DNA of 64,000 nt from Daphnia carinata (taxonomy: Eukaryota > Arthropoda > Branchiopoda > Diplostraca > Daphniidae): contig NC_081331.1 in NCBI RefSeq assembly GCF_022539665.2, positions 7,781,534-7,845,533 of the forward strand. Reading direction: 5' to 3'. The notes under the pieces were generated by a model, which did not search any database, had not been told where the DNA came from, and saw only the letters and a list, made by a program, of their open reading frames with translations. Shown here piece after piece: positions 1-64,000 of the stretch (its first letter is position 1; each line of letters begins with the position of its first letter). The translations under genes and the position numbers were made by a program.

Positions 1-65
1 ACCAGAAAAGTAATTGTTTTTTTTTTCTTTTTCAATGGCTTCTTACATCACTGGTTTCACGACAG

Positions 66-2710
66 ATTACCACCGCAAAAGAAACAAAACAAGCTCAAGA
101 TGATCGTGTACGGCTCACCGAACATTACATACAAACCCTTCCTCTGTTACTCGGTAAATACATTGCGGATCCAGAAAAGGTGGCAAACCTTCTCTTAATC
201 CCTCAATATTTCGATATGGAAATCTATACTACCTCACGGCAAGAAAAGGTTGGTTTTATCTCGCTATCTATCTCAACTGAAGCTCGTTCCCAATGAAAAT
301 GTTTTTTACGCTTCACTTTCAGAACTTAGAAACACTATTACGATTAATGCAAAATGTGGTTGAAAGGCACACTGAAACTGAAGTACTTGAAAACTGTGCC
401 AAAACACTGGAAATTTTATGTACTGAAGACCATGCAATCTATTCCCGTTGTGACGTAATACGGAGCACTTTAGTCGATCGATTGGTTAACAAACTACGTG
501 AAGTTTTTGACGAACACGAAACGCTGATTGCCGGTGTAAGTTTCCTTATTTTTTCATGGCTAATTTCCCCAATATGAATATCAATGGCGCTTTGATTGTG
601 TTTTTCAGGATGAGGAACCCAACGAAGATGAGATATTCGCCCTGGTATCAAGTTTGAAAAAAGTTGCGATTTTCTGGTCGTGCCACAATCTTGGTCCATG
701 GAACCTATGGGATCCTCTCTTCAACGCTGTTCGAGATGCCAAAGACGGAAACCGATCAATGCCACCTGAGGTTGCCTAAAACATGTTTTTTTTTTGTCTT
801 GACCACGTAAATTTTTATTTTTTGTTTTGTTTTTAGGCTATCAAATATTGCATTTCAGCTTGTTATTCCGCTATTTTATGGGAACTTCTACAACTCGAAA
901 ACGGTTCTGGACGAGGAACTTCTGCCGCGCAGCAACAAAAGCAGCTAAGAGATCATCTAGATGCCTACATCCCGTTGATGACTGAGCTTGTAATCACTTC
1001 AAACGTTGCTCTTTTTAGGGAAGAGGTTTGTTAAATACTTTTAACTCCATCGCAAATCATCATTGTAAAGATAATGTTTTCCTTTCTAGGCATATATATC
1101 TGTATGTGATTTACTCATTTCATTTTGCAAGCAACTAGAAGACAATCCTCTTCTAAGACCGCTTGTTTATGAGCCTGATCGTGGTCTTCAGCAAACTCTG
1201 AATGATTTTATTCAAACCTATGTTTTTGTTGAAGAAGAAGACGAAGAACAAGATGAACATACTAAAATTGAAGAATTGCACAAACGCCGTAGCTACTTGT
1301 CCAGTTTTTGCAAGTTGGTCGTTTATAATGTACTACCTATCAAAACGGCAGCAGAGGTTTTTCGCCACTATGTCAAATACTATAATGACTACGGCGACAT
1401 AATCAAAACAACACTCGGAAAAGCCAGAGAAATCAACAAAGTAAGCTGTGCCAGAACTATGGTCCTTAGTTTGTCCATGCTGTTTCGCGATCTTCATCGG
1501 GATGCTGGCAGCCGTATCGATCGTCAATCGGAGGAGTTTATGAGTGTCAAAGTAGGAAGTGAAACTAAAGTAGTCGGGCAGTATCTGACGAGCGTTCATT
1601 ATTCGTAAGTTTATCATACGCTTCGACTTTTTACGCGTCTGGCTTTTCGTGTTCTGCGAATACTTTAACAAGAAGTTGTGTTTTTTAATTAGGAATTAGC
1701 GAAACGATTCGCCCTCTCATTCGGTCTCGATGCGCTGAAAAACCGCGAAGCTATCACTGCCCTGCACAGAGATGCCATTCTCTTTGCCACCAATCCACTT
1801 GAAAATCCAAATGACCCAACTGGTCCTCCACCTAATTTGGCGTTTCTTGAAATCGGTGCCGAGTTCACAAACAAACTTTTGAAGCAAGATAAGCGGATGG
1901 TTCTCCAGTTTTTGGACAGAATTCTTACGATGGGCATGCCTTCATCCCGGGGTGAGGAGTGGCAGCCTCTCTTGCTGTATCGCAACTCCTTGGTCCACGG
2001 TGAAACCGATCTACCCCCACAGACTGCCAGACGCGCATACGGAAGACGTCGCCGGGACGCAGGTATGAAGCAAATTCATTAATATGCACTGCTTACAGCC
2101 ACTTCCCAGCTTTGAGTTCTTTACAAAATTCGCTTGCATGCAAAAACACTACTAAAACAACGTCATTACCTACTTTTGGGATCAAACGTAATTTACTTGA
2201 AATCGGACAGGTGTAGGCTTAAAATAACTGGGTTTTTTTTTTTGCTGGAACTGTAAGCTCTTTTTGTCTATAGGTCTTATCGATCTAACGGCAACTAACC
2301 TCGGCATTCAATCAATCATGCACGACCAGCACTCGGTCTTGCCTGAATTGCCGATAGAATTGGCGTTATTTGACACAATTAGTTATACAACCGCAATATG
2401 CGCACTCATGTTCTTTTCTGGAGTTCAATTATCCCTCTGTACGTCAATGTGGGACACCTCTGCATTCGTGTTTGCCAGTTGATTGCTATCCTTGTAAACT
2501 TCATAACGGCACCTACTTTTGAAATGTAGCGGGAACTGGGGATCAAATACGATGCATCTCCGTGTTGCATGGCTGACCGTTAGCAACTTCATTCAAGTAT
2601 ACAAGAATGCTTTTTGATGCGAATTTCATATCTTGCTTATAGGTGGAGACGATGGCGAAAACGTCGATGACAACGACGACGCTGGCTCAGATCAGGATTT
2701 TACTGGGTAG
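66..2710 (+). CDS. Cohesin subunit SA / STAG (stromalin)-like, 3' part of gene
   Basis: Seven exons with GT-AG borders join in one frame: 66-248, 323-535, 609-770, 837-1025, 1090-1551, 1693-2062, 2643-2710 (stop TAG 2708-2710), giving about 548 residues. The 5' part lies outside the window. STAG proteins are HEAT-repeat subunits of cohesin that bind the kleisin RAD21 and help load or hold cohesin on chromatin. Seen here are blocks that match the STAG family as I know it: [34 protein letters not shown], the acidic EEEDEEQDE loop, [37 protein letters not shown] and LLYRNSL. The exon joins at 535/609 and 1551/1693 were chosen because they restore the family frame. After YRNSL only about 45 residues follow: an Arg-rich patch, then a short acidic exon, so the tail is much shorter than in vertebrate STAG1/2. 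The family call is firm; whether it is the main somatic or a germline paralogue cannot be told. Confidence 0.88.
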
Positions 2711-5403
2711 TCTTTCGCTCAAATGCGTCCCCTCTATAAACTTTAACTCTTCTTTCTATTTTACAGTTATTAATGTGAACAATTGGAAAAACAACTCAGA
2801 TGTGTTGCTAGACTTCATGCTGTAAACAAGGACACAATTTCACTTATTTTCTATTCTCCACTTGATCGGATGTTCTTGTAAAATCCGCTTCGTTTAAACG
2901 ATTATTTTTCGTCTTCATTAAACGTTTTCTCATAAATACATAAACTTCTTTCTTTTGAGGCAGTTATTCATTTACAGACAACGGCGAACAACTGATGGAG
3001 TTACGTTTGCCCTGTTAATAGCCCTTCGTTTTTCTTTTATTTAAAGAAAGAGAATGTGACACTACTCGACACTAGAAAATCATATTCCGTCTTTCATGTA
3101 TAAATAGCATCTTTCCAGAGTAAAAGTAGTAACAACGATAACAAAAAAAGAAAAAAAAGTTTTCAGAACTTAGTTTTTACCTGGAACAAAACACGGAAAA
3201 GGATAGACAGTGTCGCATTCGGCCAGCGTGTGCGAGTATCTGACGGGGCACAGTGCCCTCAATAAGTGTCAGCCGTATTTTACAGTTCTGTAGTACTGCC
3301 TTTAATGTCGACAAGCGGAAGAAAGCAAATAAAGGCATTCGCGAAAGATGAATAACTGCTATCACCAGATCAATAGATTTATCAAAGTAAAAGTTTGAAA
3401 AAAAAAAAATTTATCGCCCGTAGGTATGACTGATTGGGCTAGTCATGAAACATCCGTACACCGACTTTACGGTTTCCAATGGCAACGTGTCTTAGTTTAG
3501 TGTTTTCATTCAGAAGGAATGCCGGATGTTTATGTAATCTCCAAATCTAAAAGCGGTTTGTTGCGCTACCACCAGAGGAGCCCTGCGTTGGCAATGGCGC
3601 ATAAACAAATTGATGGAAGGAACAAAAACTTGAACCCCTCCCCTCACATTTTAATTTGAATGCAACATCAGACAAGCCCTCTATTTAAAACAGAAATAAT
3701 AAAAAAATAAAAGCAAAAGAGAGTAATTCGTTTAGACATTTTCCTATTAAAAACACAAGAAAAAACCGATGAACAAACGTCTTTTTAAGGCGTATTTAAT
3801 GAGTAGTCTACGAGAACGACAGAACACAAAAAATAAACAAATGAATAAAAGAATAAAATACAATAAATGAAACCAATTTAAAATTTAAATCAGTATAGCT
3901 GATTGCTTCTTCAGTAATAAGTTGAACTTCAGAAGGATATCTGCCATGTTTCATCAACATCTAAACGCTATAATCTATATGCTAGTGTCCAGTCCCTTTT
4001 TAAGACTATTATATCAAATCACAAGTGGGCTCAAAGCTGTAGAAAATGATGTCTTCCTAGAAATAGGCCGCTCCATTCTGAAGACCAAAATATGTGTCAG
4101 TCTTGGCTTGACCGACTTCCTTTCTTCGACTGGGGAGCCATCCACGGCGAAACAGGTGGATAGCTTGGGTAATTTACTTTATTTTCTCGCCTATTCGATG
4201 TTTTCTTGTTTTCTTCTACGTACCCGAATATGATCGTTTGTTATTCCGTAAGTCTACGACATACCGTGTTAGGTTTAAATGTGTTGTTTGAAATATCTAA
4301 GAAAGATATATTCCCAAAAGAGAGAATTTTCGCTTACCGCAACTACCGCTCGTTATGTAGGTCGAGGAAGAATTCTAGCGGGTTGAGGAAGAGCAGCAAT
4401 GCGGCACGGGTAAATAATAAACTAAGTAGGTCATTCATTTCCGAAAGAGTCAAGGAACTTGAAGTTTTATTCAGTAGATTGAATTAAATGTTTACTTTGA
4501 ATTGGTTATTAGCCACCAGCCATCTTTCTTTTTTGAAACCGAAAGTGATTATCAAATAACTTAAATGTTTTAGCTGTAATGCTCTGCCTGTTAGATAGCA
4601 AGTAACGCCGTACACGTTGGCCGTAGTTTATGGAAAATTATGTTCGAAAAGTGGTCAAAATGTGCCAAATAAAAGAGTGCATAAGGTCTAAACTGGCATA
4701 ACGTACAATAGGGTAGCTTTAATTCGGTGAGTGCGCTTTGGTTGGTCAAATGTTGATACAAAATTAGATGCTCGTTTTGCAAGAGATACGTCATTACCGG
4801 AATTGTTTCGTACTTTGACCTTCGTCATTGAACTCGATCATGTGCAAACGTACGACAGACTCTTAATGCAACTCCGTTCATTGCATGGGATTACACATTA
4901 TAGTATTATTGCATAATTATGTGACAGGTAACTGTTGGCACCACCCATTTCCTCAAAAGCCATCAAACGGCAAAGCAACTCTGGAGATCAAATGAACCGG
5001 AATTTAAAATTTTTTAATTTATAAAAAAACGAGAAATATTTTTTGGATGGAGGATCAAGCAACTGCAACTGGTAAAACGTAAAGGAGAATAAATTTGTAT
5101 ATAATTTTTACCCATAGATATTACACTTTTATTGGCAAGTGGTAGAAATGCACACGAAGGACTTTTCAGGTTAACAAATGGACAGAGTGCATTTTATATT
5201 GCCCAAACCATCCCTAGCTGAATTTTTTTTCTTTTCTTTTTTCATTTTTCCTTTTTCCTTTTTCCTCTATTTTTCTTTCCGAACGCATAGTCCGCGTTGG
5301 AACACAATTTAGCCTGTGGGGCCGTGCACGGCACTGTACAGAACCAAAGATAAAGTAGGAAGGGCAGGTAGCGTGGATAGCTTTAGGCACTGAATACTAG
5401 GCG
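2711..5403. other. Intergenic region without a recognisable gene
   Basis: This holds the presumed 3' UTR of the STAG-like gene, several AATAAA-like signals (for example in the A-rich stretch near 3835-3870) and AT-rich spacer. Open frames such as 3922-4233 and 4206-4487 have no family signature and no exon-like borders. A pyrimidine-rich tract lies at about 5225-5280. I see no repeat shared with the rest of the window. Confidence 0.5.
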
Positions 5404-5409
5404 ATGGCC

Positions 5410-5448
5410 TATATAAAAAGAAAAGGATCGTATCACTTGTATTTCAGT
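5410..5448 (+). promoter_or_regulatory. Core promoter of the ELOVL gene: TATA box plus initiator
   Basis: TATATAAAAAG begins at 5410 and an arthropod-type initiator TCAGT lies at 5444-5448, which puts the likely start A at 5446, about 34-36 bp downstream of the TATA box. The order and near-canonical spacing, together with the elongase start codon about 290 bp downstream on the same strand, make this the best promoter candidate. The stretch 5449-5733 would then be 5' UTR. Spacing is slightly longer than the usual 30-31 bp. No transcript data were available. Confidence 0.55.
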
Positions 5449-5733
5449 CGGTATCAAGGATCACACTCTGTTTGAGGGCTTCAGAGCGTGCGCGTGCATC
5501 TTCACCATTGAAGAAAATATCGTACATTGATATTTTGGATTTAAGTTTTCTTTCGTCCGTTTTCGCCCTAAGGGATACAGAGGTAATGAGAAAAAGTGTT
5601 TTAGCCACTGTGTGCTTTTCTTGACAGGTTGCTGTCGTTAATGTCTTCATAGAAATAGTTACAGGAATTTAACTCAGTCGATTGTGAACGATAGTTCTAT
5701 TTGTTTTTAACTGACTGCATATCTAGAAAAAAA

Positions 5734-7646
5734 ATGAGTGCCTTCCTGAAAAACTTCGTCGACGGCTACCATGATCTGATGATCAACAAACGAGGTAAGA
5801 TGAATTTAATGTTAAACGGGAAAAGAATAGTGTAATATTTCATTTGATCGTGTTCCGATAAACGTAGAAATTTTCGGTGTATGCAAAAGCGATGTTCGAA
5901 AGAAGCTTACCATATTTTGACTCTCCCACCTCCTTTCCTGATGAATTGTTACGACGGATGCCCCTATACCGTAGTGTAGTTCTTAACAGTGGCGATGCTC
6001 CTGGTCCATTGACCTCATTCGACGACGCTCTGCGGTTGAGCCTCTCAGAGTAGTGACCCCATTTGTGTGACCACTGCTTAACGGAACTCAGCCAAATCTT
6101 GGAAGAGAAAACGTTAGTTGGACATTTCGTAACTTCAGTAGAAATAAAAAATTCCGCAGTGGCTTTCTTTGCAACTCTCTACTACTTAGCTTTACGATCA
6201 CCTTCATGTGGCTATTGCGTCCGATTTCATAAGCCATTTACAATACCAAACGAAACACTTTATCCAAAGGCAACTCGTATTCTTCTTTCCAAATTTCTTC
6301 CTTTCGATTTGCAGACACAAGAGTGGATGGGTGGCTGTTAATGAGTTCGCCATTCCCAACTTTACTGATTTGCGCGTGCTACATCTACTTCGTGAAATAT
6401 TTGGGACCGAGACTGATGCGTGATCGGAAACCCTTTGAGCTCCGGTCAGCAATCATTGTTTACAACGTCATTCAAGTAGTCTCCAGCATTTACTTAGTAT
6501 ACAAGGTAATAGACTAATTGGCTCTTCGCTGTTTTCTTCTGCTTCCGTGTGTTAGTGCTGTGGGAAGAAACGGTAGATGCAAACATCAGCCTTTCTCTAT
6601 GCATTGTATCCATTATTAAATTTCCTTTACTTTGTTTCCTCTTATCACTGTGGTACGTTCACTTTTAGGGATTGGTTCACGCATGGCTGTTCCGCTATAG
6701 CCTTCGTTGCCAGCCAGTCGACTATTCTGATGACCCAGATGAGCTGATCGTCGCCCAGATGTGTTGGTGGTATTACTTCTGTAAATTCACCGAATTTTTG
6801 GATACGATTTTCTTCGTCCTACGGAAGAAGTTTGACCAAATCACCAATTTGCACGTAATCCACCACAGCATCATGCCAGCCGCCGTTTGGTGGGGAGTGA
6901 AATTCACTCCCGGTGGCCATGCCACCTTCTTTGGAATGCTGAACACCTTTGTTCACATCATCATGTATACTTACTACTTGTTAGCAGCAATGGGGCCGAA
7001 ATATCAAAAATATCTGTGGTGGAAAAAACATTTGACAACAATGCAAATGGTACAATTTGTTACTGTCTTTTTCCACACGGCTCAGCTTTTCTTCATTGAA
7101 TGCAACTTCCCCAAAATCATCGCGTACATCATGTGCTTTAATTCAGTGATGTTTTTAAGCCTTTTCTCGAATTTCTACATACAGGTATTTTCTTTTTAAT
7201 ATGTTCTAGAACTTACATTGACAATGGTTATGATAATTTGCCTGCGTTTGCTTGAGATGCTTTTTTGCTAATGTTATTTTGCAACTGTTGTATAGGCTTA
7301 TATAAAACGCCGCCGACTGCCCGCCATTAAAAAGGACGACGATCATCATGATGGCTTGCATAACGGATTAGCTAATCACAGCGGCACATCTTCCGACAAA
7401 GCTACTAGCAGCAAAAATAGTGGCAAAGAAGAAAAAGAACGACGTGGAGTCGGAAAGATGATTACTACCATAATGACCAATGCGTCAGCTGCTTGTTACA
7501 TTGGTCAGAATGGTCTCTATCAGTCAAAAGACAAAACGAAAGGAGCTGACTCCTGCAAAAGTAAAGCCAACTTCAACGGCAAATCTAATAGCCATTTACA
7601 TAACCACACGAATGGCCAATTTGCAACCCAGAAGAAAAATTTGTAA
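5734..7646 (+). CDS. Elongation of very long chain fatty acids protein (ELOVL family)
   Basis: Four exons: 5734-5794, 6315-6505, 6669-7184, 7296-7646, all GT-AG, 372 residues. ELOVL proteins are multi-pass ER membrane condensing enzymes that join malonyl-CoA to a long-chain acyl-CoA, the rate-limiting first step of each elongation cycle. The histidine box HVIHH is at residues 146-150, preceded by the KFTEFLDTIFFVLRKK block and followed by the NTFVHIIMYTYYLLAAMGP helix. Hydrophobic segments near residues 30-50, 60-80 and 165-250 fit the usual six to seven membrane spans. The start was chosen for the AAAAATG context and the short hydrophilic N-terminus typical of the family. The tail (257-372) is long, polar and rich in Ser, Lys and Asn, beyond the usual family length, with no clear C-terminal KKxx retrieval signal. 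It resembles the ELOVL1/4/7-like arthropod group; substrate range cannot be read from sequence. Confidence 0.9.
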
Positions 7647-9794
7647 AAGCTCCGCAGCTCAGTTCCGACTTGCCAAATTGAAATTGTCAAGTTCCACTCT
7701 CTTCCAATGTTTCCTTCGTTGTTTTAAAACTTTACCCTTTTCATATTGATCTTGCGGCCGTTTTATTGATAATCAGATATTAAACACTCTTGCATCTGGA
7801 TGCAAAAGTAAGGGAAAACAGGCAAAACACACACGCTAAAGAAATGTAACAGGAGTGTATATATGCCGGAAAATTTTACTCAATGCATATGCAGTGACGC
7901 ATTTTTGACGTCGGCCCAATACAAGCAGATTCGATATTTCAAACTATCATCATGTACCGTACTTTTCTTTGAGTCTGCTGAATCATCGTTTAACGGAATA
8001 TTGGATGTAGACGAAACTTTCTACACTTGACACTAAAGGAGGTCAGTATGATTCTAGGCCACAAGATGTGCATTCCACAAGTGTCTTGTCTCGAAGTTTT
8101 CATGCCTTGAATCATATTTACCGCTAGAGCCACGGACTCGATGCACACGCAAACTGCAATAATATAGCTACAACCCTACCAATGACAAACTGACATTTTT
8201 TCTGCACGTCATCCTGGAAAAGTAGTCTAAGCAAAAAACTTATTTGCGACTTCTTTTCTGTCATGCTCTTTGCGGAAGAGGCTCTTTACCAAAGAAAGAA
8301 AATGCTGGTTTTGCGTTTTAACCCTAAGATAGGAGCACCAGGAAAGAGGTAGGAATCATGGATACTGTCGGAACTGACGTTTGGTTATTTAAAGTATTCC
8401 TGACAAACCTTATAATTCCATGGCGGAAAAGACAGAATGCAATCACAATAGGCTTTAAAAGGTCAAAAGCAAGAAAGAACAGCTTACAGTAACTTCTTAA
8501 AATAACATCGTCTATCCCCGCAATGCAATTGCAACGCATAATTATACATAAAAATGTGCACTATTGAAGACCATTTTAAAAACTGAATGTAATTTCAATT
8601 GAAAAAAAAAATGCACCAGTTTGCATGCATCTTGATGGAACAAATCACTCGTCATTTTAGGGTGTATACCAGCATTAGTGATTTAAATATTGGACACTCC
8701 TAAATTTGGAAGTACCATACCCCTGTATGTCCTGAGGAGCTGTTTCCAGGTAACGCTTAAGAACTAGAAGTTGCGTTGCATTCCTTTCTCAAACTTTCAC
8801 AATTTTCTTCAATACGATACTCTCCCTTTGGTTTTCCATTCAAATATTATGTTTCCCGCTTTCTATACTGAAATGCCATAGCTTTCTAAAGCGCAAAAAT
8901 ATAGTTCAAAGCTTGTAACTAAAAATTTTAGTAGATTAAAACTCAAACCTACATGAGTTGTTATAGTTTTTAAATTTCTAGTGGTAATTTTGTGCTTCGC
9001 TAAAGGTGGAAACAATACGGTTGAATTGATGTATGGGCTACGCAATATACAGGATTTGGCCATCAGGGAAGGCGATTGATCGACGAAACTACCAACTGTC
9101 GATGCACCTGAGGCATTTGTTCGACAATTCATCCATGTACGTACCTACCGTACTACATTCCCGTCATCAGTTGACCTGTTCATTGAGCAGCCTGTTTCGG
9201 TTGTCTAACGATCCACCTTCTGGGGTTACTTGGCATCTACGTTCCTGCAGAACATTGTAGCTTTAAAGGAGGAAGTGGCACTAAACTTTTACAGAGGAAA
9301 TACCAGAGGAGTACTTACAGATACCTCAACTGGATTCTTGTCAACTTCGTTTCATTGCGCAGTCGGAGTAAATCGAATAAACCTTTAAATGATTTCTTGC
9401 ATACATTTTTTTCTATTCAGGTAACTACGAACCACCGGCTTTTTTTTCAATCTGCAATTTTTTCGCCTCTACAATCATAAAGTTGTTCAGAATTGTTTGC
9501 AGTGCCTCTTAACCAGGAATTCCTAGCTAATATTCTTTTTTCGCAGCTTACAACTCAAGAAGCAGTGTCAACGATGGGATTAGCAACCCACGAGCTGAGG
9601 TCGTCAGAAGCGAGCATCGAGAAACTAGAAGAACGGTATAGTGTTGAAAAAAGTCATCCTTGGCGACAACAAAAAGAAGTTGAATAAACTGCCTACTGGC
9701 TAAGTGATCTCTGTGATTTATCGTTTAAATGAGAATTTGAATAAAACTGTCGATTGCGAAAACACGCGATCTAGGCCTTTTTATTTCTGGCGTA
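7647..9794. other. Intergenic region, no supported gene
   Basis: It begins with the 3' UTR of the elongase. Open frames at 8324-8539, 8863-9132, 9033-9260 and 9493-9687 are short and carry no motif I recognise. Two frames on opposite strands overlap near 9033-9132. The stretch 9040-9690 reads like decayed coding sequence but I could not assign it. Confidence 0.4.
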
Positions 9795-9941
9795 GCTGAC
9801 AATGAATTTCACGACTGGCTTTTGGAGTTGGGCATGGGTGCAATCCCCGATGAAACACCGAAGACGCTGCGTTTAACTTTCGATGGAAAAAATGCGAGTT
9901 CGCCACAAACTAAAATAGTTCCGAATAATACAATAAGCTAA
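9795..9941 (+). pseudogene. Possible Helitron/PIF1-type helicase relic
   Basis: A 48-codon open stretch ending in TAA contains NEFHDWLLELGMGAIP, which resembles the block in Helitron-encoded and PIF1-like helicases where an acidic residue and a DWLL-x-LG-x-G pattern precede the proline-rich segment. Nothing upstream supplies Walker motifs in any frame I could follow, so at most a short relic is present. A chance resemblance is possible. Confidence 0.25.
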
Positions 9942-10594
9942 TTTTAGTAAGATTAGTTGTAGAAGGAAGTGTTGAAAACTGCCCTTGTAAGAATTGTGCA
10001 CGGTAGTAAATTTGGGTTACGGCTTTCATCGATTAAAGATAAACTAAACATTTGATGGTATTCACAAGGGCTAGTCAAAACAAGAACTTTTCGTAATTCG
10101 AAGTAAGGACAAATGAATTCACATAAAGAGTGTTCAACACAAGAATATTTTAGAATCCAACAGAAGAAACTGAAGTTTAAAAATCCTTTTTGCCTTCCTT
10201 TCTCAAATAAACTAGCACCTTATACCTTTAGCCCATTTTAACTTAAAGCCTTCATTAACTGGCCTAGTTATAAGCTTTCTTAAGAATAAAGCAAGTAACG
10301 AGAACGTGCCTCGGCACGTTCACTATAAATAGGAACTTTCACTGTTGGTCAAAAGCCGCCCAAAACGGTCCTCACTTGCCGGCGCTAAAAGTAAATTTAT
10401 TTCGGTTTGTCGGTAATCGCCCGAAACGGCCTAAATCCGAACGGCCGATTTTTAGTGATCGTCCAAATTTCGTTCGATACATCTCGAATTTGCCCACATA
10501 TCTCCCCATTACGCCCAAAGTCGCCCAATACTGTCCGCCTTACCCCACGCATACTTTAACATGGTCCCGTATGGCCCCCACGGTTGATGGATAA

Positions 10595-10632
10595 TATATA
10601 AAAAGCCATCTGTAACTCCCAAGGGTCAGTCG
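10595..10632 (+). promoter_or_regulatory. LTR core promoter of copy A
   Basis: TATATAAAAAG spans 10595-10605 and an initiator GTCAGTC surrounds 10628. From TATAAAAA (10597) to the start A (10628) is 31 bp, the canonical distance, so transcription and the R region probably begin here. The whole segment is missing from copy B. Confidence 0.5.
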
Positions 10633-11037
10633 GTTGGTCAGAGGGCTTATCTTGTCTTAGTTGGTCACGTTCTGCTAAGTTCCGTGTGCCAGTGTTTACG
10701 TCTGTTAGTTTCATGGGTCACCTTAGACCTTTTTCACCATTCCCTTTGAGCCCGCTACCTCATTCTCGCAAGGTGAAGAGTAAGTTTAGTCCTTGGGTAA
10801 TATCGCCGTACATGTCTGAGTTACCTCATATTCATGTTTGCTCTAAGTAATGGATTAGCAATTTGTAAGCTCTATTCTCTTCCGTTCTTATTTTGAGCCG
10901 CCATTCACTTGTTCATGGCACCCGCTGCTTACTGGATTTTAATGAGCAATTATCCCATTTAAATATATGTTTTCTTACGCTCCCATATACACGGCGTTGT
11001 TAGTAAAAGCGCCGCATTTAAATTTACCTTTCGTTAT

Positions 11038-11053
11038 TGGAGGTAACATGACA
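11038..11053 (+). promoter_or_regulatory. Candidate primer-binding site of copy A
   Basis: TGGAGGTAACATGACA follows the LTR-like segment and starts with the TGG expected opposite a tRNA 3' CCA. The corresponding site in copy B (23859-23874) reads TGGAGGCAACATGACA, one difference in 16. I do not name the tRNA. Confidence 0.4.
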
Positions 11054-11090
11054 ACGTTGTGCCCTCGTTTGCATAGAGGAGTAGCAATGT

Positions 11091-11520
11091 TTGTTTGTTA
11101 AGGCACGTTCAGTCCCGTGTTTTTCTGCGTATTACGAATAACGTACTTAACGTTAATTGTAACCTTCGTAGCGTTCAAATTTACGTGCGTAAGAAAAAGA
11201 AACGTTACGTAACCAAAAGGCAATGAAAACGAAGGAAAAAGTAGTTCTTGCGTAGAGCTTGTAAAATGAAGTGGTTTTCATTTCCATAAGCTTTTGTAAC
11301 GTTGCAGGTTCGTAGAAAATACATCAGCCAATTACATCACATCATTGCCCATTGCCGAACCTTGGTTGTAACGTATTCTATTTTTTTCCGCTACTGATCA
11401 GCTGTGGTCGCCAAATGTTTTTTGATAAATTCATTAATTGAATTTCACTCGATAAATAATATATTAAATGATGAAATTTAGTTTTAGAATTTTCTTCTCT
11501 GTATTTGATTTTTATCCTCA
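11091..11520. other. Spacer with no supported gene
   Basis: After the leader shared with copy B there is AT-rich, GTAACG/ACGTTA-rich sequence (11140-11300) without a frame that I recognise. It may be decayed retroelement leader. Confidence 0.3.
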
Positions 11521-11524
11521 CACG

Positions 11525-11975
11525 TGATTGGTGGTGAAATAGGACTGAAACGAAATAGGACTGGGAAAATAGGACTGAAAACGTTCAGTCCTATTTTTCC
11601 TGTATAAATAGAACTTAAAATTTCCAGTCCTATTTTTGCTGTAGAAATAGGACTGGCTTTGAAAACCTGTTACGGCAGTCCTATTTTTCTATGGCACTGG
11701 AGCTATTTCTCCTATAGATAGTCCAATTCCTTAAACATTATTTTTATATGGATAATGAGCCTCTAATTCGGTAGGTGATCCATTGCGTAAGAGCATCGGC
11801 TTATATCCTTTTTCCATTTGAAAGACCGATGGTGTTAACTCATTACTTAAATGGTGTACAAAACAATTTAATAATTTATTTCTTATCCTATTTCAATTTA
11901 AATTGGGGGGAGGATATGAACTATGTTGTATGTAATAGAATTCATTTAATAAAATTGTGTTATAGAAAAGGTTGG
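11525..11975. mobile_element. Short element built from AATAGGACTG / CAGTCCTATT repeats, copy 1
   Basis: Between 11540 and 11690 AATAGGACTG occurs four times in direct orientation and its inverse CAGTCCTATTT three times, so the end can fold on itself repeatedly. The following 250 bp matches the element at 22220-22735: GAGCCTC-AAT-CGGTAGG near 11760 versus 22310, and TTATCxTATTT-AATTT-AATTG-GGGGA near 11885 versus 22365. No open frame of note. It looks like a non-autonomous foldback or MITE-type element; the right end of this copy is not resolved. Confidence 0.55.
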
Positions 11976-12439
11976 TGATAATTTTTTGAGTTGGTTACAA
12001 ACAAGCATTTTCATCGCAAATAACGGTTTTTCCCGTTGCCGACAGAGGCATTAGTTTCTCCATTGTTATTTACCCGCTTCATTCGACTTGGGCAGGGGAA
12101 TCGAACACGCACAGCGCTTTTTCTTCCCTTTGCTTGTTGGGACAGTTGATGTGCCCGGTATGGGGCAGCAAGAATGTGTAATTTGTGTGGGAGTTATGGC
12201 CCAAAACCAAAATGTGTCCCAACTTTTTTCCACTTTCCCCTACTTGGATGGTACCGCTTGAACTTAGTTTCTGTGCACAAGAATGCCGAAAAACTGGCAA
12301 GACACTACGGCACAACTTGCTACCGGAGGAAATCAGGCCTTACTAGCAGTACTCGATATACGTTCGATGTTTAAAAAATAGTTTCAGGTGGATATCTACA
12401 GTGTTTTGGGGGATAAGACATTAAGAATTAGAATACAGC
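11976..12439. other. Unassigned stretch
   Basis: Open frames on both strands overlap at 12079-12374, so neither is convincing. The plus-strand frame contains C-N-L-C and later Cys and His residues, but not in zinc-finger spacing that I recognise. No repeat found elsewhere in the window. Confidence 0.3.
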
Positions 12440-13477
12440 GAGTGAATAAGAACTACCATGGAATTCCTAAAATTTGCAAATTGGTCGACTCAAACATGTC
12501 GGAAGAACATTGACTGAAGTATCTTTTCGAGGTCTCCGACTTTTAGAAAAATTTATCCACCGAAGTCAAAAATATGAACGCGTGAATTAATTCAGGACAT
12601 CTGTGAGAAGTTAATGCAAAAGTGAGAAACGAACAAAGAAAATTAAAATGACCATTGAAGCCAAAAAAGAATCACTACTAATCGCAAACCATACGGCTTC
12701 TACTGCAAGAAGTTCGGGCACGTCTTCCTAAACTTTTTTAAAAATCCAGAATATTCATATTCTAAGGCTTCGTCCCGAGATGTTGCACCAGGTCGACTTC
12801 AACGGGGAACAAAGCAGTTAATCTGGCGACAAAAGCTCCTAGTAAACAGCAACAATTATACCTTATTAATAATCGATAGAACAAGGTAATTCAAATCAGT
12901 TCTTTGTGGTCAAGCGGGGCCACTGCATTGATTGACACCGGTGTAGCAATTACAGTGAGACATCCGTAACTAATGAATAAAAGTCAGTTTGTTCAGCAGC
13001 CATAGGATTGCTTCGGGAATATTCTTGCAAAAGGTTCACGAATGATCAAGGATCTCCTCAAGGAGTAGCAGAGAACCTGGTACCTCACAAAAATAGATCT
13101 GCGAAAAGAAAAGTGATAGTTATGGAAATGTCAAGGATGGAACTTCTGACGAAAAAGGTTTTCTCGAGAAAATTGGATACCTACATAGTAATAATCAAAC
13201 GAAGTCACTACTTCCCACTATCAGCTTACCGCTTGCGGCAATCTCTCTTCCCACAATAGAAAAATTGGAAGATACCGTGTTGATGTACAGCGATCGTCAA
13301 GAAATACCACCGTATTCGATTAATCCAGTCCCAGTTAAAGTTTATTACAAAATAGAAGGTGCTTGTATTCTAAAACTTTCGGATTCACTTATGACCACCA
13401 AATGCCCGTCTACGGACACACCGTCATGCAGGCCGATCTAGAAAATACTCCTGTAGCCAATCTGTATGTCATACCAA
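12440..13477 (+). pseudogene. Decayed Ty3/gypsy-like gag-protease relic
   Basis: A degenerate zinc knuckle YCKKFGHV lies at about 12700-12725, and about 200 bp further a retropepsin core ALIDTGVAITV is read at 12925-12957 with the catalytic DTG at 12934-12942. Stops and frameshifts interrupt every frame between them. The reading frame around 13400-13477 runs up to the insertion of a later LTR element at 13478 and resumes on its far side at 16056. Order gag-protease and plus orientation fit the LTR copy A upstream. Confidence 0.5.
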
Positions 13478-13991
13478 TGTAAGGTTCGAAATGAATCTAT
13501 TCCTTACTTTTAATTATTGGATAGCGATGATGAACTGTATTGTTGCACTGTTTTCGAGTATTTTTACTAAGACCAAATTGATAATTGACGAAAGGAGACT
13601 TACGGAGACAGTCTGACAGAGATGGCACTTAAAAGAAGACTCGCTGTGATGACAACTGAAAGTAGACTGCTTGGCAGTAAAAAGTAGACTGCACGGTAGA
13701 ATTACTAAAAGTGGAATGCTTCAAAACTTAAAACACACTGACTGAAAGTTAAAAGTACACTGACTGACAATCTGGAAACAGGGCAACATTTATACGGAGG
13801 GGCAAGGTCGTTTAGGATTTGGTGTCCCAACGGGAATAAATATTCTGCGTGTAAATGTAACACCTTGAAGAATTGGCAAGTTTGAAGGCCAGAGCCATCG
13901 GTAGATGACCTGTTGGCGGAAGAGGGAGAAAAGGGTTGCAAGCGTGGGAACGAGAGGGGAATGTAAGGAATGCGGTTGGCCGTTCCTTACA
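13478..13991 (-). repeat. 3' LTR of the nested element
   Basis: 514 bp, against 395 bp for its partner. The extra length comes from 13590-13770, where short AAAGTAGACTGC / ACACTGACTGA-type motifs are multiplied. Outer ends match the partner. The LTR/flank junction at 13477/13478 is set by the CCAA duplication. Confidence 0.85.
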
Positions 13992-14008
13992 TAGCATCCC
14001 GGGCCGAA

Positions 14009-14027
14009 AGATTGCGTCCCGCAATCT
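14009..14027. promoter_or_regulatory. Perfect hairpin just upstream of the 3' LTR
   Basis: AGATTGCG and CGCAATCT form an 8-bp stem around the 3-base loop TCC (GGA on the element strand), 17 bp from the LTR start at 13991. The purine-rich CCCGGGATGCTA between hairpin and LTR is where the polypurine primer would lie. An equivalent hairpin with a changed but still paired stem lies before the env-element LTR at 53883-53899. Confidence 0.6.
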
Positions 14028-14747
14028 ATAAAGAGAGATATTTGGTCAATGTTGGATCGGGCAAACAAAGGTGCGACATTTTTTAAATTTTTTTTTTTTT
14101 AAGAGAACGTGGGTTCCGCAGCAGGCGAGAATCCAGAGGTCCCTGAATGCGAACATCTACCCGGTAGCCGTAATGCCAGAAACATCTGTAACATAACCAG
14201 GTCCAGGGCTGAGAAGTCCGTAGTTGCTTGAGCGTTGAACTCGACGTGGTCTCTGTGGATTCAGACGTCTTCTTTAGTTCGTTAGCTCTTGTGTCTGATA
14301 GGGGGGTGTCTAAACCTAGAACACCTTGCCTATCAGAAAGGGGGAGAAGTGTGACTGGGACAGCGTCTATTTCTTAGCACGCTGTCGCGGCAGTCGATAC
14401 GAGGGATGCACTCCGGCTGGCGGAGGATAATATAATTTTTTAAGTTCAAGTTTTTTTTGCGCGCACCGATGATAGCCAAATGCGATATTAGACCTGTAAA
14501 GTTGGCTTGGTGGAAGGGTTAGGAAAATTAGGGAAAAGAATGTGTAGATATCAGCAGAATCTTCTAAAACAGTATGTGCAATGTTTAACCGGCCATGGAT
14601 AAATCTTCTTTCGTTGATGGGTCGTCAGTTACTTGTGCAGATGGAGCGTGTTGGCGATGGTAAATTATGTTGAGTTGTGCGATGAGGATGTCGAATAATT
14701 GGTCAGGAATCGGCTGTAGGAGAGGGCTGGTGAAGTCGTACGAGTAT

Positions 14748-15539
14748 TTAGTGTAGAAAAAAGGTATAATAAAGATGATCTGTTAGTTTCATCTTCGCAT
14801 TGGGCCTCGGGCGGGTTAGTGGATCATTGAGTTGCGGAGTGCTGTAGCAGTTTTTTGTTTCTGCGAACCTTGTTCCTGGTTTCTTGAATTCAGAGCAATA
14901 TTTTTGTATGATAGAATGCATGGAGGCATTGGCAGGAATATCGTTGGCTTGGTGAGCAATGAAGTTGGTTGAAAGAACGTGAGGTGGTTCAAAATCCTCG
15001 GCAGATGGCGTGGTTGCTGCAGTAGAACGAACAGCCGAAGGTTCGGATGAAGAGGTTCTCTGTGAAGAGGTAGTTTCTTTGATATTGCTAGATTGTCGAT
15101 TGCACTGTGTTTGAAAATCTTCGGTTGAATAAATGGCGATATTACTCTTGATATGCTTGGGGCAGGCTTGATCTTCGTTTTGGTAGTAGGATATGGCTGT
15201 TAAATCTTTTTGATTACGTGACACGGTAGCGCATTTAATGAATGAATCGTCTTCTTGCGGTGCTGCGGCGTCATTTGAGGGTTGACCTCCTATCGTTTTT
15301 GGAAGTTCAGGTGTAATTGTTGGAATGGAAAGAGGTTCAGTGGTAGTGATGATTGTATCTTCTGGAGTTCGTTTCTCACTGAGCATGGGATTTACTTGAA
15401 TTTTTACTGGTACTTCAATGTCAGTCTGCCGTGTAGAGATGTCTCTCAAAATTTTTCCAAATTTCTTCAATTGACGTGTAATTTTTTCGTTCCATACTGT
15501 TTTAATCAACGTCGTATTTATCTTGATGGCTTTCTGCAT
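14748..15539 (-). CDS. Unrecognised 263-residue protein of the nested LTR element
   Basis: A single uninterrupted frame begins about 118 bp inside the 5' LTR on the element strand, the position expected of gag. The product starts with a basic, possibly helical segment (residues 1-45), followed by a long Ser/Thr/Pro/Glu-rich region and a short basic end. There is no zinc knuckle, DTG protease or membrane segment. Low complexity in the middle suggests disorder. It may be a diverged gag or an unrelated passenger; I do not recognise the family. Confidence 0.5.
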   Translation of the reverse strand: MQKAIKINTTLIKTVWNEKITRQLKKFGKILRDISTRQTDIEVPVKIQVNPMLSEKRTPEDTIITTTEPLSIPTITPELPKTIGGQPSNDAAAPQEDDSFIKCATVSRNQKDLTAISYYQNEDQACPKHIKSNIAIYSTEDFQTQCNRQSSNIKETTSSQRTSSSEPSAVRSTAATTPSAEDFEPPHVLSTNFIAHQANDIPANASMHSIIQKYCSEFKKPGTRFAETKNCYSTPQLNDPLTRPRPNAKMKLTDHLYYTFFLH

Positions 15540-15656
15540 TCTGTGAATAAGTTAGCAATTGCCGACTAGATGGCGCTATAGAATTGCTAAACGTTAAGGA
15601 TGGCACTGGAAAAAGTCTCTTCAGGCGTTCGGGGTGCGAGGTTCACTGTCACCAAA

Positions 15657-16051
15657 TGTAAGGTTCGAAATGAATCTATTCCTTACTTTTAATTATTGGA
15701 TAGCGATGATGAACTGTATTGTTGCACTGTTTTCGAGTATTTTTACTAGGACCAAATTGACGAAAGGAGACTTACTGAGACAGACTGAAGCTGGTAACAC
15801 ACTGACTCAAAGCTTAAAACACACTGACTGACCATCCGGAAAAAGGGCAACATTTATACGAAAAAGCAAGGTCGTTTAGGATTAAGTGTCCCAACGGGAA
15901 TAAATATTCTGCGTGTAAATGTAGCACCTATATGTGAAGAAGTGATAAGTTTGAAGGCCAGAACAATCGGCAAATGACCTGTTGGCGGAAGAGGGGGGAA
16001 AAGGGTTGCAAGCGTGGGAAATGTAAAGAGTACGATTGGCCGTTCCTTACA
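15657..16051 (-). repeat. 5' LTR of the nested element
   Basis: 395 bp. Ends fixed by TGTAAGG...CCTTACA and the CCAA duplication at 16052-16055. The primer-binding sequence begins at 15655 on the minus strand. A TATA-like TATTTATTC and possible polyadenylation signals are present but not distinctive. Confidence 0.85.
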
Positions 16052-16055
16052 CCAA

Positions 16056-16168
16056 TATTGTTGGAAAAGGAGGGAATTTACATTGGGAGCTTTAGAAGAA
16101 CTGCACAAAAAAAAAAAATGAAAACGCAGCATAATTTGGCAAAGCCCCACTGGCGGACTGAGTATTGA
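16056..16168 (+). pseudogene. Continuation of the interrupted gag-protease relic
   Basis: When the LTR element and one CCAA copy are disregarded, the frame upstream of 13478 stays open across the site and continues here to TGA at 16166-16168. This supports insertion into an older coding sequence. Beyond 16168 the sequence becomes unassignable. Confidence 0.45.
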
Positions 16169-16727
16169 CTTCCTAGGGCCGTTCCCGTTATCTCAGGGAT
16201 AAACAAAGGATAGTAGTTGCAGTGGCTTTCCTTTCTAATAGAGAAGGGCTGAAAGCTATACCAACCGGCAAAGCAAAACGATAAGAAATTCATCATTAAT
16301 AAACCGTTTCTACGCCATGGAGCTCCAAAACAGATAATTTCCGATAGAAAAAAATGTTCGTCGCAGACTGTATTCAAGCAGTGGTCAAGAAACAAAACAC
16401 CAAAAAAAAACGACCTTCAGCTATCATTGTCAGCCAAAAGAGCCAAAAGAGTCTAGGAGATAAAAAGGTGGTGTATAAGCTACCCAAAAAAGTGGGAAAA
16501 TTTTAAAAGCTCATTCATCGTTGGTTGGGACATTTTAAATTTTGACGAACACCACTTTGATGAATGATTGACATGGGTAACAGGGCGAGGAAACGTGGAT
16601 ATTGTATGCAAATTGGTCTACCATACAACTGTGCTGACCTTCCTTATTTTAGCTTTTTCAATGGAGGGGTTAAACACACAAACCAAGCGACAGGCCGACC
16701 CTTTCATCCTCAGATTTTCTTTAGCTA
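16169..16727. other. Unassigned stretch
   Basis: The minus-strand frame 16078-16395 and plus frame 16568-16765 carry no motif I recognise. Probably further decayed transposon sequence. Confidence 0.3.
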
Positions 16728-17800
16728 TTGTCAAATATAGACATGTCTGGAGAACTTGGAAGTGATAGCAAAATTGTTTCTTCTTTGTCACGTAGTGGAC
16801 GCCGTTGTATCCTCGATCACCAGGCTAGCAGGCTAGCTAGCAGGATGTCGAAGATAATCTATTTTAGGCGGGAAAGTGGGATTGGCGATTATTTCCAGAA
16901 TGAGATTCATATTCCGGGCGGCTCTTTGATTTGAATGGATCCATATGGTTGGTCCAAACGCAAAGCTTCGGGAAATGTAGAATAAGACAGACGTAAGAGG
17001 ACAACTAGACAGACGTAAAAGGACGCTAGCCGAACGGACAGAAGTAAATTCACGCTGTCGAAACGAAAGACGAAGAAGTTGAGAAAATGGGTGGTGAACG
17101 CAGTGGGTACAGCCGACGCTAAAGCTCGAAAAGGGAAGTGTACGCAGTCCTTTGAGAAGAGATCATTTTTCCTACAGTGCCCTGATCTGGATGCACCTAT
17201 GCTCAAGCGGCTGAAAACCATCAGAAAATCACCATTGACAAAGAGTGTCACCGATCTACGAGAGAAAGAGCTTTTGTCGACGCTGTATAAAATCCTTGAC
17301 GTTGCTCGACCCTTGGGACACGAAATAGCCAGACGTAAAGATCCAAGAAGCTGTGGATGACTCGATGCAATTATGGGCCTGCTCTTTTAATGTTGTGACG
17401 CATCGGCGTTGTTTTAACATCTTACCCCAAATGGATACTTTTATTTCTCCTTTGGCTGGCGAGTGCAATGTTTCAGGGTGAGCATCCCAATGGCTCTATG
17501 GAAGAAATTTTATCCAAGAGATTGTTCAAACGGCCACAGCGAAGCCGCGCTTAATGCCGTCGGTCGAGCTAGTGAACAAATGCAACGCACTTCTGCCAAG
17601 GGCAAGCGTTATCGAAGCGGCTACAGCGGTAGCCATAGGCCCTCACACCAGCCGTACAGCGAATCGGTCAGGCAGCGTTCCAGCCCAAACTTCCCGCCGG
17701 CGGTTGGCCCTAGTAACCATGGCAAGTACGTCCCTAAATTTATTTCCCCTGCTTCTCCACAATCTATTGGAAAGTACCAACTAAACCTAATACATTCTAT
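16728..17800 (+). pseudogene. Relic of a DIRS-like (tyrosine-recombinase) retroelement gag ORF
   Basis: The frame at 17079-17360 encodes QCPDLDAPMLKRLK, then LREKELLSTLYKILDVARPL. A one-frame shift near 17335 continues with VDDSMQLWACSFNVVTHRR and CFNILPQMD, and a further shift leads to an Arg/Ser/Tyr-rich tail (17530-17740). The order 'LREK-LL-YKILD-ARPL, LW-FN-T-RR-FNIL, basic Ser-rich tail' resembles the first ORF of metazoan DIRS/Ngaro elements as I remember it. No RT or recombinase follows, so only this part survives. The family call is inference. Confidence 0.4.
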
Positions 17801-18033
17801 TTACTTCATATAGATGGCGCTAGCTACAACCAGAGTCATAGAAACCTGGTTGCTCCGCGCTGTGCTGTAAATGCCATAAGGGTATGATGGGACTTGTGCT
17901 TAAAATTTCATCGATTTTGTGGGCGGTGCTGGCAGTGGTAAAGAGCAATCTATTGAATAGATCTAGAGATATTCTGACATATCCCTATAAATATCATAAG
18001 GAGACGATTAACTACACACTTGTTAAGGTGTAG

Positions 18034-18093
18034 TGTATAACAGTCATGAATGCAATGCGGGAGACCCGAGTTCGAATCCGATTTCAGTCTTTT
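18034..18093 (+). ncRNA. tRNA-like sequence (pseudogene or SINE head)
   Basis: GTGTAGTGTATAACAGTCAT resembles an A-box region, and GCGGGAGACCCGAGTTCGAA followed by TCC contains a good B box; a T run (pol III terminator) follows about 13 bp later. The acceptor and T stems do not pair properly, so it is not a functional tRNA. It looks closest to an Asp-type tRNA. Confidence 0.4.
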
Positions 18094-18894
18094 TTTCCCT
18101 TTCGTAATGTAAGCTGGTCACGCGCTAGGTTCCACTTTCCACGGTTTTTTCCACTCATTTCAATTCTAGATTCATTATCAAACAATGGAAAGTGGAGCGC
18201 GGTTTGCGATATTAGGCCTGTCTGGCAGTTTAGATTTCGGCGCAGGAGGTATATATAGGTAGGGCGAGCTGACAGGCCGTTATTATAGCAGGCCATGCTT
18301 AAAAGATACGCTTACCTTGGCCATCCAACTACTCCTCTAAGTACAAACCGCTGGAAGGGTGTTCTACAGCTGCTGATTCTATTTCAACCTCCCCTCGTTT
18401 TTTCGGGGCTGCTATGATTGGTTGTCGAAATTTCGGCAGGACACAGCACATTGGTTGGTATTATGTAGTGCTCTACCAGGACCAGTGTTTTTCAACTTTT
18501 TTTTTTTCGTTATCTAGATAAGATACGATAATTTGACAAGTTGGAAGATTAAGATAAGTTAAGTTAACGAAAAATCGTGAAATAATGATAAAGATACCGA
18601 TAACAAAAAGATAAATCGATTTTGAATCGATTGATATATCGAATTTTGAATCGATTATATATAGAACTTCTTATCGATTTCTATATAGAATTATTAATTG
18701 ATTACGATATTGCAATTTAAATCGGTATTGTATTGATGGGTAAAATAGGTTAATACATCATTTTTTAACGGAATAATGTTTTGATACTGAATCTTTTGGT
18801 GTTGTGAATCAAGCTGAATTCAATTGCTTAATTGGTTTTTACAACAATTGAATCTTACTAAATGGGAATTATTAATGTAATATGTAAACCTGTA

Positions 18895-21673
18895 TCAGAA
18901 CTTCAGAGTTTTTTTAGAGAAAAACATAGACAGATCAAATGCTTTTTTCAATCTATTTGGTCCACTTGTTTTTTTTTTAACAAACAAAAGCGACGAAAAT
19001 AAATCAGATTTAAGGCGGTTACGTTTAGTCGATAGAATATCGGTGGCCGTACTGAAAGCTCTCTCAATACTTCCAGATGACGCAGGAATGCCAAAAATGT
19101 CTCTCGCAATAGGAGAAAGAATAGGAAAACGATGGCTGTTGATCCTCCAGAATTGTAGCGGCCGTACTGGTTTCTTTCCCTTTGTTGGATCTTTAGCTTC
19201 AATGTTCTCCTCCATAGGCAAAGTCGGCTCGTTCAGGTATGTTTCCAGTTCCTCAATCGCTCTAGTACAACCAACTGAACTCGATCGTCGTGGCTCGATA
19301 ACCGTGCTGTATAGAGACCGCGGCTTCCTTTTAGAGGGTGTAGGGCCATTCGCATCCTTTTCTCGTTCCTGCAATGGTTGACACTGCGTGTCGATGACAG
19401 GTGATTCGATGGCTAATATGATTTTTAAAAAATTAGATGTGTAAGAGGTACTTCATTTAACATTTTCTTACCATGTTTGCGATAAAGCTTCTCCAGCTCA
19501 GATTTTACGGCACCCAAAACCATAGACTCAGAGAGGTTTCCGGTTGGTCTTATAGAAGTAGTTGTACAGTGAGCACGCAGTGTTCGCTACAATTCGCCCG
19601 TTCACATCAAGAATTGTTAGTGACACCTTTGTAAACATATCAAAATATGCTGGAATCACAATCCCAACCGTTTCATGATCTGCTTGAAGTTCATCGGTGG
19701 CTTCTTTGAAAGTCTCCAAAATGATGACTAACTCTTTCAAAGTTTTCAATTCAATCGCTGTAAATTTTCCGTGCTTTTTCATTGCGTTTAATTTTCCTTG
19801 AAGAGACGGATCCTTCTCTAATGCTTCAACCAACTTGCTGAACATTGAGTACTGCGAACTCCAACGCGTCAAATTCTTTGCGGGTATGCGAAAATTTACC
19901 GAGTTTACTAATGTTTTAGTATCAATCACGGTGTGACGATTGAAATTGACAATTTTGCTAGAGCGAGTGATAGCTATGCGTGCCACGCCCTGTAAATGAA
20001 ATATCAAATATTAATCCAAGATTGAAATAAGATTATATCAATAACAATTACCATCAGTGATGACAAAGCGTCTTTAATCACCAACTGGAGAGTATGAGCG
20101 ATGCAAGTGGATCGTAGTGACGACGTCAAAACGTAATGCTGGTCGTCTGCATTAACCATCAATGTGGGTCCTTGAAAGAGATAGGTGTCTTCTAAACTTG
20201 ACTCGACGTCCTCCATTTCACTAGCGTCTTCGCTGTCTTCTAGAAGTTCCGTCATCTCACTGTCAAACTCCGACAAATTTAAAATCCCGTCAGGATCTTC
20301 CAGATCAAGCTCCAGTTCCACCATTTCTGTTTCATCAGCCAATTGGACAATTGGCGTAAAGAAATGAATTCCTTCACTTTCAGCTTCCCGAGCTTGCTGC
20401 TGCTCTTCGTGAGTTGGCTCATCAGGATGTCCTCCTTCATCTTCCTCCCAACTAGGAAAACCACAGAACTGAGCCGCAATCATATTACTGCCACCATCCG
20501 TCATTACTTTAAGCACCTAAAAATAGACAAGAAAATTATATAATTTAAAATCAAGTACAATATAAGAGGCATTAGCTCACCTTTGTAAAGGGAATTCTCC
20601 ATTTCAGCAACATTTCTTCGTATTCTGCAATGATAGCATCTGCTGTATGACGACCACTCATTTCTTTGAGACCCAAGAAGCAATTGAACAACTGGAAATC
20701 AGCGGTCACGGCTTGGCACGTAAATCCAATGTATCCATTCATGTTCTTTGATGACCAGATGTCAAGTATAATGGTAAAGCTAACAGCTGTAGTTAGTTTT
20801 TCCATGACGTGTCTTCGGACGGTTGCCATCAATTTTGGTAAAAGACACTGGCGCATTCTTAGGGGAGAGGGTAGTTGGTACCCAGGAGCTGCCACCTGAT
20901 GTTGGAAAAAGAACATCATACTTCGATCAAATGAAATTAGCAGTAAACATACCTTAAGTAATTCACGAAATCCAGGACGTTTCAATAGGTTTAGAGGAAG
21001 ATTTTCTTCGCACAGAAACCTGATGACACTATCATCCAGTGATTCCTTGCATGCCTTACACATTGGCTTGTTAGGGTAGGTGAAGTCCAGCATAGAAGTG
21101 GAACTTGGCCTGCTTTGGTGTAGAGCCGCAGAAGTTGAAAAACGGTCCAGCTCCTCTTTGTGTAGCAATGTACAGTGGATCTTGAAGTTGCTGAAGGAAG
21201 TTTTATCCCCCGCAAAATATTTATGACACAGCTTACAACAGGCAAAAATTTTTCCTTTAAGGGTCTTACGCCAATCTTCAAAAAACTGTGAGCGCCAGTT
21301 TGGCCAAGAATTAACAGTAAATGATGGCACTGGCTCGCTTCCTGGTGGCAATGAAGGCTGCTGATTTGAAGACGTACTGCTGTTTTCTGTTGCATCATCC
21401 TCAACCAGATCAGAAATATTTTCTGCATTCGGAGTGATGCTTGATTCTAAACTGTCGATATCTTGTTGTTCTTGTTGTCCCTCTTCTTCGATTTGGGGTT
21501 TTTGGTGGTCGTGGCATTGTTCACACACTAAACATTAAGAATTAGAATGAGAACAGTGAAAAAGTTAGAAATTTACAATTCATACCTCCGTTCTTCGACG
21601 AATCAGATCGATCTTGGATGAAACTTCCAAAACCCAGATTGTTTACATACGTATGGTCACTGGAAATACCCAT
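18895..21673 (-). pseudogene. hAT-family transposase (zinc-finger BED + RNase H-like + dimerisation domain)
   Basis: Five exons on the minus strand: 21673-21586 (start ATG at 21673), 21527 to about 20584, about 20518 to 20053, 19992 to about 19472, and about 19413 to 18895. The product is roughly 700 residues. It has a BED-type finger (WPNWRSQFFEDW...CCKLCHKYF...HCTLLH), the RNase H-like core with VMTDGGSNM and CIAHTLQLVIKDAL, and the C-terminal dimerisation segment with FPILSPIARDIF, SSGSIERAFS and KRNRL. hAT transposases cut and paste via hairpin intermediates on the flanking DNA. A one-base frameshift near 19545 breaks the fourth exon, so this copy is probably inactive. Confidence 0.8.
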
Positions 21674-21896
21674 GGAAAATTAGGTAATTAATTTCCATTT
21701 GATTTCTTACACTAACACGATTATAAGTGTAGAAAAATTATAAAAATAAAACTTACACTTTAGTTAACACTGAATTTTTCACTCGTAAAAGCGTGGTTCT
21801 CATCAAGCAAACGCGTACTTCTCAGTTCTCACCCAAAGCGTGGTTTGCATACTAAACTGCAACATGAGAGCAAAAGGCAAAGTCACTTTATTTGCA

Positions 21897-22001
21897 GTCA
21901 CGTGGGGTCACGTGATAAGGTCGTGTGAGGTCACGTGATGATGTCATGTGGAAAGGTCATGTGATAAGGTCACGTGATGAGGTCACGTGGGGTCACGTGA
22001 C
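21897..22001. repeat. CACGTG (E-box) array upstream of the hAT transposase
   Basis: Six exact CACGTG motifs start at 21899, 21909, 21932, 21971, 21984 and 21994, with CATGTG variants between, spaced mostly 10-13 bp as GGTCACGTGATGA-like units. Several read TCACGTGA. It lies about 225 bp upstream of the transposase start codon, inside the transposon. Confidence 0.8.
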
Positions 22002-22219
22002 TTTTAATATCTTTTCGGTATCTCGAAAAATTCAGATAAGATACGTTAAAGATAGCAGGAAAAATCAGAAGATGAAAGATGCCAAAAGATATCAAATTAT
22101 CGTATCTTATCTCATCTTATCTGATCTTTTTGAAAAACACTGTCCAAAAGCTGATGGATCCAATTTTCAATTTTTAATTAAATTTAAAATTTAATTTCAA
22201 TTTCTTTTTTTTTAAATCA

Positions 22220-22735
22220 AAATTCAGTCCTATTTCTCCATGGTATCAGTCCTATTTCTCCTTAGAAATAGTCCTACTCCATTTACCTTGTTCCAAGGGG
22301 AACGACGAGCCTCCAATCCGGTAGGCAATGTACAACACATTGTCACGAATGCTTTAAAAACTCTTATCTTATTTTTATTTTAATTGCTGGGGAACATGAA
22401 TTATTTTGAATCTATGTTCAATTAACAAAATACTATTAACTGAGGTAACGTTTGAACTAATGTTTTACTATAAAGCTCTTATCTTATTTTTCTCTTATCT
22501 TATTTTTATTTTAATTGCTGGGGAAAATCTATTCATACTACAGATATATACTTATATTGCACATTAGAAATTTTACTATTTCAGGTTAAATAGAATTTTA
22601 TTAAATGAACAGTTAAAATTAAAATAGACTTAAAAAGAGCGGTAAATAGACTGTGAAATGGGTTCCCTATTTCTCCCAGTCCTATTTCTCCGGTAGAAAT
22701 AGGACTGGAAATTTTCAGTCCTAAAACTCAACGAA
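22220..22735. mobile_element. Short element built from CAGTCCTATTTCTCC repeats, copy 2
   Basis: The left end carries CAGTCCTATTTCTCC twice (about 22226-22262) followed by an inverted AGAAATAG. The right end (about 22660-22730) carries CCTATTTCTCC twice, then GAAATAGGACTG and another CAGTCCTA. The middle has a direct duplication of CTTATTTTTATTTTAATTGC (about 22365 and 22500). About 510 bp, no gene. Related to copy 1 at 11525-11975 by both ends and interior. Confidence 0.6.
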
Positions 22736-22799
22736 ATAAAACTGTTGCTCCTAGTTTTTGCAATATTTGTTGATGTTTCGTTTCCTTTATACGTATTCA

Positions 22800-23110
22800 G
22801 TTTACTTAAGCTGAAGCCAACAATGCAAGGCTATGATCTTACTGTTTGACAAGCTTAATCTGGTTATTTATAGGTAAACTGAAAGCAGACAATGTAAGCT
22901 ACTGTACACTGTTTTTCAATGAGTTCTATATGCAGTTTAATTACTTGCAAACTGAAGGCGACCATGTAAACTATTCTACACTGTTTATTGTCGACGAATT
23001 TCCATACGGCTTAATCACGTTACTTCATCACTTAACTTACATCTAGTTTGGTTTTTTCTCGTTAATATCAACTGAAGCCAATAACGCGAAATTTAACCTT
23101 TCACTCATGT
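22800..23110. repeat. Degenerate tandem repeat (70-120 bp spacing)
   Basis: The motif ACTGAAGCCxACAATGxAA recurs at about 22812, 22880, 22953 and 23075, with AC(A)CTGTTT segments following the second and third copies. Purity is low. It may be old untranslated or LTR-internal sequence of the adjoining retroelement. Confidence 0.4.
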
Positions 23111-23424
23111 GTTGATGATACATGTAATTGCGGTTTACTAACTTAACCGATTTCTATCTATTCAAACTCTAGCATCAACAAGACAGGTTAGCAAGCAACT
23201 ATACCTATGCTACAGCCACAGAAATAAATGAGGGAATACCTTATCAACTGCGAGACATCAGCAGCCCTGTAGACGAGATAATCAACGAGAAGGTCAACTA
23301 TGGTTTCAATTTTACGAACCAACATTTAATCAAGCCCAAGACATGTTTGCTACTTTAACTTTAATTGAAAGTCTAGCCAGACAGTAGAAAGATCTAAAAG
23401 AAAATGTAACGACTCGCCAAGCGA

Positions 23425-23890
23425 AGCCCCTTCTTGCCCATTTTGTTCAAATAGACTAGAATCCTATACCTGAAACCTCCTATACCTTTAACTAAAAACC
23501 TTTATTGACTGATCTACTTTTAAATTTTCTAATGAATATAGCAAGTAATGAGGACATGCCTCGACACGCCTGCTATAAATAGAAACATTAACAGTTTGTC
23601 AGAAGCCGCCTAAAACGTTCTGAACTGGCCGGCACTAAAAGTGCATTTATTTCAGTTCGATGAGAATTGCCCGAAACGGTATGACCAAGTAATTGACTAG
23701 CAATTTATAAGCTCCTTTACCTTCTGATCTATTTCGTTCAACTAGCTACTTGTGGTGTTTTAATACACGATTATTCCATTAAAATACGTATTGCCTTACG
23801 CCAACTTATACACGGTATTGTAAGTAACAGCGCCGCATTTAATCTTATGTTTCCGCATTGGAGGCAACATGACAATATCGTGCCCTTTAC
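23425..23890 (+). repeat. LTR plus leader of a Ty3/gypsy-like element, copy B
   Basis: Matches copy A (10186-11090) with about 410 bp missing at 23675-23690, including the canonical TATA/initiator pair. Primer-binding candidate at 23859-23874 and a gag-like ATG at 23924. Both copies are followed by the same leader (GTGCCCT...GGTAGCA), so each is a 5' LTR rather than a pair from one element. Confidence 0.6.
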
Positions 23891-23923
23891 ATCTGGTGGT
23901 AGCAGTTTTTGAACTCACTTACA

Positions 23924-24073
23924 ATGTCGCGGTATACTAGTGCTAAGCCTAAGACAAAACGTATCATTTTCCGAAAAGGTAGTAAATTTAATGACGATTT
24001 TTCCATGAAAATTTTTAATGTTCCAACTTCCACAACTGAACTGACTCTACTTACTAGCCTAACACTCATATGA
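23924..24073 (+). pseudogene. Start of gag of the copy-B gypsy element, interrupted
   Basis: A 49-codon frame, basic at its N-terminus, begins 50 bp after the primer-binding candidate. It ends 20 bp before the left end of a DNA transposon at 24093. Coding remnants on the far side (from 28505) keep the plus orientation and lead into protease and RT relics, so this is read as gag. No gag motif is visible in so short a piece. Confidence 0.4.
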
Positions 24074-24482
24074 CTTTCGATCCTTCACCTTTCCCAGGCA
24101 ACAAAAAATTCTCCAGCAACATTGCGCCAAAGTCCTGCTGATGTCGTATTGTAATACTGCCTGAATGTTTTTTAATAATGTGGCAATGTTGTTTTGCACC
24201 CACTTTTATGTTGCACTTCAATATTGCTTTTTCAATACTGAAGCAATATTGTTGTGCAACATTGAATGCTTGTATTGTAAATAGCCACACTATATTGATT
24301 TTTCTCAAATTGTATTTGCATATTATTAAACTAATGAATTAACTATAGTAGTTGAATTTATAATAAATTAATCAATATGAAGACGAACTGATAGACAAAA
24401 CTTCTGTATTTACATATATAAACATATCTTGGTTACGAATGGACACGATGAAAGCTCAGTGTAAATTGACATATAAATAACA

Positions 24483-26605
24483 TTAATCAGGATCTGACTC
24501 TATTGCAAGCGTAATTTGTACTGCCTCTTCTTCCTCTTCATCTGATGTCGGTGACGCGGATTGTAATTTTTGGGGACTTCGCGAAATAGGGACTATAATT
24601 TTCTTTTGACGGATTGGCGCACGCACCAGAAAAAGGGATAGCTGTGTATCCATGTCGCTCGGACTGGTAAGTGGGTATCGCTTGAATACCGCATCTATAT
24701 AATTTCATAAAAGAAGCATGAGTAGCAGAAATAACTGAAAAAGTAAATAAATTACTTACCTTTTACACATTTGTAATTCTGGAGTGATCCATAAAAACTT
24801 TTTTGGGGCTCTCCTTATTTGCGTTGGTTTTTTGAGTACGTATTGGGTTGCTACTTCCTTTGTAAGCAGCTTGTTCATGATTCCGTAAGCCATTTTAGGA
24901 CCATCCACTCCACACGTACGATAGAGTTCCTCTGTCTGCATTTAGAAACATTCAAGAAGTAAATTATTTTTAATTTTATCCTAGAAATTTAAAAACACTT
25001 ACAATTTTTTTTAAAACTTTGTTTCTCAAATTCTGATTCAGTTTTTCAATATCTTGAATATTCTGAATTGGCAACACCAGATCATCAGCTTCGTCTTCGT
25101 CGTCTGCTATGTCAACATTCGTCTTTGTCAATGTTGACATTGTATTTTCAATTGCGTCTATTCGAGATTCAATTCTATATAGATAATAGATATAGATATA
25201 TATAATGTGATATATATATCTATATATATCTATATAGATATATAGATTCGATATCGAATCTCGCGTCGAAATTTTTCATGTGTTTTTCCAGCAGGTGTTT
25301 TATTTGCATCATGGTTAAGGTGAGGGCATGCCTATTGATAAGTTTGAAGCAAAATGTTAGCTAACAAGCAAACGTATTGCAATTTAGAAGACGTTACATA
25401 GTATAGGCAAAGGTAATAAATGGTGAAATTTTACAATTACATAACTTAACAAAACAAAGCAAATTTGGCTTACGTTTTTGTCCTTTCAGCAGTAATTATA
25501 AGAGGTGGCGAATTAGGAAGTTCCCCTGTTCCAGTGACATCTATGTTATCAACATTCATGAATGCCGATAAACTTTGGTCAACGTCTGCTGAAAGTAAAC
25601 TAAATGGTTTTAAAAAGGTATCTAACCCAAGGCTTATGTTTTTTACCGTCTTGCATACTATATAAAGTTGAAGATGAAGAGCTACGAAAACTTGAAAATG
25701 TTGGTGAGGAATGATGAGATGATGAAACGAAGTGGATGCAAAAATTTCTGCAATGTGTAAAAACATAGGTAATGTACGAAATGTATGTTGCATAATCTAT
25801 AAACAACTAATGAAATTATTGTAAAGTTCTTAGTTTAGGTGGACTGCACAAATATACTTACCTGCTCTGAAGGCTGGTGGAGGCAACTTGTTTATCGGGC
25901 CATTAATGGTGGAGCAACCCAAATTTTGCATCCTCGAATCTCCTGTTGAAGACAACAATAATTAATAGGTTTTGAAAAACATACCTAGCCGTAACTCTAA
26001 ATTATTAAAATATTACCTTTATTTTCAGGTTATTGAAATGTAACTTGAAAATGAAATAAAAATTTCCGTACCTGTTGTTTCCCTCGATGTTTTCAGAAGC
26101 TTATTCTTCGGCATAGCTGATGTGTCATCATCATAGTTGTTGAAGTACTTCGGGTTGGCTGTTCTTTTCCGTGGATTTTCCATTTCACTCTCCACCAAAA
26201 AATCGCGATTGGTGGCTCGAAGGGATCTTCTAATCGCTTGTTCAAAATGGTCTGAAAATAAATTATGCAAGGCATTTAAAACCAAACATTGAAAGTGTAT
26301 TGTAATCATATATAACAAAATACATTATGATAGTAAGAGAAGTATTTAAATTAATGCTTAGCAATGGTAATCTTACTTGTAGTAGAAACTACTCTACATT
26401 GGTAGTTTATCAAGCCAGCACTCGGATTTTTCAGTTTTCGGACAAGATTTTTTAGTTTTTCTTGCTCGGATGCCGATGCACTCCACAAACACGTTATTTT
26501 AACCGGATCAATCCAGAATGTAGGAACAATTGGGAATATTTCACAATTTCGAAAATTGGCGTGTTTGATTCGCACCACACTGAATTTCGAAGGTGAGAAA
26601 GCCAT
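24483..26605 (-). CDS. DUF4806-like transposon-borne protein, multi-exon
   Basis: About eight short exons on the minus strand. Clear ones are 26605 to about 26377 (N-terminal block with FPIVPTFWIDP and TCLWSASASEQEK), 26251-26072, 25942-25862, part of 25470-25610, a segment ending near 25010 (PIQNIQDIEKLNQNL), 24936-24760 (GVDGPKMAYGIMNKLLTKEV) and 24700-24483 with an acidic end. The N-terminal Cys-Trp block plus the C-terminal 'I-x-KLLT-E-x-A' helix pair is how DUF4806 proteins of transposons look. Function unknown, probably an accessory protein. An AT-rich microsatellite at 25180-25250 lies inside the expected coiled-coil exon and may break it. Confidence 0.45.
25178..25252. repeat. TATATC/AGATAT microsatellite
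   Basis: Imperfect array of GATATA and TATATC words, itself partly palindromic, between two coding-like segments of the minus-strand gene. Flanking residues on both sides read as one coiled-coil-like segment, so the array seems to have expanded within an exon. Confidence 0.65.
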
Positions 26606-27226
26606 TTAAAATGGAACTACGTTCACCACGGAAAAATAATACCAACTGAGATGAATATAACAATGCGGTATTCGAATGGGGTATAAACGATGAGCTCATC
26701 TGGCCAATGCCGCGGGTGAGTGGCTTAACGGTTTGTATAAGAATTTTTGAAATGTTACCCCCGGCCAGTCAGCGCTGCAGAGCGATAGCTTTTTGTTGTT
26801 TCTAGGAAAAATTAGGGAGGAAATTGGCTCAAGGTTAGCGCCGGGAATATACGAAAAAGACATTTTATCAGCAAATCTACAGACAGATACTAGAAGAGTT
26901 CATATGAACTAGCATTACTTTATAGTTTCTAAACGTCCATATCTAAGGCACGCATTACAGTGAACATTTGTTAGCTATACCAAAACTTTGTGTGAAGTGC
27001 TAATTGTGGAGAGCGAGACCGACACATAGTAAGTTAGATTAGTTTTGTTACGGACATCCTAGCTGATATTAAATTGTGCTCAGAATTCATGATGCAGAAT
27101 TAAAGATCATTATGGTCAATGGATTTATTGCATATTGCTACCGGTTTTTAGTGTCCAATCATTAATTATTTCTAAATGTAAAAGGTAAACAAGTGACCGG
27201 TAGTAAATTTTGAAAGCTGAATTGAA

Positions 27227-28099
27227 ATGACTTCGAGGTGGACTGCGCGTCACAAGGCATTGAAAGCAGCAAAGGAGCTCTATGCATCTATTTTGCAGCC
27301 CTATTCACGCGGTGCACCGGAGGATTCTTCAACTGCCGCAACAGAGGATGAAAATATGTCAGCACCTACAAGTAGTAAGAGAGCGAAACCTATGCTATCT
27401 TCATTGTCAGGAAGTGACTTCATAGAACCCGCCAGCGAAAATGTAAATAATAGATCCAAATTTTATGACAAGTCCACGTCTTGCGATGTTGTTGACAATC
27501 AAGTTCCTGATGATGTCCATGTCAATGACGGTTTAGCTTTAAATTGGTAGCGCAATTATAGCGTTCACCCAGACAGATCCCCGTCAGATATTTTTTTCAG
27601 CTCAAGCTCTGAGATTTTTAAGAATAGCTCTTCCGAGGAGTCTCACGATGTCGAATATGTAGAAGAACGAGGACGTCGCCTTTCTGAAATAGATTACGTC
27701 GATGACATCGGAGCAAGGTCTAATGATTATAACTATCATTCAAGTGGTAAACATCTGGAAATAGGCACTCTTGATGTGTCGAAAAAAGCAGAAAGATTTT
27801 GCATTACAAGTGATGGCCTAGCGTTTGAGATATTATCGGTATCGGAAAGGTATGTTTTAGCATCTCAGCTGCAATTTTGCGTATGTCGTCGAGGAAACAA
27901 GATCAAAGTTTTCAATACACCAGTAAAGGCTTCCCAAATAAATATTTTCTTAACAGAAGGAATATCTCCATCTCGTCGTTTCCCAATTGAAAAATTTGAT
28001 AAATGTGTTAAGTGTGTCGTGTTTCCATATAATAAGCGACAAAATGTTGTTTATCCTCTTTTGCATAAGCCGTTAATGAATGTATTCCCACACAGGTGA
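27227..28099 (+). pseudogene. Second ORF of the two-gene transposon, one in-frame stop
   Basis: A single frame stays open for 290 codons from ATG 27227 to TGA 28097-28099 except for one TAG at 27548-27550. The product begins with a basic helix-like segment (TSRWTARHKALKAAKELY), continues through a long Ser/Asp/Glu-rich region, and ends with a Cys-containing folded-looking part (LQFCVCRRGNKIKVF, FDKCVKCVVFPYNKR). The architecture resembles the N-terminal region of large transposases, but no DDE core follows before the element's end. The stop may be a point mutation; readthrough cannot be excluded. Confidence 0.45.
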
Positions 28100-28504
28100 A
28101 CCAATGTTTGCTTTTCTGCGCATCTTAAAACCTATGGATATGTCATGCTAATATACTGTCTGTACTTTAAAACGTGTGTTCAAACAAATTTTTATCAGAA
28201 TCACATTTTAAGATCATTTTTGGTCACCATGAAATAATTCTTTGTATCACATATCCAAATTTGCATGTTGATTAAGGTGATGAAGTTTTTTTATTAATAT
28301 TTCAACGGAAACCATCAAACAATGCTTAGAATGCAATATCCCGTTAACATTGCAAAAGCAATGTACATGAAATAGTAACTTACTATGGCTTATTCAATCC
28401 TTCGATTCAAACACTCACCCAATATCGCCTGAAGGTTACGCAAAAAATACAAAATAAAAAACAACCCTCCGGCAACATCGCTGCACTATTTTTTGCTACC
28501 TGGG

Positions 28505-31130
28505 TTCTGTCCTGCACTCAATTACGTACTTTGAATCAAGTAGATAACCCCGAGGGTATTTTACGATCCAAGCGGATACGCGTCCAAGAAACGGATAGGG
28601 CAATCCTGTCATTTGTAGATAAAAATTGCTAAGTTCTTTACACTAACAAAATCGACGAAACAGTCCAGTTTATCAATAAGTTGCGAAATTCCCCACAAAG
28701 AGTAGCCTATACTAAAACAGAAGCCATAGCTACCGAACTAAGCCCTATTGTCTCGGTAACACAGACTGCCCTTACCCATGAATAACGTAGCTTAAGCGAA
28801 ACGCCAAAAATCGGTCTAGTAATTTAGGAAGCAGACCAAACACAAAGCAACGTCTCGATAACTAATTAGGTTCTCGAAGAAGCCATCACCGACCGACTGT
28901 TCAAGAAAATCACCGTAGAAAACAACGTAACCATCATACCCAACCACAATTTAGTAGGCAATCACACCACAGAACAAACGAACACAACAATCAGTGGAAG
29001 CCTAACAAGAAATTAAATTCCTAGCACTCTACATCCTTCTCCACCCGCTTCCGATTCATTCTTCGAGTTAGACGATCGCCTCTCAGGGCATTTTCACATT
29101 GCACCACCAAATAACAGCACGTCACCGGCAAATATTCAATCACGCACGTTCAACTCCACAGAAGCCATTAAAAATCCTATACCTTTTATATATATTCCCT
29201 AGAAACGAAACCAACGCATGGGAAAGTGGACAATTACGATAAGGTTCGTGACGTTGTACAAATAATACGCCCACCTACTCCGGCAGAAATTAAAATGTAT
29301 ACGCCCGGCATATCTGCAAGCCAGTGCAATAATTATCTATGAAACAACGGCACTAGAGAAAATCCCGTCCGAACAACAAATCTACTCCCTTCGACGGGCT
29401 TTTCAGCGTGCATACCTAGAGACTTGCGACCAACCACCTAGACCATTCCCACTTTCCACTTTCCCCGCACTTTTCCGACTTTTTACGCAAACTAGCTGAA
29501 CTCGTACGGAAGACGAAGCTTGCGAAAGTCCAGCAAACCGCACAGCAGGAAGTGAGGGATTTGACAGCCCTTTTGTGTGCATTTGTGATCGCTGCCATAA
29601 GCGAGATCAAATCAACCTATTTCATCAGAATACCGGGCCAATTCGTGCAAACAGCGCAGACATAGTCTAAAGGGGTTCGGAAGCAAGCAAATCCCAAGCA
29701 TGCGATACGCCAGGGAACCCATTCTCTTATACAGCCACTCGAAACCCTTGCAACGACAGTGGACGCAAAGAATCGGATAGCAATCAGGGTATTCTGTACC
29801 CAAATCAGCCAATTGATCAAACCCCTGTTATTTTATATCAAATCCGCGTTACAGTTCTCTCGTCGCCTTTGAAGGCCAAAATTCAATTTCTCATAACCCA
29901 AACCCTAACGGACCAGATTATTATCTTCCACAAGAAATAACAAGTCCTTACACTCCCGGGATTGATCCCAACCGAGCTCAGCCTCTAATCCAAGTCGACA
30001 CATACAATTCGTATCTGAGGGGAGCGGGCTATCAGGCAACCAAAAGAAATACCAACGCCTGGGGATATTATTGGAATAAAAGGAATACTGGGTTAATTGG
30101 TAACACTGTTTAATGTTAGATATACACTTATGTAATATACAAAGTAATGTATAAAGGACATATGACTGTAGGAGAAGCGAGTGTGATAGATTGAAACCAG
30201 CAGATGATGAAACTGGCTTCATAAATGTGGCAGACCGATTACACAATACAAGCCATTCGTACTTCCTACAGCTAAGGTCCAGTAGCTAGTGCACCTATGT
30301 GTAGCAAATAGAGTATATTAGGTTTGGTAATAGATATCACAGCAATTACCCACAATTACCTCACCCACCAAAAAAATCAAAGACCAAGAGCATTTATTCA
30401 AGGAAAAATGGGTCCACAGTCTCAATATCAAGAACAATCATGGTTTCGAAGACATCGATTTTTGCCAAAGCCAGTTCAACGAAATACAACGGGAATCAAA
30501 AGACAATATTTTAAATTACGCCTATAGACAAAACACTTTCTCTAAGCGCGCTTAGCCTTCCAATTACCAAGATACGCCAGAAGAACAAATCACTAAACTA
30601 AGACTACGTCAGGAAAATATTTTGCAAGGACTCGAACCTGAACTACAAAACATTGTAAAACACAAAATGGTGTCCAGCTTCGAAGAATTGTGTCTATCAC
30701 ACAAAAGTACACAAAGCACGTCCAGTCGGACGCAATAGAAAAGGAGAAACGAATACTTATCAATGCAGTGACTGCAATTGAAAAGCAGAGTGACTGCATT
30801 AACTCAATCGCATCCTGCTTGAAAATTGCCACAACAGAGGCTACTCGACAAGAAACAGATACATCACCCGACTTGAACAACAACCATTCACAAACGCTTT
30901 CGGCAAAAGTGCCGAAAACATTTCGGATCAGCAACCTTTCCGATTAGACAGGTCGGCGCAAAATGACGTTGGGTGTTTCAATTGCAGTCTCAATAACCAT
31001 TGCATTGAATCTTCCTTTGGATTTCTAAAGCAGCAGACAACACCAGAAACGCCACCTACCTGTTACGTTTGCCAACAGTTAGCCATATATCGAAGTTTTG
31101 TCCCAATAAGAGAAACTTCATAAGGCCTAA
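28505..31130 (+). pseudogene. Decayed gag of the copy-B gypsy element
   Basis: Plus-strand coding remnants appear at 28560-28780, 30590-30720 (LRLRQENILQGLEPELQNIV, a gag-like helical block) and 30970-31060, where CFNCSLNNHC and CYVC form worn zinc knuckles. Many stops and shifts interrupt them. The middle (about 29000-30320) is not assignable and may include another insertion; the opposing frames at 29416-30246 have no motif. The piece precedes a protease/RT relic in the right order and strand. Confidence 0.45.
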
Positions 31131-31269
31131 CGAAATTAATGATTCTACGAATAAGAGAAATGAATAAGAGCTGATCGCAGAGTGGGGTTCACAGAGAATA
31201 GGCCAGTAAGCCCCGAAACTTTACGACCAGTCGCAAAAAATACAGCATTCAGTAAATCAGCAACCCCAC

Positions 31270-31819
31270 GACTTTCTGTGAAAATTCACGATACTCCGTT
31301 TAAAGCATTATCCGTTACAGGCGCAGCCTGTAGCCTGTACACATAGATCTTTGTAATCGAGTAACGTCTAAACATCAACTAAGTTGCTCTGGGTCTGACG
31401 TGTAATTATACAACGTGCACAATAGTACAATGCTCACGTTAGGGATGGTTTCCCTACCTGTTGTTTACGGGACCAATATAATAGACCAAGAATTTATCGT
31501 AATCAACAGTATATCTGAAGCCTGTATTTTGGGTTTAGACGCCGCAAACAAGCACGAGCTTATTTTAGATAGCCGCTCTAAAACTATATTTCTTGCCTGT
31601 GACAGACCGGAAGGTAATCGAGAAGATAAGCAGGAGAGTTTATTATCGAAGAGCCAAGAGCCGGCGGTTAAAGCAGCCATGACTTTAGTTAAAAGGGTTT
31701 TAATTGCCCCCAGATCTTCTGTTGTAGAGGCCACATTTCAGGAAAATGGTGATAACATGGACACTAACTCTCTCTTTTTATTTTCCCAGAGTATTGATTA
31801 CCTGAGAGAATATATATAG
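31270..31819 (+). pseudogene. Ty3/gypsy retropepsin relic
   Basis: The frame from 31415 encodes GMVSLPVVYGTNIIDQEFIV then ISEACILGLDAANKH, the second half of a gypsy-type aspartic protease (flap to the ILG-D-x-L motif). The catalytic end upstream, near 31300, reads ALSVTGAACSLYT with a Val in place of the expected Asp and then stops. It ends in an Ile/Tyr-rich segment at 31819. Not functional. Confidence 0.6.
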
Positions 31820-32049
31820 GGCAGTTTTGTAAATGCTTGAAACGAAAACGGAAAAGGTCAGGTCGGTGTGAAAAAAACTTATTAATTTATCTTATTAACT
31901 TCAACTTATTAATTAGGCACATACTCTACAGAGGGATAGTTTCCTGAGGGATAAGAATTCTCTAGTCAACTGATAGGCAGAGTTCATCAGGTCAGAGTCT
32001 GTTTCTCAAGCGAATTCTCCTGACAAAGAGTGCATATCCGAATCAGACG

Positions 32050-32590
32050 ACGACCCCCAATATAAAAAAGCCTTTAGCGGCACTTCTAAAGGAGGAATTA
32101 GAAAACAGATAAAAGAAATGTTGCCAGCGAACGTATTAAGGCATTGAACGTCCCCATGCTTAACACCAGTCATTTTTTTAGTTAAGAAAGCAAGAGAAAT
32201 GTGTTTTTGCATCGAATATAGAAAATTAAATAATTTAACGAAAAAAGATTGTTATATACTTACTAGAATGGATAGCACTCTAGATAGACTGTACGGAAAA
32301 AAATTATTTACAACTTTGGATAGGGCCTCAGGCTGTTGGCAGATTGAGCTAGGGGAATCATCTAAAGAGAAAACTACCGTTATCGTAGAAAACAATCTTT
32401 ACGAATTCATTAAAAAACCTTTTGGATTATGTAATGCACCTTTCAGCGGCTAATGAAGCATATACTTAGAAATGTTGCAGGACAGAAAGCTCTAGTTTAT
32501 TTATATGACGTAATAATTTTTTTTTCGATTCCTTCGAAAGCCATCTGAGTGACATTCGCGAATTCTTTTCCCTGATTAAAAACGCCGTAC
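32050..32590 (+). pseudogene. Ty3/gypsy reverse transcriptase relic
   Basis: Residues CIEYRKLNNLTKKDCY, LYGKKLFTTLDRASGCWQIE and KKPFGLCNAPF are the A, B-entry and C blocks of a gypsy RT. A one-base shift at about 32445 leads into FQRLMKHILRN and the active-site block, which reads VYLYDVIIF at 32495-32518 instead of YLDD. Replacement of the first catalytic Asp, plus the shift, means the enzyme is dead. Confidence 0.8.
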
Positions 32591-32619
32591 TAAAATGATA
32601 ACTAAAGAAATGTCAAATT

Positions 32620-33700
32620 ATGAAGCAATCAGTAAATAACCTTGTTCATATAATTTCTATAGATGGTATCGGTCCTGATCTAGATTTAGGGAGCAAAATC
32701 GCTAATTATAAAGTTCCAACCTCAGTAGAAAAAGTGCAATCGTTTTTAGTCTTAGTTGGGTATTTAATTGAAAACTTCGGAGCTGTTGCCCAACCACTAG
32801 CCGCAAAAGCCCATAAAAATGCATTAAACAAGCCCATCGTTTGGATTGATAACGATCAACAAGCTTTTAAAAAACTCCGTACATGTTTAATCACTCCCTC
32901 TCTATTTGCATATCCTAACTTTGGTCTAAAACTTTTATTGTTCACCTACTCCTGTTATTACGGCTCTGTTCTTTCACAGTGCAATGAGTCAATAGTTGCT
33001 TTCAATCGCACTTGGTGGTAGCCTATGCTACCCCTGAAGTGGGTGCGACGCGTAGTGTTCATACTGCGTCATCAACTGCTGAATGGGAGCCGCTCTAAGT
33101 GTGCTTAGAACTACGCCTCTGCGGCACGGAGCTAGGGATGGCGAGTGGTGTACAACCATCGCAACTTGACCTTGTCACGCTCCCGCTGCCTAAGCATGTT
33201 TCCCTTTGTCCCCCTAGCGTGCGCCACTGTTGTTCTATTAGTAGTATATAAACCCATGCGTTTTAATCATCAAGTCGTAGTTGCCTTTGCTATCTATTCT
33301 AGTGTACTTGTTCCGGGATAATAAACGACAATAAAACCTTACAACAGATACAGATATATGTAGAGAAGCCTACAGTACACGCGAGCCGGCAATTAAAACC
33401 GGCTGAACAAAAATACGCCACTGTAAAAAAGGAGGCATTAGCCGTTGTTTTCTCTATTAAGCATTTTCGGCACTATTTATTAGATAATCCATTAACGATG
33501 GTTAGCCATCACTGTCCCCTACAGTGGTTGGAGGAAAAGACGGAAAAATATGCCAATTTGGGCAAAGGAAATTTGTTTTTATCAAGTTACAAATGGTGTG
33601 CTTCGCCGATTAGAAACACCAACGGCAAAAAGAATATGAAATATATAAAATCCACAAGGGATACTCCCCCTAACCTTATGACAGTTAGTATTAAAACAAA
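32620..33700 (+). pseudogene. RT connection and RNase H relic, split by an insertion
   Basis: 32620-32985 encodes the connection (VEKVQSFLVLVGYLIENFGA, PIVWIDNDQQAFKKLR) and the first RNase H strand (LLLFTYSCYYGSVLSQ, catalytic Asp replaced by Ser). The domain resumes at about 33370 with ASRQLKPAEQKYATVKKEAL and HFRHYLL, then MVSHHCPLQWL where gypsy elements have SDH. About 370 bp of foreign DNA lies between. The relic ends near 33700 where an opposite-strand element starts. Confidence 0.7.
32995..33355 (+). repeat. Insertion in the RNase H relic, solo-LTR-like
   Basis: About 360 bp with no coding sense separate two adjoining RNase H blocks. It contains AGTATATAAACCC (33242-33254), about 30 bp further ATCAAGTCG as a possible initiator, and AATAAAACCTTACA (33330-33345) as a polyadenylation signal before the far end, the layout of an LTR. 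Exact ends and a target duplication could not be fixed. Confidence 0.4.
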
Positions 33701-33712
33701 TGCACTTCGAAC

Positions 33713-34905
33713 TTATTTCAGACCGAAAGGCATTTTTAAGTATTCGAAAAGGCCAAAAGGCGTAATGACTGCAGGCTTTTTAACGTCACTAGGTTCGACT
33801 GGGATATGGTGAAATGCGCGCGCTTGGTCCACTTTTGAAAAAATAGTTTTCCTATCGAGCTGGGCGTTGACATCTATGATATGCGGAATGGGAAACTTGT
33901 CGGGTACCGTGATCGCTTTAATGCGTGTTAATCTCCGCATGGCAACCAGGAGTCTCCGCTTGGTTTCTTCGCCATATGTAGCGGATATTTACTTAAAAGG
34001 ATGGCGTATTTGTTCGTAGGATCGATTGTGAAGAGAGAGAGGTGTGGACAGAGACCTCCCAGTATCAAGAAGACGTTTGTTTTAAGTACGGAGAAATCCA
34101 AAATGTTGTCGAAAAGTTGGCATCGATGATGGGACAGGAGACTTCAGCCAAAATTAAAATCCATTTAAAAGAGAGGCATAATTCTAGATTCGGTTCAATG
34201 AGTTGTTTTCGTAAGTGTTATTTCGCGACCCATTTGCGGCGAATAATATACGTTCCAATAAATTGAAGCGCGTTCTGGGTGGGATTACTGAAATGTCCGA
34301 TTCAGAGTCAACTAGATAGTTTTGGTCGATTAGTCTGGAATCAAGAGGCGGCTGGATCTAGGGGTGCCAACGCTAATCGCGTCTTGAGCTGGCTCTACTC
34401 GTTTTTTGGAATTCTGAAAGTACATGGCTCCAGATACTTACGGGCGTCTTTCCCATTCGCGGTGTGGTACCAGCACATGTCGCCATTTGGAGCGTGCGAT
34501 CTTGTCCTCGCCTGCCTCGAGTGGGAAGGGCCTTGGGATCGTGATCGCGAACGAGATGATTGTTGTAGTTTGCCAATGCAATGAACGAGAAATGAGCATA
34601 GATCCTCGATTTTTTTCATCGTCTCGTCTGGTTGTGATGTAAGAACCAGTGCTGCAACATAGGGCTGCGATGGCGCGTCGGATGCCTCCAAGATCTTATC
34701 TGACATCGTGGGTAGAGCGTCCAGGGTGCCGCTGTGCGCCGCTAAGATATTCTTTACTTGGAACGGCATGAGTTACATCAACAAGGACTGTTAAAGAAAG
34801 TCTGCAACAGAATGCCCGGCAAGTGCTGGCATTTTGCGTAACAATGTGGTTGGAAAGCGACCATCCACTTGCATCTTCGTCAACAACTTCTTAATCTTGC
34901 TGCTT
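33713..34905 (-). pseudogene. Second Ty3/gypsy element fragment: gag to RT, minus strand
   Basis: Read 3' to 5' on the plus strand. Gag starts near 34905 with a helical core (KMQVDGRFPTTLLRKMPALA), broken by stops at about 34780, and continues in 34769-34395 with MPFQVKNILAAHSG and the distinctive CWYHTANGKDARKYLEPC zinc motif. The RT follows in 33940-33713 (FPIPHIIDVNAQL, KTIFSKVDQARAFHHIPV, EYLKMPFGL). The protease segment between is too worn to identify. The fragment stops in the RT, where the plus-strand gypsy relic begins, so the two are joined tail to tail by a rearrangement. Confidence 0.7.
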
Positions 34906-35096
34906 TCGGAACTCAATGTGAACATAGTGAGATACATATAGTTTCATGAACTGCATACAATCAGGATCAAATACACGTGTATTCAATGTCAATATAGTGA
35001 GAAAATGAGTTTCATTAGCTACATTCAAAGAGGACCAAATATACATGTATTCAATTTGAATATAGTTATATAGAATGAGTTTCATGATCTACACTA
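34905..35096. repeat. 70-bp satellite, short array (about 2.7 copies)
   Basis: Units contain GTTTCATGAACTACATTCAA, GGATCAAATATACGTGTATT and CAATGTGAATATAGTG. The same unit forms a 13-copy array at 52199-53095. It ends about 30 bp before the copia insertion. Confidence 0.8.
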
Positions 35097-35128
35097 GTAT
35101 ATGGCGGCCCGTCCCAGGACGGTAATAG

Positions 35129-35332
35129 TGTTGTGTTTTGTTATGCAAACTGAAAGCCTATATCTCTCGTTGCCTAGTTTTTTGTAATGGCAACTCTGCG
35201 GATTATTCCATTGTGAAAGACCCGGGAATATGTTTCCTTTCCCCTTTTGATTATTGTATGCTGTCAGTCTTACTTGTGCTCTTCACACAGTTGTGCCATT
35301 GTCAATAGAAAGAAAAGTTTCTATTTAAAACA
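35129..35332 (+). repeat. 5' LTR of the copia element
   Basis: 204 bp. The first 160 bp equal the 3' LTR apart from one or two bases; the last third is shortened and lacks the TATTAATAAAAG polyadenylation signal present in the 3' copy. Confidence 0.9.
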
Positions 35333-35357
35333 GGTTATGGGCCCAGTTTTCGCAGCC

Positions 35358-35407
35358 AAAAAAAAATAAAATAAAAAAAAAAAAATAAATAAATAAATAA
35401 ATAAATA
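35358..35407. repeat. A-rich / (AAAT)n microsatellite in the copia leader
   Basis: A run of A with interspersed T passes into a regular AAAT array between the primer-binding site and the gag start codon at 35443. Confidence 0.85.
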
Positions 35408-35442
35408 GAAAGCAAACACTAAGTTTCTGAAACAGAGCCAAA

Positions 35443-38400
35443 ATGGCCGCTGGAATTTTTTCTGCAAAAGATGTTTCCCACATTTCAAAATTCAAAGGAG
35501 ATCAATTTAACTTCTACAAATTCCAACTGAGGCTCGTTCTCATGAATCATGGGCTTCTCAACATCGTAGAAGGGACTAACAAGAGACCCACTGCTATCGA
35601 TCCAATTGCAAGCCCTTCGAATGCTGCTGAGGTAAAAATCAATACTGAAAAAATTGATGAATGGATCAAGATGGATATAGCAGCACAAAATTTCATTGTG
35701 TCTACCCTTGAGGAGAAAGTCATGCGAACCATCATGAACTGTAAAACATCATACTCAATGTGGTCTCGGCTTGTAAGCCAATATGAGCTAGCCTCCATGG
35801 AAAACAAGCACTTACTGATGGGTAAGTTCATGTCCTATCAGTTTGATCGTAGCTACGATGTCATGACGCATGTAGCTGCTGTCGAAACTCTGGCGTCCCA
35901 ATTGCGCGATGTGAATTCACCGGTTTCCGACGACCAGATTATTGCCAAAATTACTTCAACCCTGCCATTACATGGAAAAAGAAATTACAAATCTTTCATG
36001 TCAGCATGGAACAGCACTGATGACAGAATCAAGACAATTTCTCTACTGGCCTCCAGACTCCAAGTCGAAGAAAATATGCTGAAGCTTGCTGAGGTATGCA
36101 TGGAGCCATCTGATGCTGGAGCTTTCTTTGTTAATAAGAAGAAAGAGAAAGCTGCGTTCCCTGAAACAAAGAGGGATTTCAGATGTGATAATCGTCCCAA
36201 ATCTCTCTGCGCTTATTGTAAAAACTTGAATCGCAGAGCCAACCATCGTGAAGAAGATTGCTGGCTAAAACAATCCTATTTACAAGGTAAACGTGACGGT
36301 AGTGCTGGAGATGCCATGCTTACTCACCTGACAAAACGGGAACCACCCTTCTTCGATGATTCCTATGCCTTCAGGTCTGCGGAAATTCAGTTTAATTCTG
36401 AATGTTGGTATGCCGATTCTGGAGCAAGCGAACACATGACTGACAACAGGGCCCTATTCACAGACATGAAATCAACCCAAAGTGGAAAGCGTCTCATAAA
36501 AGGAGTCGGAAGGACAACAAAGCCCTTCATGTAACAGGAATTGGGAACATTTCCATCCGCAGTAACGTGGATGGAGAGTGGCATGATGGAATCCTTCGGG
36601 GTGTTCTATTCGTTCCAAATCTAGGCGTAAACCTATTCTCAATTGGAGCTGCCACAGAACGCGGAGCAATAGCATCGTTCGACAAGGACGGTGTAAAGCT
36701 TGAAAAAAACGGAAAAGTTGTTGCCGTTGGTTCAAAAATCGAGAAGAGACTTTACCAGATGCATTTTTCAAACCACCTATCACCCGCGTTATCTGCAGCT
36801 CTCGCCACCAAGGCCACACAAAACTCTGCTCAGACTTGGCACGAACGCTTGGGCCACGTTAATTTTTTAACGCTGCAAAAGATGCATTCAGCTGACTTCG
36901 TCGATGGACTCACCATTCATAATCCATCAGGCCAACCACCATTTTGTGAAGGATGTGTCTTCGGTAAACAACACCGGCTTCCGTTTCCTACGTGTGGCCG
37001 CACCCGAGCAACAAAACGAGGCGGCCTCATTCATAGTGATCTGTGTGGACCAATGTCAACCCCCTCGCTAAACGGAGCGTTTTACTTTATCACATTCCGA
37101 GATGACTTCACTGGCTATGGCTTCATTCGGTTCCTGAAGAAAAAGTCTGATGCAAGCATTCATATTCAAGATTTAATCAGCCGCTGCGAAACGGAAATTG
37201 GTGACAGTGTTGCAATTCTTCGTACTGACAATGGGGGGGAATACACGAGTAAGGAGCTCACCTAGTGGATGGCCAACAAAGGAATTGTTCACCAAACAAG
37301 CACGGTAAAAACGCCCGAGCAGAATGGAGTCGCTGAGCGCTACAACCGAACGATTCTTGAATCAGCAAAAAGCATGCTCTATTCGTCCACACTTGGAAAG
37401 GCTTTCTGGGCAGAGGCCTCCGCAACAGCTGTCTACCTACACAACAGGGTTTCCTGCAAAGCCATGTCAACAATGACTCCCTACGAAGGATGGTACGGGA
37501 GAAAGCCTAACGTCTCCCATCTTCGCATCTTCGGCTGTGACGCATACGTCCACATCCCAAAAGACGAACGTTCGAAACTGGATCCAAAAGGTTTTAAGTG
37601 CCAGTTCATTGGATATTCGGAAACACAAAAAGGTTTTCGGCTGTACGACTCGGTGTCGGGGAAAGTAAAAATTTCTAGAGACGTAATTTTCAACGAAAAA
37701 CCCACTGACGTCCGAATTTTACCTGTACCTTGCAGTGACGGCACTGATCTCGTTGAAATTGGAGTAGGTGGGGATGTTCCCGCATCCAACGATCCTGCTA
37801 CAGTGTCTAATTCAGTCAGTAGTACCAGCGCAGAATCAACCATGGACGAAGATAATGTATTGGAACCTTTTCATGGATTCGGCCCCCCGGAGACAAACAC
37901 TGACTCTTCCCGAAAATCGTCACGTATGCGAAAGAAACCAGATCGCCTTGTTGAAGATCCTAACTTTCTAGGCATCATGAAGGAAAATCTCTCTCATCAA
38001 GATTTCGTCGAACCACAGTCATATAAGGAGGCACTTTCATCCCCTGAAGCGACTAAGTGGCTTAATGCGATGGAGGAAGAAATGCAGTCGCTAGTGAAAA
38101 ACGAAACCTGGCGCTTGGAAGCACTTCCCTGTGGTCGCAAAACAGTTAAAAACAGATGGGTCTTCAAAGTGAAATGTGACTCATCCGGCCACCCCATCCG
38201 CTTCAAAGCCCGCTTAGTGGCCAAAGGCTTCTCACAGAAGGAAGGTGTGGACTATGACGAAACCTTTTCTCCGGTTGTGCGACATGAGTCAGTGAGAGCA
38301 GTTCTAGCAATAGCAGCAACACGTGATTTTGAGATTCTTCAACTTGATGTGAAAACCGCTTTCTTAAACGGTGAACTGGCCGAAGAAATTTTTATGGAGC

Positions 38401-39569
38401 AACCGGAAGGCTTCGTATCAAGCTTATGTCCCACAAATGCTTGTCGCCTACAGAAAAGTTTGTACGGATTGAACCAGGCGTCTCGACAGTGGAACATCAA
38501 GTTCGATGGAGTACTTGTAAATCTCGGATTCATTCGGAGTACAGCCGATTCGTGTGTGTATCATCGCCATGATAAAGATGGCATGATAATTTTAGCAGTC
38601 TGGGTCGATGATGGTCTGCTCTGTGGTGAGAATAAAAGGCGGCTGATAGACCTAATTGATCAGCTGTCAGATCATCTGGAAGTTTCCACACAAGAGGCCG
38701 ACCTTTTCATTGGTATAAAAATTGATAGGGATCGCCCGAACCGAACGATCTATCTCTCCCAGGAACAATACATCATTCGGATACTCCAGCGATTTAAAGT
38801 AGCAGAGTGCAATCCAAAAGCGCAGCCAGCAGACCCTTACTCCAAACTAACCATCACAGGAGTCGAAAGTGGACCGTGTTCGCCACCTGCTGATGTTTCC
38901 ATTTACCGAGAAGCAGTCGGGAGCCTAATGTTTTTGATGGTCTGCACTCGTCCAGACATTTGTTTTGCAGTTGGACAAGTGGCGCAATTCTGTCATAATC
39001 CAAAACAAGTTCATTGGGCAGCTGTGACGAGGATCTTAGCCTACCTAAAGGGCACATCGAAGTTTGGAGTGGTTTACAAAGCAGGCGATGAGTTACAAGT
39101 ACTCTCTGCTTTTACAGATTCTGATTACGCTGGCGATACTGACACACGTAAATCAACTTCGGGCTTCCTGCTCATCTTTAATGGAGGGCCAATAGCATGG
39201 AGCAGTCGACGTCAAGCATGCGTATCCCTGTCAACTACTGAAGCTGAATATGTGGCCATGTGTGAAGCGAGCAAAGATGTTGTTTGGGCTCGGCGGTTGC
39301 TAAATAGTGTTGGCTGCGAACAAACACGGCCAACAGCTCTATTCTGCGATAACCAAGGGGCAATCAAGCTCACGCTGAATCCTGAATTCCATCGTCGCAC
39401 TAAACACATAGACGTACGGTATCACTATGTTCGGGAGCAGCAGACGAACGGAAGCATCACAGTCAGTCATGTCGGAACAAAAGACCAGCTGGCTGATTTA
39501 TTCACGAAAGCGCTGCCCGGTCCGGTATTTCAGGAATTGAGGAAAAGGGTTGGAGTGGTTCCAGTTTGA
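35443..39569 (+). pseudogene. Copia gag-pol polyprotein with one frameshift and one stop
   Basis: Segments 35443-36534, about 36510-37265 and 37269-39569, together about 1370 codons. Gag holds a variant zinc knuckle CAYC-x8-HREEDC (36208-36260; the usual spacing is CX2CX4HX4C). Protease: WYADSGASEHM. Integrase: HERLGHV...CEGC zinc site, then Asp of HSDLCGP, Asp of RTDNGGE and Glu of NGVAERYN. RT: QLDVKTAFLNGEL and the active site AVWVDDGLLCG (WVDD for the usual YVDD). RNase H: FTDSDYAGD, STTEAEYVA, DNQGAI and KHIDVRYH. The amber codon lies between the second Asp and the Glu of the integrase; the shift lies between protease and integrase. Otherwise all catalytic residues are present. Confidence 0.9.
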
Positions 39570-39576
39570 GTGGGGA

Positions 39577-39818
39577 TGTTGTGTTTTGTTATGCAAATTG
39601 AAAGCCTATATCTCTCGTTGCCTAGTTTTTTGTAATGGCAACTCTGCGGATTATTCCATTGTGAAAGACCCGGGAATATGTTTCCTTTCCCCTTTTGATT
39701 ATTGTATGCTGTCAGTCTTACTTGTGCTCCTGCCGTGACAAGTCACACAGTATTAATAAAAGTGGAAGAAACCATTGTCAGTATAGAAAGAAAAGTATTG
39801 CTCATATTTATTACAACA
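39577..39818 (+). repeat. 3' LTR of the copia element
   Basis: 242 bp, with an AATAAA signal in TATTAATAAAAG and the end TTTATTACAACA. Starts 7 bp after the polyprotein stop codon. Confidence 0.9.
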
Positions 39819-39823
39819 AATAG

Positions 39824-40400
39824 GTGACTTCTAGTATTTAGTGTCTGCACTTCGTTTTCTCTCGTCCTGTAGGCAATCCCCCCCCCCAATTTCCGGCCTC
39901 GATTCGCGATTTTCCGTCTATCTGCGTTTTCATCCTGCATGCAGTTTTACTCCAGTTCGTTTAACTTCGAAAGAAAAAATGTTTAAGCACTTGCCGGTGG
40001 CAGTTGGAAATGTGTTTCAGGTTGTCGAACCCTACTCCAGGTATTTCAATGTCACGCTATTCCTGTTCGATCAATGGTAGGAGGGACGAAAAAGGGGTAG
40101 GCAAAATGTTAAGCCTATCGCTAGTGCCAGTTGTAGTTTTTGCTATTTTTGTGTTATCAATCCTTACACAACCTTTCCATTGCTATCTGGTGATGGGTCA
40201 CGCATGAATCGGCAAACAAACGTTCATTCGTCAGTTGTATAACAGCGTTGATTTAGCATTACGCTAATGAAATCGCAAACGTTTCGGGTTTAAGTCGTAC
40301 TAATTGAATGAATTCTCCTTCTCATATATGACCAATTTCCGGAATCCACTGTCAATTGCCAATTTTAGTCAGGAGCGTAAACGTTATCTGAAACATTACT
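39824..40400. other. Spacer without a supported gene
   Basis: A C run at 39879-39887 and the overlapping frames 39841-40080 and 40004-40207, neither with a motif I recognise. Possible target-site DNA of the copia insertion. Confidence 0.3.
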
Positions 40401-40419
40401 GCAATAATCAAAAATTAAA

Positions 40420-43400
40420 TGAGAATACTGGATGGTGTTACTTGCTCGATTGTGAACCTTGTTGAAAGATACGACATTCAAGAGCTTGCAGCTGCATGTT
40501 AAACTCGTTGACTGCTCATATGCACATCAGACTTAAGATATCGTTTCTCTAGAATGCATAATAGTTCCAGAAGATTTAATGTTTCTGTCGTGTAATCGAA
40601 AACAAAGTGTGATTGTAAAATTTTCAGCGAGCACATGAACATAATGTGAGACTTGTTGATATGAAGTTGTAACTGAATTTGCATATTTCAGAAATTGGCC
40701 ATTAATTCCCAAATACAGGCATTGACCTGTTATTGAACTATAACATCATTGTTAAAATGGAGCGGAACTGGAGATGCAGCTCGTTAAGTTAAAAAAAAAA
40801 TTTATAAATTTTTTTTAAGAATTATCATTCAATAAGGAACCTGTTCAATAATAAATATTGCAAGCTTTAAGTCAAGTGTGATTTGTTGTGTGCTTCGAAC
40901 CTGTGACATTTCTTTTGGTTGATCAGCAGTCGATCCTCGCGCAGCTTTTCACTTTCAAAGTTGCGAATGAAACTATGCTTCTGAAATTTGCACAATGCAA
41001 CTCAAATATATGCTACACCAGTTCACCATTCAGTGTTTCACCATTCAGCGTTCAGATTAAGCCACCGTCTTCTTTTAATTTTAACAACAGCCAAGGAGTG
41101 AAAGAAATATAGTAACGCATGTTAAATTAGAACTGAAATGATCAACGCAGAGCCCTTTCATCCGGCAGACGTTAAAAAAACTGAATGTTGTTGGTTGAAA
41201 GTAGTACTTGGTGAATGGTATGATTTGCATATTTCAATGAGCTACTTGTTGACAAATAAGCACTGAAAGCTTCATGACATATGAGACTGGTTGAGTGCTT
41301 TGCGCGTGTGAGCTTCACATTTGTTGTATTTTAGTTGTGGTTTAAATTAGCTTAGCTTTAGGCATCATTTTGGGCGAGCACGACGTCAAAGAAAACTGTA
41401 GTCACCTGGTTGAAAACGCAGCTCTTAACTTCGAAAATTGCAAATGGAGTGTGCCTGTGAAAATTGCAGCATGCAAGTCAACGAATTCTTCATCTGTAAA
41501 CATGAGAAAATGTGTGATCTTCAAATTAAGAAACGGTATGTTTTTTTAAACGCAAACAACAGCCAAAACGGTAAACCAAAACCACAAGTTATGTTGAAAA
41601 AGAACTGAAGCAAAAGTGTATATCCCCTTAACCTGGATGGGTTGAAAACGTTAAACGCCGTTGTTTGAGAGTGGTGGAACTCGCTGTATGCCAACATCTG
41701 CACGCTTCAGTGTGGCACCTGTTAACAAATAACTACTGAAAGCTTTGAATAAACCGTGACTTGTTGAATGCTTGTCACCTGTGAGTTTGGTATTTCTTGT
41801 AGTCCATCAGCAGTCCATTCTCGAGTAGCTCTTCAGTTTCAAAGTTGCAAATGAAGTCGGCCTGTAAAATTTGCAGAATACAAACCAATGAATGCTTCAT
41901 CTGTAAACGTGAGAAAATTTGTGATCTTCAAATAAGGAAGCCACAATGTCTTTATGTAAACGCATACTAACAGCCAAAATTGGTAAACAAAAGAACCAAC
42001 ACATTTTAAAATACAATTGATGTGGAAATGAAGAGCCCATCACCTGAAATGTGTGGGAAAAGTTACACACCATAGGTTAAGAGTGGTAGGACTTGTTGAA
42101 CCTCAACATCTGCCCGTATCGATGAGGTATCTAATTACAAATAAACATTGAAAGATTTACTTCAAACGTTACTTATCGAGTGCTGTCTACTTAAAAGGAT
42201 GATATTTCTTTTAGTGTACCAGCAGTCCATCCTAACCTAGCTTTTCCCTCTCGGAGTTGCAAATGAAGCGTGTCTGCTAAATTTGCAGATTGCAATTCAA
42301 TGGAATGCTTGTAAACGGGAAAATGTGAGGTTTTTCGATAAAGCCACAGTCTGTTTGTAAATTAAGACAGCAAAGCAGTGCAAAAAAACATAAATGCACG
42401 TTAAAATAGAACTGAAGCAAAAAATGCTAAGCCCTTTCACCCGGAAGGTGTTGAAAAAAACTGGATTCTGATAGTATTACTTGTTGAGTACTTTAAACGT
42501 GAATGTTTGAATGAGCTACCTGTTGACAAATAAACCCCGAGAGCTTTAAGTCGTATGCGACTGGTTTAGTGCTTTGAACCGGTGAATCTCACATACGTTG
42601 TAGTTCAGTAGGAGTTTAGTTTGCTCAGACGGAAAGAAAAACCATTATCACTTGGTTAAAAGTGTTATTATATCAGGTTGAACACGCGTTCTAAAGAAAT
42701 GTGCTAACAGAAATTGGTCACCCTAGTCAGTTATTAACAGCTGAATATGCAGAGCCCTTTCGTCTGGAAGATGTTGAAAAAGTTAAACGCCGTTGGTTTA
42801 GAGTGGTGGAATTTGTCGAATGCCCGCTTCAATGGGGCCCTTGTTGACAAATAACCACTGAAAGCTTTAAATAAAACTTGACTTGTTGAATGCTTCATAC
42901 CTGTGCGTTTGGTATTTCTTTTGATTGATAGCAGCCCATCCTCGCGTAGTAGTTCACTTTCAAAGTGGCAAATGAAATGTGCCTGAGAAATTTGCAGAAT
43001 GAAAGTAAGAGAATACTTCCTGTAAATATTGAAAAATTTGGGTAATTCAGTTGAAGCCAAACTGTCTTTTTGTAAACGTAAACAACGGTCAATTTGTTTA
43101 CCAAAACATAAACACGTGTTGAATAAGAACTGAAGTGGTGGTGCAGAGCCAGTTCAACTGGAACAGGGTGACAAAGTTAAATACTGCATGTTGTGGGTGG
43201 TGGTTCTTGTTGAATGCTAATATCTGCAGGTTTGATGAGGTACCTGTTGAGAAATAAAAATTGAATTCTTTAAATCAAACATGTCATGCTATGCTTATTA
43301 CATAAAATATAACTTACCGAGTGCTGTTCACCTATGAGGTTCACATTGCTTTTAGTTGACCAGATGTAAGCGGGAAGAAATTTGTGATCTTCAGATGAAG

Positions 43401-44720
43401 CCATTGTCTTTCTGTGAATGTAAGCAATAGCCAATTAGTCAAAGACAAATTTTAAAATAACTTTGAGGTAGAAATGCAGAGCCCTTTCAACTGTATGAGG
43501 TTGAAAAAATTAAACACAGTTAATTTGGGGGTGATGAATATAGTTGAACGCTACCATCTGCAAGTGAGTCATGCTGATTTGAATGTAAGATGTTACCTAT
43601 TTAAATGTGGAGGAAGAGGATAAAATTTTTCACAGCAATATATATATCCAGAGGCTTTCTTTTCGGCGAGCTGGGAGACATTCAACCATACTATTGTCCA
43701 ATAAATTATCACCTGTTCAAATGAAAACCACGTTAAAAAATAAGAAATGTAGAATGTTGAAAGAAATGTGTTACAAGAAATAGCTTATTCCAGTTAAAAT
43801 ATGACAGCAGGACGTTTTTGTGTACAATGAGTTGGCTGAATGTCGGCTCAATTTCGTCTGACGACAATGTGTCAACGATGGTGGAAACGGATAGAAAAAT
43901 GCGGTGGTTTGGAATGACTAATTAAAGGGAAAACGGGAAAAGGCAAAAGGGAAAACGGGAAAAGGCAAAAGGGTAAGCCGAGCCGGCGGCAGGTCGAACT
44001 TTTCTCAGGTATTCGGAACCTTTTCGAAGGTAGTCGAACCTAAATAAAATAAAACTAATGCGGCTCAAGGAATGCTTCAAATTTGATAAAATTCGTGTAA
44101 TTATGAAGAAGCCACACTGCCTTTTAGTAAACAGAAACAATACTCTATTTGCTTACCTAACCATCAACACATGTTGAACAAGAACTGAAATGGAAGTGCA
44201 GAGCCTGTTCACTTGGAATGTTAACAAAGTTCAACACTGGTGGTTATGGATGGTTGTTGTTGTTGTATGCTAATACCTGCAGGTTTCCTGAAGTACCTGT
44301 TGACAAATAAATATTGAAAGGTTAAAGTCATACATGTCTTGCTAAGCTTTATGTTAAACATTAGTTATCGAGTGTTGTATACCAATGAGGTGACATTGCT
44401 TTCAGGTGCTCAGATGTAAGCGAAAAAAATCTGTGATCTTCAGCTGTAGCCACTATCTTTCTGTAAATGTAAAAGGCAGCCAATTAGTCAACTGAAGCAT
44501 CGATACATTTTAAAATAGAATTAAAATAGGGAGGCAGAGCACTTTCACTTGGACGTTGTTGGAAAAGTTGAACAAAATAACTTGAGGGTGATGAACTACT
44601 TACTTCTGCAAATGAGTCATAAATATTTGAATGTATCATGTTACCTATTAAAATGTGCAGGAAAGGAATACATTTCTTCACTGCAATACATCAAATGGCT
44701 TTATTTTTGAGCGAGCTGAG
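40420..44720. repeat. Diverged tandem repeat, units of roughly 320-460 bp
   Basis: The block GCAGAGCCCTTTCAxCTGGA-G-GTTGAAAAAGTTAAAC recurs near 41145, 41610, 42028, 42430, 42750, 43142, 43474, 44197 and 44533, each followed by GTTGACAAATAA-CACTGAAAGCTTT, CACTTTCAAAGTTGCAAATGA and AAATTTGTGATCTTCA-AT-AAGCCAC segments in the same order. At least nine units in head-to-tail order. No open frame is conserved between units, so this is non-coding satellite-like DNA. It passes into a shorter repeat at its right end. Confidence 0.7.
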
Positions 44721-45332
44721 ATTAACCAGCTCACACTAAACCGCACTACTACTGTCCAATAAATTATCACCTGTTCATCGGAAAGTAAAAATTAGGTTGC
44801 AAATCAGATATGCAGATTTTTTAAATGTGTTCTATTAAATCGCTTACCCCAATTAAGATATCACAGCAGAAAGTTTTATGTTGTTTGTTGTTTAAATCAC
44901 GGTTGCTGTTTTTCGTCTGACGCCAATGTGTCAATGATAGTGGAAACGAATTGCTAAAATGCGGAATGCGAAGGTTGGGAATGACTAATTAAAGGGAAAA
45001 GTGGAAACGAAATAAAAGGTTAAGCTTACCCCGCGGCAGGTCGAACCTTTTCCCAGGTAGTCGAACCTTTTCTCAGGTAGTCGAACCCTTTTTCAGGTAG
45101 TCGAACCTTTTTCCAGGTAGAAAAAAGCACGTGATGTCAACACCACCAATGGCAAAAGGGATACCAAAAGGAAAAGAAAATGTTAAGCCTTGCCAAAGGC
45201 AGTTTAAACCTTTTTTCAGGTAGTCGAACCTTTTTTCAGGTAGTCGAACCTCTTTCCAGGTAGAAAAAAGCACGTGATGTCACAACGACCAATGAAAAAA
45301 CGGATGGCGAAATGAAAGGAAAATGTTAAGCC
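43920..45332. repeat. GGTAGTCGAACC minisatellite and its larger unit (left part)
   Basis: AGGTAGTCGAACCTTTTTC (about 20 bp) occurs singly or in small runs at 43990-44040, 45050-45120 and 45205-45260. Each run is part of a larger unit, GTTAAGCC...GGCAG...repeat run...AAAAAAGCACGTGATGTCA...CCAATG, seen at 45000-45165 and 45176-45300. The next unit starts at 45320 and is interrupted at 45332 by the palindromic element. An older unit lies at 43920-44040. Confidence 0.7.
45325..45332. repeat. Left target-site duplication GTTAAGCC
   Basis: Exact match to 51946-51953; the base before (T) and the base after the right copy (T) continue the host repeat seen intact at 45176-45200. Confidence 0.85.
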
Positions 45333-45338
45333 GATTGG

Positions 45339-45486
45339 CGGAGAAAAAGGCCCAGACGAAAAAGGCCCAGACGAAAAAGGCCCGCGAAAAAGGCCCAGAC
45401 GAAAAAGGCCCATACGAAAAAGGCCCACTTTTTTCCAAATTCAAAAGTGGGCCTTTTTCTCCATTGGACTGGGCCTTTTTCTCCGT
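45339..45486. repeat. Left terminal repeat module of the palindrome
   Basis: Five GAAAAAGGCCC words in direct orientation (spacing 15 bp, one 12 bp), a spacer, then two inverted GGGCCTTTTTCTCC words. The inner part, CCCACTTTTTTCCAAATTC and its reverse, is itself a hairpin. The right module at 51793-51939 is its inverted copy. Confidence 0.9.
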
Positions 45487-46564
45487 TTAATTTCCATGTT
45501 CCCACAAACTCTATATTTATTTTCAAAATATATTTCCAACCTCCTATTCCGTGGAAAGTGGAATGTACATAGGTTGCTGAAACCGTTACCTTCTATTAGG
45601 TTTGCCGAGATCAAACAATGTTAGCGTATGTACATTAGTTAATCTTTGATTATTTATTCGTTAGCAATCTGATTTCGGATTATGTTAGTATTGATATATT
45701 GCTAATATCCCGTTAAATAAAGTTCATTTTTCACAATTTTTGTTTATTGAACTACTATCGGCGTTTTTTAATATAATACAAGAAATTAATGTTTTTCGCA
45801 CTTAGCCTTGTTCTGTCCACCCTCTTTGATTATTCCCCCAACCCCCAGTCCATTTCCCTTATAACTTCCCTTTGTCGATACTTATGCCATAGGTAAAGAC
45901 CACTGATTCGTTGTGAATAAGGAAACTGAATGAGTTCCGCGGGGCTTTTGTGGTTGCTGGGAACAAAAATATGTTACCACGAAGACTAGTTTATTATTAT
46001 TAACATTTGATAAATAATGTTTATAGGAATAATAGTACAAACTTGAACTATCGTCTGAGGCAAGGACCAAAATAAAGACTATTGTAATTCAATATTGATT
46101 CTAATACTATTTATTCTTTATACATTTTCAATTCTTTTAACAATTACAAAGAGCCCAATAAATATATTAAAATCATAACCTACTGCTATAAATGATTTTG
46201 TTCGTTCTTCGTGTCCTGTTTTCACCTTTTGTACATTTTCAAGCAGCTATTGATTACCTAATTACACATCACATACTACATTGAGATATAAGGAAGCTTT
46301 ACACTTTACGTTAGCAAAGCTACTAATAATGGCAAATCAATTTTCTACTACGACGGATTTTTTTTATGAGAGTCTCTTATTAGTGAAGACACTAAACCTT
46401 TTAAATTGAATCTAAGATTTTTTTTCTTCAAATTTTCCACGATCATGGAAGGCATATCAGTGTAATTTTCTAAAAAACTATCACGACATGGCTGCACATG
46501 AAAGAACACAAGTTTAGCTGATCCATCAGTCAGTATCAGTCTTTCATGCGATAAATTTGCCTTT

Positions 46565-48542
46565 TTTCTTTAGTTTATTCACTTTATGTTCTTTCTTTTC
46601 AGTTTTCTTTTTCTTAATGTTGGCCTTTCTCCTTTTCTGTTGTTATTCCCTTCTCTTTTCCTTTTCTTCGATTCGTTCAGCGCAATTTTTGTTACTCTCT
46701 GATTTGATTTGATCTCGTTCATTAATTGGTTTGGCAAGCAATTCCACATAGTCTTTTACCTATTGCAATACAGAAAGGTTAAAAGTTTTCAAGATCTTAC
46801 AAATATTTTTGTCAAATTGAAAGTTTACCTGAAAACCTTCAGCTATTTGCAGAGCACCATTTCGTGCCTGTTTCTCTTCAATACTTCTTGCATTTTCAAC
46901 TTCAGCTTAGCCTACCAAGATTTTCATTTTTGGTTTAAGTTTTATTTTCTTTCATTTTAATCGTTGCCACTTCTGGATCTAAAGTGGTCTTATTCAGAAT
47001 GGGTGAGGAATTAGATAGTTCTCCAAAGTCAAATTTGCCGGAAACTAGGCAGCCTCCACTGTTAAAAATCGGTGTTGGCAGTGTACTTGCTAGTCTTGCT
47101 TCAGGAATTTCTGTTTTAACAAACTCTGAAAGACCAGAGGTTGATGACACAGATGCTGCCTTGGTGGCTCGAGCATGTTTGGCAATTCAGGACCTCTTCT
47201 TCTTACTTTTCCTTTTTAATTTCTTCTTCATTCCCTCTAACTTCCGTTTAAGTTTGATTTTCGTTGTCTTATCAGACAATTCCAGCTTTTCTCTGAAAAT
47301 CAATGGAATAAACTGGCCGGTCTTCCTTAAATGTAAATGTTAGACATACCTGTTAAGTGTGAGGTGTTCATTCGGTTTATGTTCTTTCTTTTCAGTTTTC
47401 TTTTTCTTAATGTTGGCTTTTCTCGTTTTCTGTTGTTATTCCTTTCTCTTTTCCTATTCTTCGATGCGTTCAGCCAACTTCTTTTACAATTTGATTTGAT
47501 TTCATCTTGTTTCTTAATAGATTTAGCAAGCAATTCCACATTGTTTTTCACCTATTGCAATACAGAAAGGTTAAATTATTTAAAATCATAAAAATATGTA
47601 TGTCAAATTGAAAGTTTACCTGAAAACCTTCTGCTCTTTGCAGAGCACCTTTTCATGCCTGTTTCTCTTCAATACTTCTCGCATTCAACTTCAGTTTGGC
47701 CATCCAAGATTTTCACTTTGGCTTTGAGTTTTTTTTTTTATCGTTGCCACTTTTGAATCTAAAGTGGTCTTGTTCAGAATGGGTGAGGGATAAGATAGTT
47801 CTCCTAAATCAAATTAGCTGAATACTAGGCAGCCTTCACTGTTGAAAATTTGTGTTAGCAGTGTACTTGTTGGTCTTGGTTCAGGAATACCTGTTTTGAC
47901 AAACTCTGTCGGATCAGAGGTTGATGACACTGATGCTGCCTCGGTGGCTTGTGCAAGTTTAGCAATTCAGGACCACTTCTTGTTATTTTTCTTTTTTAAT
48001 TTCTTCTTCTTCTATTTTTCTAATTTTTTTAAAGTTTGGTTTTCATTGTCCTATTAGACAAATCCAGCCTTTTCCCTGAAAATAGATGGAATAAGCTGGC
48101 CAGTCTTCCTTAAACGTAAAGATTAACACATACCTGTTAAGTGTGAGGTGTTAGCTGCTAGACATTCTTCTTGTTCAACACCAACCTTATTGCTATTGAG
48201 ATCGTCAACTGTAGATACACTTTCAGTTGGAATGTTGGTCAATAAGCTAGCAATGAAAAACTCTTCAGGAGAGAGTTGCTTTTTAAGAGCGACGGTGTCA
48301 ATGGACCCTCGCGTTTTATAAGGCTCTTGATTTTTAGGGTCCTCATTTCCTACAAATTTTGTTTAGACGTCACTTTCAAGTTCTTGTTTTCTCTTTTTCT
48401 ATTTACAAAAACTGCCTCTCATATTATAACCTTTAAACTTTATTATTATTTACCTTGATCTCTCAACATTATCACTGATCACTCCATAGATCAAACTATA
48501 CGAAACAATAAGTCTATTGTTATTTTCTTTAGGGAACGGCAT
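46565..48542 (-). CDS. Unrecognised multi-exon gene of the palindrome, left-arm copy
   Basis: Reads leftward from ATG at 48542. Exon-like blocks: MPFPKENNNRLIVSY...SDNVERSR (48542-48450), then about 48345-48140 with NEDPKNQEPYKTRG, LKKQLSPEEFFIASLLTN and the end EECLAANTSHLTG at a GT donor (about 48137), then a block with LSD-T-K-KLKRKL, Lys runs, SSTSGLSEFVKTEIP and NSSPILNKTT. A third block (coiled-coil-like, KSI-KQDEIKS, KKLAERIEE) ends the unit. The 785-bp 3' unit occurs twice in tandem (48154-47369, 47369 to about 46565). Several exons carry stops in this copy. Basic and coiled-coil parts suggest DNA binding or oligomerisation; no known family. Confidence 0.4.
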
Positions 48543-48655
48543 TTTGAAGCCAAATCTAGCGTCAGGACGCCACAAACAATGGCGGACGGTGGAAAGCTGT
48601 TATTAAAACTTTTAGCTAAAGCTTTATTAAAATTTAACAAAATTTAGTTCCTTTG

Positions 48656-48693
48656 TTATTGTTCTATTATTATAATTCATTATTATTGTTATA
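48656..48693. other. Centre (loop) of the palindrome
   Basis: 38 bp of T/A-rich sequence between AACAAAATTTAGTTCCTTTG (48636-48655) and its exact inverse (48694-48713). The stretch 48543-48808 separates the two divergent ATGs and would hold both promoters. Confidence 0.8.
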
Positions 48694-48808
48694 CAAAGGA
48701 ACTAAATTTTGTTGAATTTGTAATAAAAGAATTAAAAATTTTTAAAATTTTATGTTAAAAACCGTCCGCCATTGTTTGTGGCGTCCTGACGCTAGATTTG
48801 ACTTGAAA

Positions 48809-50697
48809 ATGCCGTTCCCTGAAGAAAATAACAATAGACTTGTTTCGTATAGTTTGATCTATGGAGTGATCAGTGATAATGTTGAGAAATCAAGGTATAT
48901 AATAATAAAGTTTAAAGGTTATAATATGAGAGGCAGTTTTTGTAAATGGAAAAAGAGAAAACAAGAACTTGAAAGTGTCGTCTAAACAAAATTTATAGGA
49001 AATGAGGACCCAAAAAATCATGATTTCTAGCTTATTGACCAACATTCCAATTGAAAGTGTATCTACAGGTGACGATCTCAATAGCAATAAGGTTGGTGTT
49101 GAACAGGAAGAATGTCTAGCAGCTAACACCTCACACTTAACAGGTATGTGTTAATCTTTACGTTTAAGGAAGACGGGCCAGCTTATTCCATCTATTTTCA
49201 GGGAAAAGGCTGGATTTGTCTGATAGAACAATGAAAACCAAACTTAAAAGGAGTTAGAAAAATTGAAGAAGAAGAAATTAAAAAAGAAAAATAACAAGAA
49301 GTGGTCCTGAATTGCCCAACTTGCACAAGCCACCGAGGCAGCATCAGTGTCATCAACCTCTGATCCCACAGAGTTTGTCAAAACAGGTATTCGTGAACCA
49401 AGACCAACAAGTACACCGCTAACACCAATTTTCAACAGCGAAGGCTGCCTAGTATTCAGCAAATTTGATTTAGGAGAACTATCTAATCCCTCACCCATTC
49501 TGAACAAGAACACTTTAGATTGAAAAGTAGCAACAATAAAAAAAAACTCAAAGCCAAAGTGAAAATCTTGGATGGCCAAGCTGAAGTTGGAATGTGAGAA
49601 GTATTGAAGAGAAACAGGCATGAAAAGGTGCTTTGCAAAGAGCTGAAGGTTTTCAGGTAACCTTTCAATTTGACATACATATTTGTAAGATCTTAAATAA
49701 TTTTAACCTTTCTGTATTGCAATAGGTAAAAAACAATGTGGAATGGCTTGCTAAATCTATTATGAAACAAGATGAAATCAAATCAGATAGTAAAAAGAAG
49801 TTGGCTGAACGCATCGAAGAATAGGAAAAGAGAAAGGAATAACAACAGAAAACGAGAAAAGCCAACATTAAGAAAAAGAAAACTGAGAAGAAAGAACATA
49901 AACTGAATGAACGCCTCACACTTAACAGGTATGTGTTAACATTTACATTTAAGGAAGACCGGCCAGTTTATTCCATTGATTTTCAGGGGAAAAGCTGGAA
50001 TTGTCTGATAAGACAACGAAAATCCAATTTAAACGGAAGTTAGAGGGAATGAAGAAGAAACTAAAAAGAAAAAGTAAGAAGAAGAGGTCCTGAATTGCCA
50101 AACATGCTCGAGCCACCAAGGCAGTATCTGTGTCATCAACCTCTGGTCTTTCAGAGTTTGTTAAAACAGAAATTCCTCAACCAAGACTAGCAAGTACACT
50201 GGCAACACCAATTTTTAACAGTGAAGGCTGCCTAGTTTCCAGCAAATGTGATTTTGGAGAACTATCTAATTCCTCACCCATTCTGAAAAAGACCACTTTA
50301 TATCCAGAAGTGGCAACGATTAAAATGAAAGAAAATAAAACTTAAACCAAAAATGAATATCTTGGTAGGCCAAGCTGAAGCTGAGAATGCAAGAAGCATT
50401 GAAGAAAAACAGGCATGAAATGGTGCTCTGCAAATAGCTGAAGGTTTTCAGGTAAACTTTCAATTTGACAAAAATATTTGTAAGATCTTCAAAACTTTTA
50501 ACCTTTCTGTATTGCAATAGGTAAAAGACTATGTGGAATTGCTTGCCAAATCAATTAATGAACGAGATCAAATCAGAAAGTAACATAAATTGCGCTGAAC
50601 GAATCGAAGAAAAGGAAAAGAGAAAGGAATAACAACAGAAAAAGAGAAAAGCCAACATTAAGAAAAATAAAACTGAAAAGAAAGAACATAAAGTGAA
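48809..50697 (+). CDS. Unrecognised multi-exon gene of the palindrome, right-arm copy
   Basis: Mirror of the left-arm gene. ATG at 48809 opens a 59-codon frame, with SYSLIYGVISDNVEKSR, then KFKGYNMRGSFCKWKKRKQE, to 48985. The next exon (49005-49141) has lost about 70 bp that the left arm keeps between PKN and LLTN. A GT-AG intron at 49142-49200 is visible (CAG|GTATGT...TTTTCAG|GG). Two tandem 785-bp 3' units follow, 49128-49911 and 49912-50697. The second unit is better preserved: 50130-50345 is an open frame with SSTSGLSEFVKTEIPQPRL. Because each arm keeps different parts intact, neither copy alone is clearly functional. Confidence 0.4.
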
Positions 50698-51792
50698 TAA
50701 ACTAAAGAAAAAAGGCAAATTTACCGTATGAAAGACTGATACTGACTCATGGATGAGCTAAACTCTTGTTCTTTCATGTGCAGCCATGTCGTGATAGTTT
50801 TATAGAAAAATACACTGGCATGCCTTCCATGATCGTGGAAAATTTGAAGAAAAAATATCTTAGATTCATTTAAAAAGGTTTAGTGTCTTCACTGATAACA
50901 GACTCATTTTAAAAAAAAGTCCGTCATGGTAGAAAATTGATTTGTCATTATTAGTAGCTTTGTTAACGTAAAGTGTAAAGCTTCCTTATATCTCAATGTA
51001 TTATGTGATGTGTAATTAGGTAATCAATAGCTGCTTGAAAATGTGCAAAAGGTGAAAACAGGACACGAAGAACGAACAGAATTACTTATAGCAGTAGGTT
51101 ATGATTTTAATATATTTATTGGGCTCTTTGTAATTGTTAAAAGAATTGAAAATGTATAAGGAATAAATGGTATTAGAATCAATATTGAATTACATAATCT
51201 TTGTTTTGGTCCTTGCCTCAGACGATAATTTAAGTTTGTAATATTATTCCTATAAACATTATTTATCAAATGTTAATGATAATAAACTAGTCTTCGTGGT
51301 AACATATATTTTTGTTCCCAGCAACCACAAAAGCCCCGCGGAACTCATTCAGTTTCCGTATTCCCAACGAATCAGTGGTCTTTACCTATGGCATAAGTAT
51401 CGACAAAAAGAAGCTATATGGAAGATGGACTGGGGGTTGGGGGAATAATGAAAGAGGGTGGACAGAACAAGGCTAAGTGCGAAAAACATTTATTTTTTGT
51501 ATTATATTTAAAAAAGCGATGGTAGTTCAATAAACAAAAATTGTGAAAAATGAACTTTATTAAACGGGATATTAGCAATATATAAATACTAATATAATCC
51601 GAAATTAGATTGCAACCGAATAAATAATAAAAGATTAACTAGCGTACAAACGCTAACATTGTTTGATCTCTGCAAACCTTAAAGAAAATCACGGTTTCAG
51701 CAACCTTTGTACATTCCAAATTCCACGGAATAGGAGGTGGGAAATACAATTTTCGAAACAAACATAAAGTTTGTAAGAAAATGGAAATTGAG

Positions 51793-51939
51793 CGGAGAAA
51801 AAGGCCCAGTCCAATGGAGAAAAAGGCCCACTTTTGAATTTGGAAAAAAGTGGGCCTTTTTCGTATGGGCCTTTTTCGTCTGGGCCTTTTTCGCGGGCCT
51901 TTTTCGTCTGGGCCTTTTTCGTCTGGGCCTTTTTCTCCG
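51793..51939. repeat. Right terminal repeat module of the palindrome
   Basis: Inverted copy of 45339-45486: two GGAGAAAAAGGCCCA words, an internal hairpin around TTTGAATTTGG, then five GGGCCTTTTTC words. Ends in CTCCG before the last six bases of the element. Confidence 0.9.
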
Positions 51940-51945
51940 ACCTCC

Positions 51946-52065
51946 GTTAAGCCTTGCCAAAGGCAGTTTAAACCTTTTTTCAGGTAGTCGAACCTTTTAG
52001 CAGGTAGAAAAACGACACGTGACTGCTCGCGAACCAATGACGGCGTGCGCACGCCGTTAGGTTAT
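51946..52065. repeat. Interrupted GGTAGTCGAACC unit (right part) with second GTTAAGCC
   Basis: Continues the host repeat broken at 45332: GTTAAGCCTTGCCAAAGGCA, TTTAAACC, two CAGGTAG words and ACACGTGACT, then CCAATG. Orientation is the same as on the left side, as expected for an insertion and not for an inversion. Confidence 0.8.
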
Positions 52066-52198
52066 TCTGACAAACACACAGACAGATACACAAACAAACT
52101 CCTCCCACAAATAGACCTTTGGCTTTTATAAAGATAGTAGATTCAAACAGTATCGTTGATGCCATATATTGTGTGATACAATGAATTTCTCATAATAT

Positions 52199-53095
52199 AT
52201 TTCATGAACTACATTCAAATAGGAACAAATATAAATGTATTCTACGTGAATATAGTGTGATACATTTAGTATCATTAACTACATTCAAATAGGATCAAAT
52301 ATACGTATTCAATGTGAATATAGTGTAATGCAACGAGTTTCATGAAGTAAATCTAGGCAGGATCAAATATACGTGTATTCAATGTGGTGCTATAGAATGT
52401 GTTTCATCAACTACAAGGAAACAGGATCAAATATACGGGTATTGAACGTGAATATCGTGTGATGCAATGAATTTCATACAGCAAATGTGAACAGGATCAA
52501 ATATACTTGTATTCTATGTGACTATAGTGTGATACAATGAGTTTCATGACCTACATTTAAATAGTATCGAATATACGTGTATTCAATGTGAGTATAGTGT
52601 AATACAATGATTTTCATGATCCACATTCAAACAGGATCAAATACTCGTATTCAACCTGAACATCGTGTGATGCAGTGAGTTTCATGAACTACATTAAAAA
52701 AGGATTAAATAGATGTGTATTAAATGTGAATATAGTATGATACAATAAGTTTCATGAAGAAACCCTAAACAGGATCAAACATATGTGTATTTTCGGTGAA
52801 TCTAGTGTGATACAATGAGTTTCATGAAGTAAACCTGAACCTGATCAAATAAACGTGTATTCAAGGTGAATCTAGTTTCGTACAATGAGTTTCATAAGCT
52901 ACATTCAAACAACATCAAATATACGTGTATGCAATTAGGAAATAATGTGATACAATGAGTTTTATGAAGTAAATCTGAACAGGATCAATTATACCTGTAT
53001 TCAATGTGAATATAGAGTGATACAATGTGCTTTATGAACTACATTCAAATAGCATCAAATATACCTGTATTCAATGTGGATATAGTTTATACCAT
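52199..53095. repeat. 70-bp satellite, long array (about 13 copies)
   Basis: Unit about 70 bp: TTTCATGAACTACATTCAAA, then AGGATCAAATATACGTGTAT, then TCAATGTGAATATAGTGTGA, then TACAATGAG. Copies differ at 10-25% of positions by eye, with small indels. Same unit at 34905-35096. No coding sense. Confidence 0.9.
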
Positions 53096-53199
53096 CTTTT
53101 TCGTAGGGAAGTCACTTTGCGAATTAAGACAATAAAAATAAGATCCAGCTTAGAGGTGTATTTTCCACAATGATAATTGTATTATTCTAAATCAAGTGT

Positions 53200-53864
53200 A
53201 ACCACAAGAAGCAAGAGAACATAGGAAGAAATAAGGACACAGTAGGGAAACTCAAGTAAGAGAGACAGTCTTAACCAAGTCTTATTGTGATAAGACGAGT
53301 GGATCGTGGAAAGGAAACTTATACTGAAGCGAATGTGACAACTTCAGGCTCACGAAGGCACCACGCAAACAGGTTGATCGAATAATTATTACAAGAGTAC
53401 AAGCGCACTGTTCGGGAATTATTGAAGTCCGAAGACATGAAATTAAGTCAATTTAGTTAATAAAACTTCAAAATGAAGATTACAGTTTACTACACAATAT
53501 TACTAACCAAAAGCAAGTGCAACAGGTGTTCATTCAGGCTACTACTTACAGAATACTACTACATTCAGATGCAAGTTCTTGTCTGATCATTCCCCTTTTT
53601 TTGGGTTCACCATAGAACTTTGCATATTTGTAAATTGTGTGATTGGGAGGTGCTTGTAGACCTCCTACGTGCAGCCAATTACGCGATGTGTCTAACGTGG
53701 CGTGATGTTGGTACGTACCGTCTGCATGAGTCAGTTAGCAGGTGTTCATCTGAGTCTCCCGTGCTGCGTACATGGGGTTGCAATTAACATGTTTCCTCTC
53801 ACTAATTAATAAAGACACGACAGAAAGTGAATATAACTTGAAGGCGTATATTGACTCCATTACA
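53200..53864 (-). repeat. Probable 3' LTR of the env-bearing gypsy element
   Basis: On the minus strand the LTR starts TGTAATGGAGTC at 53864, directly after a purine-rich CCGCCGGGAGAGA. The other end is not certain; TGTAACC at about 53205 would give a matching TG...CA pair and a length near 660 bp. The start resembles the TGTAAGG start of the 13478-16051 element. Confidence 0.5.
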
Positions 53865-53882
53865 TCTCTCCCGGCGGCGTGA

Positions 53883-53899
53883 GATTACGTCCCGTAATC
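53883..53899. promoter_or_regulatory. Hairpin upstream of the polypurine tract
   Basis: GATTACG-TCC-CGTAATC, a 7-bp perfect stem and 3-base loop (GGA on the element strand), 18 bp from the LTR start. Same place and loop as the hairpin at 14009-14027; one G-C pair there is an A-T pair here. Confidence 0.6.
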
Positions 53900-53994
53900 A
53901 GACTGCATGCACAGGAATGGATTCTGAAGCTGTTGGTCGTGATTTGTTGGTGTGAAGGCAGCATACGACTCAAATGACGGTAAAGAGGCCGTCA

Positions 53995-54943
53995 CTATAG
54001 CAAATGCGTAAGAAGAAAAGTACTATAAGACATAATATGCCGATGATGAAGTTCGGCTTGATCGGCGGTTCTTCTGGTCTCCCACCAAGAGGTATAGGTT
54101 TCTACCCCTGTTGCTGTCATTAAAATATTAGTTGCACTTGGTTTACTGCGTAATGCAAATTCCGGTGGTAGGTGTTCATTTATCGAGGTGGCTATATCTA
54201 AGATAATGTTCATGTGATTAAGCATATTGTCAGTATATGCCGTGTTACTTTGGTGGTCGTAGTGGAAAAATTCGACATTTGCATATTGAAAAGAGTGTGC
54301 AAGCGTTTGATCCGGGAACACAATGTTGGCTTCAATTTGTTTCCAGGTGTTAATACGAAATGCATAGGGTTTGTTATTGAAGTTTACAAATCCATTCTCC
54401 AATAACAAGATGAGCACATAATTTATAATTTTGAAATCGATAGTTCGTAACCAATATCCGAAAGTTTCGAACATATATTTATCGTCGGAACTAATCATTC
54501 GGTTGTCATTGCAACGCTTATGATTGATCATTCTGAGGCACTCAGCAGGTGAAGTATTGATAGAAATTTTGTCCGGCACTATCACTAATTGACGGAAAAA
54601 GTTCATGGTGATGTGTCCAATATTTTTCCATCTTGCGCAAATGTATCCGGAAAACTTCGCTGATGTGCGTTCTTCAATGTATACCGCATTCACTTCACTT
54701 CACTCTGACGGCTTTGTCATCGGGAATTATTGGTTGGCGATTATTGTCAGAGAATTGAAAAATTTCCATCTTTAATGGGTCTGAGCAATTGCATACAGTT
54801 GTTTCAAATGCCTGCGAGTGTAACCCGTAAAAGCGTAGCAACAGGATAAATGGGAGCGGCGACATTTCCATAGACGGAAACATATAATGTATATAGCGAA
54901 CATTATATTCAAATAAGCAACTAGTATCATCGATAAGAAGCAT
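53995..54943 (-). pseudogene. Env-like membrane glycoprotein of an arthropod gypsy element
   Basis: Two overlapping-end frames: 54943-54695 (82 codons) and 54693-53995 (232 codons). The first has a hydrophobic leader-like segment followed by a Cys-x-Cys motif (VCNCSDP), as at the start of many arthropod retroelement envelope proteins. The second contains paired cysteines and several His-rich stretches but no obvious membrane anchor at its end, so it is truncated or the frame is shifted again. The frame break coincides with a short repeat, GTGAAGTGAAGTGAA. It lies just upstream of the hairpin, purine tract and LTR, the position of env. Identification is by position and general features, not by a certain family match. 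Confidence 0.45.
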
Positions 54944-55380
54944 TTCATGTCAGCATGTGGATTTCTTAACCTATAGAATAATATTGGAAGAAGTAGGTAA
55001 AAACAAGCATAATTGTAAATTGGTCACGGCATTCGAAAAGGTCAACGATCTTCCGTCGTCTTTTTCAATAGTCGCGCTGACAAAAGGCGAATAAAATGCG
55101 TAGGGCATCGTGAAATAACTGGGATTTTCGGTTTAGGGTTTAGGAGATAAAATGTCGTTTGGCAAGCGGAACCAGAAAATAAACGCTTAAAATTTGACGG
55201 CATAAAATTTAGCCGTGGACGGTCATACGGAAGTTTTCATTTTCTCTAGGTTCTAACAAGAGCAGTAGGGATAGGGAATAATGGGAAAAGAATGTAAAAT
55301 AAGAACAAGGGAAAAAAGGGCGTTTGTCGGAAAATAATGGTATCTTTTTTCCTAATTCCTACGCCATGCATAATACAGTT
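54944..55380. other. Spacer, no supported gene
   Basis: AT-rich with no usable frame; upstream region of the env frame on the minus strand. May include decayed pol sequence. Confidence 0.3.
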
Positions 55381-55382
55381 GC

Positions 55383-55446
55383 TACTAGCTCTATGGTAGC
55401 GTGCTCAGCTGTGATGTTAAAGACCTGAGGCTCGAATCCCAGTATG
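55383..55446 (+). ncRNA. tRNA-like sequence
   Basis: CTACTAGCTCTATGGTAGCG contains a good A box and GAGGCTCGAATCCCAGT a B box with C for T at one position. Spacing between boxes is about 40 bp, normal for a tRNA. Acceptor arms do not pair well and there is no CCA, so pseudogene or SINE head. Confidence 0.45.
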
Positions 55447-56250
55447 AAGAGATAACTCATCCATTAGCAAGGAAGCTAATATAGTAAACGAAAAAAGGTG
55501 TTTAATGAAAATTCGGTAAATATATGTATGTATGTAATAAATATAAAATTATAAACATATAAATAAAAGGACCCAATAGTTAGTTTTTTTCTTCTAGTCT
55601 AACGTAGAGGGAAAAAAGAATAGAGAGAAGAGACGGAGGGATAGGAATGTGGTATATGAAAAGAGATGGGAAGCCAGCCCGCTTGACGTAGAACAAGGTC
55701 ATTTGTCTAAGACATGGTGTGTTGAAAATGAGGCGTGTTACTTGCCCCTTGGCAAAATCTAACGGCAAACATTTAAGGGTAGATATTGGGAGAATAGCTT
55801 CTACGAATGGAGAACAGATGAGGAAAAGTAAGAACTCTGTTGCGAGAGGCGGTAGCGAGAGGAAAAAACAATAAGCAGTGACAGATTATTTATTTATGCT
55901 AAAGAAGTCTTATCGCGATTAGCGCGCGGCGATTGGCGAACAAAAAAACTTACGTTTCTTACAAAGGGCAAGAGTTGGGTTGTTTTATTAGATGATAGGC
56001 TGGAAAGCTATGCGTGTAGCATATACATTTTCGCTATCTTACCAACAAGCACCCCCGTCTTTTGATGGTATTGAGGTTTAAAACCTTTATTTCTTGTCCC
56101 TATCGAACTTCTCTCATTGATTTCTATGCTTTCTGTGTTGAGTAAAGGGAACTATTTCCTACGTCTTGCATTTATTAAATGTAACATGAACGGTTATATA
56201 GTTACGTAAACAACAGGCAATACTGCAAACATAAAATTCGGTTTCAATAG
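55447..56250. other. Spacer without a supported gene
   Basis: A-rich repeats (about 55500-55570) and the frame 55580-55768 on the minus strand with no motif. Nothing else seen. Confidence 0.3.
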
Positions 56251-56299
56251 GTTGAAAATCGCGCGGTTTTTTGCAATGAATGCATTGATATTCCTCCTC

Positions 56300-56831
56300 C
56301 TAACTTTCAGCGGCCCAACCATAGAGTGGCTGGTGACGGTTCACCAGGTCCAAATCCAGGATGGCTTTGAATTTATCAGTGGTTCTTATCCACTTTCCCT
56401 GTTTAATCAGAGCCACCATTTCGTCGGTCCGTCTTTTCGTGAGGAAATCCACCCTCGAGGGGTAAGCTCGGAGACGTTCCCGGAAATATTTCAGCGAGCC
56501 AGGATGTCTCTTTGTTGTCATATTCGGCGTCGAGCGCGGCTTCGCTGCATTCCTCTGGGCCGGGTTTAAACGTTGCGGTTTGCGTGTTTAGCTGTTCGCC
56601 AGTTACAGCGGCACTGGTGGATGCCTGTTGGTTTGGGTTATTTAGTAACCCGTCGTGGCAGCAGCAGAGCCGTTTGGCGGTAGGTAACCAAAAAGAGCTG
56701 ATATTGTCGTCTGCCATGTTGTTTACACAGATTTTCTTATCTGTTGAACACTTAGTTGCTCCAAAGACTAGCGAGTGGTGTGGCGGCTTGCGCGGCTTGC
56801 GCGTAGATTTGTCCTGGCTTAATATAACCAA
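56300..56831 (-). pseudogene. Unrecognised ORF, frameshifted
   Basis: Frame 56831-56403 (ATG choices at 56831 or, with MADDNISSFWLP, about 56717) and frame 56521-56300 overlap. The join near 56520 would give one product of about 170 residues: acidic-polar N-terminal part with Cys-Cys-Cys-His, then a Lys/Arg-rich helical part (LKYFRERLRAYPSRVDFLTK, MVALIKQGKWIRTTDKFKAI). GC content and codon use differ from the AT-rich surroundings, which suggests real coding origin. I do not recognise the family. Confidence 0.4.
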
Positions 56832-56839
56832 ATATTTCG

Positions 56840-57170
56840 CGCTGGTTGTTCACACCCTTTTTTAAGTTTTTCTTTTCCAATTCTTCACTATTTCTTGAGG
56901 TGTCAGTTTAATTGTTCCACCATGTCTCCAATTTCGCTTAGTTGTCTCCTAGAATAACACAGTGATTGGTTTTTCACTATTCGCACTGCAACTCGTTCCT
57001 TTGCGCCATTTTGGTTGCGTATTTGGTTTATTTAATTTCGTTAGGGATGACTCAGAAATCAGAAAAAAGTCAATGAAGACAACAAAGCAAGTGAAGTTAG
57101 TTATATATGGCTTGTTATATATAGTTGTTATAGCGTAATAAGTATCTAGAGACTTGTCGGTATTATCTTT
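56840..57170. other. Spacer, nothing recognised
   Basis: No frame, motif or repeat that I can support. Confidence 0.3.
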
Positions 57171-57173
57171 TTA

Positions 57174-57290
57174 GGGCGTTGGCTGAACGGCTCATACTTA
57201 TACTATATTATACTTATACCTAATTACTATATTATACTTATACGCTCGCGATCGCGACTCGGGAATACCGCGTTCGATACCTCGTTACCA
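57174..57290 (+). ncRNA. tRNA-like sequence with a TACTTATA expansion in its middle
   Basis: GGGCGTTGGCTGAACGGCTC starts with an A box (TGGCTGAACGG), and GGGAATACCGCGTTCGATAC followed by C carries a B box; the 3' end reads GTTACCA. Between them, at 57197-57243, four TACTTATA-type words and two CTATATTA words fill the place of the anticodon arm. Not functional as tRNA. Confidence 0.45.
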
Positions 57291-57299
57291 CGTTAATTA

Positions 57300-58290
57300 T
57301 CAATATCATACGGTAGGTTTTTCTCCCTTCAATAATGTAGTTGATTGATTTCGAGGTAATAAACAGTGGCTTAATGTCCACTTAATATTCGTTTAGTTTC
57401 ATTTTTTATATACTATTTCTTTAAATCGGATTTTTAATGTGGCATTGACAGTCGGTTATGTGGATAGTAAGTAACTCCATGTGTGACTGCAACTCGGGAG
57501 TTCAGAGTTCAAGACTCACCAGAACAGTTTGTGAAATACCTTACTTATGTCATGTTTTTACGGTTTCTTTTCAGGTGAGCTTTATAGGTCAATTTTATTT
57601 ATGATTTGAACATCGCGCATATGCTGTTGTAAAGTTTCCAATACCTCGTGTATTTTCAGTGAGTTGCCGAAACAACTCCGAATTGCATGTTACAATCATG
57701 CAGTATTTATACTACTAAAGGATACAAATTATGAAGGTAAAGTGGGAGGAGATACGTTCACTTTCACTTGTGAAACGCTTGAGGGATGTATGAGGTGTGA
57801 CTTCCTTTGGATAGCCTTTGGGCTCGTTACACTGTGTTCTGCATTTTTCGATGTGTCTTTTGACTATTATTAATATGACTATTTATTTCTAATGAATCGG
57901 TGGGTTTGCTTCTGCTTTTTTTTATTTTGCCTGGTTTTTTGTATTGCTGTAGAATATTTTTCGCAAATTTTTCTAATATGTTTATTCGATGAGTCGACTA
58001 TTATGAGGAGAAGAAAAACAAGAGAGTGTTTTACACTACCGGAAACAAACATATTTGACTATGGTGGTTATAATTAAAGTTTTTCCGTTTTCTTTTTGTT
58101 TTTTTTTCTCCCATTGACCTTACTGCTGGTCGTCCCACTAGCGCCTCGGACGTTTTCAAGCTGTGTCCCACAGCTCCGAGGACCAGTTGTAGAGAGGTGG
58201 ATGACGTTTTGCTGGTTCAAAATCCAGTATCCGTTTCAATGTGTTAACCGCACCATCTCAATCCCCGGAGAATAGGTCCGCGTTGAGTCT
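57300..58290. other. Spacer, no supported gene
   Basis: The frames 57664-57873 and 57892-58077 (plus) have hydrophobic stretches but no motif. The minus strand of 58140-58290 may be the 3' trailer of the gypsy pol relic that follows. Confidence 0.3.
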
Positions 58291-58295
58291 TGTAG

Positions 58296-59890
58296 TTAGC
58301 GTGGTCGTTTTCTCTTGGAGGCGCCGCTTGTAGTTGCCGCGAGTCGTCCGGTGGCGTCTTGGGGTGTCGTTATTGCTGACTGAACGACATCAAACGCTAT
58401 CTGCTGCGTCTCACACTGATCATTCTGAACAATGGAATCCATTTCGGGAATCGGCGTCAGATTGAGGTGACTGTCTATTCCCAGTCCCGCTGTTTCCAAC
58501 TCCACGGTTTCCCGTTCCACGGTGTCCGATTCCTCCGTTGCCGGTGGATTCGTTGTCGTTGATTCGTAGTTTCAATCTCGGTTTCGTCTTCTGTAACGGA
58601 CGACGTTTTAGTCGAAATTGGTTTTCGAAATCGATTCTCGAATTCAAGAGGCGTTTCAATAGGGGGACGTTGCTTAGTTTTCTAAAGCATTGTTTCGTAT
58701 AAGGGTTTTAACCAGTTAACGTGTGTACGTTAACATATATCAGAATTGTCGGCTATGCCGACCATATTATTTATTATTTATTATTAGTATATTATTAATT
58801 TTCTACTATCGCCCTCCTTAACTACTGTAAGATATAATAGCACCCTATCTTCTACCATATACCGTTTTTCTTTCGCACGCCTATAGTGTTGTTCCCTTTG
58901 ACGATTCCGTGCCGTATCGCTTTCCTCGCGAACTCTTTGTAAGCTATAACGCAAACACTCGGCTAAGTTACCGACATAATCTGATGCGGATGTTAATGTT
59001 TGTGGGGAAGCTTCGAAGGATTCGTTAATGGGTAGAATAGGATCTCTACCGTGCAATAGATAATATGGGGTATCCAGTGTCGAAGTGTGTAGAGAACTAC
59101 GATACGCAAATAAGACATCATCCAACATTTCTTCTTAATTGGCGTGCTCGCCATCTTTTAATTCTTTTCTTGACATTGTCGTTAATGTTTTATTGAACCT
59201 TTCATTCTCGCAGTTACAAGTACTATTGTGAGTAGTGGTTAATCTTTGATTCAACTTTTAATTTTTTGCAAAAATAGCGAAATAGTTTTGCCGTGATATT
59301 GTTTCCACGGTCAGAAAGAATAGCCCTAGGCATACCATGTCTAACTATGATTGTTTGACGTACACATTCTGCTGCCGTGTACGCAGTATGGTCTTTTAAT
59401 GCAACAGCTTCTACCCAGCGGCAAAAATAATCTGTAATAACGAGAATACAACTATTTCCGTTGTGCGATATTGGCGTAATAGGACCAAGAAGTCATTCCA
59501 ATAATATGAAAAAGGGACGTTGCAATTTTGTGCGGATGTATCAGTGCTGTTAAAGTTGATGAAGTGTTAGCAATGCATACTTCACAAGCCTAGCAATATT
59601 CTTTAATTTCGCCTCTCATGTATGGCCAATAATAATTGTTTTTGACTTTCAAATAAGTTTTGTAAAAAGCTAAATGTCCACCATTTGGTGCATCTTGTAA
59701 TACTTTAAGGCACTAGATGACGAAACGTTACAGGCAAAACTAACTGGTGATTAACTTCGTTTCTTTTGATATTGGCGGCTCATGTCGATAAAGCGTACCT
59801 TCGATGATCTCAAAATAATCAATGTCTTTTACCGAATCCGGCTTTGATTGGAGAATATTTTCCTCAAGTTCCCTATTATTTAAATAATTT
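58296..59890 (-). pseudogene. Ty3/gypsy integrase relic and C-terminal tail
   Basis: Reading down the minus strand: a zinc-binding remnant (NYYWPYMRGEIKEYC, ACEVC) at about 59650-59570, a worn catalytic core at 59500-59200 with many stops, then the clear C-terminal part in 59128-58784: MLDDVLFAYRSSLHTSTLDT, YYLLHGRDPILP and a basic RNRQREQHYRRAKEKR helix. A further frame, 58659-58296, is Gly/Asn/Arg-rich and ends SKRKRPR, as the tails of gypsy pol proteins often do. It may be the pol part of the env-bearing element at 53.2-54.9 kb, same strand and right order. Confidence 0.7.
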
Positions 59891-59898
59891 TCAATGGC

Positions 59899-60159
59899 TA
59901 TGTTACTAACTCCCCGGGATGGGAGAGTAACAGAGAAAGAAATAAGAGTGTGATGAGGTGGATGAAAAGATAAATGGAAAAGATGTCTCGGGTGAGATGA
60001 GACTGCTGTGACTTTATTTGTCTGTTAAAGTGTAAAAAGGACGGGAATGGAACAACAGAAAATCATAAATAATGGTTTACAGCAAACTGAGATGACTGAT
60101 CTGGGGGTATACTTAAAGGCGGCTGTTTTCTGGGTGTATAAAATTGCTATTACCCTCCC
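59899..60159 (-). repeat. LTR-like insertion
   Basis: On the minus strand it runs from TGGGAGGGTAATAGC (60159) to GTTAGTAACA (59908-59899 region), with a TATA-like TTTATACAC near the start and GACAAATAAAG as polyadenylation signal in the second half. It sits beside the gypsy pol relic. No target duplication was found, so a solo LTR is inference. Confidence 0.4.
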
Positions 60160-60950
60160 AAAACTCAATCAAACAAAAAGAAAACAACAAAAAAATCTTT
60201 ACTAAAACAAGTGGGTCTGCAGCCCCCCACTACGACCCTGCCCGCGAGGGCAGCACCGTAGGTGATAGCGGAAACCGCCGTGACAACAGGTGTAACAAAA
60301 AGACAAGCTTCAAAGGCAAAATTACAACTCAAAACGAACAAAAGACGAAACATAAGTTAGCTTCCGTTTTCCGTGGCTAGGTGCCGTATTCAATGATTCG
60401 TGAGTTCTTTCTACGCCTTCTTCGGTCCACACATAATTGATGGTGAACTTGCGTGTTACACAACGTTCAACGTCGGGGGTGAGGGCAGTTGGCAATTTTT
60501 GTATGTCCTGCGACCACAGTCGGTAAAAAGTAAAAGTATCCAAAACAATGGCGCTGCTGAAAAAGGAGCTCCAAACGGTCCTGGTAGGTGAGGAGCATGA
60601 AGTCCTCACAGTCGGAAATTTTCTTCTTGCATGAGGCTGCTTCTGTGACGTGCGACTTCAGAAAGTAGTGATCACGGGGGGTATGAATGGGGACTATACA
60701 TGGGCGATCCGGGGTGGCGACCGACGTTTGCACTTTACCCTATATTTCAACTTGAATATAGGTTGCGCTGAGCTTAGTGAATCCTCCACCAGGGTTTAAA
60801 AATGACAATTTTCTACGTTGTTTACATTGATGTTTGACATTACAGGATTGCACCTGTTGCATTTACAATTTTGATTTTACGATTTGAGCCTTTTGATTGT
60901 AGCTCTAGTACAAGCAGTATTTACAAATTTTCAATACCAAGTTAAAAAGC
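60160..60950. other. Non-coding flank, possibly 3' LTR of the BEL element
   Basis: Overlapping frames on both strands (60144-60380, 60322-60609, 60467-60733) have no motif. By position this should hold the 3' LTR of the minus-strand BEL element, but I could not find paired ends. Confidence 0.3.
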
Positions 60951-63205
60951 TTACGCAATTGAAGGTTCCGTTATTTCTTCCTTTGCATAAACTTCTGGAT
61001 CATTTGCAGTAACCAAAATACACATAGTTTATCCACCGGACGAATGCATGGTCGTGGGTGGTTACTGAGCTTGACTTTCACTACGCGAAAAACATTGTCA
61101 GTAGGGCTAGGAATAACTTCGAGCACTTTGTCCAACGGCCACTGTTCCCGTACGGTGTTAGGTTTTATTTAAGCACCAAGTATTCCGCGTAACGTTAGGT
61201 CTATTTTCTTCCTATTTCCTTCTTTCAGTCAGGTGGGTAGTCACGTAGCCATATATTCTAGAAGTGTTGGAGGATGGCTTGACTTTGCAAAAACTATTTA
61301 GTAGTAACTTTCGTATTTCCCACGTCAGCCAGCTCAAGAGGCAAGTACGGCCAAGCTCCACCGTATAGGAAGTGATTTGGCGTCAGGGGATCCGGGTCTT
61401 CTGGATTCATACTTAGGTGTGTTATTGGCGGGGCGTTTAACAAAGCTGCGACTTAAACCACGACAGTCCGTATACTTGGTCTGTGACGAGGCAATCGCCT
61501 ATACTTGTCTTCATTGCCCGTTTACAAGACTGCACAATTCTTTCTTGAAGTCCGTTGGCTACTTCAAGGTGGACAGCTCGTGTCGTCAGGCACGTGAACA
61601 GATTCACCCAGCGTTTTCCATGTCGTCTTCCATGTCCTCTTCCACGAACTCGTACCGTTAAAGCCTCGAAGTAGTCGATTCCAGTGTACGTGGACGCAGG
61701 TAGATGAGGTATTAAAGGTTGTACTGGTAGGGAAGCCATCAGCGGAGGGCCAGGCCTCGACGACATACGCTTGCAAGGCCAGCAGTTATTGATGACAGAT
61801 TTTACCACTTTGCGTCCAGAAAGTATCCAATAGTGCGAATGTAGATCAGTCAGCAATTTCTCGGTCCTTACGTGGAAATGGCTAGTGTGATTATCCCAGA
61901 CCATCCTTCGTGTTAAAAGCTGAGCCGCTGGCAAGGGTATGGGGTGTTAAGTCGCGTAGTCGATTGGCGTATGAAGTACGCCCACTCGCACCAACTCGCA
62001 ACTGACCAACGTCGTCTAAGAAGGGCTTGAAGATTGGATCTGAATAGCAATACTAGATTCTTGCGAAGGGCGTTGATTTCTTCAGCAAAGGCCAATTCCT
62101 GTGCACGTTTGATGCATATTATCAGCGACGCTAACATTTCTTCCGGAATTAGCTCGCTGACCATGGGTTTTTCGCAACGTTATTTTGCCCGAGCGTTTTT
62201 AGCAAATCTTTGACTCCAGGCTAACACTCGTTGAAGTTTCAACAGACTGGAAAAACGGGTGACGCATCGATCAGTGACGTGGTTTTCATCCTCCGTTTCG
62301 ACCCCAGAATACGAATCACGTTTATATCCCATTGTCCAGGTTCCGTAATTTCTTCCCAAGTGTACCATTCTGATGGATTGACATCCCTTGGGTCGATGCC
62401 CGACTGCAGAGGTCTGCGGGATTTGACTCTCTAGCAACATGACACCATTGTCATCGACCCGTGTTCCGGGGTATTTTACCGAGTGCGATTGTTGAGGAAA
62501 ACTTCAAATCGGCAGTTCTTCGAATGGATCCAACGCAGCACCGTTTGTGAGTCTGTATGGCAGGTTACTTGACGCAGGTCGATTCCCAGCTCGCGATAAT
62601 TCGTGAGGGCGATATTGAGACCCTCCACTGCGGCTTGCAGCTCTAAACGTGGTACCGTGATATCTTTCACCGTTGTAACGTGTGTTTTTGACATAACAGA
62701 AGACACGTTGACCGAATGGTCCTCGAATACAGTACGGCAGTAGGCTACATCTCCGAAGCCTTTGGAGCTTGCATCCCAATTACATGGAGGTGTTGTTGTG
62801 TCCAATGTCTCCGTTGGAATCGGAAGCATCTTGGAACCGAAAGAGACTTCAAATTTTCAAGGTGGCCATAGCAACAATAGAAACGTTGGCCCAATGCTTC
62901 AGGTAACGCATCGTCCCAGCCAATCCGTTTCTCATTTGTCCAGATCTTTTAAAGTAAAGACTTCATGAGGAAGATAACGGGTGCTACGAGGCCCAGCGGA
63001 TCGTAGACACTAGAGATAATGCTCAAAAAGACTCTTTTGGTGAAGATCTCGTTGTTCGACGGCTTTCGAGTCTGGAATGTCAACATATCTCTCTCGCTGT
63101 CCCACATCACACCCAGCGTTCTTTCAACGGGGAGTCTTTCCAAGTCTAGGTCCAGAATTGGTGAAGTGAGGCCCAATTCCCGTCACGCTGCTTTCACCGT
63201 CTTCG
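60951..63205 (-). pseudogene. BEL/Pao retrotransposon pol relic (RT end, RNase H, integrase)
   Basis: Minus strand, in order: ERTLGVMWDSERDMLTFQ and TKRVFLSIISSVYDPLGLVA (63120-62980), the typical BEL/Pao post-RT block; RNase H at 62829-62476 with NWDASSKGFGDVAY, VPRLELQAAVEGL, TDSQTVLRWI and NNRTR; a linker 62440-62180; integrase at 61934-61437 with LHSHYWILSGRKVV, CWPCKR, YTGIDYFEALTV and LTTRAVHLEV; and the C-terminal barrel (WPLDKVLEVIPSPTDNVFRV, HPRPCIRPVDKLC) to TAA at 60951-60953. Frameshifts and stops separate the blocks. The RT itself and gag are missing; the upper end is joined to a copia gag at about 63205. Confidence 0.85.
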
Positions 63206-63795
63206 CACCTAAATAATGCAACTGTTTTCTTGTTGGTTTCAACATTGTTCCATGCAGAATGAAAGTGCCTATAACTTGGTGGCAAAGTCATGATAATCTT
63301 TCCAATTACTTGTTCTGGTGGCAATGAGATTCCAAGATCGCTTAAATCTGTTGCCATTGTTTCAATTGCAGTTATATGACTTGTAACGTTACCACCTTCT
63401 TTATATTCATATGCATAGAACTTCTGTAACAAGTAGTGCTTATTTTCTTCAGAATTTTGCTCGTGTTGAGATTTCAATCTGGTCCACATTTCATGAGCAG
63501 TTTTGCAATTAATCAGTGATCTTTGTGCCTGTTCTTCAATGGTGGAGACAATGAAGCAACGAGCTGAATTGTCCTTCTTGTTCCACAACATTATTTCTTT
63601 GTCTCGTGCAGCAAGCAGAGATGCATCACTGCCAGCAGGCAAAGGTGCTGGTTTTGTTGACTTACCAAGCACAATATCACACAACTCATGTTGCTCTAGA
63701 ATGAGGGTTATTTGAAACTTCCAAAATGAAAAATTTGTACCGTCAAATTTTGAAACATGAGACACATCTTTTGAAGAAAACACTCCAGTTGCCAT
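63205..63795 (-). CDS. Copia-type gag (UBN2-like), 5' part, fused to BEL sequence
   Basis: From ATG at 63795, about 195 codons in a clean frame: FSSKDVSHVSKFDGTNFSFW, then NCKTAHEMWTRLKSQHEQNS, LLQKFYAYEY and the end IIMTLPPSYRHFHSAWNNVE. It is plainly related to the gag of the 35129-39818 copia element (GIFSAKDVSHISKFKGDQFN). The frame stays open past about 63205 into antisense-frame BEL sequence and stops at 63124, so the last 27 codons are not copia. Zinc knuckle and pol are absent. Confidence 0.8.
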
Positions 63796-63853
63796 TTTTC
63801 TGTGAATAATATTTCTTAGTAGCTCTGTAGGTTAATTGACAGTACTCAAATGG

Positions 63854-63869
63854 CACTGGGCCCATAACC
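63854..63869 (-). promoter_or_regulatory. Copia primer-binding site
   Basis: GGTTATGGGCCCAGTG on the minus strand, the same initiator-tRNA-Met type site as after the 5' LTR at 35333, placed directly after the ACA end of an LTR. Confidence 0.85.
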
Positions 63870-64000
63870 TGTTGCAGTATTAAATTGAATACTATAATAC
63901 TTCACTTTGCAACAACTGAGTTTTGTATTTCCACGTGATGTTCCCTTTAGGTCACTCACTCATCAAAAAAAAAAATACAGCCACACACGCTTAAAGGAAA
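63870..64000 (-). repeat. 5' LTR of the truncated copia element (incomplete at window edge)
   Basis: The LTR's 3' end is GCAACA at 63875-63870 on the minus strand, followed by the primer-binding site. It continues beyond the window. It differs clearly from the LTR at 35129, so a second family. Confidence 0.75.

Follow-up and report, generated by a model that had tools for sequence, protein, structure and literature searches.

The window, a stretch of 64,000 nt of the Daphnia carinata genome, contains a 6.6-kb near-perfect palindrome (45333-51945). Its inverted arms form a chain of blocks from 45339 to 51939, with a complementarity of 89–98% in the 25 of 26 block pairs listed, and converge on a palindrome centre and loop (48608..48762), where inspection by eye shows an inner hairpin around 48640-48720, its loop a few dozen bases long. 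The element is abutted on both outer sides by GTTAAGCC, which comparison of the flanks identifies as the left (45325..45332) and right (51946..51953) copies of an 8-bp target site duplication (TSD). The joined flanks with a single GTTAAGCC match 45171-45234 (plus strand) over 64 bp at 98.4%, which is why this stretch is regarded as a real empty site; it is a paralogous unit of the local tandem repeat (period ~143 bp), not an allele. The palindrome, its 8-bp duplication and the empty site within the window, all claimed earlier in a sequence-only reading, are thus confirmed.

Two different 7-bp motifs form the outermost ends, GATTGGC at end A (45333..45339, plus strand, outside the inverted repeat) and GGAGGTC, read on the minus strand, at end B (51939..51945); each is followed by GGA and then by 15-bp tandem repeats. 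The foldback-like terminal array at end A, with GAAAAAGGCCCAGAC as its unit, occupies 45343..45427 on the plus strand and that at end B 51851..51935 on the minus strand, TRF giving 5.8 copies and 93% for either. Compared with shuffled versions, the end region 45333-45490 has a much stronger fold (z -7.0). With its very long inverted repeats and the tandem repeats inside them, the window element has the architecture by which foldback elements are recognized.

Both outer motifs are backed by genome-wide 21-mer sites, that of end A also by the pairing of ends. Allowing up to two mismatches, the end-A 21-mer occurs at 81 genomic sites and the end-B 21-mer at 84, against 0 for the reversed control in either case; 51 of these 165 ends are unpaired and the others make up 57 paired elements, 54 of which join an A end to a B end. 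The centre of the palindrome recurs at 28 or more loci over at least 189 bases with 97–100% identity (40 of 58 candidates scored), and the palindrome is thus not a chance structure.

SURF6 DNA in the arms

The terminal part of arm A (45333..46186, plus strand, 854 bp) is specific to the element; it has no blastn match to the host SURF6 locus that was fetched, and is found whole or in part in the element variants typed. Further inwards lies DNA resembling SURF6, a ribosome-biogenesis gene of the host (locus L031). On the minus strand of arm A, a first unit (46187..47365) comprises the end of exon 1, intron 1, exon 2, intron 2, exon 3 and the 3′ flank (76% to L031); it is followed by a second unit, a tandem duplicate of ~800 bp (47366..48171; 77.9%), and by part of exon 1 (48172..48417; 81% to L031 2118-2360). 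Arm B has the same two-unit layout in opposite orientation (48932..51070, plus strand; 76–88% to L031 by pieces), with internal stops. The arm DNA is colinear with the host locus through exons, introns and 3′ flank, at 76–78% in the main blocks. The SURF6 domain PF04935, which the host gene matches with 1.4e-12, has 119 matches in 84 clusters of the genome (host gene included), among them one in arm A (G000:C1:7828116) and one in arm B (G000:C1:7831259).

The sequence-only reading had proposed that the element carries a gene of its own in both arms. This idea proved incorrect: the reverse-strand exons were recognized as SURF6 and confirmed as such by the PF04935 search, the colinearity includes the introns, and in-frame stops interrupt both arms. 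Judged from its sequence, the gene is a copy of host SURF6 that was captured with its introns and is now riddled with stops. Captured host DNA with introns in a transposed MULE is what distinguishes a Pack-MULE, and at the window element SURF6 blocks are found together with a TSD. At least 47 of the 57 paired elements carry SURF6; the unit is single in a 10.8-kb relative (see below) and in L114, and there are two per arm in the window element.

It might be argued that the SURF6-like gene is functional for the element, for example as a nucleolar cofactor, and not a dead passenger, as it is so widespread among the paired elements and, in the window copy, occurs in both arms; further, third codon positions are more diverged from the host (0.31-0.36) than first and second positions (0.15-0.20), and 8 of the 117 non-host matches have no stop in the matched stretch. 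However, in-frame stops are found in both window arms and in 109 of the 119 matches (host exons counted), and captured exons have diverged from the host (0.18-0.26) about as much as introns and 3′ flank have (0.14-0.29), which fits decay set against a constrained host gene. L114, with its single unit, still has an exact TSD. A functional element gene is thus very unlikely, and the arm DNA is best regarded as a captured passenger. The body of the element is an inverted duplicate of the host gene, and transcription through the whole palindrome would yield a long double-stranded RNA of SURF6. It is conceivable, though unlikely, that the capture thereby couples silencing of the transposon with that of SURF6, either protecting the element against control by host small RNAs or enabling it to tune ribosome biogenesis. 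From the host SURF6 coding sequence plus the 400 following bases, 43 of 1478 21-mers occur exactly in the window element and 136 of 1478 in the set of copies analysed.

In a tree with five protein rows as outgroup, the six captured SURF6 rows, drawn from five loci, fall into a single clade (100/99); for four of the captured rows, columns 105-172 were masked, and the tree omits L119_B and L117. Each of five captured units offers 25–33 sites at which host and D. magna share a state that D. pulex lacks; there, the captured copy sides with host and D. magna at 18–26 and with D. pulex at 0–1. The comparison of these sequences points to a capture that postdates separation from the D. pulex lineage. 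In the tree, however, captured copies, host and D. magna group together with a support of only 65/45; within this group, the captured copies may join D. magna (81/82) or the host, the latter placement not being rejected (p 0.25).

Copies and target sites

Exact 8-bp TSDs flank 34 of 56 paired elements genome-wide, in differing sequence contexts, while an exact 8-bp match was seen in 2 of 3080 mismatched end pairs used as control; of the 57 pairs, the count leaves aside the A+A pair C95:11014, and it does not include the 51 unpaired ends, among them the outer pair of the nested C6 element. Fourteen paired elements of 6.55–6.62 kb contain the palindrome centre, 11 of them with an exact TSD. Base preferences at the 34 target sites are weak by consensus search. 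One copy with an exact TSD is nested in sequence like that of the 10.8-kb element, which provides a second paralogous empty site. The earlier proposal of a foldback-type transposon that moved as a unit with an 8-bp target duplication is in agreement with all of this, and the further copies with 8-bp duplications that it named as a check do exist, in large number.

Counted against transposition are the 22 of 56 elements whose flanks show no exact 8-bp TSD. In ten of them, one or both flanks belong to a shared family of repeats (at the six loci checked, a satellite of 70 bp), where reshuffling of the flanks may account for these ten cases, though not for all; of the other twelve, two match in 7 of 8 positions, one has an exact 9-bp TSD and the remainder are without explanation. 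The copies in the shared repeat, together with two A+A elements on C10 that share flanks, could suggest that the elements spread by segmental duplication or as a satellite. The frequency of exact TSDs argues against this, as does the fact that, among the flanks compared, different elements are linked only by the shared repeat and by the C10 pair; such a spread is highly improbable, and transposition remains the preferred reading.

A transposase-bearing relative and classification

The window element is without a transposase core; a transposase gene is found instead in the 10.8-kb relative, which shares the ends of the window element, is flanked by an exact 8-bp TSD and is the one transposase-bearing element with these ends that was examined. 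The MULE transposase domain PF10551 is matched there with 3.4e-8 (34.2 bits; Pfam cut-off 27.6), and FLYWCH (PF04500) in the N-terminal part of the gene with 1.2e-4 (22.6 bits, just under the cut-off of 23.6). A D. galeata relative aligns across the FLYWCH-like part, and the named proteins nearest to the transposase are from Daphnia. The reading frame is broken at one exon join in the exon model used and, by eye, near the N-terminus. A 51-bp piece of the palindrome centre matches the subterminal part of the relative (92%).

Because the same-ended relative has a FLYWCH-like and MULE gene, the window element is assigned to the Phantom group of Mutator elements, as a non-autonomous member of foldback type. 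In all, the palindrome is very probably a non-autonomous foldback-type Phantom MULE of Tm1-like build with captured host SURF6 DNA, that is, a Pack-MULE. Its TSD length (8 bp in 34 of 56 elements, 9 bp in one) lies within the Phantom/Mutator range of ~8–10 bp; for Mutator this range includes 8 bp.

An 8-bp duplication is also made by hAT and P elements and, with the long, internally repetitive inverted repeats, could indicate a hAT foldback element or one of Galileo type (P superfamily), the latter being the kind with which the sequence-only reading had compared it. However, the same-ended relative codes for a MULE transposase with a near-threshold FLYWCH domain, and the Pfam scan of pieces of this relative reported no hAT or P domain, while Galileo has a P-element transposase (PMC3169594, PMC3573991, PMC3688188). 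Both assignments were rejected as exceedingly unlikely. An assembly fold-back artefact or library chimera is scarcely credible: long palindromes are a known assembly hazard and the arms of the 10.8-kb relative are 99.85% identical over 2736 bp, but its outer motifs still differ, as they do in 54 of the 57 paired elements, exact TSDs are present in 34 of 56, and in 13 copies compared the mean difference between the two arms of a copy is 5.4%, as against 1.1% (A-A) and 1.0% (B-B) between copies, A and B arms being separated by a branch with support 1.000, so that the same two lineages recur in all 13.

Foldback elements of Drosophila (FB/NOF) have long, internally repetitive inverted repeats and structurally variable copies, features that they and Galileo have in common with the Daphnia element. 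Galileo is set apart from it as a member of the P superfamily (PMC3169594), and FB4 by its TSD of 9–10 bp (PMC8277862). The same build as in the window element is described for Tm1 (Mutator/Foldback, Phantom subclass) of the root-knot nematodes, Meloidogyne: asymmetric 7-bp outer motifs that lie beyond the inverted repeat and are followed by GGA and a tandem-repeat array (variable, with 13–15-bp repeats in Tm1; 15-bp units in Daphnia), with a FLYWCH and MULE transposase in a rare relative (FLYWCH-like in Daphnia) and copies that are mostly non-autonomous (PMC3169594). The two TIRs of one Tm1 element are ~93% identical on average, to which the Daphnia arms may be likened. In the available part of the same account, the Tm1 motif sequences differ from GATTGGC, GGAGGTC and GAAAAAGGCCCAGAC, and the TSD is 9 bp, as given there for MULE transposases, in contrast to 8 bp; because of these differences the Daphnia element is Tm1-like in build, not a member of Tm1. 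With arms of 3.3 kb, compared to the Tm1 sizes given in the available text, 1.1 and 2.6 kb (PMC3169594), nearly the whole Daphnia element is palindromic. Further, its arms hold a captured host gene, whereas the word start "captur" is absent from the main text of the Tm1 paper (PMC3169594).

The closest animal Pack-MULE/Pack-TIR case is Ssk-FB4 of Drosophila melanogaster, likewise a foldback element, argued to be a MULE, which took up host DNA with introns and has distinct TSDs; according to the available text, fly populations have it at three loci, one of them duplicated in tandem (PMC8277862). In Daphnia, the prevalence of SURF6 among the paired elements and its presence in both palindrome arms make for a high-copy Pack-MULE in an animal, multicopy and well preserved, where a survey of 100 animal reference genomes is stated in the same text to have reported none (PMC8277862). 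The D. pulex Mutator families A1-A10, compared by description, have Phantom-like representatives, and the available text on them mentions no palindromic or gene-carrying element (PMC2884549). The literature searches found no description of this Daphnia palindromic SURF6 element. The family, initially called undescribed, therefore keeps this status in the literature searched, but its architecture is known from Tm1, as far as that account is available (PMC3169594); the kinds of element are known, while their combination looks new. The element also lends weight to the idea that, in distant animals, a foldback build goes with Phantom transposases.

A possible route to the palindrome

Shared ends suggest that a Phantom-type transposase from a relative like the 10.8-kb element would act in trans by recognizing the terminal motif and repeats, and the element would have moved by cut-and-paste. 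SURF6 was presumably captured once, as DNA, and may have reached the second arm by arm-to-arm copying (gene conversion or template switching), as the arms of the 10.8-kb element are nearly identical while their outer motifs stay different. Loss of the transposase core from such a relative would then have left a near-perfect palindrome, which would subsequently have amplified; the order of capture, arm copying and core loss is the one we infer. Within one genome there are elements in which a long arm is combined with a very short one, others whose arms are both long or unlike each other, others again with a transposase core, and core-less palindromes; this range of forms makes the route of gene capture by MULEs directly testable, and likewise the growth and homogenization of foldback arms with the outermost 7 bp kept different. 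At one end, the last ~90 bp may suffice for recognition, since L114, with a B end of about that length, has an exact 8-bp TSD.

Mobility of the palindrome and its ends

The palindrome at 45333-51945 is a real foldback-type Phantom MULE, and its family is a multicopy animal Pack-MULE. Inverted-repeat blocks with 89–98% complementarity form a chain from 45339 to 51939, which is where the sequence-only reading had placed the palindrome; the outer bases, the copies of GTTAAGCC and the terminal GGAGAAAAAGGCCC module match its description as well. The empty site claimed there was also found: the flanks of the element, fused with one GTTAAGCC, match 45171-45234 at 98.4% over 64 bp. As this stretch lies within a local repeat with a period of ~143 bp, the empty site is paralogous, that is, a local repeat unit. 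A second paralogous empty site is provided by the arms of a 10.8-kb relative of the element (C5:6361584-6372400); the insertion concerned, C6:5322594-5327718, has an exact target duplication, and its joined flanks match a continuous stretch in both of these arms (94% over 67 bp).

The left end (A) starts with GATTGGC and the right end (B) with GGAGGTC; GGAGAAAAAGGCCC comes next at both. In the genome searched (108 Mb, 106 contigs) the 21-mers of ends A and B, with up to two mismatches allowed, have 81 and 84 sites, respectively, and a reversed-control 21-mer has none at the same threshold. Pairing of neighbouring inward-facing ends no more than 20 kb apart yielded 57 elements (54 A+B, three A+A, no B+B) and left 51 of the 165 ends unpaired. 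With one A+A pair left out, exact 8-bp duplications, which had been proposed as a check on other copies, flank 34 of 56 paired elements, compared to an 8-bp match in 2 of 3080 mismatched end combinations; one further element has an exact 9-bp duplication and two match at seven of eight positions. The 14 paired elements of 6.55–6.62 kb with a palindrome centre include 11 with the exact 8-bp duplication and three (L010, L015, L022) without it. Exact duplications are missing from 22 elements, and in 10 of these one or both flanks lie in a single common repeat family; at the six loci checked (TRF) this family is a 70-bp satellite. The copies L010, L014, L019, L022, L026 and L028 lie within or adjoin an array of it; both ends were compared for four satellite-associated copies, and L014 has a duplication while L010, L022 and L026 have none. 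Two A+A elements, C10:106468-112221 and C10:523623-529225, have the same flanks in opposite orientation, so one of them probably derives from the other by segmental duplication or is an assembly copy of it.

Matches of 97–100% spanning 189 bases or more place the palindrome centre at no fewer than 28 loci (scored: 40 of 58 candidates), and the left arm has at least 69 genomic matches (30 of 291 candidates scored). When 13 full copies were aligned, arms A and B of one copy differed by 5.4% on average; between copies the mean difference was 1.1% for A arms (minimum 0.06%) and 1.0% for B arms (minimum 0.2%), and the branch parting A from B arms had a support of 1.000. Since the arms differ within a copy yet match the same side across copies, the palindrome moved whole with its arms already diverged, which bears out the earlier view that it moved as a unit; the near-identity of copies indicates that movement was recent. 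An assembly artefact is very unlikely given the number of centre loci and the difference within copies (5.4%) versus that between them (~1%). A arms are told from B arms by 132 columns with 45 exceptions, 34 of which fall in the B arms of L014 and L015, a pattern as arm-to-arm conversion would leave.

The transposase-bearing relative

The 10.8-kb relative has A and B ends of the window type, an exact 8-bp duplication and arms 99.85% identical across 2736 bp; its outer 7-bp motifs differ despite this near-identity. Between the arms lies a spliced gene, the product of which contains a MULE transposase domain (PF10551, 3.4e-8, above cut-off) and a FLYWCH-like domain scoring just under cut-off; its named protein relatives include those of D. 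magna (68%), D. sinensis (61%) and D. galeata (54%). As the frame is broken at one exon join in the exon model used, and near the N-terminus by eye, an active enzyme is not claimed. Related transposase genes elsewhere in the genome, with exon matches of mostly 50–78% identity, could serve as additional helpers. A 24-kb interval bounded by an A and a B end (C59:2761-27070) is a possible second helper judging by its sequence; transposase exons at C59:12976-14387 are 65–78% identical to those of the 10.8-kb relative, the last exon 47%.

Tm1 of root-knot nematodes (PMC3169594) is built with asymmetric 7-bp outer motifs, GGA, 13–15-bp tandem repeats and a Phantom-subclass transposase of FLYWCH/MULE type, and the Daphnia element shares this unusual layout. 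However, the motif sequences differ, Tm1 duplications are 9-bp, and no captured gene was found in the Tm1 text (PMC3169594). The closest animal Pack-MULE case, Ssk-FB4 of Drosophila melanogaster, is a foldback element, argued to be a MULE, which took up host genomic DNA including introns; the study describing it reports no Pack-MULE among 100 animal reference genomes (PMC8277862). Mutator elements of Daphnia pulex are described as Phantom-like (PMC2884549). Among the papers listed, judged by titles and the opening lines of abstracts, none describes a Daphnia Phantom element that is palindromic or bears SURF6. The kinds of feature are already known, but their combination appears to be new.

The captured SURF6 gene

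Each arm of the window element contains SURF6 exons read from the centre outward. The gene had been taken for the element's own; instead, the arms carry captured host SURF6 (host gene C3:8059517-8060197; PF04935, 1.4e-12 for the best exon), colinear through part of exon 1, intron 1, exon 2, intron 2, exon 3 and the 3′ flank. The main blocks are 76–78% identical and the exon 1 part 81–88% in its two larger pieces; because introns and 3′ flank are included in the alignment, genomic DNA was captured. A part of ~800 bp is tandemly duplicated in both arms; the 10.8-kb relative and a 2.84-kb copy, L114, have one SURF6 unit only.

Divergence from the host gene is similar in exons (0.18–0.26) and in introns and 3′ flank (0.14–0.29). 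Third codon positions diverge more than first and second, an excess that is explicable by constraint on the host branch. In-frame stops interrupt the sequence in both arms of the window element and in 109 of the 119 PF04935 matches in the genome (84 clusters, host gene counted); two host exons are among the 10 matches free of stops. At least one match occurs in 47 of 57 paired elements, a minimum, as L114, L117 and the 10.8-kb element were missed by PF04935 yet are positive by blastn, a check that covered three of the ten misses. The captured sequences (six rows, five loci) form one clade with support 100/99, so that a single capture event is the simplest reading. Where the host and D. magna share a state that D. 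pulex lacks, each of five captured units sides with the former two at 18–26 sites and with D. pulex at 0–1. The host SURF6 protein is 91% identical to that of D. magna and 82% to that of D. pulex, which suggests a Daphnia genome nearer to D. magna.

Structural variants and other features of the window

L114 has one complete arm, a B end of just ~90 bp and an exact duplication, which means that two long arms are unnecessary for movement. In L115 the B arm is shorter, and L116 has an internal deletion. The arms of L119 (G000:C8:1084106-1090315) are unlike, with a more divergent SURF6 version 82.7% identical to the window unit and the common version at 94%; the more divergent one retains an exon 1 stretch absent from the common version. 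Arm-to-arm copying, stopping before the outermost bases, and subsequent loss of the core would, in the order we infer, account for L114, L115, L116, L119 and the 10.8-kb forms. In single-stranded form the end region adopts a strong fold (z -7.0), and this folding may plausibly cause template switching. A connection to dsRNA and silencing is a hypothetical idea.

Elsewhere in the window, open frames of a copia-type LTR retrotransposon (gag, beta-barrel, SH3-like, RVT_2) occupy 35431-39569, and a second copia gag lies at 63124-63831 (minus strand). A hAT transposase C-terminal domain (PF05699) is encoded at 18895-19452 (minus strand); further open frames, extending as far as 21534, resemble hAT on visual inspection, and a Pfam scan of one of them gave no match. 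An ELO fatty-acid elongase exon at 6669-7199 belongs to an ordinary animal gene.
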